From: Alphaproteobacteria bacterium | Lineage (GTDB): Bacteria > Pseudomonadota > Alphaproteobacteria > SP197 | NCBI GenBank assembly: GCA_009694045.1 | Contig: SHVY01000011.1 | Location: 1-64,000, forward strand | Direction: 5' to 3' | Length of the DNA: 64,000 bases | Part shown: positions 1 through 64,000 of the stretch, one piece after another | Position numbering within the stretch: position 1 is the first letter of the stretch | Layout: each line of letters begins with the position of its first letter | The notes under the pieces: model-generated | Databases searched by the model: none | What the model saw: the letters and a program-made list of their open reading frames with translations, nothing else | Told to the model about the DNA's origin: nothing | Translations under genes and position numbers: made by a program

Positions 1-187
1 ATCCTGGAGATGAACGGCGACAGCTATCGGCTCAAGCAGAGCAAGCGCCGACAGCGTGGTGCCAAAGCCGCAAACCTGCCCAACCAACCCACCCGAGCCA
101 TGACCCAGAACGCAGGCAGCCCCCCCGCGGGGCGCCTCCATGCCATCAGACGTGACGCACTTTATACTCCAGCACGCCGATGCATTT

Positions 188-829
188 TTACTCCGGCGTT
201 GACACCTCAGCCGGCAGCATCAGGGTGATGGCCTCGCCCATCCACATGCCGATCGCCTTGAGTTCGCGCACCACGTTGGTGTGGTCGAGGGTCCGCCCGG
301 CGTTCTCGCCCGCCGTCACGTCGGACGAGTCGGCCTTGTCGTAGCGCACGAACCACACCGTGGCCTTGACGTTCTGGTCACCGTCGGGGATGCGACTTTC
401 CAAGTCGCCAGATGGGGTCCAAGCCAGGTCGATGGCGAGGGATTTGGCCTCATCCCGTACCGTCGTGATCAGGCGTTCGAGCTTGTCCCGATCGCTGCCC
501 ACGGCATGGTAGACGCCACCGATGACCGCCTGAGGCGTGTAGACCATCGGCGAGGCCAGGATCTTGGCATAGCGTCGCTGGCGATGGGTGAACTCGGGGC
601 TGGCGAACCGGTCGGTCCAACCCAGGTAATCCCAGTAGTCGACGTGAAACGCCAAGGCGAGCACGTCGGACCGCTGGGCGAGTTCGCCCAGAAATTCATC
701 GGCCGGCGGGCAGGAGCTGCAGCCTTCGGACGTGAACAACTCGACGACCACGGGCGCCGGGCTTTGAGCCGCGGCCGGCCCAAGGGCGATCAGGGCTGCC
801 AGGCCGAGTGCAAGGGCAACACGCTGCAT
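188..829 (-). CDS. DUF1223 family secreted protein (thioredoxin-like)
   Basis: Signal peptide-like N-terminus followed by VVVELFTSEGCSSCPPADEFLGEL, typical of DUF1223. Confidence 0.85.
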   Translation of the reverse strand: MQRVALALGLAALIALGPAAAQSPAPVVVELFTSEGCSSCPPADEFLGELAQRSDVLALAFHVDYWDYLGWTDRFASPEFTHRQRRYAKILASPMVYTPQAVIGGVYHAVGSDRDKLERLITTVRDEAKSLAIDLAWTPSGDLESRIPDGDQNVKATVWFVRYDKADSSDVTAGENAGRTLDHTNVVRELKAIGMWMGEAITLMLPAEVSTPE

Positions 830-908
830 GCTGGAAACCTAGGCGCGACGGGGCCCCCGAGCGAATCACAAAGGGGTGACTCGCCCCGGAGCCCCACGTG
901 AACGAGCC

Positions 909-3596
<2,688 letters not shown>

Positions 3597-3709
3597 CCCC
3601 CCCCCCTCCATCACATGTCGGGGCGCACCGCCCGCCTCGGGCCGTCGCGCCGCCATCGGAGGCAGATTATAACACGTCCGGGCGGCAAGGGGACGAGAGG
3701 CGTGTGGGG

Positions 3710-4903
3710 TTACATCCTCTTCGGGATGTAGCGCGCGACGGCGGCCATGGCGGCCATGCCGAGGCCGGCGGCGACGAACACGAAGGGCAGGGGCAGGACC
3801 CGGAGCAGGAGGGCGAAGACGCCCGGCGGCATGAGCTGGGCGGTGTCGCGGTACATGCTGAAGGCGGCGGTCATCTCGGGCCGCTCGAGGGGGCGGACGG
3901 CGCGGTAGAAGTGGGTATTGCCGGCGCCGTCGATCGCCGAGGTCGCCGTCGCGGCCAAAAGGAAGCAGCCGAACCCGAGCCACGGCTCTCCGGCCACGGT
4001 CGCGACCACGACGGTGAGCGCGCCGGAGAGGAGATAAGCGGTGGCCAGAAAGCGCCGCAGCCCGAAGCGACGGGCGAGCCAGCCCCAGATGGGGGCGAGG
4101 AAGATCGCGGCGCTGCCGAGCGAGACCAAGGCACCGCCCATCTCCTCGCCGAGCCCGGACGTCACGCAATAGATCGGCGCGTAGATGAAGAACATGTACC
4201 ACCACGCGGCCCGACCGAAGGCCAAGGTCCAGGCCAGGCGCAGCCGCGGTTGCCGCCAGAAGCGGGGCAGGAACCGAATTGGGTTGGACGGCGGCGGGCG
4301 GCTTTGGCCCCCGGTGGGGCGGGCGGCGATGCGCAGTCTCCAGAAGCATACGAGCATGACCACGGCGATCGCGATCGACGCGACGAACGGGGTCCAGGCG
4401 GCGACCCGGGTCTGCAGCACGACGCCGAGCCAGGGGCCGAGGGTCCAGGGCCCGGCGGTGATGAAGCTGCGCAGCGGTTCGAAGCGGATCAGATCGCGCC
4501 GCGGAACATGGTCCATGATGTAGAGGTTGAGCGGCAGCTCCATGGCGATGACGCCGTAGAGTTGCAGCATCATGCCGACGAAGAAGGTCTCGACGGTGCC
4601 GATGGCGAACAGGGTCGATGCGCCGATCAGGCACAGCACGCCCAGAGTGAAGGTCCAGCGGCGGCGCAGGCGACCCACCAGCCAGGGAGCCGTCAGGCTG
4701 CCGGCAAGGCCGAACAGGCTGACGACGAAGTAGAACTCGCTCACCACCTGGGCGTCGCCGAACACCCGGTGCGCGGTGAGTGGCAGGACGGTGATCAGGA
4801 GCCCGCGCGCCAGCGCCGTGAAACCCCACAAGACCGCGAAGCTGGCAGGCCGTGGCACGCGGATCGAGGCGATGAGGCTGCCGAGTGGGGGCACGCGGCC
4901 CAT
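3710..4903 (-). CDS. MFS transporter
   Basis: About 12 hydrophobic segments; [11 protein letters not shown] loop; MFS-like layout. Confidence 0.75.
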
Positions 4904-4972
4904 AGATCACGGCATGAACATTCACGGCAAGCGGTGGCATTCGCGGCCGCTTGCCGGCACAATGCGCGCTCC

Positions 4973-5587
4973 ATGACGGTTAGCTCCATCGACTCGGTCC
5001 TGTTCGATCTGGGCGGGGTTCTGGTGAACTGGAACCCGCGCCACCTCTATCGCAAGCTGTTCGCGAACGAAGCGGCGGTGGAACGTTTCCTGGCCGAGGT
5101 CATGACCTCGACCTGGGTCGTCGCCATGGACGCGGGCGAGCCGATGGCGCAGGCGGTGGCCCGGCTCGTGGCGGCGCATCCGGCCTTCGCGACGGAGATC
5201 AGGGCCTACCTCGACCGCTGGCCGGAGATGTACGACGGCGCGCTCGACGGTACGGTGGCGCTGCTCGCCCGGCTGCGGGAGCGCGGCGTTCCGCTCTGGG
5301 GGCTCACCAACTGGTCGCACGAGACCTTTCCCGTGATGCGGCCCCACTATCCGTTTCTCGATTGGTTCCGGGGCATCGTCGTGTCCGGCGAGGAAAGGCT
5401 GGTGAAACCCGATCCGGCAATTTTCCGCCTGACCGCCGAGAGGTTCGCGCTGGCGCCACCACGGACGTTGTACATCGACGACTCGGCGCGCAACGCCGCG
5501 GCGGCGGCCGATTTCGGCTTCCGCGCCCACCACTTCCGCTCCGCCCCCCTGCTCGCGGCGGAGCTCGAGGCCTTGGGCTTGGTGTGA
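4973..5587 (+). CDS. HAD family hydrolase (haloacid dehalogenase-like)
   Basis: [22 protein letters not shown] motif I, GLTNWS motif II, KPDPAIF motif [11 protein letters not shown] motif IV. Confidence 0.9.
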
Positions 5588-6195
5588 GCGAACTCGTGGT
5601 CGAAGGACTGGCCTGCGTGCGGAGCGAGCGCGAGCTGTTTCGCGATCTTTCGTTCAGGCTTGGATCCGGGGCGGCGTTGGTCCTCCGGGGACCGAACGGC
5701 GCGGGCAAGTCGAGCCTGTTGCGGGTGCTGGCCGGGCTCTTGCCGGCGGCGGGCGGCCGCGTGCTGTGGGACGGGGTCGATACCACCGACCGGCCGGGGA
5801 CGTTCCATCGCGCGCTCTGCTACGTCGGCCACCAGGACGCCCTTAAGCCGACTATGACCGTCGCCGAGAACCTCGGGTTCTGGGCCGGTCTCGGCGGCGG
5901 GGGCGAGGTCGCGCCGGCCCTGCGAGCGCTGGGGCTCGCCGCGTTGGCGAGCCTGCCGACCGGGATCCTGTCGGCCGGGCAGCGGCGGCGGCTTAACCTC
6001 GCGCGGCTGGTCGCGGCGCCGTCCCGTCTTTGGCTCCTCGACGAGCCGACCGTGACCCTCGATTCGGGCGCTTTGGACCGGTTGACCGATCTCGTGCGGC
6101 GCCACCGGGACGGCGGTGGGATCGTGGTCGCGGCGACCCACGCGGACTGGAACATCGGCGCCTGCGACCGGCTCGACCTCGGGGCCGGCCCGTGA
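5584..6195 (+). CDS. ccmA: Heme exporter ATP-binding protein CcmA
   Basis: Walker A GPNGAGKSSLL, signature LSAGQRRRLNLARL, Walker B LWLLDEPT; GTG start overlapping upstream stop; followed by ccmB. Confidence 0.93.
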   Translation: MSELVVEGLACVRSERELFRDLSFRLGSGAALVLRGPNGAGKSSLLRVLAGLLPAAGGRVLWDGVDTTDRPGTFHRALCYVGHQDALKPTMTVAENLGFWAGLGGGGEVAPALRALGLAALASLPTGILSAGQRRRLNLARLVAAPSRLWLLDEPTVTLDSGALDRLTDLVRRHRDGGGIVVAATHADWNIGACDRLDLGAGP

Positions 6196-6863
6196 CGGGC
6201 GCGTTCCTCGCCATCGTCGGCCGCGACCTGCGACTCGCCTTTCGCCGGGGCGGAGACACGGGGAGCGTGGTGGCGTTCTTCGTCATCACCGTCACCCTGT
6301 TCCCGTTCGGGGTTGGGCCCGAGCCCAACCTGATCGCCCGCATCGCGCCCGGAGTCCTGTGGGTCGCCGCCCTTCTGGCCGCGACCCTTTCGCTCGACCG
6401 GCTGTTCCGCGCCGACCACGAGGATGGGTCCCTCGATCTGTTGGCGCTGTCGCCATTGCCGCTTGAGGTCCTGGTCCTGGCCAAGACTCTGGCCCATTGG
6501 CTGGCGACCGGCGTGCCGCTGCTGGTTGCGACACCGCTGCTCGCCTTGCTCCTCAACCTGCCCCTGCAGGGCTGGGGGGTGTTGCTGGCGGCGCTCGCGC
6601 TCGGCACACCCAGCCTCAGCCTGCTTGGCGCGATCGGCGCGGCCCTGACCCTCGGGGTCCGGCGCGGCGGCGTGCTCGTGGCCTTGCTGGTCTTGCCGCT
6701 GGCGGTCCCCGTCCTTATCTTCGGCGTCGCGGCGGTCGATGCCGCGCTGATGGGTCTGCCGGCGACCACACCGCTCATGGCGCTGGGCGGTCTGCTGTTG
6801 GCGGCCCTGGTGTTGGCGCCCTGGGCCGCGGCGGCGGGCGTCAGGCTGTCCTTGGAGTCGTGA
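6192..6863 (+). CDS. ccmB: Heme exporter permease CcmB
   Basis: Hydrophobic CcmB-like sequence, operon position, GTG start overlapping ccmA stop. Confidence 0.92.
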   Translation: MTGAFLAIVGRDLRLAFRRGGDTGSVVAFFVITVTLFPFGVGPEPNLIARIAPGVLWVAALLAATLSLDRLFRADHEDGSLDLLALSPLPLEVLVLAKTLAHWLATGVPLLVATPLLALLLNLPLQGWGVLLAALALGTPSLSLLGAIGAALTLGVRRGGVLVALLVLPLAVPVLIFGVAAVDAALMGLPATTPLMALGGLLLAALVLAPWAAAAGVRLSLES

Positions 6864-6870
6864 GACCGGC

Positions 6871-7602
6871 ATGAGTTGGTGGCACCGTCTGGCGAGCCCG
6901 ACCCGCTTCATGAGCTATTCCGCGTGGGTGCTGCCGATCGCCGGCTGGCTGGCCGCGGGCTGCATCGGCGTCGGGCTCGCGCTCGGCCTGTTCGCCTCGC
7001 CGGCCGACTACCAGCAGGGCGAGACCGTCCGCATCATGTACGTCCACGTGCCAGCGGCGTGGATGGCGCTCTTTTGCTACAGCGCCATGGCGGCTTCGAG
7101 CGCCGGCTACCTCATCTGGAAGCAGCCGCTCGCCGAGTTGGCGACGCGGGCGACGGCGCCGGTCGGTGCCTGCTTCACGGCCATCGCCCTGGTCAGCGGC
7201 TCGCTGTGGGGCCAGCCGATGTGGGGCACCTGGTGGGTGTGGGACGCGCGGCTGACCTCGGCCCTCGTGCTGTTCTTCCTGTACCTCGGCTACATGGCCC
7301 TGGCCGAGGCGTTCGACGATCCGACGCGGGGCGGAAAAGCGGCCTCGATCCTCGCCCTCGTCGGTTTCGTCAACGTCCCGATCGTCAAGTTCTCGGTGGA
7401 CTGGTGGAACACCCTGCACCAGCCGGCGTCGGTGGTGAAGCTCGACGGGCCCGCGATCGACCCGGCGATGCTGGTACCGTTGTTGTTGATGGCGGCGGGG
7501 TTCACGTTCTATGCCGTCGCCGTGGTGATCCTTCGACTGCGGGCCATGGTGCTCGAACGCAAGATCCAAGCCCTGCAACGGCAACTGGCCGAGGCGCGAT
7601 GA
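6871..7602 (+). CDS. ccmC: Heme exporter permease CcmC
   Basis: MYVHVPAAWMALFCYS and GTWWVWDARLTSALVLFFLYLGY tryptophan-rich motif. Confidence 0.96.
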   Translation: MSWWHRLASPTRFMSYSAWVLPIAGWLAAGCIGVGLALGLFASPADYQQGETVRIMYVHVPAAWMALFCYSAMAASSAGYLIWKQPLAELATRATAPVGACFTAIALVSGSLWGQPMWGTWWVWDARLTSALVLFFLYLGYMALAEAFDDPTRGGKAASILALVGFVNVPIVKFSVDWWNTLHQPASVVKLDGPAIDPAMLVPLLLMAAGFTFYAVAVVILRLRAMVLERKIQALQRQLAEAR

Positions 7603-7778
7603 CGGACGGTTTCTTCGCCATGGGCGGCTATGCCGCCTACGTATGGCCGGCGTTCGGCGTGACGGCCGTCGTCCTGGCTGCCCTCTTGTTGACGAGTCGA
7701 CGTCGGCTCAAGGCGAGCGAGGCCCTGCTGCGCGACCTAGAATCGGCGCGGCCGCGGCGGCGCGAGGTCAACCCATGA
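7599..7778 (+). CDS. ccmD: Heme exporter protein CcmD
   Basis: Short single-TM ORF FFAMGGYAAYVWPAFGVTAVVL between ccmC and ccmE. Confidence 0.88.
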   Translation: MTDGFFAMGGYAAYVWPAFGVTAVVLAALLLTSRRRLKASEALLRDLESARPRRREVNP

Positions 7779-8218
7779 AGCGCAAGCACCGCCGGTTCCT
7801 GGCGCTCCTCGGCAGCATGACGCTGCTCGGTCTCGCGGCGGCCCTCATTCTCGGGGCCTTCGAGGACAACCTTCTGTTCTTCTATACGCCGACCCAGCTC
7901 GCCGAGAAGGGGCCGCCCGGCGCCCGTTTCCGCCTTGGTGGCCTGGTCGAGGAGGGCAGCGTCGCCAAGGACGCGAACGGCCTGACGGTGCGCTTCCGCG
8001 TCACCGACCTGACCAACGTGGTACCGGTGGTCTACACTGGAGTCTTGCCCGATCTGTTCCGCGAGGGCCAGGGGGTCGTCGTCGAGGGCGAGATCGATGG
8101 TGCCGGCCTCTTCGCTGCGGCCGCGGTCCTGGCGAAGCACGACGAAAACTACATGCCGAAGGACGTGGCCGAGGCGCTCAAGGCCTCCGGAGAATGGCGT
8201 GGGGAGGAGGCTGAATGA
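7775..8218 (+). CDS. ccmE: Cytochrome c maturation heme chaperone CcmE
   Basis: KHRRF N-terminus, [21 protein letters not shown] heme-binding His motif. Confidence 0.96.
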
Positions 8219-10194
8219 TCGCGGAACTGGGCCATTTCTCTCTCGTGCTCGCCCTCCTGACGGCGATCGTTCAGGCCACGGTGCCGCTGTGGGGTGCTTG
8301 GCGCGGCGATGCGGGCCTGATCGGGATCGCGCCGTTCGCGGCGGCGGCGCAGTTCCTGTTCGTCGCGCTCGCGTTCTTCGCCCTGATGCACGCCTACGTC
8401 GTCTCCGACTTCAGCGTCGTCAACGTGTTCGAGAACTCCCATTCCCTGAAACCGATACTCTACAAGCTCTCGGGCCTGTGGGGAAACCACGAGGGCTCGC
8501 TCATCCTGTGGGTGCTGATCCTCACGCTGTTCGGGCTCGCGGTGGCGTTCGGCGGCGGCAACCTGCCCCCCGCCTTCCGGGCGCGGGCGTTGGCGGTCCA
8601 GGGGATGATCAGCGTCGGCTTCCTGGCATTCTCCCTCGCCACCTCGAACCCGTTCCTGCGCCTGGACCCGGCACCCCTGGAGGGGCGGGACCTCAACCCG
8701 CTGCTGCAGGACCCCGGCCTCGCCTTCCATCCCCCCGCGCTGTACCTCGGCTACGTCGGCTTTTCGATGGCGTTTTCCTTCGCGATCGCCGCCCTGATCG
8801 AGGGCAGGGTGGACGCGGCCTGGGCCCGCTGGGTGCGGCCCTGGACTCTCGCCGCCTGGTGTGCGCTTACCCTCGGCATCGCCATGGGAAGCTGGTGGGC
8901 GTACTACGAGCTCGGCTGGGGCGGCTGGTGGTTCTGGGACCCGGTGGAGAACGCCTCGTTCATGCCCTGGCTCGCGGGCACGGCGCTGCTGCATTCGGCG
9001 ATCGTCGTCGAGAAGCGCAGCGCGCTCAAGAGTTGGACCATCCTCCTCGCCATCATCACCTTCGCGCTCAGCCTGATGGGCACGTTCCTCGTGCGCTCGG
9101 GCGTGCTCACCTCGGTGCACGCCTTTGCCACGGATCCGGCGCGGGGCGTGTTCATCCTCGGTCTCCTGGTGGTGGCCATCGGCGGCAGCCTGCTGCTCTA
9201 CGGCGTCCGCGCGCCTGCCCTGAAGGCCGAGGGGCTGTTCGCCCCGATCAGCCGCGAGGCCGGCATGGTGCTGAACAACCTGCTGCTCGCGACCGCCTGC
9301 GGGGGCGTGCTGATCGGCACGCTTTATCCCCTGTTTTTGGACGCCGTGGGCGGCGGCACCGTGTCGGTCGGGCCGCCCTACTTCGAACGGGTGTTCGTGC
9401 CGCTGATGGTTCCGCTCCTGCTTGCCATGGCGGCGGCACCGCTCCTGCCGTGGAAGCGGGGCGACCTCAGGGGCCTTGGGCAGCGGCTTGGCGTTGTCGC
9501 CGCCGCGGCCCTCGCCCTCGCCCTCTTCACCTGGGCGCGGATGAGCGACGCCTCGCCGCTGCCGGCCTGCGGCGTCGCGCTGGCTGCCTGGGTGTCCGGC
9601 AGCGTCCTCCTCGAACTCGGCCAGCGGCTCAAGCTGTTCACCGTTCCCTTCGGCGAATCGCTGTCCCGCGCGCGGCACCTGCCCCGGGCGGCGTGGGGCA
9701 TGACACTCGCGCATCTGGGCGTGGCCGTGTTCGTCGCCGGGGTGACCGCGTCCACGGCCTGGCGGATCGAGGCGATCCAGCTGATGCGGCCGGGCGACAC
9801 GGTGACCGTGGCCGGCTACGATTTGACGTTCGAGAGCGAGGGCGAGGTCGCGGGGCCCAACTACATGGCGCGGCGAGGCACCTTCACGGTGCGCCGAAAC
9901 GGCGACATCGTCACTCTGCTCTATCCGGAGAAGCGCTTCTACCCGAGCCAGCAGACCTCGACCACCGAGGCGGCGATCCACACCACCTGGCTCGCCGACC
10001 TTTACGCGGTCCTGGGCGACCCGGCCGAGGGCGGCGCCTGGTCGACCCGGGTTTACTACAACCCCCTGGTCCCGTGGATCTGGCTCGGTTGTCTAGCCAT
10101 GGTGGCGGGCGGCGCCGTGAGCCTGACGGATCGGCGGCACCGGGTCGGCGCGCCCGTGCGCCGGCGCGCGGCCCAGCCCGCGGCCGCGGAGTAA
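8215..10194 (+). CDS. ccmF: Heme lyase subunit CcmF
   Basis: [39 protein letters not shown] motif. Confidence 0.97.
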
Positions 10195-10199
10195 GGGGC

Positions 10200-10667
10200 A
10201 TGCGGGGTCTCGCCCTCGCCCTGTTCGTTCTCGCGGCCCTTCCCGCCCTGGCGGTCGAACCGGGAGAGATGCTGGCCGATCCGGCGTTGGAGGCGCGGGC
10301 GCGGGCGATCTCCCAGGACCTGCGCTGTCTGGTATGCCAAAACCAGTCGATCGACGATTCCGGCGCCGATCTGGCCCATGATCTGCGCGTCCTGGTGCGT
10401 GAGCGCCTGGCCGCCGGCGACAGCGACGCCGAGGTGCTCGCCTACGTCGTCGCCCGCTATGGCGACTACGTCCTGCTCGATCCGCCGTTCCAGGCGTCGA
10501 CCTGGGCCCTGTGGCTGGGCCCCTTCGGGTTGCTTGGGGTCGCGGGGTTTGGGGTCGCCCACTACGTCCGCCGCCAAGCGCGACGACCCGATCCAGCGCC
10601 GGCACCCTTGTCCGCGGCCGAGACCGAACGCCTGCGGCGGGTGTTGAACGGGCCCGAGTCCGCATGA
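10200..10667 (+). CDS. ccmH: Cytochrome c maturation protein CcmH/CycL
   Basis: [23 protein letters not shown] motif; ATG 6 bp after ccmF stop. Confidence 0.95.
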
Positions 10668-12028
10668 TCCCGTTCCTCGCCTTCGGCGGCCTGACGGTGC
10701 TGGCGATCGCGCTCCTCGTCCTGCCGCTGCTGCGCACGCCGCGGGCGATGGCGGCCCGCGCCGCCTACGATCTGGAGGTCTATCGCGACCAGCTCCGGGA
10801 ACTGGAGCAGGATCTGACGCGCGGGTTGATCACGCCGGCCCAGCGCGATGCCGCCAGGCGCGAGGTCGAACGCCGCATCCTCGCGCTCGATCTTGGGCCC
10901 ATGGCCTGGGTGGAGGGCAGGAGCCAGACGGCGCGGCTCGGCGTGGCGGCGGCGATCGTGATCGGCCTGCCGCTCGCCGCCGGGGCGATCTACCTGGGCC
11001 TTGGTTCGCCGGCGATCCCCGACCAGCCGCTGGCCGCCCGCGAGCGGCCCGCAGCAGAAGCCGGCGATATAGCGACCCTGGTCGATGGTCTGGCGGAGCG
11101 GCTCAAGGCCGATCCGAACGACGTCGAAGGCTGGACCCTGCTCGCCCGCTCCTATTCGTCGCTTGGCCGCCATGACGAAGCGGTCGAGGCCTTGCGCACG
11201 GTCGCGCGGTTGCGGAACGACGATCCGAGCGCCGTCGCCATGCTGGCCGAGCACATGGTGTTCGCCGCCGAGGGGATGGTGACGCCCGAAGCCGCGGGCC
11301 TGTTCGCGCGGGTGCGGGCGGTGGTGCCCGGCGATCCGGCGGCGGCGTTCTACCTCGGTCTTGCCCGCGAGCAATCCGGCGACGCGGCGGGCGCCCTCGC
11401 GCTCTGGGTGGAGCTGGGTCGAGTCTCGGCGGCGGACGCGCCCTGGCTCGCGAACCTCAGGGATCAGATCGTCCGCGCGGCGGAGATGCTGGGCGAGGAC
11501 CCGGCGATCCATCTGGCCGGCGTGCCCGAGCCAGCTGCGGTCGAGCCGGGTCCCGACGAGCAAGCCGTGGCCGCCGCCGCCGACATGGCACCGGAGGACC
11601 AGCAGGCCATGATCCGCGGCATGGTCGAGGGTTTGGCGGCCCGGCTCGAGGATCAGCCCGACGACCTCGAGGGCTGGACCAAGCTCGGCCGCGCCTACGG
11701 CGTCCTCGGCGAGGCGGAACGGTCGCGCGATGCCTACGCGCGTGCGGCGAGGCTCGCCCCCGACGATGCGGCCGTGCTCGCGGCCTACGGCGAGGCGATG
11801 GTGGCGGCCGCCTCCGACGGCCCGGTGTCCGATGCGGCGGCGCTCGTCTTTCGCCGCCTGCTGGAGATCGATCGCGCACATCCATCGGCCCTCTGGTACC
11901 TCGGCCGGGCCGCCGCCGAGACCGGCCAGGCCGCCGAGGCCAAGGTCCTGTGGCAACGCTTGCGCGACTCGCTCCCCGCTGGGAGCCCCGAGCGGGCCCA
12001 GGTGGAAGCGGCGCTGGGGCGAATCTAG
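10664..12028 (+). CDS. ccmI: Cytochrome c maturation protein CcmI (TPR)
   Basis: N-terminal two-TM region with [37 protein letters not shown] repeats; operon position. Confidence 0.92.
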
Positions 12029-12033
12029 TCCGA

Positions 12034-13206
12034 ATGACCGAATCCTACGACATCGTCATCGTCGGCGGCGGGGTGATGGGGTGTTCGGCGGCCTATCACC
12101 TGGCGCTGGACGGGCGGGCGGGGCGGATCGCCGTGATCGAGCGCGATCCGACGTATGAATTCGCCTCCACGCCGCGTTCGGCCGGAGGCGTGCGCCAGCA
12201 GTTCAGCCTGCCCGAGAACATCCTGATGTCGCGGTTCGGGCTCGGCTTCTACCAGAGCTTCCCCGAACGCATGGAGATCGGTGGCGAGACGGGGCCGGAC
12301 GTGGGCCTGCGCCAGGGTGGATATCTGTTCCTCAGCACCGAAGCCGGGCGCGCGGCACTCGAGGACTCGCACCGCACCCAGATCGGTTTGGGTGCACCGG
12401 TCGAGCTGCTCGATGCGGCGGGATTGAAGGCAAAATACCCCTCGATGGTCCTCGATGGCATCGCGCTCGGCTCCTTCGGGCGCGAGGACGGTTGGATGGA
12501 CCCGCACACCATCCTCCAGGGGTTCCGGCGCAAGACGCGAAGCCTGGGCGTCACGTTCGTCGCCGACACGGTCACGGACGTCGCCCGTGCCGGGTCCAAG
12601 GTCACCGGCGTGGCGGTGGCATCGGGCGCGCACCTCGGCGCCGGGGTGGTCGTGAACACGGCCGGCGCCTGGTCGCGGGAGATCTGCGCCATGGTCGGCA
12701 TGGCCCTGCCGGTCGAGCCGGTGCGCCGGATGGCCCACTACTTCGAGATCAAGGCGAAGCTGGAGCCGCTGCCGCTCACCATCGACCCGTCGGGCGTCTA
12801 TTTCCGGCCCGAGGGCGCGGGCTACATCGGCGGATTGTCCAACCCGGACGAGCCTGTGGGCTACAACTTCGAGGTCGATCCCGACTGGTTCGAGACCGCG
12901 GTCTGGCCGGGCCTCGCCGTCCGGGTGCCGGCGTTCGAAACCCTGAAGCAGGGCCGCGCCTGGGCCGGGCTGTACGACATCAACCGGCTGGACGAGAACC
13001 TGATCATCGGCCCGTGGCGGGGCGAGATCGACAACTTCCACATCGCCTGCGGCTTCTCGGGCCACGGGCTGCAGCAGGCCCCGGCGGTGGGACGGGCACT
13101 CAAGGAGCTGATACTCGACGGCGGCTTCCGCACCATCGACCTCGCGCGCCTGACCTATGACCGAGTGCCGGCCGGCCGGGCGATGCGTGAACGCGCCATC
13201 GTATGA
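12034..13206 (+). CDS. FAD-dependent oxidoreductase (DAO / sarcosine oxidase-like)
   Basis: DIVIVGGGVMGCSAAYHLA dinucleotide-binding motif; C-terminal ACGFSGHGLQQAPAVGRAL. Confidence 0.88.
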   Translation: MTESYDIVIVGGGVMGCSAAYHLALDGRAGRIAVIERDPTYEFASTPRSAGGVRQQFSLPENILMSRFGLGFYQSFPERMEIGGETGPDVGLRQGGYLFLSTEAGRAALEDSHRTQIGLGAPVELLDAAGLKAKYPSMVLDGIALGSFGREDGWMDPHTILQGFRRKTRSLGVTFVADTVTDVARAGSKVTGVAVASGAHLGAGVVVNTAGAWSREICAMVGMALPVEPVRRMAHYFEIKAKLEPLPLTIDPSGVYFRPEGAGYIGGLSNPDEPVGYNFEVDPDWFETAVWPGLAVRVPAFETLKQGRAWAGLYDINRLDENLIIGPWRGEIDNFHIACGFSGHGLQQAPAVGRALKELILDGGFRTIDLARLTYDRVPAGRAMRERAIV

Positions 13207-14357
13207 CGGCCGCAGGACAGCGCGGCGTTGGGCTCTGGCTTCTCGCCTGCGCCGGGTTGATCTTCGTCATGATCGTCCTGGGCGGGGTGACCCGGCTGAC
13301 CGAATCAGGGCTGTCCATCGTCACCTGGCGACCGGTCTCGGGCGTCGTGCCGCCGCTATCGGGCGCCGCGTGGGAGGAGGCGTTCGCCGCGTATCGGGCG
13401 TACCCCGAGTTCCAGAAAGTGAACCAGAGCATGACGCTGGAAGAGTTCAGGACGATCTTCTGGTTCGAATATGCGCACCGCCTGCTAGGGCGCGTCATCG
13501 GCGTCGCCTTCCTGGCACCCCTGGTCGTGTTCGCCTTGCGGCGGCGCATCGACCGGCGGCTGGCGGGCTGGCTGGCGGCGATCTTCGTGGGCGGGGGGCT
13601 TCAGGGTCTGCTTGGCTGGTGGATGGTCGCGAGCGGTCTGGTCGATCGGCCGGACGTGAGCCAGTACCGGCTGACGGCGCATTTGGGAGCGGCGGTCGCG
13701 CTCTATGGCCTCATCCTGTGGACCGCCTTCGGGCTGCTGTGGCCGAATGGCCAGGGTCACGGGATCGCGCCGGCCGCCGACCCCTCCCCCTACCCCCTCC
13801 CGCAAGGGGAGGGGAAAACCAAAGTGGTACCGAGCGTCCCCCCTCCCCTCGCGGGAGGGGGACAGGGAGAGGGGGGCCAAGGCACGCTGCCGGCGCCGCG
13901 ACGGCTGGCGCACGGCGTCATCGCTCTCCTCGCCCTGGTAACCCTCACCATTCTGTCGGGGGGCTTCGTCGCCGGGCTGGACGCGGGCCTCGCCTACAAC
14001 ACGTTCCCCCTGATGGGCGGGCGGCTGGTTCCGGCGGATGTCTTGATGCTGGAGCCGATCTGGCGCAACCACTTCGAGAACGTCGCCACGGTCCAATTCC
14101 AGCACCGCGTGTTGGCGATCGTCACCGCGCTCGCGGCCCTGGCGCTTTGGCTCAAGGGGCGGCGCCAACCAGCGGGCGTCGCGGCGGCGTTCCATCTGAT
14201 CCTCGCGGTCGCGCTCATGCAGGTGACCCTCGGGATCGTGACGCTGCTGCTGGCCGTGCCGATTCCGATCGCCGCCATGCACCAGGCCGGCGCCGTGCTG
14301 TTGTTCACGGCGACGCTGTGGGCGCGGCATGGCTTGCGGAGGGGGTGGTGGAGCTGA
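13203..14357 (+). CDS. ctaA: Heme A synthase CtaA/COX15, containing an in-frame repeat-derived insert
   Basis: [53 protein letters not shown]; insert [12 protein letters not shown]...[14 protein letters not shown] between TM segments. Confidence 0.94.
13781..13874. repeat. GC-rich inverted-repeat (palindromic) element within ctaA
   Basis: CCCCTCCCCCTACCCCCTCCCGCAAGGGGAGGGG (13781-13814) is near reverse complement of CCCCTCCCCTCGCGGGAGGGGGACAGGGAGAGGGG (13840-13874). Confidence 0.88.
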
Positions 14358-14421
14358 GGGGGATCGAACCCCTGACCTCCTCATTGCGAACGAGGCGCTC
14401 TCCCAGCTGAGCTACAGCCCC
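14346..14421 (-). tRNA. tRNA-Ala (anticodon CGC)
   Basis: Minus strand GGGGCTGTAGCTCAGCTGGGAGAGCGCCTCGTTCGCAATGAGGAGGTCAGGGGTTCGATCCCCCTCAGCTCCACCA; folds as cloverleaf with encoded CCA. Confidence 0.97.
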
Positions 14422-14570
14422 CCGACGAATCGCCGCGGATAATGTGGTGGCCCGCGAAGGGGTGTCAAGCTTGGGTCCGGGCGGGGGGCCAGTTCGGGGG
14501 CTGACCGGTCGCGGGTCATCGGTTAATCTGGCGCCGGCGCGTGGGGTACGGCTGCCTGCGACGTTACTTC

Positions 14571-14879
14571 ATGGGGTATGGTGTCATGGGCGCGATCTTG
14601 TGGTTGCTGACGACGCTGATCAAACTGTTCGTCTGGGCACTCGTCATCAGCTTCGCCTTGACCTGGCTGGTGCAGTTCAACATCATCAACGCCCGCAATC
14701 CGATCGTGAACCAGGTCGGCAATTTCCTCTTTCGGCTCACGGAACCGGCGTTGCGGCCCTTCCGCCGAATCATTCCCAATCTCAGCGGCGTGGACATCTC
14801 GCCGGTGATCCTCATCCTGCTGCTGTTCTTCGTGCAGCGGCTGCTGTTCGACATTTTCATGCCGGCGCACGGCATGTGA
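14571..14879 (+). CDS. YggT family membrane protein
   Basis: Two hydrophobic segments around RLTEPALRPFRRIIPNLSGVDISPVILILLLFFVQR. Confidence 0.88.
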   Translation: MGYGVMGAILWLLTTLIKLFVWALVISFALTWLVQFNIINARNPIVNQVGNFLFRLTEPALRPFRRIIPNLSGVDISPVILILLLFFVQRLLFDIFMPAHGM

Positions 14880-14899
14880 GGTCGGGTCGCGCAGGCCCC

Positions 14900-15226
14900 G
14901 TGATCGCGGCGGCCACCGGGGTTCGCCTGGCCGTGCGATTGACGCCCAAGGGCGGGGTGGATCGCATCGACGGGATCGGCCTTGACGCCGCGGGCCGGAC
15001 CTTCGTACGAGCGCGGGTGGCGGCGCCTCCGGAAGGGGGAAGGGCAAACGCGAGCCTCATTCGCCTCCTGGCCCGGGCTCTCGACCTCGCGCCGTCGCGG
15101 CTCGCCATCGCCGGCGGCGAAACGAGCCGCACGAAGCAAATCGCGATCACGGGCGAACCGGCGGCACTCCGCCAACGTCTGCAACAATGGGTGACAACGC
15201 TCCATGACCGACCCGAGGATCATTGA
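14900..15226 (+). CDS. DUF167 (YggU) family protein
   Basis: [52 protein letters not shown] start. Confidence 0.9.
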
Positions 15227-16088
15227 CGGCAAGGCCTTCGCCGCGGGCGTGCGGGCCCGCGTTGGTCGCCAAGTGGCGGCGCTCAAGGAGAAGCACGGGA
15301 TCACCCCGGGCCTGACCGTGCTGCTGGTCGGTGAGGACCCGGCGAGCCAGGTCTACGTTCGCAACAAGGGCCGGGCGACCCACGAAGCGGGAATGCGGGG
15401 CGAGGAAATCCGGCTGCCCGCGACCGCAAGCCACGGCGAAGTTCTGGCCCGGGTCAAGGCGCTCAATCGCGATCCGGCGGTGCACGGCATCCTCGTGCAG
15501 CTTCCCCTCCCCAAGCAGGTGGACGCTTCGGCGATCATCAACGAGATCGAGCCGGCGAAGGACGTCGATGGGTTCCACGTCATCAACGCCGGGCTGCTCG
15601 CGACCGGACAGGACGGGTTGGTGTCATGCACGCCGCTTGGTTGCCTGTTCTTGCTCAAGGACCGGCTGGGGGACCTGGCTGGGCTCAACGCCGTCGTGGT
15701 CGGGCGCTCGAACATCGTCGGCAAGCCGATGGCGCAGCTCCTGATCAAGGAAAGCTGCACCGTCACGGTCGCCCATTCGCGCACGCGGGACCTGCCGGCC
15801 GTCTGCCGCAGGGCCGACATCCTGGTGGCGGCGATCGGCAAGCCGGAAATGATCAAGGGTGACTGGGTGAAGCCGGGCGCCACCGTGATCGACGTCGGCA
15901 TCAACCGCGTCGAGCGTGACGGCAAGACCCGCCTGGTGGGCGACGTGGATTTCGCGGGCGCATTGGCCCGTGCGGCCGCGATAACCCCAGTGCCGGGGGG
16001 CGTCGGTCCCATGACGATCGCCTGCCTCCTGGTCAACACCGTCACCGCCGCCTGCCGCCAGCACGGCGTGCCCGTGCCGCAGGAATGA
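15204..16088 (+). CDS. folD: Bifunctional methylenetetrahydrofolate dehydrogenase/cyclohydrolase FolD
   Basis: [65 protein letters not shown]. Confidence 0.97.
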
Positions 16089-16093
16089 TACCC

Positions 16094-16777
16094 ATGACCG
16101 AGTTGATCGTCGCCGTCTCGCTGTTCGTCGTGAGCCACGTCGTGCTTGCGGGTCCCGTGTTCCGCGATGCGATCACCGCGCGGATCGGCGAAGGGCCGTT
16201 TCTGGTCGGGTACTCGATCGTGGCGGCGGCCCTGGGTGCCTGGGCCGTGGTCGCCTATGGCCAGGCGGACGCCGTGCTGCTGTGGGGAAGCCCCGATTGG
16301 ACCCGACCCCTCGCGATCATCATCCTGCCAGTCGCCTTCGTCCTCGTGGCCGCCGGGATCACGACGCCGAACGTGACCGCCTGGAGCGGCGAGAAGGCGG
16401 CGACGTGGCCCGATCCCGCGCCTGGAATCATGAAGGTCACCCGGCACCCGATGATGTGGGGTTTCGCCCTGTGGGCGGTGACGCACTTGGCGGCCAACGG
16501 CGACGAGGCGTCGCTCGTCTTCTTCGGCAGCATCCTGGTGCTGGCGCTGGGCGGGATGGTGATGATCGACGCCAAGCGGCGACGCAAGCTGGGCGAGGCC
16601 TGGTCGCGGGTGGCTGCCGTGACCTCGCTCGTCCCCTTCGCCGCGGCAATTCAGGGCCGCACGCGCATGAATTGGGGCGAGATCGGCTGGTGGCGGGTGG
16701 CGCTCGGGCTCGGCGCCTATGCCTTCTTCCTGCTGGCCCACCGCTGGGTGACCGGGGTTTCCATCCTCGCGGGTTGA
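16094..16777 (+). CDS. NnrU family protein
   Basis: Integral membrane; GIMKVTRHPMMWGFALWAVTHLAANGD motif. Confidence 0.88.
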   Translation: MTELIVAVSLFVVSHVVLAGPVFRDAITARIGEGPFLVGYSIVAAALGAWAVVAYGQADAVLLWGSPDWTRPLAIIILPVAFVLVAAGITTPNVTAWSGEKAATWPDPAPGIMKVTRHPMMWGFALWAVTHLAANGDEASLVFFGSILVLALGGMVMIDAKRRRKLGEAWSRVAAVTSLVPFAAAIQGRTRMNWGEIGWWRVALGLGAYAFFLLAHRWVTGVSILAG

Positions 16778-16781
16778 GGCA

Positions 16782-17555
16782 TCAGGCGGCGCACCAGCCG
16801 CCATCCACCGGCATGGTGTGGCCGGTGACGAACGAGGACGCGTCGGAGGCCAGGAACACGGCGGGTCCCGCCAGCTCCTCCGGCAGCCCTTTCCGTTGCA
16901 AGGGCGTGCGCTCGCGGACGATACGCATCTCCTGGGGATCGTCGTGGCGAACCTCGGCACCGCGCATGTGATGGGTCATGTAGCCAGGGTTGATGGTGTT
17001 CACCCGGACCCCATGCGGCCCCCATTCCGTCGCGAGCTGACGCGCCACCTCGTCGACGCCTGCCTTGGCGGCGCCGTAGGAGGTGAGCCCGGGGAAGGCG
17101 AGCCAGCTCGACGTCGACGACACCAGGATGATCGATCCGCCCTTCCCTTGCGCGATCATGCGGCGGCCGGCGATCTGGGCGCAGACGATGACGCTCCTGA
17201 GGTTGATGTCCAGCATGCGGTCGAGCTCGTCGTCGGTGATGTCCACCGCCATCTGGGCATCGCCGATCCCGTGGTTGACCAGCATGACGTCGAGCTTGCC
17301 GTGGCGACGAACCGCCTCGTCCACCAGGCGCTGGCAATCCTCGCGCCGGGTCGCGTCGAAGGTGACGGCCGCCGCCTCGCCACCGCTCTTGCCGATCCGT
17401 GCCGCGGTCTCGTCGACCTCGGGCTTGGTGCGGGCGGCGACGAGAACCTTCGCGCCGGCCTCGGCCAGCCCGATGGCCATGGCGCGCCCCAATCCGCGGC
17501 CCGCGCCCGTGACGACGGCGACCTTGCCGGTGAGGTCGAACAGGTTTCTGGTCAC
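16782..17555 (-). CDS. SDR family oxidoreductase
   Basis: VAVVTGAGRGLGRAMAIGLAEAG, YGAAKAGV active site, C-terminal VDGGW; GTG start inferred at VTRNLFDLTGK. Confidence 0.92.
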   Translation of the reverse strand: MTRNLFDLTGKVAVVTGAGRGLGRAMAIGLAEAGAKVLVAARTKPEVDETAARIGKSGGEAAAVTFDATRREDCQRLVDEAVRRHGKLDVMLVNHGIGDAQMAVDITDDELDRMLDINLRSVIVCAQIAGRRMIAQGKGGSIILVSSTSSWLAFPGLTSYGAAKAGVDEVARQLATEWGPHGVRVNTINPGYMTHHMRGAEVRHDDPQEMRIVRERTPLQRKGLPEELAGPAVFLASDASSFVTGHTMPVDGGWCAA

Positions 17556-17707
17556 GCTGCTGGGTCCCTGGTAGCCGTTCCTCACCCAGGATATACCAGC
17601 GATCCGCGGAACCGAGAGCCCGTTGTCGATGCTGTTTCGTCGTTCCCTGACGCGGCCCATCGCGACCGCGCTCACGCGGCAGCCCCATGGTAGAATGCCC
17701 GGAAAAA

Positions 17708-18967
17708 CGATGGAGCGTGATGATGACCAGGGAATGGTGCGGCCGAGTCCGGTGCGGTCTTGTGGGCTTTGCCGTCGCGTCGATCGCCATCATGGGATCG
17801 CACGACGCCGTCGCTCGCCTCATCACCGTCGGTCCCGCCGGTGAATACGGGACCATCCGCGAGGCCGCCGACGCGGCAAAGGACGGCGATGTCGTGGAGA
17901 TCGCGGCCGGCACCTACACGGGCGACGTCGCGACCTGGACCGCGAACGATCTGACGATACGGGGCGTTGGCGGACGCCCGGTGCTCGATGCCGCCGGCCA
18001 GTCCGTCGGCGGTAAGGCCATCTGGGTCATCACGGGCAACAACGTCCTGGTCGACAACATCGCCTTCATCAACGCCACGGTTTCCGACCAGAACGGGGCG
18101 GGAATTCGGTACGAGGGGGGCCTCCTGACGGTTCGCAACAGCGTCTTCAAGGACAACGAGGAAGGGATCCTCACCAACAATGTCGCGAGCATGGTGTTGA
18201 TCGTCGAATCCTCGGTCTTTCAGGACAACGGGGTCGCCGGTGATGGTGGCGGGAAAGTTCACGGCATCTACGCCGGCAACATCGGCGAGGTCGTGGTCCG
18301 AGGTTCCCTCTTCATCGGCACGAAGATCGGGCACCACCTCAAGAGCCGCGCCTTGAAGACCACGGCCCTGTGCAATCGGTTCGAAGACGGGCCCGAGGGC
18401 ACGGCGAGCTTCGCCATCGACCTGCCCGACGGCGGCGATGCCCTGATCATGGGGAACGTCTTCCACCAGGGCATGCTTGCCGACAATTCCCACACCATCG
18501 CCTACGGCAACGAGAGCCTGTCCAACCCCGGCCGCACGCTGATCATCATCTTCAACACGTTCGTCGACGACCTGAACAAGGCCGAGCTCATTCGGGTTCC
18601 CGAGGGGGAACCCGTGCGGGTGCATGTCAGCAACAACATCTTCGTCGGCAAGACCCCTTTCATCACGCAAGGCTCGCCGACCGATCCGAACCTGCGCGTC
18701 GGTCCCAGCAATGGCCAGGACCAGGGCGTGCTCGACTCCGTCCAGGATCTCTTCGGGTTCGCCGAGAGCGAATCGTTCGCGGTGACGTTGACCGAGGACT
18801 ACCACCTCGTGGCGGGTTCCAAGGCGATCGATGCCGGCGTCGATAATGTCGCGCTCGACGCCGAGGTCATCGTGCCGCAATGCGAGTACGTGGAACCCGC
18901 ATCGGAACGGCCGCGGTCCAAGGTCGGCGCGCTGGATGTCGGTGCCTTCGAGTTCGAGGGCCCGTAG
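17708..18967 (+). CDS. Secreted right-handed parallel beta-helix repeat protein
   Basis: Signal peptide, GTIREAADAAKDGDVVEIAAGTYTGD and repeated beta-helix-like rungs; start position approximate. Confidence 0.75.
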   Translation, partial: RWSVMMTREWCGRVRCGLVGFAVASIAIMGSHDAVARLITVGPAGEYGTIREAADAAKDGDVVEIAAGTYTGDVATWTANDLTIRGVGGRPVLDAAGQSVGGKAIWVITGNNVLVDNIAFINATVSDQNGAGIRYEGGLLTVRNSVFKDNEEGILTNNVASMVLIVESSVFQDNGVAGDGGGKVHGIYAGNIGEVVVRGSLFIGTKIGHHLKSRALKTTALCNRFEDGPEGTASFAIDLPDGGDALIMGNVFHQGMLADNSHTIAYGNESLSNPGRTLIIIFNTFVDDLNKAELIRVPEGEPVRVHVSNNIFVGKTPFITQGSPTDPNLRVGPSNGQDQGVLDSVQDLFGFAESESFAVTLTEDYHLVAGSKAIDAGVDNVALDAEVIVPQCEYVEPASERPRSKVGALDVGAFEFEGP

Positions 18968-18971
18968 CGTT

Positions 18972-19823
18972 TCAGGCCGAGGATGCGCCGACCGGGAGAC
19001 TGGCGGCGAGGTTGCCGGCCACGGAGAGGATAACCCGACAGCGCTCGCCGGATAGGTTGCCGATCTGATGGCGCGTTCCAGCCGGAAGGAAGAAGCAGTC
19101 GTCGGCGAAGATCTCCTCCCACAGCTCCGCTTCGGGCGCTCGGACGTTCAAGCGGCCGCCCTCGACGTAAAGTGTCGCGTCGTTGCGCCATGCCAGCCAG
19201 TCGCTTGACCGGCCGGCGGCGAGTTCGATGGACGCGAGGCTGACGCGCGGAGTGCTGGCGAGAACACGGAGCAGGATCGGAGTCCTGGCCCCGACCAACA
19301 CGTTGACCGCGCCCCGCTCGTCGATCACATCCATCTCGGCCTTGGCCGTGGCCCGGTGGCGCGGCCAGTCGGCCAGGGCGGCGCGGTCGGCCCCCAGGAC
19401 CTCCCGCGGGCGGGGATGGTGCATCAGCGCCTTTTGCGAGGCGGGCGGGGCGATCGTCTCCAGCAGCCGAAGCTCAACGTCGGAGAAGTTGTAACCGTAG
19501 TGCCACTGGAGCTCGCGCATCAGCACCATCTGGCCCTGGTCCGCGACCCGCACCTCGCCGCTCACGGGGTTCTGCAACGTGTATTGACCGGACAACACGT
19601 AGAGGCACTCGTGGGTGTCGTAGAACGGCCGGTAGCGGTCGGACGACGTGAACCCGCCCCCGGGAGGCATGCAGATGGTGGTCAGCACCATCTCCCGGCT
19701 CAGTACGTAGAACAGATCGTTGACGTATCCGGATTCGTCGTCGCCCCACAGCACGAGCTGCACATCGCGGCGGCGAATGACCGTTGGGCTGTCGAGGGCC
19801 TTCAGGGCGTCGCGGCGGGCCAT
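18972..19823 (-). CDS. Cupin domain protein
   Basis: HECLYVLSGQYTLQNPVSGEVRVADQGQMVLMRELQWHYGYN and a second cupin-like C-terminal half with LPAGTRHQIGNLS. Confidence 0.75.
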   Translation of the reverse strand: MARRDALKALDSPTVIRRRDVQLVLWGDDESGYVNDLFYVLSREMVLTTICMPPGGGFTSSDRYRPFYDTHECLYVLSGQYTLQNPVSGEVRVADQGQMVLMRELQWHYGYNFSDVELRLLETIAPPASQKALMHHPRPREVLGADRAALADWPRHRATAKAEMDVIDERGAVNVLVGARTPILLRVLASTPRVSLASIELAAGRSSDWLAWRNDATLYVEGGRLNVRAPEAELWEEIFADDCFFLPAGTRHQIGNLSGERCRVILSVAGNLAASLPVGASSA

Positions 19824-19913
19824 GGCGGAATCCCTTGAGTGGCCTTGGCTGGTACCACGCCCGACCCTGGAGGTTCAACGGGGTTACCCTATGATCGGGA
19901 ACGGGAGGACCCG

Positions 19914-21572
19914 ATGGCGGCTGGAAGGGCGTTCGACTTCGTCGTGGTGGGTGGGGGATCGGCCGGGGCGGTGATGGCCGCCCGACTGTCGGCCGATCCG
20001 AGCCACCGGGTGCTGCTGCTCGAGGCCGGACCGGCCGATGACAGCTGGACCATCCGCATGCCGGCGGCGATGACCATCAACATCCCACGCGCCACCTACA
20101 ATTGGCAGTTCTGGACCGAGCCCGAGCCGGCGCTGAACGGCCGGCGCCTGTATCAGCCGAGGGGGCGGGTGCTGGGCGGTTCGTCCTCCCTCAACGGCAT
20201 GATCTATATCCGCGGCCACGCACTGGACTACGACCGCTGGGCGATGGAGGGTGCGCCGGGCTGGTCTTACGCCGAGGTGTTGCCCTACTTCCGCCGCCTC
20301 GAATCCCACGCCTCGCGGCGCGATGCGTACCACGGCGGCACCGGACCCTTGCGCGTCGTCGAGGGTCGCAGTGCGAACCCGCTATACGAGGCGTTCATCG
20401 CGGCGGGCGTGCAGGCGGGCTATCCCCGGACCCCGGACGTGAACGGGTTCCAGCAGGAGGGCTTCGGCCGCTTCGACATGAACATCGACCGCGGCGTGCG
20501 CGGCAGTTCCTCCTACGCCTACCTGCGACCCCTGCGTGAACGGGCGAACCTGACCGTGATGACCACTGCCCAGGCGACCCGGATCCTGGTCGAGGGGCAC
20601 CGCGCGGTCGGCGCCGAGTACCTGCGGAACGGGGTGCGGGCCATTGCCCGGGCCGAGCGCGAGGTGATCGTCTGCGGCGGGGCGTTTTCCTCGCCCCACC
20701 TGCTGCTGTTGTCGGGGATTGGGCCGGTCGACGAGCTGCGATCGGCCGGGGTCGCGGTCGTCCACGACCTGCCCGGCGTTGGCCTCAACCTGCACGATCA
20801 CGTGGAGATCCACATCGATCAGGCGTGCCCGCGACCGATCACGCTGTACGGCGCGTTGAAGCCATGGAACCGGACCCGGATCGGGCTGCAATGGCTGCTG
20901 AGCCACACCGGCGCGGGGGCCACCAATCACTACGAGGCGGGCGCGTTCGTCCGCTCGGCCGCCGGCGTCCGCCACCCCGACATCCAGTTCCACTTCGTGC
21001 CGATCTGCTATTCCAGCCACCATGATCGCCGCGTGGTGGAGCACGGCTACCGGGTCCATGTCGGCCAGATGCGCCCCACCAGCCGTGGGTCGGTGATCCT
21101 CGCCTCCAGCGACCCGCTCGCCCACCCCCGCATCCGTATCAACTGCCTGGCGACCGAGCAGGACTGGCGGACCACCCGCGCCTGCCTCGAGATCGGCCGG
21201 GACGTCTTCGCCCAGCGGGCCTTGGATCCCTTCCGGGGACCCGAGCGGCAACCCGGCCCCGAGGTGCGGACCGCCGAGCAGAAGGACGCCTACATCCGCG
21301 CCACCGCCGTCAGCGCCTGTCACCCCTGCGGGTCTTGCCGCATGGGCGCCGACGCGGACGCGGTGACCGACCCCCAGGCCCGGGTTCGCGGGATCGACGC
21401 CTTGCGCGTGGTCGATGCCTCGATCATGCCCTCGGTCGTCAGTGGCAACACCAACGTGCCCGTGATGATGATCGCCGAGAAATGCGCCGCCATGATCCTC
21501 GGCGAGGCCCCTCTGCCGCCCGACAATGCCCCGGTTTACGAGGCCCCCGACTGGCGGACACGGCAGCGGTAG
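19914..21572 (+). CDS. GMC family oxidoreductase (choline dehydrogenase-like)
   Basis: DFVVVGGGSAGAVMAARLSADP, GRVLGGSSSLNGMIYIRGH, C-terminal SCRMGADADAVTDPQARVRGIDALRVVDASIMP. Confidence 0.94.
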   Translation: MAAGRAFDFVVVGGGSAGAVMAARLSADPSHRVLLLEAGPADDSWTIRMPAAMTINIPRATYNWQFWTEPEPALNGRRLYQPRGRVLGGSSSLNGMIYIRGHALDYDRWAMEGAPGWSYAEVLPYFRRLESHASRRDAYHGGTGPLRVVEGRSANPLYEAFIAAGVQAGYPRTPDVNGFQQEGFGRFDMNIDRGVRGSSSYAYLRPLRERANLTVMTTAQATRILVEGHRAVGAEYLRNGVRAIARAEREVIVCGGAFSSPHLLLLSGIGPVDELRSAGVAVVHDLPGVGLNLHDHVEIHIDQACPRPITLYGALKPWNRTRIGLQWLLSHTGAGATNHYEAGAFVRSAAGVRHPDIQFHFVPICYSSHHDRRVVEHGYRVHVGQMRPTSRGSVILASSDPLAHPRIRINCLATEQDWRTTRACLEIGRDVFAQRALDPFRGPERQPGPEVRTAEQKDAYIRATAVSACHPCGSCRMGADADAVTDPQARVRGIDALRVVDASIMPSVVSGNTNVPVMMIAEKCAAMILGEAPLPPDNAPVYEAPDWRTRQR

Positions 21573-21639
21573 GGACCCCAAGTCTTGCGGTTCAACGCGC
21601 GAAATGTCAGGTTACATGTAACCAACGAGTTCCTGCGCC

Positions 21640-21861
21640 ATGGCCACGACCAAGGAGAAGGCATCGCGCGACAAGGTCCGTGCCTATCGCGAACGGCTGC
21701 GCGCCCAAGGCTTGCGGCCAGTCCAAAGGTGGGTGATCGATACTCGGTCGCCGGAGTTCGCCGCCGAGGCCCACCGCCAGTCTCTCGCGATCGCTCGAAG
21801 CAAACATGAGGCCGAGGATCAGGCTTTCATCGACGAGATCTCGGAAGGGGTCATCGATTGA
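21640..21861 (+). CDS. Antitoxin, MazE-like (DUF3018 family)
   Basis: RDKVRAYRERLRAQGLRPVQRWVIDTRSPEFAAEAHRQS; 4-bp overlap with MazF-like ORF. Confidence 0.87.
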   Translation: MATTKEKASRDKVRAYRERLRAQGLRPVQRWVIDTRSPEFAAEAHRQSLAIARSKHEAEDQAFIDEISEGVID

Positions 21862-22187
21862 AACGGGGTGAGGTCTGGTCCGTTGCATTGGGCGGCCCCT
21901 ACACGAGCAAGCCCAGACCCGCGGTCATCGTTCAGGATGACCATTTTGACGCGACCAATTCGATTACGATTTGCGCTCTGACGACGGCTCCGGAGGACGT
22001 GCCATTCGCCCGTCCCGTTGTGGAGCCGAACGACACCAATGGGTTGCGGGCCGCGTCCAGCATCATGGTCGATAAAATCACGACCGTGCCGAGATCACGT
22101 CTTGGACGGCTTATCGGTCACCTTGGCCGTTCCGACATGGTCCGACTCGATCGCGCCATGATGACCTTTCTCGGGCTCGCGGCGTAG
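21858..22187 (+). CDS. MazF/PemK family endoribonuclease toxin
   Basis: MKRGEVWSVALGGPYTSKPRPAVIVQDD; paired with upstream antitoxin. Confidence 0.9.
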   Translation: MKRGEVWSVALGGPYTSKPRPAVIVQDDHFDATNSITICALTTAPEDVPFARPVVEPNDTNGLRAASSIMVDKITTVPRSRLGRLIGHLGRSDMVRLDRAMMTFLGLAA

Positions 22188-22196
22188 CGGACCCTG

Positions 22197-23408
22197 CTAT
22201 CTCCCCCGCCGCGCCGCCAAGCGGAGCCGGAGGGCGTTGAGCTTGATGAAGCCGGCGGCGTCGCGCTGGTCGTAGACTTGGTCCGCCTCGAAGGTAACGT
22301 GGGCCAGGCTATAGAGGCTCCTCGGGCTCTTGCGGCCGATCACGCTGACACTCCCCTTGTAGAGCTTGAGCCGCACCGTGCCCTCGACATCCGCCTGGCT
22401 CGCGTCGACCGCTTCCTGGATCATGCGGCGCTCAGGCGCGAACCAGAAGCCGTTGTAGATCAGCTCGGCGTAGCGTGGCATCAGCTCGTCCTTCAGGTGC
22501 ATGGCGCCGCGGTCCAGCGTCAGGCTCTCGATCGCCCGGTGCGCGACGTGCAGGATGGTGCCGCCGGGGGTCTCGTAGATGCCGCGCGACTTCATGCCGA
22601 CGAAGCGGTTCTCCACCAGATCCAGGCGGCCCACCCCGTTGGCGCCCCCCAGCTCGTTCAGCCGGGTGAGCAGGGCGGCCGGCGAATACGCCTCGCCGTC
22701 GATCGCCACCGCGTCGCCGCGCTCGAATCCGACTTCGATGATCGTCGCCTTGTCGGGTGCCTTCTCCGGCGCCAAGGTGCGAAGGAACATCGATTCGTCC
22801 GGCTGGACCCAGGGGTCCTCCAGCGCCTTGCCCTCGAACGAGGTGTGCAACAGATTCGCATCGACCGAGTAGGGCGCGTCACCGTGCGCGTCGCGGGGGA
22901 TCGGCACCTGATGCGCCTCGGCATAGGCGACCAGGGTGCTGCGGCTGGTCAGGTCCCACTCGCGCCAGGGGGCAATCACCCGGATGTCGGGCTCCAGGGC
23001 GTAATAGGTCAGCTCGAAGCGGACCTGGTCGTTGCCCTTTCCAGTGGCGCCGTGGGCCACCGCATCGGCGCCCACGGCCCGCGCGATCTCGATCTGCCGC
23101 TTGGCGATCAGCGGCCGGGCGATCGAGGTGCCGAGCAGATAGACGCCCTCGTACAGCGCGTTCGCCCGGAACATGGGGAACACGAAGTCGCGGACGAACT
23201 CCTCGCGCAGGTCCTCGACGAAGATCTGCTTGACGCCCAGCAGGGCGGCCTTGGCCCTGGCCGGCTCCAGCTCCTCGCCCTGACCCAGGTCGGCGGTGAA
23301 GGTCACCACCTCGCAGCCATAGGCATCCTGCAGCCAGCGCAGGATCACCGAGGTATCCAGCCCGCCCGAATAGGCGAGCACGACTTTCTGCGGTTTCGCG
23401 GCGCTCAT
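22197..23408 (-). CDS. argG: Argininosuccinate synthase
   Basis: [38 protein letters not shown]. Confidence 0.97.
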
Positions 23409-23466
23409 GATTGCCCCCTTCGAAAAGCGGGGGAGTATAGGCGGGGCGTGTGCACGTTCAAGCTGG

Positions 23467-24648
23467 CTACCCCAGCGCCTGGCCCAAATCCTCGATCAGG
23501 TCGTCGGCGTCCTCCAGACCGACCGAGAGGCGGACTAGGCCCTCGCCGATGCCGAGCTCGGCGCGCTCCTCGGGCTTCAGGCGCTGGTGGGTGGTGGTGG
23601 CCGGGTGGGTGATCAGGCTCTTCGTGTCGCCCAGGTTGTTCGAGATGTCGATCAGCCGCAGCTTGTCCACGAACGCGAACGCTCGGGGCTTTCCCCCCGG
23701 CAGGTCGAACGCGACGATCGAGCCGTAGCCGGACATCTGCGTGCGCGCCAGCGCGTGCTGCGGGTGGCATTGCAGGCCGGGGTACAGCACCCGCTCGACC
23801 TTGGGATGGACGGCAAGGAAGCTGGCGACCTTCTCGGTGTTCTCGCGGTGCCGGGCGAGGCGCAGGTCGAGGGTTTCGAGGCCCTTCAACAGGACCCAGG
23901 CGTTGAACGGCGACAGCGCCGGCCCCGTGTGGCGGCAGTAGGGCACCAGCTGGTCCTTGACGAAGGCGGCCGTTCCCAGCACCGCGCCGCCAAGGCAGCG
24001 GCCCTGGCCGTCGATGTGCTTGGTGGCCGAATAGACGACCACGTCGGCCCCAAGCTGGATCGGTTTCTGCCAGATCGCCGTCGCGAACACATTGTCGACG
24101 ATGACGCAGGCGCCGGCCCCGTGGGCGAGCTCGCAGACCGCGCGGATGTCCACCAGCTCGGTGGTCGGATTCGCCGGGCTCTCCAGAAAGACGCAGCGGG
24201 CGCCGCCAGCCAGTGCCGTTTTCCAGGCTTCCAGGTCACGGCCGTCGACCAAGGTCGTCGCGATCCCGAAGCGCGGCAGGATCTCCGTCAGGATGTAGTT
24301 GCACGAACCGAACATCACCCGCGCCGCCACCACCCGGTCTCCGGCCCGAAGCTGGCACATCAACGCGGCGTTGACGGCCGCCATGCCCGACGCCGTCGCG
24401 AAGCACGCCTCGGCGCCCTCCAGCAGGGCCAGCCGGCGCTCGAAGATCGCGACCGTGGGGTTGCCATAACGCGAGTAGATGTAGCCGTCCGCCCCCTTGA
24501 ACCGGGCCTCGGCGGTGGCGGCATCGTCGTAGACATAGCCCGACGTGAGATACAGCGCCTCGGCCGTCTCGCCGTGCTCCGAGCGGGTCAGGCCACCCCG
24601 CACCAGCTTCGTGGCCGCCCGCCAACCCGTTTCGTCGCCCTTGCCCAT
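23467..24648 (-). CDS. metZ: O-succinylhomoserine sulfhydrylase MetZ
   Basis: PLP-dependent Cys/Met metabolism enzyme; [49 protein letters not shown]; preceded by SAM-II riboswitch. Confidence 0.92.
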
Positions 24649-24667
24649 GACCCCATCCCAGCAACGC

Positions 24668-24704
24668 AAAAAAACCGCCGAAAGCGTGCGAGGCCCGGCG
24701 GTTT
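24668..24704 (-). terminator. Intrinsic terminator between SAM-II aptamer and metZ
   Basis: Minus strand AAACCGCCGGGCCTCGCACGCTTTCGGCGGTTTTTTT: AAACCGCCG/CGGCGGTTT stem followed by T run. Confidence 0.85.
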
Positions 24705-24710
24705 CCCGTC

Positions 24711-24760
24711 GCTTTAGCTGCATTTGTCAAGCGCCCGCAAGCTGACCTCAAATCGGCGCC
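24711..24760 (-). ncRNA. SAM-II riboswitch aptamer upstream of metZ
   Basis: Minus strand GGCGCCGATTTGAGGTCAGCTTGCGGGCGCTTGACAAATGCAGCTAAAGC matches SAM-II layout: P1 GGCGCC/GGGCGC, GATTTGA, pseudoknot GCTAAA after GAYAAATG. Confidence 0.9.
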
Positions 24761-24860
24761 GTGGCCGAGCTAACGGCCAACCCGGCCCGTCTGTCAAGCG
24801 GGCCTTGATCGGGCTTGGCGCCGACCCTTAATGTGCGGGCGAGGGTGAGCGGAGACGACC

Positions 24861-27188
24861 ATGGTGACGGCGCCGAGGGTGTTGCACCCGGGCCTGCCGG
24901 CGTATCTGCCGGGGGTCGAACGCTACCGCGTGCACGGCGGCGGGTCGGTGGTGGTCGCGGTGGCCGCCGGGGACGTGCTGACCGTGACCGATCGCGAAGG
25001 CCGCCAGCGTTGCGAGGTCGCGGCCTTCCTGCCCGATGGGACCGAGGATGTGGGTGCGCTTGGCCTCGCGCCCGGGGGCGAGGCCCTGGGCCTGCGTGCG
25101 ATCCTCGGCGACGGCGCGGGCCAGGAGCTCCTGGGCGCGCTCAGGCGGCGCGGTATCTCCGCCCGGTTCGACACCGCCGCGCACCTGTTCCCCAAGGACG
25201 CCCAGGCCGGTCAGACGCACAGCTTCACCGCCCAGCGGGATGCCATCGTCGTGGTCGGTGCCCCCGGCGGTCCCATGGCGGTGGACGCCCACGATCCGCC
25301 GACCGATCTGGACCTCGTGATCCGGCGCCGGGTGTTCGACGCGGACGCGCCGCCGCCCCTGCCCGAGCCGCTCGCCGATCCGCGCCTGGAGCTGCGGGTC
25401 GACCGCTGCACGGCGCGGTCGTACGAGGTGCGCGAGGGCGACTACATCCAGGTGATCGACGTGGCGGGGCGACAGTGCTCGGATTTTCTCGCCTATCACG
25501 CCGGCAAGCTCCAGGCGGGGGTCGAGCGGGGCATCGACCCGACCACGACCCGCTACCAGGTCGGCTCGCTCTACCCGATGCCGGGCCTCGCCTCGAAGTA
25601 CTTCGACACCGACATGCAGCCCCTGGTCGAGGTGATCCGCGACACCTGCGGCCGCCACGACACCTTCGGCCTGGCCTGCACGGCGCGGTTCTACGAGGAC
25701 ATGGGCTATCCCGGCCACGCCAATTGTTCGGAGAACTTCAACCAGGTGCTGGGCCCCTTCGGCCTGGCGGCGCGCGTGGGCTGGCCGGCGATCAACCTCT
25801 ACTACAACACGGCCGTCAACGCCCAGAACGCCATCTTCCTCGAGGAACCCTATTCCCGGCCCGGCGACTACGTGTTGTTCCGCGCCATGACCGATCTGGT
25901 GTGCGGATCGTCGGCCTGTCCCGATGATATCGACGGCACCAACGCCTGGAACCCGACCGACGTTCACGTCCGCATCTATCCCGCCAAGCAGAGCTTCTCG
26001 AAAGCGGTGGCCTATCGCATGACACCCGACGCCGAACCCCAGCTCACGCGCGAGACCGCGTTCCATCCCAGGACCGCGGCGCTCACCCGCAACCTCACCG
26101 AGTACCGCGGCTTCTGGCTGCCGACCCGGTTCAACAATCACGGCGCCATCGACGAATACGCGGCGGCCCGTGAACGGGCCGTGGTGCTCGACCTGTCGCC
26201 GCTCCGCAAGTTCGAGGTGACCGGCCAGGATGCCGAGGAGCTGCTGCAGCGCACCCTCACCCGCAACGTCCGGCGCCTCGCGGTCGGGCAGGTGGTCTAC
26301 TCGGCGATGTGCTATCCGACCGGGGGCATGATCGACGACGGCACCCTGTTCCGCCTGGGGCCGAACCTGTTCCGCTGGGTGGGCGGCGACGACTACGGCG
26401 GGATATGGCTGCGCCGGCAGGCCGAGGAGATGGGCCTCAAGCAGGTCTGGGTGAAGTCCTCGACCGACCAGCTCCACAACATCGCGGTCCAGGGTCCCCT
26501 GAGCCGCGACATCCTGAAGAGCGTGATCTGGACCCCACCGGCCCAGCCGAAGCTGGAGGAGATCGCCTGGTTCCACTTCACCATCGGCCGGATCGGCGGC
26601 TACAACGGCCCCGCCGTGGTGGTGAGCCGCACCGGCTACACCGGCGAGCTCGGCTACGAGGTGTTCTGCCACCCCAGGGACGCGCTCGCCGTATGGGATG
26701 CGATCTGGGAGGCGGGCAAGCCGCACGGCCTCACTCCCCTCGGGCTCGAAGCCCTCGACATGCTGCGGATCGAGGCCGGGCTGATCTTCGCCGGCTACGA
26801 GTTCGACGATCAGATCGACCCGTTCGAGGCCGGGATCGGCTTCACGGTCGCGCTCTCCAAGAACGACGACTTCATCGGCCGCGATGCCTTGCAGCGCCGC
26901 AAGGACCACCCGCAACGCAAGCTCGTCGGCCTGGAGTTGGCCAGCAACGAGGGGGCGTCCCACGGCGATTGTGTCCATGTCGGGCGGATGCAGGTGGGCG
27001 TCGTCACCTCCGGCACGCGCTCGCCGGTCCTGGGCAGATCCATCGCCCTCTGCCGGATGAACGTGGAGTACGCACGCATCGGCACCGAGGTCGAAGTCGG
27101 CAAGATCGACGGTCACCAGAAGCGGATTCCCGCTCGGGTCGTCCGCTTCCCCGCCTACGACCCCGACAAGACCCGGCCTCGGAGCTGA
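24861..27188 (+). CDS. DUF1989 (urea carboxylase-associated) + GcvT-like aminomethyltransferase fusion
   Basis: N-terminal half with VREGDYIQVIDVAGRQCSDFLAY and NCSENFNQVLGPFGL (DUF1989); C-terminal half with GcvT-type VVLDLSPLRKFEVTGQDAEELLQRTLTRNV, SRTGYTGELGYEVF. Confidence 0.85.
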   Translation: MVTAPRVLHPGLPAYLPGVERYRVHGGGSVVVAVAAGDVLTVTDREGRQRCEVAAFLPDGTEDVGALGLAPGGEALGLRAILGDGAGQELLGALRRRGISARFDTAAHLFPKDAQAGQTHSFTAQRDAIVVVGAPGGPMAVDAHDPPTDLDLVIRRRVFDADAPPPLPEPLADPRLELRVDRCTARSYEVREGDYIQVIDVAGRQCSDFLAYHAGKLQAGVERGIDPTTTRYQVGSLYPMPGLASKYFDTDMQPLVEVIRDTCGRHDTFGLACTARFYEDMGYPGHANCSENFNQVLGPFGLAARVGWPAINLYYNTAVNAQNAIFLEEPYSRPGDYVLFRAMTDLVCGSSACPDDIDGTNAWNPTDVHVRIYPAKQSFSKAVAYRMTPDAEPQLTRETAFHPRTAALTRNLTEYRGFWLPTRFNNHGAIDEYAAARERAVVLDLSPLRKFEVTGQDAEELLQRTLTRNVRRLAVGQVVYSAMCYPTGGMIDDGTLFRLGPNLFRWVGGDDYGGIWLRRQAEEMGLKQVWVKSSTDQLHNIAVQGPLSRDILKSVIWTPPAQPKLEEIAWFHFTIGRIGGYNGPAVVVSRTGYTGELGYEVFCHPRDALAVWDAIWEAGKPHGLTPLGLEALDMLRIEAGLIFAGYEFDDQIDPFEAGIGFTVALSKNDDFIGRDALQRRKDHPQRKLVGLELASNEGASHGDCVHVGRMQVGVVTSGTRSPVLGRSIALCRMNVEYARIGTEVEVGKIDGHQKRIPARVVRFPAYDPDKTRPRS

Positions 27189-27194
27189 GATCGG

Positions 27195-27573
27195 ATGCGG
27201 CGCCTGGCCGCGGTCGCGATCATGTCAATCGCACTGCTCGCGACCGACGCCCTGGCCGACGGCGACGTGAGCCGGGGTCGCAAGCTGTTCCGCCAGTGCG
27301 CGGCCTGCCACACCCTGGACGCGGCGAAGCGGGAGAAGTTCGGCCCCCCCGCTCGATGGCGTGTTCGGCCGCAAGGCGGCGATGGTCGACGCCTATCCCT
27401 ATTCCGGCGCGCTCCGCTACTCCGGCATCGTCTGGACCGAGGCGACGCTCGATCCCTGGGCCGCCGACCCGCGTGCCTACGTTCCCGGCGTGGCGATGAA
27501 TTTCAAGGGTCTGCCCGACTCCCAGGACCGCGCCGACCTGATCGCCTACCTCGAGGCCGCGACATCGCGTTAG
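27195..27573 (+). pseudogene. c-type cytochrome, frameshifted
   Basis: Signal peptide + RKLFRQCAACHTLDAAKREKFGPP in frame of ORF 27195, then GVFGRKAAMVDAYPYSGALRYSGIVW...AMNFKGLPDSQDRADLIAYLEAAT in another frame; break at C7 run 27344-27350. Confidence 0.85.
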
Positions 27574-28066
27574 CCCACCAGGAGAACGGCCGGTGCCTCC
27601 GCGAGGCCGCGCCGGACTGCTTCGCGGGCGAGGGGTGTCAGGTGTTCGCGGGTGGCGAGGACGAGCTCGCGGTCCTTGGGCGTCCAAGCGCGGGGGGCCG
27701 TCGTCATCGGCTCCAGGATGCCCCACAGGGTCCCGTCGGTGTTGAGGTTAACGTGGACGAGGGCGCGATGGTTGAACTTGCGCTCGACCTCCGGGTTCAC
27801 GCCGGCGCCGGGCGCCTCGGTGTCGGCGATGAAGGCGGCGGCCTGGCCGGCAAGCGCCGCGGCGAACATCGGATCCTCGGTGTGAATCGCCGGGTCCTCG
27901 TCCCGGGGGCCGGCCAGGTATTCGTCAGGCAGGTCGGGGACGCCTGCGTCACGCCGCCACGAGACGACGACCGCCGCGCGGAAGGTCGCGGGCTCGCGCA
28001 GGTAGAGGAAGCAGCGATCGACGCCCAGGCTTTTGCGCCGAAGGCCCGGACTAGCCCCGTGTCCAC
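27570..28066 (-). pseudogene. GAF-like domain protein, probable frameshift
   Basis: LGVDRCFLYLREPATFRAAVVVSWRRD...NHRALVHVNLNTDGTLWGILEPM in one frame; plausible GTG start VDTGLVRAFGAKA in another; break at A4 run 28031-28034. Confidence 0.5.
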
Positions 28067-28090
28067 GTCCCGCGCCCGAAGCGACTGGGC

Positions 28091-29497
28091 CTACTCGGCG
28101 GCGGCCTTGGCCCCGCCGGCCTCGGCCAGAAGCTGCTCCGCGAGCTTCCTCTTGCCGTCCTTGTCGAGCTTCTTGATCTCGTTGTGCAGCACGCGCTCGT
28201 TGACCGCCTGGTTCCAGTAGTCGAGGGTCTGGAAGCCGAGGAGCGACGCCTTGCCAACAAATTGCCGCAGCACCTCGTTGGTCGGGCCCATCACCCAGCC
28301 CGCCTTGCCGTCGCGCAAGTACCGCTCGATGCCCAGCGCCGGCTTGTAGCCGGTGCCGCCGCAGGCGTGCAGCATCTTGTCGACGACATGGGCCACGTTC
28401 TTCGCCGCGGCGAACTTGACCTGCCACATCCAGTGCAGGAACTGCGCCCGGGGCAGGGCCTTCAGGTCCTTGTGGATCGACCAGTCGCAGTTGTTGGTCA
28501 CGTCGTCCATGGCCTTCGCCATCTGGAAGTTCAGGGCGCGGCACAAGTTGGTGTCGATGATGGCCTCGCCCACGTAGTCCTGAATCGTCGGGTAATCGGC
28601 CACCCGCATGCCCACGTCCACGTGCTTCTTGGCGGTGGTGTGACGCTTGGCGATGTCCAGTGCGCCCAGGCTGATGCCGTTCCAGCAGGCCGAGGAACAC
28701 AGCAGGAAGAAGGGATCGACGCATTCGTCGTTGGAACTGGCACCGTCGCCCTTGGGCCCGACCATGCGATCCTCGGGCACCACGACGCCGTCGACCAGGA
28801 GCGTACCCGACTGGTTGCCGCGCAGGCCCATGCCGTCCCACTTCGAGGGCTCGGCCTTGACCTCGTCGGCCAGCACCAGCCAGCACGACAGGTCGGCGTA
28901 GTTGCCGGCGAAATCGGGGCTGGTGGTCTGCAGCACGTACCAGTCGGCGAAACCGCCCGAGGTCGTCCACGACGCCTTCTTCGTGACCTTCCAGCCGCCG
29001 GGAACCTTCTCGGCCTTGGACGAGATCGGGTACCAGAAGTGCGAACCCGTCTCCGGATCGGAATACGACAGGGTGCCGATGAACACGTCACGGTCCAGGC
29101 GCTTCATGATGTCCTGGATGGTCTTGTTGTTGTGGCTGCGGAACATCGCGGCGGCGACCGCGCCGATGTGCATGGTGTAGCACATGGCGGTCGAGGCGCA
29201 GCCGTAGCGCGCGATCGTCTCCACCACCATGGCGGCGGTGGTGTGGTTTTCGCCGAGCCCGCCCCACTTCTTCGGCACGATCAGGCCGAGCAGGTTGAGC
29301 GACGCGAGCGCCTCGAAGTTCTTGCGCGGGAAGATCAGCTTCTTGTCGGATTCGACGGCATTGTCACGGAGCGTCGTGCGACACAGGTCGATCAGCTTCG
29401 CTTGCAGCTTCTTCTGTGCGGGCGTGAGCAGCCATTGCGGGTCCCATTCGAAGCCGAGGCCCCAGAAATCGTCCTTCCCCCACTTCTTGGTCGTCAT
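28091..29497 (-). CDS. Acyl-CoA dehydrogenase family protein
   Basis: GCASTAMCYTMHIGAVAAAM, GTLSYSDPETGSHFWYP, HACGGTGYKPALGIERYLRDGKAGWVMGPTNEVLRQFVGK. Confidence 0.92.
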   Translation of the reverse strand: MTTKKWGKDDFWGLGFEWDPQWLLTPAQKKLQAKLIDLCRTTLRDNAVESDKKLIFPRKNFEALASLNLLGLIVPKKWGGLGENHTTAAMVVETIARYGCASTAMCYTMHIGAVAAAMFRSHNNKTIQDIMKRLDRDVFIGTLSYSDPETGSHFWYPISSKAEKVPGGWKVTKKASWTTSGGFADWYVLQTTSPDFAGNYADLSCWLVLADEVKAEPSKWDGMGLRGNQSGTLLVDGVVVPEDRMVGPKGDGASSNDECVDPFFLLCSSACWNGISLGALDIAKRHTTAKKHVDVGMRVADYPTIQDYVGEAIIDTNLCRALNFQMAKAMDDVTNNCDWSIHKDLKALPRAQFLHWMWQVKFAAAKNVAHVVDKMLHACGGTGYKPALGIERYLRDGKAGWVMGPTNEVLRQFVGKASLLGFQTLDYWNQAVNERVLHNEIKKLDKDGKRKLAEQLLAEAGGAKAAAE

Positions 29498-29660
29498 GGC
29501 GAATCCCCTTTCGCGCGCTGTCGGATTTCGCCCGGACACGCGGAAAGTTCCGCCACACCGGCCGATGGCTTGTGCGGACCCTATAACACCCGCCCCTCTG
29601 GCCATGCAACTAGGCGAGGGGTATCGAGGATGCGAGCGATTCGCGGCGCCCCGCGGCGCG

Positions 29661-30308
29661 CTAAATCCGCAAGATCGTCCGCATCAGACGATCGATGCGC
29701 CGCGTAAGCCGTAGCGGTCGCTCGTTCGCCACCAGGCAGACGCAGGCCTCGCTCGGAAGGGCGCGAGGGCGGTGCTTCACGCCTTCGTCGACCTCCTGAA
29801 GGTCGCCGACGCGGAAGACGTCCGAACCGTCCCGATAGGCGCCATACAGCACGAGGGTGAGCTCCAGCCCGCCGTGTTCGTGGGGCGGCACCGCCGCGCC
29901 CGGTGCGGCGTTGAGCAGGCGCAGGGTGGTCCCGCGTCCTCCGTCGCCACGGTCGATGACGTGATGCCGAAGCCCCAGGCCGATTCTGCGCCAGGTGATG
30001 GGATCGCCCTGGGAGAGCGCGGACGCGAACGGCTCGGGCCAGGATTCCGCCGCAACGCGTCGCGGCGGCGACGGAACATCGTCGTCGAGCCGGACCAGGA
30101 CCCGGCCAAGCGCATCGCCGGCCACGGCCGTCGGGGCCAACGCCTCCAGCAGGCTGCCGCCGACGGCATCGAGGGTCGCGTTGCCCGCGCGGCAGGCGGA
30201 GCAGAGCGCCAGGTGCGTCGCCACCACCATGGCGAGCCGCTCGTCCAGGGAGCCGGCCGCATAGGCCACGAGCAGCGCGTCGCTTGCGTGATGCCGGGGC
30301 TCGCTCAT
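29661..30308 (-). CDS. ChrR-like anti-sigma factor (zinc finger + cupin)
   Basis: SDALLVAYAAGSLDERLAMVVATHLALCSACRA zinc-binding anti-sigma module; cupin AAVPPHEHGGLELTLVLYGAYRD. Confidence 0.9.
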   Translation of the reverse strand: MSEPRHHASDALLVAYAAGSLDERLAMVVATHLALCSACRAGNATLDAVGGSLLEALAPTAVAGDALGRVLVRLDDDVPSPPRRVAAESWPEPFASALSQGDPITWRRIGLGLRHHVIDRGDGGRGTTLRLLNAAPGAAVPPHEHGGLELTLVLYGAYRDGSDVFRVGDLQEVDEGVKHRPRALPSEACVCLVANERPLRLTRRIDRLMRTILRI

Positions 30309-30883
30309 CCGTCCCCTCCCAGGGCTTCGCGGATCCGGCCCACGGCGAGCCGCAGTCACGACTTCACGGTCCCGAGCGGCAGGCCGAGTTGGGCGGCGAT
30401 GGCCGCATGCGGCTTGTCGCTGAAGTACGCGAGGCGGATCACCTCGGCCTGGTCCGCCGGTAACTCGGTGATGGCCTGGCGCAGACGTTCGCCCTGCCGT
30501 GCGAGATCGGAGGTTGCGTCGGCCGCGGGCGTCGGGTCGGGAATTTCGGCGGCCTCCTCCGGCGGGGCCTCGGGGTGGGTCTCGCGGCGCAGCACATCGA
30601 TCCTGAGGTTGCGGGCGATGGCGAACACCCAGGTGGCGACGGCGGCGCGGCCCGGGTCGAACTGCCCAGCCTTGCGCCACACCGCGAGCATCGCGTCTTG
30701 CGCCAGGTCCTCGGCGCGGGCGGCCCCCATTCCCTGTCGCATCATGTAGCTCTTGATCCGTGGGCCGAAGTGGGTGAACAGGCGGGCGAAGGCCTCCCGG
30801 TCGCTGTCGCGGGCAACCGCCAGGAGGTCGGCGGCATGTCGCGTCGAGCCATCGCCCGCGGCACGCTCCATGGGCTCGCTCAT
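30305..30883 (-). pseudogene. ECF RNA polymerase sigma factor (RpoE/SigK-like) with in-frame TGA near the 3' end
   Basis: DREAFARLFTHFGPRIKSYMMRQGMGAARAEDLAQDAMLAVWRKAGQFDP...LPADQAEVIRLAYFSDKPHAAIAAQLGLPLGTVKS then TGA (30356-30358); same frame continues LRLAVGRIREALGGDG to a TGA overlapping the anti-sigma ATG. Confidence 0.88.
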
Positions 30884-30926
30884 GGAGCGGTACGGGATCG
30901 CGCGCCCTTCGGATCACCGCCGCGGG

Positions 30927-31892
30927 TCATCCCACGGGATTGGGCAGGGGGCGCCCGGCGAGGAACGCGGCCACGTTGTCGAGCACGCAATCCCCCATGG
31001 CGGTGCGGGTCTCGGCCGTGGCGCTACCCAGGTGCGGCAGCAGAACCACGTTCTCCAGCCCCATCAACGCCGCCTCGATCGCCGGCTCCCGCTCGTAGAC
31101 GTCGAGCCCGGCGGCCGCGATTCGGCCCTCGCCGAGGGCGCTGGCCAGGGCCGCCTCATCGACCACGTCGCCTCGCGCCGTGTTGATGAGGATGGCGGTT
31201 GGGCGCATGGCGGCGAGCCGGGCCGCGTCGATGATGTGCCGGGTCTCCGGCGTCGAGGGGCAGTGCAGGGAAACGAAATCGGAACGCGCCAGCAGATTGG
31301 CGAGCGGGACCTTGGTGGCGCCCAACGCTGCCTCGATCGCCCCGTCCAGCCTCTGGCGGGAATGATACAGCACCGTCATGCCGAAGCCCGCGTGCGCGCG
31401 CCTGGCGACCGCCTGGCCGATCCGGCCCATGCCGATGATGCCAAGGGTCTTGCCCGTCACGCGGGAGCCGACCATATGGGTCGGTCGCCAGCCCACCCAG
31501 GCACCCGAACGCACGTGGCGTTCGCCTTCGCCCGCCCGCCGTGCCGCCATCAACATGAGCGTCATGGCCAGATCGGCCGTGCAATCGGTGAGGACGCCGG
31601 GGGTATTGCTGACGGCGATGCCCAGCGCCTTCGCCGCGGCAAGGTCGATGTGGTTCACCCCCACCCCGAAGTTGGCGATCAGCCGGGTCCGCGGCCTAGT
31701 GCCCAGCACCGCCGCGCCGATCCGGTCGGTGACGGTGGGCAGCAGGATATACGCCGTCGCCAGCGCCGCCGTCACTTGGTCCGCGTCGAACGGCCGATCG
31801 TCCCGGTTGAACGCCACGTCGGCCATGGTGGCGAGCCGCGCCTCCACGTCCGCCGGCCAGCGGCGGGTTACGACGATGCGGGCGCGCATCAT
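30927..31892 (-). CDS. D-2-hydroxyacid dehydrogenase (glyoxylate/hydroxypyruvate reductase-like)
   Basis: [46 protein letters not shown]. Confidence 0.92.
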
Positions 31893-31908
31893 GCGACGAC
31901 GATGCGTG

Positions 31909-32752
31909 TCATTGGTGCTCGAGCACCGACGCGACCGGGACGCCGAGCTCGGCCGGGCTCGGGGCGACAGTGACGCCCGCGTCCCTCAGGATCTCGACCT
32001 TGGCCGCCGCGCTCTCGCCGAACGCCGAGATGATCGCCCCGGCGTGGCCCATCTTGCGGCCCTTGGGCGCGCTCAGGCCCGCGACATAGGCGACCACCGG
32101 CTTCTTCATGTGATCCCGGATGAATTGCGCGGCCTCGGCCTCCTGGGGTCCGCTTCGAACAGCTCGAGGATGTCCTTGAACGAGCTGCCGTTGATCGGAT
32201 CCCACCGATGCCGACGCTGGTGGTGATGCCGATGCCCAAGGCGGCCATCTGCGCCGCTGCCTCGTAGCCGAGCGTGCCCGAGCGGCCGACGATGCCGACC
32301 CGGCCCTGTTGGTAGATGTGGCCCGGCATGATCCCCATCATCGCCTTGTCCGGGCTAATGACCCCGGCGCAGTTGGGCCCCACCAGCCGCATTCGCCGCT
32401 CGAAGGCGTAGCGCCGCATGGTGCGCTTCACCTGGATTATGTCCTGGGCGGGGATGCCATCGGTGATGGCGACGCACAGGGTAAGCCCCGCATCCGCCGC
32501 CTCCAGGATCGAATCCGCGGCGAACGGCGGCGGCACCAGGACCAGGCTTGCCGTCGCGCCGGCGTGCGCCACCGCGTCCTTCACCGTGTTGAACACCGGG
32601 CGGTCCAGGTGCCGGGTGCCGCCCTTGCCGGGCGTCACCCCGCCCACCAGGTTGGTGCCGTAGGCGATCATCTCCTGGGCGTGGAAGGTGCCGGTCGAGC
32701 CGGTGAAGCCCTGGATGATGACCCGGGTGGTCCGATCGAGGAGGACGCTCAT
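31909..32752 (-). pseudogene. mtkB: Malate-CoA ligase / succinyl-CoA synthetase alpha subunit-like, frame-disrupted
   Basis: [59 protein letters not shown], then other frames [19 protein letters not shown] and [41 protein letters not shown]. Confidence 0.75.
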
Positions 32753-33931
32753 GCCAGGGCCTTCGCGTGCGCCCGCCAGGCCGCCACCACCCGGTCGGCC
32801 GCCTCGGCCAGGCTGTCCGCCGTGATGATCGGCAGGCCGCTTTCTTCCAGGATGCGGCGCCCCTCGGCGACGTTGGTTCCCGCCAGCCGCACCACCAGGG
32901 GGACGGCGACGTTCTCCTTCCGCACCGCCTGCACCACCCCTTGCGCCACCCAGTCGCAGCGGTTGATGCCGGCGAAGATGTTCACCAGCACCGCCTGGAC
33001 GTTCTTGTCGGACAGCACGAGATGGAACGCCTTGGCCACCCACTCCGGTGACGCCCCGCCGCCGATGTCGAGGAAGTTGGCCGGCTCGCCGCCCGCGTGG
33101 TGGATCATATCCATGGTCGCCATGGCAAGGCCGGCGCCGTTGATGATGCAGCCGATGCGCCCGTCCAGTCCGACGTAAGCGAGGCCCCCGGTCGGCCGCC
33201 GCCCGTTCGCGGCTGTCCTCCTGGGACTTGTCGCGCAGCTCGGCGATCTTCGGCCGGCGAAAGAGCGCGTTGTCGTCGAACGTCATCTTCGCATCGAGCG
33301 CCACCAGGGTCGGCCCGGCCACGACGCCCAACGGGTTGATTTCGACCATGGTCGCGTCCAGCTCGACCATGGCGCGGTAGCAGCCCATCACGATCGCCGC
33401 CATCTGCCCGACCAACGCGCCCTCCAACCCCAGCCCGAAGGCGATCTCGCGGGCCTGGAACGGCTGCATCCCCGTGGCCGGATCGACGCTCGCGCGAATG
33501 AGGCTCGCCGGCTTGTCGCGCGCGATCTCCTCGATCTCCATGCCGCCGGCCCCCGAGGCCACCACCATCACCCGCTCGCTGCCGCGGTCCAGCACCAGCC
33601 CCAGATACAGCTCGCGCTCGATCGCCATCGCCTGCTCGACGTACAGCCGGTGCACCAGCTTGCCGCGCGGCCCCGTCTGCTCGGTGACCAACCGCTTGCC
33701 CAGCAGCGCGTCCGCCGCGCGCCCGACCTCGTCGTCGTCGCGGCACAGCTTGATCCCGCCAGCCTTGCCCCGCGCGCCCGTATGGACCTGCGCCTTCACC
33801 ACCCAGCGCTCGCCGCCGATCTCCTGCACCCGGTACGCCGCCTGCTCCGGGCTGTACGCTAGCCCGCCCCTCGGCACGGCGATGCCGAACCCCGCCAGAA
33901 ACTCCTTCGCCTGATACTCGTGGATGTCCAT
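32749..33931 (-). pseudogene. mtkA: Malate-CoA ligase / succinyl-CoA synthetase beta subunit-like, frameshifted
   Basis: [23 protein letters not shown]...[14 protein letters not shown]...[20 protein letters not shown] in one frame; [39 protein letters not shown] in another; break at G5 run near 33187. Confidence 0.78.
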
Positions 33932-34407
33932 GGACCCTCCCGGCCCAACACCTACCGCCGGTGGGTGGGGGAGTCCAGACGCGGCGATCTTCTACTTTTT
34001 CACCTTCCGGTACCTGGTCTTCGCGGGCCCCGGCACTTGGAGCCTCGACAGCGCCGGCGCTTGTCCCTTCTCGGCGGAAGTGGGTATACGTGGGTCGCCA
34101 TCCTGCCAGTGAGTTGCGCTGTCGGTTAGGGCCGGACAGCGGGGATCTTCATTGAGCGGTGAGCGGCGGAGACATAGGGCATGCCTTTGGCGCGCGCTGC
34201 GGGCGTGGCGGCGGGTGGGGCTTGAGTCTCGGCGAACCATCCTCGTGGTTCCCCGGCCGGCGGCGGCAGCCTCGGCGACCAAGCCATGGCGCAAGGGTTG
34301 ATCGACGGCATCGAAGGGCGCGGCCGTTTCTCATTCGGCCAGATCATCGGGGAAGGGTGGAAACCGCAAACCTGTTGGCGGATGCGGGCACGACGGTCGC
34401 GTGGTCC

Positions 34408-35388
34408 ATGGCAAACAAGAGGTCGATCATCGCCGTGGCCCGGGCGCTCAATGACGCCGCTGCGCTGGTCCTGCTCGGGGCCGACGTGATGGACGGCTGC
34501 TACGGCGATTCGATCACGGAGATGATGTGCGACATCGCCAATACGGGAGCGGCCAGCGGCGTGCCGACGGTTCTTGCCGGCTTCATCTGGTCGGAGAAAC
34601 CAACCGACGGCGCGATCCGCAATCTGCGGGGCCTGCACCCGTCGGTCGTCTGCAACCTGCGGGACCCCGTATCCCTGGACCGGTTCCAGCTCAAGGTGGG
34701 CAGACCCGCGAACCCGGTGGCGGACTTGGCGTTCCTCCTGCGGCCGAGGGTCACGACGACCGAGGTCGCGGCCGTGCTGGCGTGGATGGATGACGTGCGC
34801 TCGAACGGCGGCCGCCTCGTCGTGATGAATGTGAACAAGCTCGCCACCCGCGCGCTGCAGGGCAGCGTCGACCAGATTTTCGCGGACGTCGCGAATCACC
34901 TCCTTGCCCAGCGCGGCTATCTTCATCTCGTGCTTATGTACCACGACTTCAGGGACGCGCAGAAGGAAGCGGAAACGATCGGCGCCATCCACGGAAGAAT
35001 CCTTGCACCCCACGGCCACCGTGTCCTGAAGGTTCTTGGCGCGACCGACGCATGGTGCGCCAAGGGCGTCGCCGGGGCAGCGGATCTTGTCCTCACCGGT
35101 CGCATGCACCTCGCCATCGCGGCGCTCGGGGCGGGTGTCCCGGCGGTTTGCATCGTCTATCAGGGGAAGTTCGAAGGCCTCATGCAGCTTTTCGCCCTCG
35201 AAGACGTAATTCTCGAGCCCGGTCGCATCGACTCCGTCGCTCCTGTTCTCGCCTGTATGGGACGGGCATTGGCGCGGCTCGACGAGATGAAGGCCACGAT
35301 CAATTCGCGCCTGCCGCTGGTCCGGAAACTGGCCCTGAAAAACGTGGAGTTCCTACGAGCGATCGGTGACGTACGCCCCGGCGTTTGA
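34408..35388 (+). CDS. Polysaccharide pyruvyl transferase-like protein, apparently lacking its N-terminal domain
   Basis: ALVLLGADVMDGCYGDSITEMMCDIANTGAASGVPTVLAGFIWSEKP, GAADLVLTGRMHLAIAALGAGVPAVCIVYQGKFEGL. Confidence 0.7.
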   Translation: MANKRSIIAVARALNDAAALVLLGADVMDGCYGDSITEMMCDIANTGAASGVPTVLAGFIWSEKPTDGAIRNLRGLHPSVVCNLRDPVSLDRFQLKVGRPANPVADLAFLLRPRVTTTEVAAVLAWMDDVRSNGGRLVVMNVNKLATRALQGSVDQIFADVANHLLAQRGYLHLVLMYHDFRDAQKEAETIGAIHGRILAPHGHRVLKVLGATDAWCAKGVAGAADLVLTGRMHLAIAALGAGVPAVCIVYQGKFEGLMQLFALEDVILEPGRIDSVAPVLACMGRALARLDEMKATINSRLPLVRKLALKNVEFLRAIGDVRPGV

Positions 35389-35462
35389 GGGATTCATCGG
35401 GTGGTACTCCGCCCGTCGCGACACTTCCTCGTTGAGCATCGCCCGCGCGCGCCAATGCAGCC

Positions 35463-36370
35463 ATGGTGGCCCATGAGCGACCACCCTGCGCGGGTGGCGC
35501 GAACGCTTTTCTCACGGCCTGCATCGTCGCCGCCAGCCATCACGGGGAACGACGGATTCGCCTCGACGCTCCCGTCTGCCCGCAGCTTGCCGACAATCTC
35601 GACGTTGCCCTTCGCCTTCTGCGGCGGTGGTACGTTGGACTCGATCGGGTTGGTCGCGATCGAAGGCCCGCGCCTGCCCGGGGCGAAGCTGCCGAGCGTG
35701 GCAGCCGCGTCCTTATCTTTCGGGGGGGCGTGGATTCGCTTGCGCTCCTCCGGCTGAACCATCTCACCTACCCCGTCGGCCACCCATCGCGTATCCGGTT
35801 CTGCCTGCTCGCATACGGGCTCGACGTCGGCGACCCGAACAAGCCGCCGCGACTCGACATTTTCGACGCCCTCGTTGCGGGAATGCGCGAGGTCACGACG
35901 AATGCGGGAGCAGAGCTCGTTCCGATCCGCACCAATGTTCGCGACCTTGCGGCCGATGTGGCAAATGCATCCTTACGATGTGGCAGCTTTTCGCGGCGGA
36001 CGCCCTCGATCAGGCAACGTCATTCCCCAGCCACGACCTCGATCCAGCCGCCATCGACGGATTGGGCTGCCGGACCCCGTACCACTTGGAGCTTTGGGAC
36101 TCGCTTGCCGAGATCATGGAACGCACCGGCCATCATGATCCCGCCCGGCGCTTCGAGGCGCTCGCCCGGTTTGGACGAGTCTTTCTCAGTACCCGTGGCG
36201 AGCGCCTGCTCATGAGATTGCAGGAGTTCGACGAACGGATCCTGGGGGGCAGGGTCGCGAAGCATATGCAGCACCGAGCCGGCGAGGTCGCCTTGCCGAA
36301 GGGCGTTGCCATCCGTAGCGCGGTGCGATTGCACGACCCGGCGCGCTCGTGGTCCGACCCGAACGCATGA
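35463..36370 (+). pseudogene. PP-loop (asparagine synthase/ATP pyrophosphatase-like) protein remnant
   Basis: VLIFRGGVDSLALLRLNHLTYPVGHPSRIRFCLLAYGLDVGD resembles an SGGVDS motif with Ser to Arg; continuation DPAAIDGLGCRTPYHLELWDSLAEIM...FGRVFLSTRGERLLMRL is in another frame. Confidence 0.5.
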
Positions 36371-36455
36371 GTCCACCCCGCGCCCTTAAGGCGGACCACG
36401 GGATGGGTGCCTTGTACCAACCTTCGTTGATGTTGACCCGGTCGTACCATTGTAC

Positions 36456-36492
36456 GGGTGTACGGGCGGGTCTGAGACCCGCCCGTACACCC
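36456..36492. repeat. Perfect 18-bp inverted repeat with 1-nt spacer
   Basis: GGGTGTACGGGCGGGTCT-G-AGACCCGCCCGTACACCC. Confidence 0.95.
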
Positions 36493-36529
36493 GCCCCTGG
36501 CGGCAGCGAACTCCTGTACCCTCGCGGCC

Positions 36530-37468
36530 ATGACGCGTGAGTCGATCATCCTGGATTGCGATACGGGGCGCGATGATGCGGTGGCCATCGCGCTGGCGCT
36601 CGCCTCGCCGGAAATCGACGTCCTGGGCGTGACCGCGGTGGCCGGCAACGCGCCACTCGCCATGACCGAGCGTAATTGCCGGTTCGTGTGCGAACTGTGT
36701 GGGCGCGCCGACCTGCCCGTCCACGCCGGGGCGGATCGGCCCCTGCTGCGCGACCTCGTGGTCGCCGCCGCGGTGCATGGCACGTCGGGGATCGAGGGGA
36801 TCGACGATGTCCAGCCTACCATGCCCTTGCGCGCGGGTCACGCCGTGGCGTTCATCCTCGAAACCCTCGAGGCCGCCCCTGGCCCGACCGTGACTCTGGT
36901 CCCGACCGGCCCCCTGACCAACCTCGCGCTCGCCTACGCCCAGGCGCCGGCGCTGTTCGCGAACGTCAAACAGATCGTGCTCATGGGCGGTGCGCGGCGC
37001 GAAGGGGGCAACGTCACGCCTACCGCCGAGTTCAACATCTACGTGGACCCGCACGCGGCGAAAATCGTCTTCGGCTGCGGCCGGCCGATCGTCGCGATCA
37101 GCCTGGACATCACCCACCGCGTCCTCGCCGAGCCGCGTCACGCCGCGCGGCTGCGGGAGCGGGGCGGGGTGGTCGCGGCCACGCTGGCGCCCTTGCTCGC
37201 GCCGACGCGCGGGGTGAACCGGACGCGCCACGGTATCGATCGGTCGCCGCTGCACGATCCTTGCACCATTGCCTGGCTGCTGCGGCCGGACCTGTTCAAG
37301 ACCAAGCACGTGAACGTGGAAGTCGAGACCGAGGGCTCTCTTACGCTCGGCGAGACCGTGGTCGATTTCTGGGCCCGGACCGAGCGGGCGCCCAATGTCC
37401 ACTGGGCCCACGACGTCGACGTCGAAGGGGTCTTCGATCTCCTCATCGAGCGGATCGCCCGGCTATAG
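36530..37468 (+). CDS. Nucleoside hydrolase (IunH/RihA-like)
   Basis: IILDCDTGRDDAVAIALAL, VTLVPTGPLTNLALA, AEFNIYVDPHAA. Confidence 0.94.
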   Translation: MTRESIILDCDTGRDDAVAIALALASPEIDVLGVTAVAGNAPLAMTERNCRFVCELCGRADLPVHAGADRPLLRDLVVAAAVHGTSGIEGIDDVQPTMPLRAGHAVAFILETLEAAPGPTVTLVPTGPLTNLALAYAQAPALFANVKQIVLMGGARREGGNVTPTAEFNIYVDPHAAKIVFGCGRPIVAISLDITHRVLAEPRHAARLRERGGVVAATLAPLLAPTRGVNRTRHGIDRSPLHDPCTIAWLLRPDLFKTKHVNVEVETEGSLTLGETVVDFWARTERAPNVHWAHDVDVEGVFDLLIERIARL

Positions 37469-38659
37469 CTCCGAGCGGCCCGATCCATCCTTTACGTACA
37501 GCGCCCGCGGCAGGGCGGAGAAGCTCGCGTGGCCCGCCTCAGTCACGCGGAAGGTCTCCGAGAGCTGCACGCCCCAGTCGTCCAGGCGCATGCCGCCGAC
37601 CATGTGGAACGTCATGCCGGGCTCCAGGGGGGTGCGGTCGCCGGGGCGGAGGCTGGCGGTGTGCTCGCCCCAGTCGGGCGGATAGTCGAGGCCGATCGAA
37701 TAGCCGATGCGCGCCTTCTTGGTGTAGCCGCCCCGCGCCATCACCGCCGCCCACACCGCGTGGACTTCTTCGCAAGCAACGCCGGGTTTGACCGCCGCCA
37801 TGGCCTCGTCCATGGCCTCGGCCATCAGGGCGGTCAGATCGCGGAGCTTCGGGGGCGGGGTGCCGAGGTACACGCTGCGCGACAGGCCGACGCAATAGCG
37901 ATGACGGCAGCCGCCGAGTTCCATGGCGGTGACCTCGCCCGCACGGTAGGGGTCGTCGGTCCAGGCGAGGTGCGGTGCCGAAGAACCGGCGCCCGAGCTC
38001 ATCATGATGGTCTCCGGAACGTCGCCACCGAACGCGGGCGTGCCCTTGATCTGGGCGGCAACCACCTTGGCCGCGGCGTCGCAGGCCCGGACGCCGGGGG
38101 CGATGGCGGCCACCGCCGCCGCCAGGGACAGGTCGGCGATCTTGCCGGCCTCGGCCATGTATGCCAGCTCCCGCGGCGACTTCACGATGCGCACCCAGTT
38201 GACGAGCGAGGTGGCGTCCGCGAAGCGCGCGTCCGGAAGGTTGGCCGTCAGCCGTTCGTGGCAGCGGGCGGTGTAGTAGTAGGTGTCCATCTCGACGCCG
38301 AACCGGGCCTTGGCCCAGCCCCGCCGCCGCAGCACCTCGGCGATGACATCGAACTCGTGCTTGGTCGCGGCCTGGACGTAGTCGTCGGCGTAACCTTCGA
38401 TATCGACCTCCGGCAGGTCGGTGGTCAGGCGGACGCAGGCAATGTCCCAGGCGCGGCCGATCCACAGCGGCCCCCGGTCCTGGGCGAGGGCCACGATCTG
38501 ATGGGTGTAGAACGACCAGCCGTCGTAGCCCGTCAGGTAGTTCATGTTCTGCGGGCAGGTAACCAACAGCACGTCGATCCCGGCCAGCGCCATGCGCGAC
38601 CGCGTGGCCGCGATGCGCGCCGCGTATTCGCGTTCCTCGAACCGCCGCATCGCCGTCAC
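37463..38659 (-). CDS. M24 family peptidase (Xaa-Pro aminopeptidase / ectoine hydrolase-like)
   Basis: LVTCPQNMNYLTGYDGWSFYTHQ, VTAMELGGCRHRYCVGLSRSVYLG, GYSIGLDYPPDWGE. Confidence 0.87.
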   Translation of the reverse strand: MTAMRRFEEREYAARIAATRSRMALAGIDVLLVTCPQNMNYLTGYDGWSFYTHQIVALAQDRGPLWIGRAWDIACVRLTTDLPEVDIEGYADDYVQAATKHEFDVIAEVLRRRGWAKARFGVEMDTYYYTARCHERLTANLPDARFADATSLVNWVRIVKSPRELAYMAEAGKIADLSLAAAVAAIAPGVRACDAAAKVVAAQIKGTPAFGGDVPETIMMSSGAGSSAPHLAWTDDPYRAGEVTAMELGGCRHRYCVGLSRSVYLGTPPPKLRDLTALMAEAMDEAMAAVKPGVACEEVHAVWAAVMARGGYTKKARIGYSIGLDYPPDWGEHTASLRPGDRTPLEPGMTFHMVGGMRLDDWGVQLSETFRVTEAGHASFSALPRALYVKDGSGRSEL

Positions 38660-39213
38660 TCCACTCTCGTGGCCCGCCAGGGCGTTGCCGCGTCCGGTGG
38701 GTCCAGTCGGATCACGTCCCCGTTGTCCAGGTCCTCACCCAGGGTGATGCCGGCGTGGCGCTCGACCGACCAGAACACCCCGCCGTGGGCGACGATCAGC
38801 ACCGGGCCAGGCCGCGCCAACGCTTGATTGAGCCCCGCGAGCGCCCGGGAGAGGAAGTCATCATAGGTCTCGGCGCCGGACGGGGTCATCCCGTCGCGCC
38901 AAGGATCGCGCCACGCCGTCCGTTCGATCACCCGGCCCTCGAGTTCGCCCAGACCACACTCCTTCAGGGAATCGATCACCACCAGCGGCAGGCCGAGAGT
39001 CGCGTTGATCACATCCGCCGTTTGCCGCGCCCGCAGAAGCGGGCTGCAGCACAGCGTCGTGAACGGCAGTCCATCCAGGGTGTCGCGTGCCGCCGCGGCC
39101 TGGACCAGGCCCCGGTCGTTGAGCGGCACGTCGCGTTGACCCTGGATGCGCCCCGCGCGGTTGTAGTCGGTTTCGCCGTGGCGGACGAAGACAAAGGGGC
39201 GGGCAAGCAGCAT
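38656..39213 (-). CDS. Histidine phosphatase family protein
   Basis: FVFVRHGETDYNRAGRIQGQRDVPLNDRG, VLIVAHGGVF. Confidence 0.93.
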   Translation of the reverse strand: MLLARPFVFVRHGETDYNRAGRIQGQRDVPLNDRGLVQAAAARDTLDGLPFTTLCCSPLLRARQTADVINATLGLPLVVIDSLKECGLGELEGRVIERTAWRDPWRDGMTPSGAETYDDFLSRALAGLNQALARPGPVLIVAHGGVFWSVERHAGITLGEDLDNGDVIRLDPPDAATPWRATRVE

Positions 39214-39224
39214 GGGACCGCAAA

Positions 39225-39302
39225 CTAGTGTCGTGGTTTCGAAGTTCGCCCTATCACGCGGCACCCCTCGGATGTGAACTTCGAAACCAGAAACGACACT
39301 AG
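39225..39302. repeat. Inverted-repeat element A with CTAGTGTCG ends
   Basis: CTAGTGTCGTGGTTTCGAAGTTC ... GAACTTCGAAACCAGAAACGACACTAG. Confidence 0.9.
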
Positions 39303-39315
39303 AGTCAATAGTTTG

Positions 39316-39390
39316 CTAGTGTCCCTTCGATTCCGAAATTCGCTCCGAGGATGGCCGCGAGGTCGGGCGAATTTCAGAATCGGGACACTA
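39316..39390. repeat. Inverted-repeat element B with (C)TAGTGTCCC ends
   Basis: CTAGTGTCCCTTCGATTCCGAAATTCGCTC ... GGGCGAATTTCAGAATCGGGACACTA. Confidence 0.9.
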
Positions 39391-39488
39391 ATCCGCGCGG
39401 CCCTGCCCCGACAATCGAGTCATCGCGTTTACGAGGCGGGTCGCAGGCGATACAGCGACCGCTTCCTTTTCGCGATCGGGGTGCGCCG

Positions 39489-40076
39489 ATGCGTAAGACG
39501 GTCCTTGCCTTCTTCTCGGCTCTGTGCGTCGCTTCTCCGGCTTTTTCCGACGTCAATGACGGCCTCGCCGCCTACCAGAACGGCGACTATGCGACGGCCT
39601 TCACGGAGTTCTCGACCGAGGCTGCCGAGGGCACGCCCGAGGCCGAATACAACCTTGGGCTGTTGTACTTCTTCGGCCTCGGGGTCACCCAGGACTACGC
39701 GGCGGCCCTGGAGTGGATCGGGCGCGCCGCGATTCACGACTATGCGCCCGCCCAATTCATGCTCGGCGCCATGTATGAACGCGGCGAAGGGCATTCGGCG
39801 AACATCAATCTCGCCCGGGCCTGGTACGAGCTCGCCGCCCAGCAGGGCCATGTCGATGCCCACCGCGCCGGCATGCTGATTGCGCTCGGCGACACGGCGG
39901 AAGCCGATCGGGTCGGGGTGGTCGTCTGGCTTACGCTCGCATCGGGCAAGGGCCACGCCGAGGCCCAGGCCAATCTGGCCAAGGTCAGCGAAGGTTTGAC
40001 GTCGGCCGAACTGATCGCCGTCGGCCAGCTTGCCGATACCTTCCAGGAGCGCGCCGCCCGCGCCGCGGACGAATAG
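39489..40076 (+). CDS. Sel1/TPR-like repeat secreted protein
   Basis: Signal peptide; AEYNLGLLYFFGLGVTQDYAAALEWIGRAA, AQFMLGAMYERGEGHSANINLARAWYELAA. Confidence 0.88.
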   Translation: MRKTVLAFFSALCVASPAFSDVNDGLAAYQNGDYATAFTEFSTEAAEGTPEAEYNLGLLYFFGLGVTQDYAAALEWIGRAAIHDYAPAQFMLGAMYERGEGHSANINLARAWYELAAQQGHVDAHRAGMLIALGDTAEADRVGVVVWLTLASGKGHAEAQANLAKVSEGLTSAELIAVGQLADTFQERAARAADE

Positions 40077-40235
40077 GCCCTTTGGCGGGACCCTAAGGGC
40101 CTGTTAAGGCCAGCGGGCGCACGCTACGCCCAGGCCTGCGCGCGATCGCTGTCATCGAGCCCATTGGGTTCCGCCGCGGGCACCTTGTTTGCTGGAGGTT
40201 GGCATGCGGGGCTTGCACTTCGCCCTTCGCCACGG

Positions 40236-40303
40236 TCTGGTACCGACTTTCGCGAGTTCCGGTGTCACCGCAGGTGACCCCGGAGCCGCGAAATCGGTAC
40301 AGA
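40236..40303. repeat. Imperfect inverted repeat
   Basis: TCTGGTACCGACTTTCGCGAGTTCCGGTGTCACC-GC-AGGTGACCCCGGAGCCGCGAAATCGGTACAGA. Confidence 0.85.
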
Positions 40304-40380
40304 CTCATGATCTTGTACCCGAACACGGGCTTCGTGCCCGTGGCGCGAAACTCCGAGATCGGGTACGAGCCGTGGTCGAT

Positions 40381-40530
40381 GATCGGCGCGGCGTAACGGC
40401 GATCGAGTATGCGTTGGTGGCCGCGGGCGGCGCGGCGGTCATCGTGGTCGCCGTGTTCACCATGGGCGAACGTGGTCGGGGCCATGTTCACCGACACGGC
40501 CGACGCCGTGGGCAGGCCAACAACAGTTAG
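40381..40530 (+). pseudogene. Flp family type IVb pilin remnant
   Basis: DDRRGVTAIEYALVAAGGAAVIVVAVFTMG, then a +/- frame reading ANVVGAMFTDTADAVG; upstream part is made of palindromic repeats. Confidence 0.65.
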
Positions 40531-40586
40531 AAATCCGGTCCCGGCTCATCGTTGCGAGCCATGAATCATCTCGATAAGGTCATCCG

Positions 40587-41612
40587 ATGCGAAACCGGCT
40601 CGCCGAGGTCCTGGCCTGCAAACCCACCCTTCTGGCGGATGGTGCCATGGGGACGAATTTGTTCGCTCGCGGCTTGCAAACCGGCGGATGCCCGGAGTTT
40701 TGGAACATCGACCATCCGGACCGGGTTCTCGCGGCGCACCGGGAGTTCGCGGCCGCCGGCTCCGACATCCTGTTGACCAACAGTTTCGGGGGCAATCGCT
40801 GTCGCCAGAAGCTTCATGACGCCCAGGATCGGGTTCACGAACTGAATGTCGCCGCCGCACGGTTGGCCCGCCAGGCGGCCGACGAATCGGGCCGGACGGT
40901 GGTCGTGGGCGGCTCGATGGGGCCGACGGGCGAGTTGTTTCTGCCGCTTGGTCCCCTGACCCACGACGACGGGGCGGCGGTCTTCGCCGAACAGGCGCGA
41001 GCCCTGGCCGAAGGCGGGGCGGACGTCCTGTGGATCGAAACCATGTCCTCGCGCGAGGAGGTGGTGGCGGCGGTCGCCGGGGCGGCGGCCGTCGGATTGC
41101 CGATCGTCGTCACCATGACTTTCGACACCAACGGTTGCACGATGATGGGGCTGACGCCCGCGGATGCCGTGGCCCTCTACCAAGGGTTGCCGGTCGCTCC
41201 GATCGCGTTCGGCGCCAATTGCGGCAACGGCGCCGGCGAACTGGTCGCGGCCGCCCTCGGGATCGCGGCGGCGGCCAAGCCGGGCGACGTGATCGTCGCC
41301 AAGGGTAATTGCGGCGTACCGCAGTACCTCGAGGGGCATATTCACTACAGCGGTACGCCGGAGGTCATGGCGAGCTATGCCCTGATGTGCCGTGACGCCG
41401 GCGCCCGGATCATCGGCGGGTGCTGCGGATCGACGGCCGTCCACATCCGGGCCATGGTCGATGCGCTCGCCACCGGGGCACGGCGGGAGCCGCCCACGCT
41501 CGCCGAAGTCGACACCGTGTTCGGACTGCACCGTCCGGTTGCCGGGCCTGGAGCGGTACGGGCCGGGCGGCGCGGTCCACGGGGCCAGGAACGACGTTCC
41601 GCCGGCGGTTGA
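40587..41612 (+). CDS. bmt: Homocysteine S-methyltransferase family protein (BHMT/MetH N-terminal-like)
   Basis: LLADGAMGTNLFARGL, NSFGGNRCRQKLH, zinc-binding GANCGNG and GGCCGS. Confidence 0.9.
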   Translation: MRNRLAEVLACKPTLLADGAMGTNLFARGLQTGGCPEFWNIDHPDRVLAAHREFAAAGSDILLTNSFGGNRCRQKLHDAQDRVHELNVAAARLARQAADESGRTVVVGGSMGPTGELFLPLGPLTHDDGAAVFAEQARALAEGGADVLWIETMSSREEVVAAVAGAAAVGLPIVVTMTFDTNGCTMMGLTPADAVALYQGLPVAPIAFGANCGNGAGELVAAALGIAAAAKPGDVIVAKGNCGVPQYLEGHIHYSGTPEVMASYALMCRDAGARIIGGCCGSTAVHIRAMVDALATGARREPPTLAEVDTVFGLHRPVAGPGAVRAGRRGPRGQERRSAGG

Positions 41613-41722
41613 CGACCCTTTTCACCCTTTCTTAAACGCGCGGGCCGCACCCTTCACGCTGGCGTGGCGCGCGCTCGGATCTCGATCGCGCGTCGCGCAT
41701 TCCATGTCCGCGAGGACCGAGT

Positions 41723-42259
41723 TTGGACACGTACGCGGTCGACGAGGCGAAGCCTGAACAGTCGGAGCCGAGGTCCAGCCCCAAGGATCGACGCAAGACC
41801 AGCCGACTTCTGGTCCATTGGCAGACGTTGCGCGGCGGCCGCCCCTACCCGGCACTCGCCGACGTCGATCCCGCGGCCCTAGGGCTACTCTGGCGATTCT
41901 GCTTCCTGGTGCGGCCATCCCCCATGAGCCTGATCTACACCCACGTCGGTTCGGCCCTGAGGACGAGCTACGGCGTCGATGGGTCCGAGGGCATGCCGGA
42001 GACCGTCCGCGCCATGGTCGAGGATCCCTACCACCGGGCGATTCAACGCATGGAGGCGATCTTGACGGATGGCACGATCCACAACCGCTGGGGTGACGAG
42101 CTGCGGTTCCGGTCCTCCGCCCTGCCGCTCAGCGACGACCAGGAGACCGTCTCCCATGTCCTGGGTCTGGTGGATTTCATCACCGTGCGCCGGGAACTCG
42201 CTGGCGGCATCAAGGTGGAAACCGCATGCGCGCCATCTGAGTGCGATCCGGCGGCCTGA
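41723..42259 (+). CDS. PAS domain-containing protein (PAS_5-like)
   Basis: LLVHWQTLRGGRPYPALADVDPAALGLLWRFCFLV...YTHVGSAL. Confidence 0.7.
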   Translation: MDTYAVDEAKPEQSEPRSSPKDRRKTSRLLVHWQTLRGGRPYPALADVDPAALGLLWRFCFLVRPSPMSLIYTHVGSALRTSYGVDGSEGMPETVRAMVEDPYHRAIQRMEAILTDGTIHNRWGDELRFRSSALPLSDDQETVSHVLGLVDFITVRRELAGGIKVETACAPSECDPAA

Positions 42260-42378
42260 TGTTTGCATCGCAGCACGGGCGAAGTCCCTGGAATCGTCCA
42301 CTTGTGGGGATTCCTGGGATCACTTACATTGCACCGCAACAAACACGCGTCACGGCAGGCGCGCAAAGGTAGAGGGCT

Positions 42379-42864
42379 ATGGGCGAGTTGCACGGATTCT
42401 ACCTGGAAGACCTCACCGTCGGCATGACGGCGCTGTACGCCAGGACCATCAACGCCGCCGATATCACCCTGTTCGCGGGTGTGTCGGGCGATATCAACCC
42501 CATGCATCTGAACCATGAATTCGCCAGCGGCACCATGTTCGAGGGCTGCATCGCCCACGGCATGTTGACCGCCAGCCTGATTTCCACCGTGCTCGGCACC
42601 AAGTTGCCGGGGCCGGGTTGCATCTACCTGAGCCAGAACCTGCAGTTCAAGGCCCCGGTTCGGGCCGGTGACACGGTACGGGCGCGGGCAACGATCACCG
42701 AAATCGTCAACGAACGCCGGCGCGTGACCCTCAAGACCGTCTGCACGGTCGGCGACAAGGTCGTGGTCGAAGGCGAGGCGATCGTGATGGTGCCGACCCG
42801 CGCGAGCCTCAAGGCACCGGCCAGCGCCGAACCGAAGGAACGGCTCCGCGCCGCCGGCGATTAG
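42379..42864 (+). CDS. MaoC family dehydratase ((R)-specific enoyl-CoA hydratase-like)
   Basis: ITLFAGVSGDINPMHLNHEFASGTMFEGCIAHGMLTASLIS hydratase-2 motif. Confidence 0.93.
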   Translation: MGELHGFYLEDLTVGMTALYARTINAADITLFAGVSGDINPMHLNHEFASGTMFEGCIAHGMLTASLISTVLGTKLPGPGCIYLSQNLQFKAPVRAGDTVRARATITEIVNERRRVTLKTVCTVGDKVVVEGEAIVMVPTRASLKAPASAEPKERLRAAGD

Positions 42865-43591
42865 CCTCGGAGCGCGCGGGCGATCCGCGCCAGACGGAGC
42901 AGGCACGTCAGCAGCGATCCCACCGCGATGATCGCGAGCGCCACGGCCGCGAGGCCGGGGCCGTTGCCGGCTAGGGGCGCGCCGGCCCAAATGGGCGCGG
43001 TGGCGTAGACCAGCGCGACGGCCGTGACCAGGGCCATCCGCTGCTGCTTCGCGAACGCCCCCCCCCGAAATCCTGATGTCCTGTCACGCCCCGGCCAACC
43101 GCTCGAACATAGGCTGTCAGCACCGCCGCGAGCGCCGCAATCCAACCCAGGGTTGCGGCCCCGCCGGCGGCGTAGCCCAGACCGACCAGGCCGGCGATAT
43201 CCGTCAGGCAGTCGGGCAGCTCGTTGAACAGCTCGCCAAGGCGGGAGCCGCCGCCGCGCTCGGCCACCATGCCATCGAACATGTTGGCCGCCAGCCGGAG
43301 CTGTACCAGGGCGGCACCGCCCAACCATAGGAACCAGACGTTACACGTGGCGGTCGCGGCGAAGGCCGCGCCGGCACCCAACCCGAAGACGAGACCCGCG
43401 ATCGAGACTTGATCTGAGGTTACTCCGATCCGTGCCAGGCAATCGGCGACGGCGGATGTCCAGGGCCAGGCGCGGGCCGCGATAGGTCGCCGGTTGGTCT
43501 GCAAGCCGGGCCTCGATTCCGCGAACGACGAACATCGTGATGGGCGGGGGCCGAATGCGCAATCATCGCAGCTGCTCGCGGTCCGATCCAA
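42861..43591 (-). pseudogene. CDP-alcohol phosphatidyltransferase family protein, frameshifted
   Basis: IGVTSDQVSIAGLVFGLGAG...AANMFDGMVAERGGGSRLGELFNELPDCLTD in one frame; GGAFAKQQRMALVTAVALVYATAPIW in another; break at G9 run on minus strand near 43048-43056. Confidence 0.8.
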
Positions 43592-43754
43592 ACGCTTGAT
43601 CCACGGCTATGATGTTTGGCGCGCGTTCCGGGCCGCGAACCCCTGCCCAAGTCGCCCGAAAGCGCGCTAGTGTCGGCTTCATGCCGCCTAGCGCCGATCT
43701 TGCCGTTCGTGGATTCATCATCGGGATGGCGATCGCGGCGCTCTGGCGGACCGT

Positions 43755-44636
43755 GTGATGGCTCCTGTTCACAAGCCGTTGCAGGGCATCGGCCTCAACG
43801 TGCTGGCGACCATGCTGTTCGCGGTCGAGACCCTGATGATGAAGTGGCTGACGGCGGACTATCCGGTCATGCAGGTCCTCCTCTTGCGCAGCATCTTCGC
43901 CCTGATTCCGTCCTTTCTGCTGCTTCGCCTGGCTGGCGGCATCGATCTGCGCTCGCTCATGACCCAGCGGCCGGGGATGCATTTTCTCCGGGTCGCGTCC
44001 AGCGCGGTCGCGATGATCTCGTTCTACACGTCGATCACCATGCTGCCCCTGGCCGACGCGGTCGGGATCAGCTTTTCCGCGCCGCTGTTCATGGCGGCGC
44101 TGGCGATCCCGATCCTGGGCGAGCGCGTCGGCGGATGGCGTTGGGTCGCATTGGCGGTCGGGTTCTCGGGCGTCCTCTTGATGATCCGTCCCGGTGGCGC
44201 GGTGCTGGAGATCGGCGCGGCCATCGCCCTGCTATCCAGCGTGTTCTACGCGGTCAACATGATCATCACGCGCAAACTCGGAACGGGCGAACCCGGTGCC
44301 AAGCTGATCGTCTACAGCAACCTGTTCCACCTGCTGATCGCCGGCCTGTGCATGATCACCCGCTGGGAGACCCCGCCGTTGCGCGATCTGGCGCTGATGG
44401 CATCGGTGGGCCTGATCGCCGGCTTCGCGCAATTCGCCCTGGTGCAGGCCTATCGCTCCGCGGCGATCGCCACCGTGGCGCCGTTCGACTACGTGATGAT
44501 GATTTGGGCGGCGGGGTTCGGCTTCGTCATCTTCGCCGAGGTGCCGAACTGGCTCACGCTCCTGGGCGCCCTCGTCGTCGCCGTCAGCAATCTCGCCATC
44601 GTCGTCGGCGAGTCGCGGTGGCGTCAGCGGACCTGA
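43755..44636 (+). CDS. EamA/DMT family transporter
   Basis: About ten TM segments; PLADAVGISFSAPLFMAALAIPILGERVGGWRWVALAVGFSGVLLMIRPG. Confidence 0.92.
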   Translation: MMAPVHKPLQGIGLNVLATMLFAVETLMMKWLTADYPVMQVLLLRSIFALIPSFLLLRLAGGIDLRSLMTQRPGMHFLRVASSAVAMISFYTSITMLPLADAVGISFSAPLFMAALAIPILGERVGGWRWVALAVGFSGVLLMIRPGGAVLEIGAAIALLSSVFYAVNMIITRKLGTGEPGAKLIVYSNLFHLLIAGLCMITRWETPPLRDLALMASVGLIAGFAQFALVQAYRSAAIATVAPFDYVMMIWAAGFGFVIFAEVPNWLTLLGALVVAVSNLAIVVGESRWRQRT

Positions 44637-45622
44637 AGCTCGCGCCGGGTGCTGATGATGGTCCAGGGCGCGCCATTCACCACGCGGCTCAGCTCGTAAG
44701 TGCCGACGTAGACACCCGTTGCCCAGCCGCCATCGGGCCGCTTGCGGCCAGCGAACTTGAACCACTGCGCGCGATTCCGGTCGTGCCGATCGCTGATCTC
44801 GACCACGGGCGCACCGTCGGGGCCGAGGATGCGAAGGATCTCGACGTCGCCATCCCGGGTACCGAAGACATCCACCCAGAAGACCAACGCCGCCGCGTCG
44901 GCGGCGACCACGCCGGCCACGTACGCCCCGCGTCGAGCCTGTTCGGGATCGGGTTCGCCCGTCGCGTACCCGGCGCTCAACAGGCCGCCGGGCACATAGA
45001 CGAGGCCGCCCGCGTCGGCCCACAGCGGGGACCGCGCACCCCCGCAGGTCCACCCGGCTTCCGTCCCGACGAAGGGATCCACGGCCACGTCCGCCTGGCG
45101 CACCACGAACTCCAGGTGCGGGAACTCGGTGTTGCCCGACAGGCCGACCAGGCCGAGCGCATCGCCCGCGGACACTGGCTGGCCGGGCTCGACCGCGATG
45201 CTGCCCTGGCGCAGGTGGCTGTACTGGGTCTGCCAGCCGTCACCGTGGTCGATGATGACGGCGTTGCCCGCCTCCTTGCCGGCGACGGCAGCGGCGCCGG
45301 TCTGGCCCACGCTCACGTCCGCCATGCCGTCCCGCGTGCGCAGCACGACCCCGTCGGCGGCGGCGAGAACCGCGACCCCACCCGCCATCGCCACGTAGTT
45401 GGGCAGTCGAATGTCGGTGCCATCGTGGCCGTCGTAGGTCAAGGAGCCGCACGTGAAATCGGCCGTGGCGGGGCCCGGGTCGTGATCGAAGTAGTTCTGC
45501 ACGAAGCAGGTCACGCCCAGCGCGCAGGCCGCGGGGAACGCGAACGCGGGCGCCTCCCCCGCGTGGGCAGGCGCGGCGAAGACGGCCGCGAGAACCGCGA
45601 CGATGAGTTTCGCCACGCTCAC
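44624..45622 (-). CDS. M23 family metallopeptidase, secreted
   Basis: HDGTDIRLPNYVAMAGGVAVLAAADGVV, YSHLRQGSIAVEPGQPVSAGDALGLVGLSGNTEFPHLEFVV. Confidence 0.9.
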   Translation of the reverse strand: MSVAKLIVAVLAAVFAAPAHAGEAPAFAFPAACALGVTCFVQNYFDHDPGPATADFTCGSLTYDGHDGTDIRLPNYVAMAGGVAVLAAADGVVLRTRDGMADVSVGQTGAAAVAGKEAGNAVIIDHGDGWQTQYSHLRQGSIAVEPGQPVSAGDALGLVGLSGNTEFPHLEFVVRQADVAVDPFVGTEAGWTCGGARSPLWADAGGLVYVPGGLLSAGYATGEPDPEQARRGAYVAGVVAADAAALVFWVDVFGTRDGDVEILRILGPDGAPVVEISDRHDRNRAQWFKFAGRKRPDGGWATGVYVGTYELSRVVNGAPWTIISTRRELQVR

Positions 45623-47166
45623 CTCCTTAGGCCACTCGGAATGACGACCTGGAAGCGGGCTCCTTCCGGCCGGTCGGGGTCCGGGCCGACGTTTTCGGCA
45701 CGGATCGTACCGCCAAGGCCGGCGACGATCTGCCGCGCGATACTGAGGCCGAGTCCCGAATGGGTCCCGAAGGCCTCGCCCTGGGGTCGTTGCGAATAGA
45801 ACCGGTCGAAGACCGCCTCCAGGCGGTTGTCCGGGATGCCGGGTCCCTGGTCCTCGACCGTCACCTCGACATCGGCGTCGATCCGCCGGCCCCGGATGCG
45901 AATCGTTCCGCCCGGCGGGCTGAACGACAAGGCGTTGTCGACCAGGTTGCGGAAGACCTGGCCGAGCCGGCTCTCGTTGCCGCTGACGGTCAAATCGCCT
46001 TCGCTGTCGAGGGCGACCGCCGTGCCACCTTCGGGCTGCACCTCCACCAGCGTCTCCAGGAGGGTGGTGAGATCGACGGGGACGGCGTCGTCGCGGCTCA
46101 TCTCGGCGTCCAGACGCGAGGCGTTGGCGATGTCGGTGATCAGGCGGTCGAGCCGGCGGACATCGTCGAGCGCGAGCAGGAGAAGCCGTTCGCGCTGGGC
46201 CGGCTCGCTCACCCGCGCCGCCACCTCGATGGCGCTCCGGAGCGAGGTCAGCGGGTTCTTGATCTCGTGGGCGACATCGGCGGCGAACCGTTCGGTCGCG
46301 TCCATGCGGCGGCCCAGGGTCTCGGTCATCTCGATCAGCGCGGCACTGAGCTCGCCGACTTCGTCCCCGTGGTCGGTGAAATCCGGGATGGCATCGGCGT
46401 GGCCACGGCCCTGGCGCACCAGGTCGGCGGCCGCGGCGAGGCGACGCACCGGCCTGGCGATGGTGCTGGCGAGGTAGAGCGACAGGAGCACGGTCAAGCC
46501 CAGCGTGAGGGCGAAGAGAAAGAAGATCGTCGAGCGCACTTCACGCAGTTCCTGGTCCGAGCGGGTCATCTGGGTCGAGACCATGAGCGCACCAAGGACC
46601 TGCTTGAACCGCTGCACGGGCACCGCGACCGTCAGGATGTCGCTGTCACGGCCGCCGTCGCGGAGCGCGGAACCGTCGCCCCCATCGAGTGCGCGCATCA
46701 CCTCCGGATAGTCGCGCGCCCGCTGGGATGCGGCCTCGCGGTAGAGCGGCAGCGGAGTCAGACGCGGCAGCGGCGCCATGACGATCCGGTAGATCCGATC
46801 CCACCAGCGTCGCATCATTCCGGGGGGCGGCAATTCCTCGGCCTGCACGTCGCCGCCCGCGGTTTCCAGGTCGCGACTGTCGGCGATCATCGCGCCACCG
46901 GGGCCGAACAGACGGTAGCGCGACGCCGTCGATCCGCTGAGCCGACGTATGAGGGCGCGGGCTTCGCCGGTGTCGATCGACCCAGGGTCGTCCCCGGCAC
47001 CGACTACGACGACGGTGCTGCCGAGCGCGCCGGCCACGAGGCGTCCTTCGTTCAGAAGCGCCGCCGTCTCGCCGGCGATCAGACCCTGCCGGTAGTTGTC
47101 GAGGTAAAGCAGGCCGGCGGCGAACAACACCAAGGGCAGAACATTGATGATGAGAATCCGCCGCAT
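45619..47166 (-). CDS. chvG: Sensor histidine kinase ChvG
   Basis: HAMP region, H-box FAADVAHEIKNPLTSLRSAIE, N/G boxes; paired with chvI; start approximate. Confidence 0.9.
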   Translation of the reverse strand: MRRILIINVLPLVLFAAGLLYLDNYRQGLIAGETAALLNEGRLVAGALGSTVVVVGAGDDPGSIDTGEARALIRRLSGSTASRYRLFGPGGAMIADSRDLETAGGDVQAEELPPPGMMRRWWDRIYRIVMAPLPRLTPLPLYREAASQRARDYPEVMRALDGGDGSALRDGGRDSDILTVAVPVQRFKQVLGALMVSTQMTRSDQELREVRSTIFFLFALTLGLTVLLSLYLASTIARPVRRLAAAADLVRQGRGHADAIPDFTDHGDEVGELSAALIEMTETLGRRMDATERFAADVAHEIKNPLTSLRSAIEVAARVSEPAQRERLLLLALDDVRRLDRLITDIANASRLDAEMSRDDAVPVDLTTLLETLVEVQPEGGTAVALDSEGDLTVSGNESRLGQVFRNLVDNALSFSPPGGTIRIRGRRIDADVEVTVEDQGPGIPDNRLEAVFDRFYSQRPQGEAFGTHSGLGLSIARQIVAGLGGTIRAENVGPDPDRPEGARFQVVIPSGLRR

Positions 47167-47230
47167 GAGCGGCGACGCCGGGCGCCGCTTGGGCTCCCTC
47201 GTCGCGGCCGCGCGGGCGATCGGACGGGTG

Positions 47231-47950
47231 TCAGGCCTGCCGGTAGCGATAGCCAATGCCGTACAGGGTCTCGATGCCGTTGAAGTCCGTGTCCACTGCC
47301 TTGAACTTCTTGCGCATGCGCTTGATGTGGCTATCGATCGTGCGGTCGTCGACGTACGCCTCGTCGTCGTAGGCGGCATCCAGAAGCTGGTTGCGGCTCT
47401 TGACGTGTCCGGGGTGTTGGGCCAGGGCCTTGAGGATGAGAAACTCGGTCACGGTCAGCGCGATCGATTGGCCGCGCCAGGCGCAGAGGTGGCGCCCGGG
47501 ATCCAGCACCAGATCACCGCGCTCGATCGGCGGATCGCCGGCGCCGGTTTTGCCCTTCTCCCGGCGCAGCTCGGCGCGCCGCAGAACGGCGTGAACCCGT
47601 TCGATCAGCAGGCGCACGGAAAACGGCTTGGCGATGTAGTCGTCGGCGCCCATGCGCAGGCCCATGGCCTCGTCGACTTCGTCGGCCTTGGAGGTCAGGA
47701 AGATCACCGGCATGTCACCATCCCGGCGCAGTCGTCCGAGCAGTTCGAGGCCGTCCATCCGCGGCATCTTGATGTCCAGCACGGCAAGGTCGACCGGCTC
47801 CTGACCGATGCCGCGCAGGGCGGCGGCGCCATCGGTGTAGGATTTCACGCGATAGCCCTCGGCCTCGAGCGCCATGGTGACCGAGGTCAGGATGTTACGG
47901 TCGTCATCGACCAGGGCGATGGTTTGCGGCATGTTGGTCTCGACGTTCAT
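47231..47950 (-). CDS. chvI: Response regulator ChvI
   Basis: [55 protein letters not shown], winged-helix [28 protein letters not shown]. Confidence 0.94.
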
Positions 47951-47993
47951 GGACGGGGATCCTTGTGGAACCCCAACAGAGTCCATGTGGATT

Positions 47994-48755
47994 ATGTCCT
48001 ATTTTGGACGGGAGACGGGAGTGTCATCGTCGCCAACCCATGAACCCCCCGCAGCCGTCGCGCGCCGCCTGGTTCGCGGCGCGACGACCGCGACCTTGGC
48101 AACCACGCTGGCCGGGGACCGGCCCTGGCCGTACGCGTCCCTGGTGCAGATCGCGACCGATGACGCCGGCGCGCCCCTGCTGCTCATTTCGACCCTGGCC
48201 CAACACACCAGGAACATTGCCGCCGATAGCCGGGTTTCGGTCCTCGTCGATGGCACCATCGGCCTGGACGAACCCCTGACGGGACCGCGGGTGAGCCTCC
48301 AGGGGCGCGCCGTGGTGTCCGCGGGCGGGCGCGACCGAGCCCGCTACCTGGCCCGCTACCCGGCAGCGCGGGTTTACGCGGGATTCGGCGATTTCCAGCT
48401 CTATCGAGTGGTGCCGGAACGCGGGCATCTGGTGGCTGGGTTCGGGCGGATCACGTGGATCGACGGCGCGGACCTGACGCTCGCCCCCGACCAGGCCTTA
48501 GCGATCGGGGCGATCGAGGATGGCGTGCTTGCGCACATGAACCGGGATCACACCGACGCCGTCCAGGCCTATGCCGAAACGCTGCCGGGCGTAGCCGGAG
48601 ACGGCGCGGTGCTGGTCGGGTTCGACGCCGAGGGTTGCGATCTGCGGGTCGGCGCGCGCCTATACCGCTTGACGTTCGCGGCGCCGGTGACCGACGCTGC
48701 CTCGGCACGGGCGACCCTGGCCCGGCTCGCGGCCGAAGCCAAGGCGAAAAAGTAA
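47994..48755 (+). CDS. HugZ-like pyridoxamine 5'-phosphate oxidase-fold / DUF2470 protein
   Basis: [44 protein letters not shown]-terminal [15 protein letters not shown]. Confidence 0.87.
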
Positions 48756-48841
48756 ACCATTGCACGTCGTTGGCATGGGGCTTGCCACGGCGGGGGAGGC
48801 GGGCTTGAATCCTGTTTCGTATCGGTTCGCGCGACGCCCCC

Positions 48842-48867
48842 TTGTTAACTCCTTCGTTGTTAACTCC
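48842..48867. promoter_or_regulatory. Direct repeat TTGTTAACTCC-N4-TTGTTAACTCC upstream of pckA
   Basis: Perfect 11-bp direct repeat, 15-bp period, 28 bp before the pckA ATG. Confidence 0.6.
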
Positions 48868-48894
48868 CTCCACGAACCAGGATTTGGTAAACGC

Positions 48895-50502
<1,608 letters not shown>

Positions 50503-50552
50503 ATCGGGCCCTTTCCGCAGGAGCGTTTGGTGGGGCCAGCAAGGGCGAGTCG

Positions 50553-51179
50553 GTGAACCTCGGCGAGCGCTACTTCAGCCGGATCGGGAACGACGCTCAG
50601 GCCGAAGGGGCGATGCACGCCGTGGCGCTCGGGTACTACGTGCTCGCGGCCCTGCAAGCGGTGAGCGGCTCCGTCATGTCCGTCATAGCGGAGGGCAATC
50701 GGGCGATCGCGATCGTCGACACGCTCCTGATCTTCTTGGCGTTCAACATGCAGCGGAGCCGCAGCCGCGTGTTCGCCGTGGGTTTGATGTTGGCCGCGCT
50801 GTTGGCGCTGTCCTCGACGATTCTTACGCGGATGGGACTTCTGAACGGCGGGGCGGATGTCTTTCTCGCGGTCGCCAGCGTCTATCTCGCCGGGCGCGCC
50901 GTCTACGCCACGACGGCCTATCACCGCCGCCGCGGAAGCCATGTCGATTTGCGGATCGCGGCGATCAAGAACCTGGTCGGGCTCGCGCTGTTCGGGGTGT
51001 TCGGGCTGCTGGTCGGCGCGGCCGACGACGCCGGCATGGCGCTGGGGCCCCAGCAACCGACGCTCCTGAGCATGATCCTGCTGCTGTCGGTCATGGTCTA
51101 CAGCCTGGCCTTCGCGTCGTGGTTTCCCTGGCTCGGCCGGCGATCGATCATGCAATCGACGCGCCCGACGGGGACTTGA
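50553..51179 (+). CDS. Hypothetical multi-TM membrane protein
   Basis: Five to six hydrophobic segments; long ORF without recognised motif. Confidence 0.55.
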   Translation: MNLGERYFSRIGNDAQAEGAMHAVALGYYVLAALQAVSGSVMSVIAEGNRAIAIVDTLLIFLAFNMQRSRSRVFAVGLMLAALLALSSTILTRMGLLNGGADVFLAVASVYLAGRAVYATTAYHRRRGSHVDLRIAAIKNLVGLALFGVFGLLVGAADDAGMALGPQQPTLLSMILLLSVMVYSLAFASWFPWLGRRSIMQSTRPTGT

Positions 51180-51204
51180 GTCCCCGCCGGGGAACGTCGC
51201 CGCA

Positions 51205-51540
51205 TCACGCCACGAGCCTCCGGTCATTGTCGTTGTCGTAGTCGTTCCAGGCGAAGGTCTGGGCGACATACGGGATCTCCGACCGGCTGAGACCGATATC
51301 CCGGAGCGTGCGGTCGTCGAGCCGGCCGAGCTCCCGGGCAACCGACTGCTCCCGCACGGCGCTGACCAGGAACCGGGACAAACGCGCGGCGGCCGCGCCG
51401 ATCCACCGGAATGGCTTGGCGGATGACTCGGTCCGGGTCTTGGCCGCCGGGGCGTGGGTCACGACGTCGTGTTGCCGAAAATCGGCACTACCGCCGTATC
51501 CCGCGCCATAGATGGAGGTTAGTATTTCGAACATCGTCAT
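51205..51540 (-). CDS. DUF1127 domain protein
   Basis: ELGRLDDRTLRDIGLSRSEI motif. Confidence 0.88.
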   Translation of the reverse strand: MTMFEILTSIYGAGYGGSADFRQHDVVTHAPAAKTRTESSAKPFRWIGAAAARLSRFLVSAVREQSVARELGRLDDRTLRDIGLSRSEIPYVAQTFAWNDYDNDNDRRLVA

Positions 51541-51674
51541 GGTCCTTGCTCCTTGTCCCACCCGGCGCCAGGATTGGCTCATTACTGGCCTATGTGGGAG
51601 AAATATGCGACGCCTCGGGCCGATGACAAACGACCAATCCTCATATATCACGTGAGAAAAAGTATCGTATAGCC

Positions 51675-52588
51675 ATGGCCAGACGCCTGCCACACCTGAA
51701 CGCTCTGCGTGCCTTCGAGGCGGCCGGACGGCACGGCAGTTTCACGCGCGCGGCGGCGGAGCTGCATGTGACTCACGCCGCCATCAGCCATCAGGTGCGG
51801 GCGCTCGAGGAGCATCTCGGCGTGTCCCTGTTCCGGCGGACCACGCGGGCCGTGAAGCTGACCGACGCGGGTCAAACGCTGCTGCCGGTGATGACCAAGG
51901 CGCTTGATGCCATGGCGGATGCGATCCAGCGGCTCGGCGCCGACGACGCGACCGGTTCCCTGACGGTCGGCGTGACCCCGGCCTTCGCGGCCCGCTGGCT
52001 GGTGCCGCGCCTCGCCGGGTTTCAGGCCGCCCATCCCGAGATCGACGTGCGGCTGGCGCCGTCGTACCAGCTCGTCGATTTTACCCGCGACGAGGCCGAC
52101 CTGGCGGTGCGCTATGGGCACGGGCGCTGGTCTGGCGTGCGCGCCGACAAGCTGCTGTCCCTCGACACCGTTCCGGTGTGCAGCCCGGCGTTGCTCACGG
52201 GACCAAACCCGCTGCGGACGCCGGCCGACCTCAAGCACCACACCCTTCTGCACGATGACCTTGGCGAGGTCTGGCGCCGCTGGCTGGTGGCCGCCGGGAT
52301 CGACGGCATCGACCCGACCCGGGGTCCGAAGTTCGGCGACGAAAACCTGATGCTGCAGCAGCCATCCAGGGCCAGGGCGTCGCGGTGAGCGAGAGCGCGC
52401 TGGTCGCCACCGACATCGCCGCCGGCCGGTTGGTGCGGCCGTTCGACGTCGTGTTGCCATCCGCCGCCGGCTATTACGTGGTCTATCCCACCCGATCCGC
52501 CGATCGCCGCAAGGTCAAGGTCTTCCGCGACTGGCTGTTCGCCGAGGCGGAGGCCGCTACCGAGGGCCGGACCGTGGGTTCGCGGTAG
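51675..52588 (+). pseudogene. LysR family transcriptional regulator (GcvA-like), frameshifted
   Basis: LPHLNALRAFEAAGRHGSFTRAAAELHVTHAAISHQVRALEEHLGVSLFRR; break near 52361, then SESALVATDIAAGRLVRPFDVVLPSAAGYYVVYP in +1 frame. Confidence 0.88.
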
Positions 52589-53513
52589 AGTCGTGGCGCG
52601 GGCCGGCGGCGATCGACTTCTGGCGATCGAAATCGGCCCGCTTCTGGGCGATCTCCTCGGGGTTCAGCCGCGCGATGTTCGCGTAGTCGAGCTTCCAGTC
52701 CGGATCGGCGCTCCAGGCCAGGGGCGACTGCACGGTGGTGCGCGGGCCCGGGGCCGCCTCCAGGACGCGCAGGGCCAATTCCAGGGTGAAGGCCTGGGAG
52801 GCGGGGTCGTGCGGCCGCCCGGCGGCGTTGCCGAGGGGAAAATCGGAAAACAGCAACCGGGGCACGCCCACGTACTCGATGATGTCCTTGGCGCAGCCCA
52901 TGACGACGGTGGCGATCCCGGCCGCTTCCAGGAGCCGCGCGATCAGGGCCGCGGTCTGGTGGCAAACCGGGCAGTTGGGCACCAGGATCGCCGCGTCCGC
53001 GCCGTCGGCCTGGCAGCGGGCCACGATCTCGGGGCCGTCGCGGTCGAGCGTCATCCGGTGGCTGCGGTTGGTGGGCGCACCGTGGAATCGCGGCGCGAGG
53101 GCGATGCGACCCTCTTGCGCGCGACGGCGAAGTTCGGGAAGCGGAAAATAGGTGCCGGGATCCGCCGCCGTCGTGTGCTTGCGGTCGATGGCGATGTGGG
53201 AAATCCGGAGGTCGTGGTCCCGCGCCGCAGCGCCGGAATAGACATCGTGGAACTTGGCGGCCGCGTTGTAGGGCGCCCCGGGTCCCTGGTCCCCCTTGTC
53301 CGGCTGGTGGGGTGCCGCCGTGGTGACGAGGGCGACCCGGCTGGCGGCCAGCGGCTTGGCCAGCGGCTGGAACGGCACGCCGGCGTAGTGCGCCCATTCG
53401 TAGGGCGCGCCATAGCCCAGCGCCTGGTAGTACTCCTGGATCCGCGCGAGGTACGGGATCGGCGCGTCGTGGGACGGGGCAAAGCCAAAGGCATCCGCAC
53501 GGTCGGTGGTCAA
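52557..53513 (-). CDS. Glycine/sarcosine/betaine (or D-proline) reductase component B-like protein, Cys form
   Basis: IPYLARIQEYYQALGYGAPYEWAHYAGVPF; ILVPNCPVCHQTAALIARLLEAAGIATVVMGCAKDI; TTG start with GGAG upstream. Confidence 0.6.
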   Translation of the reverse strand: MTTDRADAFGFAPSHDAPIPYLARIQEYYQALGYGAPYEWAHYAGVPFQPLAKPLAASRVALVTTAAPHQPDKGDQGPGAPYNAAAKFHDVYSGAAARDHDLRISHIAIDRKHTTAADPGTYFPLPELRRRAQEGRIALAPRFHGAPTNRSHRMTLDRDGPEIVARCQADGADAAILVPNCPVCHQTAALIARLLEAAGIATVVMGCAKDIIEYVGVPRLLFSDFPLGNAAGRPHDPASQAFTLELALRVLEAAPGPRTTVQSPLAWSADPDWKLDYANIARLNPEEIAQKRADFDRQKSIAAGPRHDSTANPRSGPR

Positions 53514-53580
53514 ACGCCTGTCTCCTCGGTCGGCGGCGAATGATAGCATCCTCGGTCGGTGGGAAGGGGAAGGGGCCCCG

Positions 53581-54942
53581 ATGGTCGACCAGAGCCTGCG
53601 CGGGTTTCTCGACGATCTCGAGGCCAGGGGCGATCTGCATCGGATCACCCGATCGGTCGACCCCAGGTTCGAAATCGGGGCGATCCTGGCGTTGCGGGAT
53701 CGGGGACCGGCGCAGCTCTTCCAGAACGTCGCGGGCCACGCCCTTCCGCTGGTCGGCAACCTGTTCAACGGGCGCGATCGGATCGCCCGGGCGCTCGGCG
53801 TCCAGGCGGGCGATCTCGACGCCCATTGCCAGGAAGCGCTGCGCCGCCCGGTGCCGCCGCGCATCGTCGCCACGGCACCGGTTCAGGAGGTCGTACGGCG
53901 GCAGGATCTGGATCTCGGACGGCTCCTGCCCGTGCCGCACTGGTTCGAACGCGAGGCCGCGCCCTACATCACGGCCGGGGTGATCGTCGCCAAGGATCCC
54001 GAAACGGGTCGCCGCAACGTCTCGATCGCGCGGCTTCGCCTCGAAGGCGGTGCGCGGCTGCTGGCCGGCATCGCCCGCAATCATCACCTGGCGATCCTGG
54101 CCGAGAAGGCCCGGTCGCGCGGGCGTTCGCTCGAGATTGCCGTCGCCATCGGCAACCACGCCGCGGTGCTGCTCGGCTCGCAGATGTACGTGGCCCTCGG
54201 CGAGGACGAGTTCGACATCGCCGGCGGGTTGCTCGGCGCACCCGTCGACCTGGTGGCGTGCAAGACCGTCGATCTCGAGGTTCCGGCGGCGGCCGAGATC
54301 GTCCTCGAGGGCGTGCTCGATCCGGACCAGACGATCCCGGAAGGTCCGGTCTCGGAATTCCCCGGGTTCTACGTCGACTACGGGCCGGGCATCGGGGTCG
54401 AAATCCGCTGCGTCACCCAGCGGCACGATGCGATCTATCAGGCGATCCTGCCGGGATTGGCCGCCGAGCATTGCCTGCTCGGCGCCGTGGCGATCGGCGC
54501 GACCCTGACCCGCGACCTGCGTCGGGTCATCCCCGCCGTCCGCCGGGTGTTCGTGACCGAAGGCGGCATGGGGCGGCTGCACGCGGTCATCGCCATGCAT
54601 CGCCCGCGTCTGGGCGAAGGCAAGTGCGCGGCCCTGCTCGCCTTCGGAACCGTCAACCTGCTGAAGTTGATCACGGTCGTCGACGACGATATCGACCCGG
54701 AGGATTCGCGGGCCGTCGAGTGGTCGCTGGCCGCACGGTTCCGCGGGCACGAGGACCTGATCGTGCTGCCGGGGGTGAAGGCCGACCGCTGCGATCCCGT
54801 GCACGAGAACCTGGTGGTCACCAAGGTCGCCATGGTCGCAACGACTCGGCCGGGCGACGGCGAGCCCCACGGCCGTTCCGAGTTCGCCCGGCCGCCGCGG
54901 GACATCCTGGATCGCGTCACCCGCGACCTCGCCAGCTACTGA
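53581..54942 (+). CDS. UbiD family decarboxylase
   Basis: LRGFLDDLEARGDLHRITRSVDPRFEIGAI; EGPVSEFPGFYVDYG; HAVIAMHRPRLGEGK; VVDDDIDPEDSRAVEWSLAARF. Confidence 0.93.
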   Translation: MVDQSLRGFLDDLEARGDLHRITRSVDPRFEIGAILALRDRGPAQLFQNVAGHALPLVGNLFNGRDRIARALGVQAGDLDAHCQEALRRPVPPRIVATAPVQEVVRRQDLDLGRLLPVPHWFEREAAPYITAGVIVAKDPETGRRNVSIARLRLEGGARLLAGIARNHHLAILAEKARSRGRSLEIAVAIGNHAAVLLGSQMYVALGEDEFDIAGGLLGAPVDLVACKTVDLEVPAAAEIVLEGVLDPDQTIPEGPVSEFPGFYVDYGPGIGVEIRCVTQRHDAIYQAILPGLAAEHCLLGAVAIGATLTRDLRRVIPAVRRVFVTEGGMGRLHAVIAMHRPRLGEGKCAALLAFGTVNLLKLITVVDDDIDPEDSRAVEWSLAARFRGHEDLIVLPGVKADRCDPVHENLVVTKVAMVATTRPGDGEPHGRSEFARPPRDILDRVTRDLASY

Positions 54943-54961
54943 CGGATTGGGAGAACGACCC

Positions 54962-56434
54962 TTGACCGTGATCATCGACACGCGGCACGACCTGACCTTG
55001 GCCGGATTCTCTCGTGCGGCCTGGCAGGGTGAGCGGCTGGAGCCGACCCGCGCCGCCCTCGCCCGGGTGGCGGCGGCCCGCGAAGGATTCTTGCGTTATC
55101 TGGCGAACCTCGGCGACGGTTCGATCTACGGCGTCACCTCCGGCTGGGGCTACAACGCCAGGCGGCGCATTCAACCCGACGAGCAACACGCCTTCGACAA
55201 TCGGCCGCTGGTGGCCGGTGCTGCGTCGTTCGGCGACCCGCTACCAACCCGCGTGGTGCGCGGCATCCTGTTCGCCCGGCTCGCGAATCTGATCGACGGC
55301 CACAGCGCCACGACCCCGCGCATGGTCGAGGCGGTGGTCGCCATGCTGAACGGGGAGCGACCGGTGCCGCCGGTGCCGGCGGATGGCAACGGCTCGGCCG
55401 GCGAGATCCTGGCGCTCTATCACCTGTTCGCTCCGCTGTCGCAAACGTTGGATATGGCGGTCAAGGAGAAGGGCGGGCTGGTGAACGGCGCACCTTGCGC
55501 CGCCGCGCTCCTGGCCGACGGGGCTTTGGCGGCGGAGCGGCGCTGGGCACTCGCCGCCGAGGTCTTCGCCCTGTCGTTCGAGGCCATCCGGGCGCCCGTG
55601 GAATCGCTTGATCCGCTGCTCGGCGTCCTGTGGAACGACGCGGACGCGGCGGCGGCGCTGCATCTGCTCGGCCGGTTGCTCGCGGACGCCAGCGATGTCC
55701 GCCGCGGCTACCAGGCCCCGGTGAGCTTTCGGATTCTGCCGAAGGTGCTGGGGCGCGCCCTGCGCGCCCAGCGGGTGGCGGCGGCGGCGGCGAACGCGGC
55801 GCTGACGGCGGTGACCGACAACCCGGTCTACATCCCACCCGAGGCCGCGCATCCCGACGGGCGCTGTTTCTCGACCGGCGGCTATCACGACGCCAACGCC
55901 GTCCCGGCTCTGGATGCGTTGACCGCGAACGCCGCCGATCTCTGCCTGCTGGCGGAGCGCCATGCGACCAAGCTGTTGGACGGCGCCATGTCCGGTCTGC
56001 CCGACAAGCTGTTGCCAAACGCGGCCGCGATGCCGGGCGGCGTGGGATCGGTGGCCTATCTGCCGGCAGCGATCAACGGGTTCCTCGAAACCGCGCGGGC
56101 CGCCGCGACGGTGACGCTGCTGCCGGGGGCCGAGGGCTCCGGGTTCGGCCAGGACGACATCGCCTCGCCGATCTTCCCGGCCTGGCACAAGCACGAGACC
56201 GCCGGGCGCGCGCTGGAGCGGGCGCTCGCCGTGCTGGGCGTCGTTGCCTCCCAGGCCCTGCGGGTGACCGACCGGGGGGCGCCGCGTGCCCTGCGCGACC
56301 GGCTCGATCGCATCAGGAGTCTCGTCGCCCCGGTCGAGGAGCCGTCGCTCCGTGGGCTCGGATCGGAGTGTGGGGTGCTCGCGGATGCCTTCAGAGGCGA
56401 GATCTACGGCATCGTCGCCGCCGGGCCCGGATGA
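54962..56434 (+). CDS. Aromatic amino acid lyase (HAL/PAL) superfamily protein lacking canonical MIO Ala-Ser-Gly
   Basis: IYGVTSGWGYNARR, PADGNGSAGEILALYHLF in place of GSVGASGDLAPLAH, GLVNGAPCAAAL, TDNPVYIPPEAAHPDGRCFSTGGYHDAN. Confidence 0.85.
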   Translation: MTVIIDTRHDLTLAGFSRAAWQGERLEPTRAALARVAAAREGFLRYLANLGDGSIYGVTSGWGYNARRRIQPDEQHAFDNRPLVAGAASFGDPLPTRVVRGILFARLANLIDGHSATTPRMVEAVVAMLNGERPVPPVPADGNGSAGEILALYHLFAPLSQTLDMAVKEKGGLVNGAPCAAALLADGALAAERRWALAAEVFALSFEAIRAPVESLDPLLGVLWNDADAAAALHLLGRLLADASDVRRGYQAPVSFRILPKVLGRALRAQRVAAAAANAALTAVTDNPVYIPPEAAHPDGRCFSTGGYHDANAVPALDALTANAADLCLLAERHATKLLDGAMSGLPDKLLPNAAAMPGGVGSVAYLPAAINGFLETARAAATVTLLPGAEGSGFGQDDIASPIFPAWHKHETAGRALERALAVLGVVASQALRVTDRGAPRALRDRLDRIRSLVAPVEEPSLRGLGSECGVLADAFRGEIYGIVAAGPG

Positions 56435-56463
56435 TAGCTTCGCTCGACCGAGGGAGGGGTGCG

Positions 56464-57543
56464 ATGGGCTTCAACGAACAGGTGGATCGTGCGGGCGTGG
56501 TGTCGAGCTGCCGGGACCTGCTGCGGTTCCAGGCGATGTTCAGCCGGCACTTCGCGGGATCGCCGGCCAGGCGGTTCGGCAGGGACGGCGAGGCGGCGGT
56601 GCTGGCGGGCCTGGGGCGCTACGGCGAATACCGCGCCGGGCTGATCAAGGAGAACCTCAGGAAGGCGAAGGTGCCGCTGACGGCCCGGGGCCTGATCGAG
56701 CATTGGGACATGGCCGATGTCCACCTGCTGGAGGAGTCGGGCACGGGCGAGATCGCCGGAAGCCATCGCGCCGTCACCGTGACCACGAGCGATTCGGCCG
56801 ATTGGGAGCGTTGGCGGGAGTACGACAACGGGGTCGAACTCGCGCGGCTCTACTACCGCGGCGTCCTGCCCGGCATCGCCAAGGGGCTCAAGTGCGATGT
56901 CGCCTTCGATGTCGCGGCACTCGATCTGGCGAAGCCTTGGCCGGTCACGTGGACGGTCGCCGGTGCCGCGCCCGGCCGCAAGGGAGCGGTCAAGACCCGC
57001 ATCTTCGGCCGGCTGGACGATGCCGTGGCCATGGCGCGGCGGACCTCCATGAACAACGGGGCCCTGTATTTCTTCTGCGCCGACGAGGAGACCAAGCGCT
57101 TCGACATGCTGGGCGAGGCGGAGCTGCGGCAACACGTGCGCGACCTCGCCCACGAGCGCGCCGACCGCCAGAAGGCGGCGCACCAGGCCGCCGGCTGGGA
57201 CCTGAACGTGAAGACCCTGATGGACAATTGGGACGGCCAGCTCATCTCGATCTGGCAGTTCAATCCGGGCATGCTCACGCCGGGGACCTGGCACCAGGAC
57301 TGCACCTGGTGCCCCTACGCGGCGGCGTGGGACAAGCTCGGGTCACGCGCCCTGGACCTGGGCTACATCTATGACTACGAGCTGCACCCGACCTATTATC
57401 GGCGCTATCACCCGGACATGGTCGTGCAGTTCGAGGCGATCAAGACGCGGGGCGATTCCATGTGCAAGTTCCGCATCTCGCTGCCCGCGAAGCAGAAGCC
57501 GGGCGAGCCGGGATTCAAGGGCTATAACGGAAACGACGCGTGA
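56464..57543 (+). CDS. L-2-amino-thiazoline-4-carboxylic acid hydrolase (ATC hydrolase)-like protein
   Basis: HQDCTWCPYAAAWDKLGSRALDLGYIYDYELHPTYYRRYHPDMVVQFEAIKTRGDSMCKFRI pattern. Confidence 0.6.
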   Translation: MGFNEQVDRAGVVSSCRDLLRFQAMFSRHFAGSPARRFGRDGEAAVLAGLGRYGEYRAGLIKENLRKAKVPLTARGLIEHWDMADVHLLEESGTGEIAGSHRAVTVTTSDSADWERWREYDNGVELARLYYRGVLPGIAKGLKCDVAFDVAALDLAKPWPVTWTVAGAAPGRKGAVKTRIFGRLDDAVAMARRTSMNNGALYFFCADEETKRFDMLGEAELRQHVRDLAHERADRQKAAHQAAGWDLNVKTLMDNWDGQLISIWQFNPGMLTPGTWHQDCTWCPYAAAWDKLGSRALDLGYIYDYELHPTYYRRYHPDMVVQFEAIKTRGDSMCKFRISLPAKQKPGEPGFKGYNGNDA

Positions 57544-58643
57544 TCCATCTCGGTGGGGCGACGCAATCGCGCTTCGCTCCGGTCCGCGAGGCGTTCGCCG
57601 AGAACCTGAGGCTCGGCGAGGATCTGGGTGCCGGCTTCGCCGTGGTCCGTGACGGCGAGACCCTGGTCGACCTGTGGGGCGGTTACGCCGATGTCGCGCG
57701 GACGCGGGAGTGGCAGGCCGACACCCTGGTGAACATCTGGTCGGTGACGAAGGGGGTGGTGGCCTTGGCCGTGGCCCTGCTGGTGGATCGCGGCAAGCTC
57801 GCCTACGACGATGCCGTGGCGAAGCACTGGCCCGAGTTCGCCGCGGAAGGCAAGGGGGCGATCGGCGTCGGGGTGATGCTGTCGCATCAGGCGGGCCTCG
57901 CGGGCCTGCGCCAGCCCACGACGATCGAGGATTTCTACGCCTGGGACCCGATCGTCGCAGGCCTGGCGGCGCAGGCCCCGCTGTGGCCGCCCGGGACGGC
58001 CGCCGGATACCATTCCCTGACGTTCGGCCACCTCGCGGGCGAGTTGATCCGGCGGATCGATGGACGCTCGCCGGCGGCTTTCCTGCGGGAGGAGTTGGCA
58101 CGTCCGCTCGGCGCCGATTTCCATCTCGGCCTGGCCGCATCCGAGGAACCTCGCGTGGCGGAGATCCTTCCCCTCGTCGCCGATCCGCTGCCCGCCCTCC
58201 CGGCGATCGGGTGGTACGCCAACAACCCGCCGCTGGATCCCGCGTGGCCGAACGCGCGAACCTGGCGCGCGGCGGTGGTGCCGGGTGCCAACGGGCACGC
58301 GACCGCGCTCGCGCTGGCGCGCCTGTTCGGGGCGCTGGGCAGGCCCCGGCCGCTTCTGGGGACGGCCGCGCTCGCCGATCTTTCGCGCGAGCGGTTCGAC
58401 GGCATGGACCTGGTCCTCCAGGACCGCTCCCGGCTCGGTGCCGGGGTTTTCCTCAACCAGGACGGCGCCTACGGGCCAAACCCGGATGCGTTCGGGCACG
58501 GCGGCTGGGGCGGTTCGTGCGCCTTCTACGACCCGATCAAACGGGTCGGCGTCGGCTACGTCATGAACTGGATGCGCCCCGAGCCCCCGCCGCAACCCCG
58601 CAGACGCCGCCTGATCGACGCGCTCTACGCGGCGCTGTCGTAG
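57540..58643 (+). CDS. Serine hydrolase (class C beta-lactamase / EstB-like)
   Basis: NIWSVTKGVVALAVALLVDRG (SxxK), WPPGTAAGYHSLTFGHLAGELIRR (YxS), FGHGGWGGS (HGG). Confidence 0.93.
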   Translation: MIHLGGATQSRFAPVREAFAENLRLGEDLGAGFAVVRDGETLVDLWGGYADVARTREWQADTLVNIWSVTKGVVALAVALLVDRGKLAYDDAVAKHWPEFAAEGKGAIGVGVMLSHQAGLAGLRQPTTIEDFYAWDPIVAGLAAQAPLWPPGTAAGYHSLTFGHLAGELIRRIDGRSPAAFLREELARPLGADFHLGLAASEEPRVAEILPLVADPLPALPAIGWYANNPPLDPAWPNARTWRAAVVPGANGHATALALARLFGALGRPRPLLGTAALADLSRERFDGMDLVLQDRSRLGAGVFLNQDGAYGPNPDAFGHGGWGGSCAFYDPIKRVGVGYVMNWMRPEPPPQPRRRRLIDALYAALS

Positions 58644-58652
58644 GTCACGCGG

Positions 58653-59318
58653 TCAACCACCGTTCTCGTCGGACAAGCGCGGCAAGCCTAAAGCCTTCGC
58701 CGCGGACAACAGCGTGTGGCCGGCCTCGGCGACGAAGGCCTGGCGGATCTTGCGGCCCTCCTCGGTCCTGACCGGAATGTTCTGCAGGTTGGGGTCGGTC
58801 GAGGCGAGGCGGCCCGTGGAGGCTCCGGCCATGGCGTAGGAGGTGTGCACACGCCCGGTGGCCGGGTTGATCTGCTCGGTCAGGGTATCGGTGTAGGTGC
58901 TCTTGAGCTTGGCGAGCTGGCGCCATTCCAGCACCATGGCCGGCAGGGCATGACCCTGGGCAGCCAGATCCTCGAGGATGTCGGCGCCGATAGCGTACGC
59001 GCCGGTCTTGCCCTTCTTGCCGCCGCCCAGGCCCTGCTCGTCGAACAGCACCTCGCCGAGCTGCTTGGGCGAGCCGATCGAGAACGGCCGGCCAACGAGC
59101 TTGTGGATCGCGTGCTCGAGCGTCACCAGCCGCCGGCCGAAATCATCGGACAGCCGAACCAGCGTCGCCCGGTCCCGCCGCAGGTCGTGGCCATCTCCCA
59201 TCGGGACAAGCCTCGCGACGGGCCGGCCATGACGGGTAATGACGATTTCTTCGCCACGTTCGGCCCGTTCCAGAAGCGCGGAGAGCTTGTTCTTGGCCTC
59301 GAAGGCGCCGATGCGCAT
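58653..59318 (-). pseudogene. Chimeric ORF: Phd-type antitoxin N-terminus fused to duplicated polA fragment
   Basis: MRIGAFEAKNKLSALLERAERGEEIVITRHGRPVARLVP followed by RATLVRLSDDFGRRL... identical to PolA residues except three. Confidence 0.9.
58702..59175. repeat. 474-bp direct duplication of polA internal segment (source copy 60067-60540)
   Basis: By-eye alignment at constant offset of 1365 bp; 4 mismatches, no indels. Confidence 0.95.
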
Positions 59319-59332
59319 GGGATTGTGATCCA

Positions 59333-59358
59333 GCTAGAATAAGCTAGACTAATATTAG
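59333..59358. promoter_or_regulatory. Operator-like repeats upstream of the phd-like ORF
   Basis: GCTAGA-N4-GCTAGA direct repeat followed by palindrome CTAATATTAG. Confidence 0.45.
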
Positions 59359-59390
59359 GTCGCCCCCTGCGCGATACGATTTTCGCGCGC

Positions 59391-62117
59391 TTAGTGCGCC
59401 TCGGCCCAGGAGCGGCCATGGCCGGTGTCGACGACCAGGGGCACGGTGAGTTTGGCGGCGCCTTCCATGGTGCGTTTGACCACGGCGGCGGTCGTCTCCA
59501 ACTCGGCGTCGGGCACCTCGAACAACAGCTCGTCGTGGACCTGAAGCAGCATGCGGGCCGCGAGCTTCGCCTTGGCCAGGGCGGGCGGTACGCGGATCAT
59601 CGCCCGCTTGATGATGTCGGCGGCCGCGCCCTGCAGCGGCGCGTTGATCGCCGCCCGTTCGTAGAAGCCGCGCCGCGCCGGGTTCTTGTCGGCGATCCCG
59701 GGGGTATGGACCCGGCGGCCGAACGCCGTCGTCACGTAGCCGTGGCCGCGGGCGAACGCCTTGGTCCGCTCCATGTAGTCGCGGATCCCGGGATAGCGCT
59801 CGAAGTACGCCTTGATGTACGCCGCCGCGTCGCCTTGCGGGATGCCGAGCTGGCGGGCGAGGCCGAAGGCGCTGATGCCGTAGATGATCCCGAAGTTGAT
59901 GGCCTTGGCGTTGCGCCGGACCATGGGGTCCATGCCCGCCACCGGGACCCCGAACACCTGGCTCGCGGTCAAGGCGTGGATGTCCACGCCGGCGGCGAAC
60001 GCCTGGCTGAGCGCCGGCACGTCGGCCACGTGGGCCAGCAGCCTGAGCTCGATCTGCGAGTAGTCGGCGGACAACAGCGTGTGGCCGGCCTCGGCGACGA
60101 AGGCCTGGCGGATCTTGCGGCCCTCCTCGGTCCTGACCGGAATGTTCTGCAGGTTGGGGTCGGTCGAGGCGAGGCGGCCCGTGGAGGCTCCGGCCATGGC
60201 GTAGGATGTGTGCACACGCCCGGTGGCCGGGTTGATCTGCTCGGTCAGGGTATCGGTGTAGGTGCTCTTGAGCTTGGCGAGCTGGCGCCATTCCAGCACC
60301 CTGGCCGGCAGGGCATGACCCTGGGCAGCCAGATCCTCGAGGATGTCGGCGCCGGTAGCGTACGCGCCGGTCTTGCCCTTCTTGCCGCCGCCCAGGCCCT
60401 GCTCGTCGAACAGCACCTCGCCGAGCTGCTTGGGCGAGCCGATCGAGAACGGCCGGCCAGCGAGCTTGTGGATCGCGTGCTCGAGCGTCACCAGCCGCCG
60501 GCCGAAATCATCGGACAGCCGAACCAGCGTCGCCCGGTCCACCTTGATCCCGGCCCGTTCCATGTCGCGGAGCACCGGGATCAGGGGCCGCTCGACGGTC
60601 TCGTACAGGGTGACCAGATGCTCGGGCACCAGCCGCGGCTTGAGCAAGCGATGGAGTCTGAGGGTCACGTCGGCGTCCTCGGCGGCGTAATCGCGGGCGC
60701 GGTCGAGCGCCACCAGGTCGAAGGTCACCTGGCCCTTGCCGCTGCCGGCCACGTCCTTGAACGCGATGGTGGTGTGGTCCAGGTGGTGCTTGGCGAGGAA
60801 ATCCATGTTGTGCTCGTGCAGCCCGCCTTCGAGCACGAAGGACAGCAGCATGGTGTCGTCGACGGGGGTCACGTCGATGCCGTAACTGGCTAGCACCACC
60901 GCGTCGTACTTGATGTTGTGGCCGATCTTGAGAACCGCCGGGTCGGCCAGCAGCGGCTTGAGCCGGGCCAGACCGGTCGCGCGGTCGATCTGGCGCACCG
61001 GCTGGTCGAACGCGTCGCGCTGGCGGTGGGCGAGCGGCACGTAACACGCCTGGCCCGGAACCAGGGCCAGCGAGACGCCGACCAGCTCGGCCTGGGTGGC
61101 GTCGAGCGAGGTCGTCTCGGTATCGACCGCGACCCAGCCCTGGCGCGTCGCGCGCGCGATCCAATCGTCGAGCCGGTCCAGGGCCTGGATCAGCTCATAG
61201 CCGGTCGTCGCCACGGGCTCCGCCGGTTTCGCCGCCGTCTTCTCCGGCTGGGTGCCGAGCCAGGCGTAGGCCCGGGGGATCATCGACTTGAAGCCCTGGG
61301 CCTCGAGGAAGCCGATCAGGGTGGGGGCGTCCGGCTTGCGCACCGTCAGATCGTCGAGCGGGGTGGGCAGCGGGACATCGTCCCTGAGGGTGACGAGACG
61401 CAGGGATACGCGGGCGAGCTCGGCGTGGGTTTCCAGGTTCTCGCGCCGCTTCGGCTGCTTGATCTCCGCCGTGTGGGCGAGAACGCTCTCCACGTCACCG
61501 TAGGCGCCGATCAGCTCGGCCGCGGTCTTAACGCCGATGCCGGGGATGCCGGGCACGTTGTCGCTGGAATCGCCCGCCAGGGCCTGGACCTGGATCACCT
61601 TGTCGGGGGTCACGCCGAACTTCTCCAGCACCTCCTTCTCGCCGATGGGCCTGCCCTTGATGGCGTCGTACATGACGACGCCGTGGCGGATGAGCTGCAT
61701 CAGGTCCTTGTCGGAGGAGACGATGAAGACCTCGGCGCCGACGTCGCAGGCCTGCCGGACGTAGGTGGCGATGATGTCGTCCGCCTCGAACCCCGCGAGC
61801 TCGATGGCCGCGATGTTGAGGGCGCGGGAGGCCTCGCGCACCAGGGCGAACTGGGGCACCAGCTCGGGCGGGGCCTCGGGGCGGTGCGCCTTGTACTCGG
61901 GGTAGATGTCGTTGCGGAAGGTCCGCCGGCCGGCGTCAAAGATGCACGCGATCGAGTCCGCTTGGGTATCGGCCAGGACCTTCATCACCATATTGGTGAA
62001 GCCGAACACAGCGTTGACCTGAGTTCCATCCGGCCGGGGCATCGGCGGCAAGGCGTGAAAGGCCCTGAAGATGAACCCGGACGCGTCGATCAGGACGAGA
62101 CGATGGGGCTTCGCCAT
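59391..62117 (-). CDS. polA: DNA polymerase I
   Basis: Full-length: LVLIDASGFIFRAFHALP 5' nuclease, GWVAVDTETTSLD exonuclease domain, LLSADYSQIELRLLAH, VHDELLFEVP. Confidence 0.98.
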   Translation of the reverse strand: MAKPHRLVLIDASGFIFRAFHALPPMPRPDGTQVNAVFGFTNMVMKVLADTQADSIACIFDAGRRTFRNDIYPEYKAHRPEAPPELVPQFALVREASRALNIAAIELAGFEADDIIATYVRQACDVGAEVFIVSSDKDLMQLIRHGVVMYDAIKGRPIGEKEVLEKFGVTPDKVIQVQALAGDSSDNVPGIPGIGVKTAAELIGAYGDVESVLAHTAEIKQPKRRENLETHAELARVSLRLVTLRDDVPLPTPLDDLTVRKPDAPTLIGFLEAQGFKSMIPRAYAWLGTQPEKTAAKPAEPVATTGYELIQALDRLDDWIARATRQGWVAVDTETTSLDATQAELVGVSLALVPGQACYVPLAHRQRDAFDQPVRQIDRATGLARLKPLLADPAVLKIGHNIKYDAVVLASYGIDVTPVDDTMLLSFVLEGGLHEHNMDFLAKHHLDHTTIAFKDVAGSGKGQVTFDLVALDRARDYAAEDADVTLRLHRLLKPRLVPEHLVTLYETVERPLIPVLRDMERAGIKVDRATLVRLSDDFGRRLVTLEHAIHKLAGRPFSIGSPKQLGEVLFDEQGLGGGKKGKTGAYATGADILEDLAAQGHALPARVLEWRQLAKLKSTYTDTLTEQINPATGRVHTSYAMAGASTGRLASTDPNLQNIPVRTEEGRKIRQAFVAEAGHTLLSADYSQIELRLLAHVADVPALSQAFAAGVDIHALTASQVFGVPVAGMDPMVRRNAKAINFGIIYGISAFGLARQLGIPQGDAAAYIKAYFERYPGIRDYMERTKAFARGHGYVTTAFGRRVHTPGIADKNPARRGFYERAAINAPLQGAAADIIKRAMIRVPPALAKAKLAARMLLQVHDELLFEVPDAELETTAAVVKRTMEGAAKLTVPLVVDTGHGRSWAEAH

Positions 62118-62124
62118 CCGAGCC

Positions 62125-62298
62125 CTAGTGGGCCGCCGGAGCCTTGGCGCCCTCCTTCAGAACGAAGCGTCGGCCGCAGTACGGGCAATCGGTGCGCCGT
62201 TGCGTTCCCAGATCGAGGAAGACGCGCGGGTGGCCAAGCGTGCCGCCGCCGCAGGCGACCTTGCCGGTCTCGACCTCGACCGTCTCGACGGGTTCCAT
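62125..62298 (-). CDS. Zinc-finger domain protein (zf-CHCC-like)
   Basis: VACGGGTLGHPRVFLDLGTQRRTDCPYCGRRFVL. Confidence 0.85.
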   Translation of the reverse strand: MEPVETVEVETGKVACGGGTLGHPRVFLDLGTQRRTDCPYCGRRFVLKEGAKAPAAH

Positions 62299-62378
62299 GG
62301 CGCGGCTCGTTTCGTTGACCGGATTCGCGAGCAGATGATACCCATTGCGCCGACGCATTCAACCCCAGGGAATCGCCC

Positions 62379-63347
62379 TTGCATGAACCGGACGTGGCCG
62401 TCCGCCTGCGCGGCCTGACCAAGGTCTACCGCCGCCGCGACGGCGTGAACGAAGCCCTGGGGTGCATCGACCTGGATGTGCCGCGCGGGGCGTTCTTCGG
62501 CCTCCTGGGTCCCAATGGCGCGGGCAAGTCGACCCTCATCAACATCCTTGCCGGTCTGGTCATCAAGTCCGCGGGCGAGGCCGTGGTCTGGGGTTACGAC
62601 ATCGATACGAACCCGCGCCTAGCCCGAGCCTCGATCGGCGTGGTACCGCAGGAGTTGAACATCGACCCGTTCTTCACCCCGCGCGAGACCCTCGAGCTGC
62701 AGGCGGGGCTCTATGGGGTGCCGGCAAGGCTGCGGCAGACCGACGAGATCCTGGCGGCCGTGGGGTTGACCGATCAGGCGCACGTCTACGCCCGGACGCT
62801 CTCCGGCGGCATGCGGCGGCGGCTCCTGGTCGCCAAGGCCATGGTTCACCGTCCGCCGGTCCTGGTGCTGGACGAACCGACGGCGGGGGTCGACGTGGAG
62901 CTGCGCCGCCAGTTCTGGCGCTACGTCGCCAAGCTGCACGCCGATGGGACGACGATCCTGCTCACCACGCATTACCTGGAGGAGGCCGAGCGCTTCTGCG
63001 ACCGGATCGCGATCATCGACCACGGCCGGCTGATCGCCTGCGAGTCGACGGAATCGCTGGTTCGCCGGCTGGACCGCAAGATCGTGAAGCTAACCATCGC
63101 CGGCGGCCTCACCGCGATCCCGACGAGCTTGCAGGCCTGGCAAACCTCGATCACGCCCCTGGGCCGCCTGGCGATCGCCTACCAGCCGAGCCGCATGCAC
63201 ATCGAGGAGATCCTCTCGATCGTCCGCGCGGCGGGTCTCGTCATCACCGATCTTTCGACCGAGGAAGCGGCGCTCGAGGACATCTTCCTCGACCTGACGG
63301 CGGGCGGTTCCGGCAAACGGGCCCAGGCGGATCACGGCCGGTTGTAG
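62379..63347 (+). CDS. ABC transporter ATP-binding protein (YadG/ABC-2 type)
   Basis: GLLGPNGAGKSTLINILAG, LSGGMRRRLLVAKAM, VLVLDEPTAGVDVELRR; TTG start. Confidence 0.93.
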   Translation: MHEPDVAVRLRGLTKVYRRRDGVNEALGCIDLDVPRGAFFGLLGPNGAGKSTLINILAGLVIKSAGEAVVWGYDIDTNPRLARASIGVVPQELNIDPFFTPRETLELQAGLYGVPARLRQTDEILAAVGLTDQAHVYARTLSGGMRRRLLVAKAMVHRPPVLVLDEPTAGVDVELRRQFWRYVAKLHADGTTILLTTHYLEEAERFCDRIAIIDHGRLIACESTESLVRRLDRKIVKLTIAGGLTAIPTSLQAWQTSITPLGRLAIAYQPSRMHIEEILSIVRAAGLVITDLSTEEAALEDIFLDLTAGGSGKRAQADHGRL

Positions 63348-63444
63348 GGGTTGGTAGGACTTTTTTACCGGCCACGATCCATGATCGGGGCCGCGCCGGA
63401 CTGGGCACGCCACGGCGGCGAGGTTTCAGGGTTGGAGCTCGGGA

Positions 63445-63846
63445 ATGCGGCGGATGCTCATGGGACGACGAATCCTCATCATCGACGACGACCCCGTGGC
63501 GCAGGAGCTGCTGACGCTTTGGCTGACCGATGCAGGGTACGAGGTCGTCACCGCGGCCGACGGCGCGGAGGGATTCGTCGAGCTGGATCGCCGTACCCCC
63601 GACGTCATTCTCTGCGACCGCATCATGCCCATCATGTCGGGATTCGAGTTTCTCGACCGGCCTCGCAGGGATTACCCTGCGCTCGATCGTATCCCGTTCG
63701 TGTTCCTGACGGCGCTCGCCGATCAGCGCGACGTCGACATCACCCGAGATCTCAACCCGAGCGCCTACCTGGCCAAGCCAATCCAGAGAAAGACCCTGTT
63801 CGCGGCGCTGGCCACCCTGTCGCTGCCGGTCGCCGCCGAACCATGA
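63445..63846 (+). CDS. Response regulator receiver protein
   Basis: ILIIDDDPVAQELLTLWLTDAGYEV, DVILCDRIMPIMSG, YLAKPI. Confidence 0.93.
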   Translation: MRRMLMGRRILIIDDDPVAQELLTLWLTDAGYEVVTAADGAEGFVELDRRTPDVILCDRIMPIMSGFEFLDRPRRDYPALDRIPFVFLTALADQRDVDITRDLNPSAYLAKPIQRKTLFAALATLSLPVAAEP

Positions 63847-63929
63847 CAATGCGGCCTGCCGCATCAGCATATCCTTAACCAAACCCTGAGTATCGTGAAC
63901 CCGACGATGACGTTCCAAGGGTTGATGCC

Positions 63930-64000
63930 ATGCATGTCCTCATCGTTGACGATGAAGAGTTGGTACGCGGGTTCCTGACCAGCGTCCTGGCTTCGGCTGG
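63930..64000 (+). CDS. Response regulator, truncated by the window end
   Basis: MHVLIVDDEELVRGFLTSVLASA at the last 71 bases. Confidence 0.75.
   Translation, partial: MHVLIVDDEELVRGFLTSVLASA

Follow-up and report, generated by a model that had tools for sequence, protein, structure and literature searches.

Genes at the Locus

The window analyzed in this study, a 64,000-nucleotide stretch of DNA located in contig C12 of a 3.02-Mb alphaproteobacterial genome (G000; 92% complete), contains four consecutive genes on the + strand, coding for a UbiD-family protein, a PF00221 lyase, an ATC_hydrolase-like protein, and a serine hydrolase (Table 1). The UbiD and lyase genes are separated by 19–25 bp and the lyase and ATC-like genes by 29 bp, the ATC-like and serine hydrolase genes overlap by 4 bp, and no terminator-like site was found between the UbiD gene and the point where the serine hydrolase gene begins. 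A gene for a GrdB/PrdB-like Cys protein is divergently oriented, with a TTG start located 67 bp from the UbiD gene, and a LysR-type regulator gene lies beyond it. All the genes named in the original prediction are present, in the tight + strand run with the divergent neighbor that it described.

Table 1. Genes of the UbiD–lyase locus (positions refer to the window).
Gene product	Position	Strand	Domain or model	Relation to the pair
GcvA-like LysR regulator, frameshifted	51675..52588	+		Convergent with the GrdB-like gene
GrdB/PrdB-like Cys protein	52557..53513	-	TIGR04483, 76 bits	Divergent neighbor
Predicted UbiD-family prFMN decarboxylase	53581..54942	+	PF01977/PF20695/PF20696	Core of the conserved pair
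MIO-less PF00221 lyase	54962 (TTG) or 54968..56434	+	PF00221	Core of the conserved pair
ATC_hydrolase-like protein	56464..57543	+	PF14196, below cut-off	Same operon, lineage-specific
EstA-type serine hydrolase, class C beta-lactamase fold	57540..58643	+	PF00144	Same operon, lineage-specific

The UbiD-Family Protein

The three UbiD Pfam domains of the window protein all exceed their cut-offs (PF01977, 189 bits), and alignment revealed that R151, E254, E259, and H297 are identical in all 47 homologues. UbiX is encoded elsewhere in the genome (G000:C50). The catalytic Arg-Glu-Glu residues together with a genomic UbiX are the features of a UbiD decarboxylase, and the protein is predicted to be one. 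Its closest solved relative is 6h6v/6h6x (295 bits), which we take to be HmfF; the two are similar over their full length and share the catalytic Arg and Glu residues, but differ in gene context. Rhizobium, Ensifer, and Thalassospira plasmids encode UbiD proteins that are 65–75% identical to the window protein. Desulfination by UbiD was also considered and was dropped, as there is no evidence for such a reaction.

A Lyase Subfamily without MIO

The lyase (PF00221, 180.7 bits) shares its domain and fold with the MIO-dependent HAL, PAL, and TAL enzymes, but lacks the Ala-Ser-Gly tripeptide. SAG-E, one residue shorter, occupies the MIO site (GSAGE or GGAGE, compared with GASGD in HutH), which bears out the proposal that the enzyme is MIO-less, and GxGGAGE or variants of it, with no MIO tripeptide, occur in all of the first 27 subfamily sequences. 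MIO is absent in ergothionase itself as well (PMC13405746). The subfamily is found in about 17 of 385 alphaproteobacterial genomes (18 matches, one of them at 29% identity only), with three copies in the window genome and at least eight in G086, and no match was obtained when named genomes were scanned with the lyase as the sole query protein. HutH models score 134–143 bits against cut-offs of 524–539, and the profile scores are 90 bits to ergothionase (6s7j) and 153 bits to HAL (7tqr). The AlphaFold model of the lyase (pLDDT 78, pTM 0.84) fits HAL, TAL, and ergothionase structures to a similar degree, with a TM score of about 0.8 for HAL and TAL.

Phylogenetic analysis indicated that a long, fully supported branch parts this subfamily from HutH and the ergothionase-like proteins, and that all 15 UbiD-linked lyases in the tree form a single clade (support 97/98), of which the window lyase and that of genome G163 are the first branch. 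A Tyr residue common to HAL and ergothionase is kept in 36 of 37 lyase sequences and an Arg residue in all 37, whereas the position of the catalytic Glu (Glu411 in ergothionase 6s7j) is occupied by Asp, Asn, or Thr in 37 of 37 sequences and by Glu in none. Nor is the counterpart of ergothionase Lys383 kept among the lyase sequences displayed; both Lys383 and Glu411 presumably have a catalytic role in ergothionase. The lyase thus resembles histidine ammonia-lyase (HutH) in its fold and several active-site residues, but differs in the replaced catalytic Glu and the missing Ala-Ser-Gly. With the ergothionase of T. denticola (PDB 6s7j), it shares the PF00221 fold, the lack of the MIO tripeptide, Tyr53, and the Arg of QDPLSFR, but it belongs to a separate clade behind the long branch, and its MIO site is changed in another way. 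Judged by these residues, the lyase is a third type of PF00221 enzyme, having neither MIO nor the Glu and Lys of ergothionase. As the last two positions are not shared, its substrate may differ from that of ergothionase. The work adds an uncharacterized clade of MIO-less lyases with a testable activity.

Conservation of the UbiD–Lyase Pair

In the taxonomic order of the window genome, this UbiD is found in 6 of 16 genomes and adjoins the lyase in all six, in both gene orders. The adjacency in all six genomes and the single lyase clade show that what is conserved is the pair, and the proposal that the lyase and UbiD act as a catabolic unit is strengthened by the conservation of the gene pair in many bacteria. 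Four of the six genomes carry the pair beside genes for phosphoglycerate kinase, glyceraldehyde-3-phosphate dehydrogenase, and transketolase; no Ert genes adjoin it in these four, and the lyase and UbiD genes form a lone two-gene unit. In G163, neither hydrolase gene follows the pair, and the UbiD gene is frameshifted. The pair of R. tropici is flanked by luciferase-like and acyl-CoA-dehydrogenase-like genes and an NlpA lipoprotein gene.

Relationship to Ergothioneine-Type Clusters

When named genomes were scanned with the UbiD clade, 49 loci were obtained; 43 of them, together with four loci on plasmids, were scored by tblastn. Several of the loci compared in this work come from metagenome bins. 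Among the resulting 47 loci, ErtE-like genes are found in 34, ErtD-like genes in 31, and UbiX genes in 25, with a thiourocanate hydratase-type gene in 14 and a thiohydantoin desulfurase gene in 12. These names follow the NCBIfam equivalogs, i.e., hydantoin-5-propionate amidohydrolase ErtD, N-carbamyl-L-glutamate amidohydrolase ErtE, thiohydantoin desulfurase, and thiourocanate hydratase, and representatives exceed the respective cut-offs (772 vs 600 for ErtD, 571 vs 520 for ErtE, 611 vs 440 for the desulfurase, and 1020 vs 930 for the hydratase). The suggestion that ergothioneine- or thiourocanate-type chemistry is a lead to follow agrees well with this company of genes. A lyase gene is present in 19 of the 47 loci, of the window's family in 11 and ergothionase-like in 9; for the ergothionase-like neighbor in locus L121, the best solved match is 6s7j (253 bits). 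No locus has both a lyase and a desulfurase (0/47; Fisher p = 0.0006, before allowing for kinship), and both hydratase and desulfurase are missing from lyase–UbiD loci.

The clusters can be categorized into four types. Type 1 consists of ErtD-ErtE-desulfurase-hydratase-UbiD with no linked lyase (e.g., Nitratireductor, Bradyrhizobium, and Thalassospira). Type 2 combines the window's lyase family with UbiD and usually UbiX, ErtD, and ErtE (e.g., R. jaguaris, Mesorhizobium, and Rhodobacteraceae), and type 3 combines an ergothionase-like lyase with UbiD (e.g., Komagataeibacter, Mesorhizobium, and Paenibacillus). Type 4 has the lyase, ErtD, ErtE, desulfurase, and hydratase, but no UbiD. R. freirei (G387) and genome G391 each hold the type 4 set, a complete ergothioneine-type cluster, plus a UbiD cluster; therefore, the two types do not look redundant, and ergothioneine itself is not necessarily the substrate of the UbiD clusters. 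In the UbiD tree, types 1–3 are intermixed, and in the ErtD and ErtE trees all four types are mixed, UbiD-containing clusters with UbiD-free ones, implying that one UbiD and one end route have been joined to different entries.

The relatives of the window pair thus resemble the ert clusters in that UbiD and the lyase cluster with ErtD-like and ErtE-like genes and the lyase is of the same superfamily. They differ in the addition of UbiD and UbiX and in the missing desulfurase wherever a lyase is linked to UbiD; the window differs further, having no ErtD, ErtE, hydratase, or desulfurase gene nearby.

Fdc1-type UbiD enzymes decarboxylate aryl acrylates, and the lone two-gene units beside housekeeping genes in four same-family relatives would suit a couple resembling PAL and FDC, in which the lyase turns a betaine or amino acid into an aryl or heteroaryl acrylate, UbiD decarboxylates this acrylate to a vinyl compound, and ErtD and ErtE are mere neighbors. 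We consider this unlikely, however, because ErtD or ErtE genes accompany most UbiD-clade loci and the closest solved UbiD structure is 6h6v rather than Fdc1. Moreover, the mixing of UbiD-containing and UbiD-free clusters in the ErtD and ErtE trees argues for a shared end route in which the side-chain carboxylate is kept, and thus makes removal of the acrylate carboxylate by UbiD everywhere less likely.

The Hydrolases and Other Neighboring Genes

The serine hydrolase (PF00144, 248 bits), with 5gmx and 5gkv as best solved relatives and an SVTK (SxxK) motif in its translation, belongs to the class C beta-lactamase fold family, being of the EstA or family VIII esterase type. The ATC-like protein scores 24.7 bits for PF14196 against a gathering cut-off of 28.1, and its assignment as a ring-opening hydrolase is speculative. 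It has three close relatives (68–70%) in 385 genomes, none of which is encoded beside UbiD: those in G114 and G217 are in the company of Rieske oxygenase genes, and that in G163 adjoins a glutathione synthetase gene. No further ATC-like contexts came from a broader search, and a plasmid search with the protein gave no match.

In the window genome, 92% complete, the best matches fall below the cut-offs for ErtD (201 vs 600), ErtE (344 vs 520), and thiourocanate hydratase (712 vs 930), and neither ErtD nor ErtE is found above cut-off in G163. The ATC-like and EstA-like hydrolases, encoded in the same operon as UbiD and the lyase, could speculatively stand in for the two, the former as a ring-opening substitute for ErtD and the latter removing the carbamoyl group instead of ErtE. 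ATC hydrolase yields an N-carbamoyl amino acid, and so would the window protein if the resemblance holds. Such a non-orthologous replacement is nevertheless quite unlikely, considering that PF14196 is below cut-off, that the fold gives no support (the AlphaFold model of the ATC-like protein alone has a pLDDT of 32), that EstA-type enzymes are known as esterases, and that the ATC-like gene is unlinked in G163.

The original prediction joined all five families in a single pathway for a heterocycle containing sulfur or selenium, GrdB and ATC hydrolase being among its members, and the tight spacing and the common divergent promoter region in the window are in keeping with it. Relatives of GrdB, the ATC-like protein, and EstA, however, each occur in 0 of the 47 UbiD-clade loci, and in G163, the closest related genome that has the pair, the ATC-like gene lies unlinked to it and GrdB was not found; such a pathway is, therefore, very improbable. 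The expected co-occurrence of UbiD, a HAL-like lyase, and PF14196 was accordingly recovered only for UbiD and the lyase. The GrdB/PrdB-like protein scores 76 against a cut-off of 300 for PrdB (TIGR04483) and 27 against 65 for the subfamily model. Its relatives, present in 45 of 385 genomes, adjoin CoA-transferase III genes and often carry Sec; they are a separate Sec/Cys family, and the gene probably lies outside the pathway. The LysR reading frame is broken near 52360–52385 into two open reading frames (51675–52388 and 52385–52588), and a tie of this regulator to the operon would be conjectural.

Proposed Function

Taken as a whole, the UbiD–lyase pair points to an uncharacterized variant of the breakdown of ergothioneine, an antioxidant of mushrooms, the other flagged genes being mostly local neighbors. 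We regard it as somewhat probable that the pair represents a stripped-down branch of a widespread, uncharacterized catabolic module for imidazole betaines of the histidine or ergothioneine type. Having no MIO, the lyase should require a leaving group that is already good, such as the trimethylammonium of ergothioneine. It would then expel an already activated amine (trimethylammonium or similar) to give a urocanate-like acrylate, and the prFMN-dependent UbiD would act on this acrylate or an acid derived from it. Among the relatives, the route towards glutamate would be completed by an ErtD-like hydantoinase and an ErtE-like carbamoylase; in the window genome, the ATC-like and EstA-like hydrolases may or may not replace them. 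Both the substrate class and the amine elimination are inferred here. To judge from the NCBIfam names, the ergothioneine route can proceed with no decarboxylase, which counts against the module proposed above, as do the below-cut-off scores for ErtD, ErtE, and thiourocanate hydratase in the window genome. A bolder version, in which the prFMN enzyme replaces the hydratase and desulfurase, so that UbiD would carry out novel chemistry on an intermediate of the (thio)urocanate type alongside a third, MIO-independent lyase branch, seems rather improbable.

The betaine module, if correct, would place UbiD enzymes in ergothioneine-type betaine catabolism and provide a genomic handle on an unassigned step by which bacteria turn over betaines derived from histidine, e.g., ergothioneine. 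A literature search covering few subscription journals found no report of UbiD in such a pathway. Supporting leads come from the swap with an ergothionase-like lyase, from a member of the lyase subfamily encoded directly behind urocanase in G366, and from transport genes, which we take to be analogous to those for betaine uptake: in R. jaguaris, an ABC transporter of the betaine type comes after the lyase, and the Paenibacillus cluster encodes an OpuAC protein.

Selenocysteine and cysteine forms of the GrdB/PrdB-like protein

Judged from its sequences, the GrdB/PrdB-like family is a Sec/Cys family: in five relatives whose sequences were compared, the (U/C)PVC motif opens with a TGA codon, whereas the window protein carries Cys at this position. 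SelB scored above the cut-off in nine of the ten tested genomes with a TGA-bearing gene, the sole exception being only 77% complete, and in none of the five genomes, including that of the window, with a Cys-only gene. A CoA-transferase III gene adjoins the GrdB/PrdB-like gene at 8 of 15 loci. The reading frame of the LysR (GcvA-like) gene is broken near 52360–52385, which may be genuine or an assembly error.

Lyase and UbiD genes in other genomes

On a plasmid of Rhizobium tropici CIAT 899, the lyase and UbiD genes are accompanied by luciferase-like and acyl-CoA-dehydrogenase-like genes and an NlpA lipoprotein, a set reminiscent, by analogy, of organosulfur uptake and oxidation. The lyase-adjacent UbiD of G163, a relative, is frameshifted. 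The 2.7-Mb genome G086 contains at least eight MIO-less lyase genes, six of them inside approximately 10 kb.

Partial duplication of polA

Downstream of the cluster, a Phd/YefM-like N-terminus, identified by eye, precedes 161 residues that correspond to residues 524–684 of polA (59391–62117) with 96% identity.

Features in the window and in loci (L) extracted from comparison genomes or plasmids
Feature	Location	Strand	Basis or relatives
GrdB/PrdB-like gene	window, 52557–53513	-	relatives e.g. L089, L090, L092, L095, L098
LysR (GcvA-like) gene, frame broken	window, 51675–52588	+	
Partial polA duplication	window, 58653–59318	-	identity to nearby polA
Lyase–UbiD neighbourhood, R. tropici CIAT 899 plasmid	L106, 5339–11838		
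Frameshifted UbiD of G163	L027/L135, 8507–9854		two tblastn pieces
MIO-less lyase genes of G086	L041, 565–10985; L045, 9062–12219
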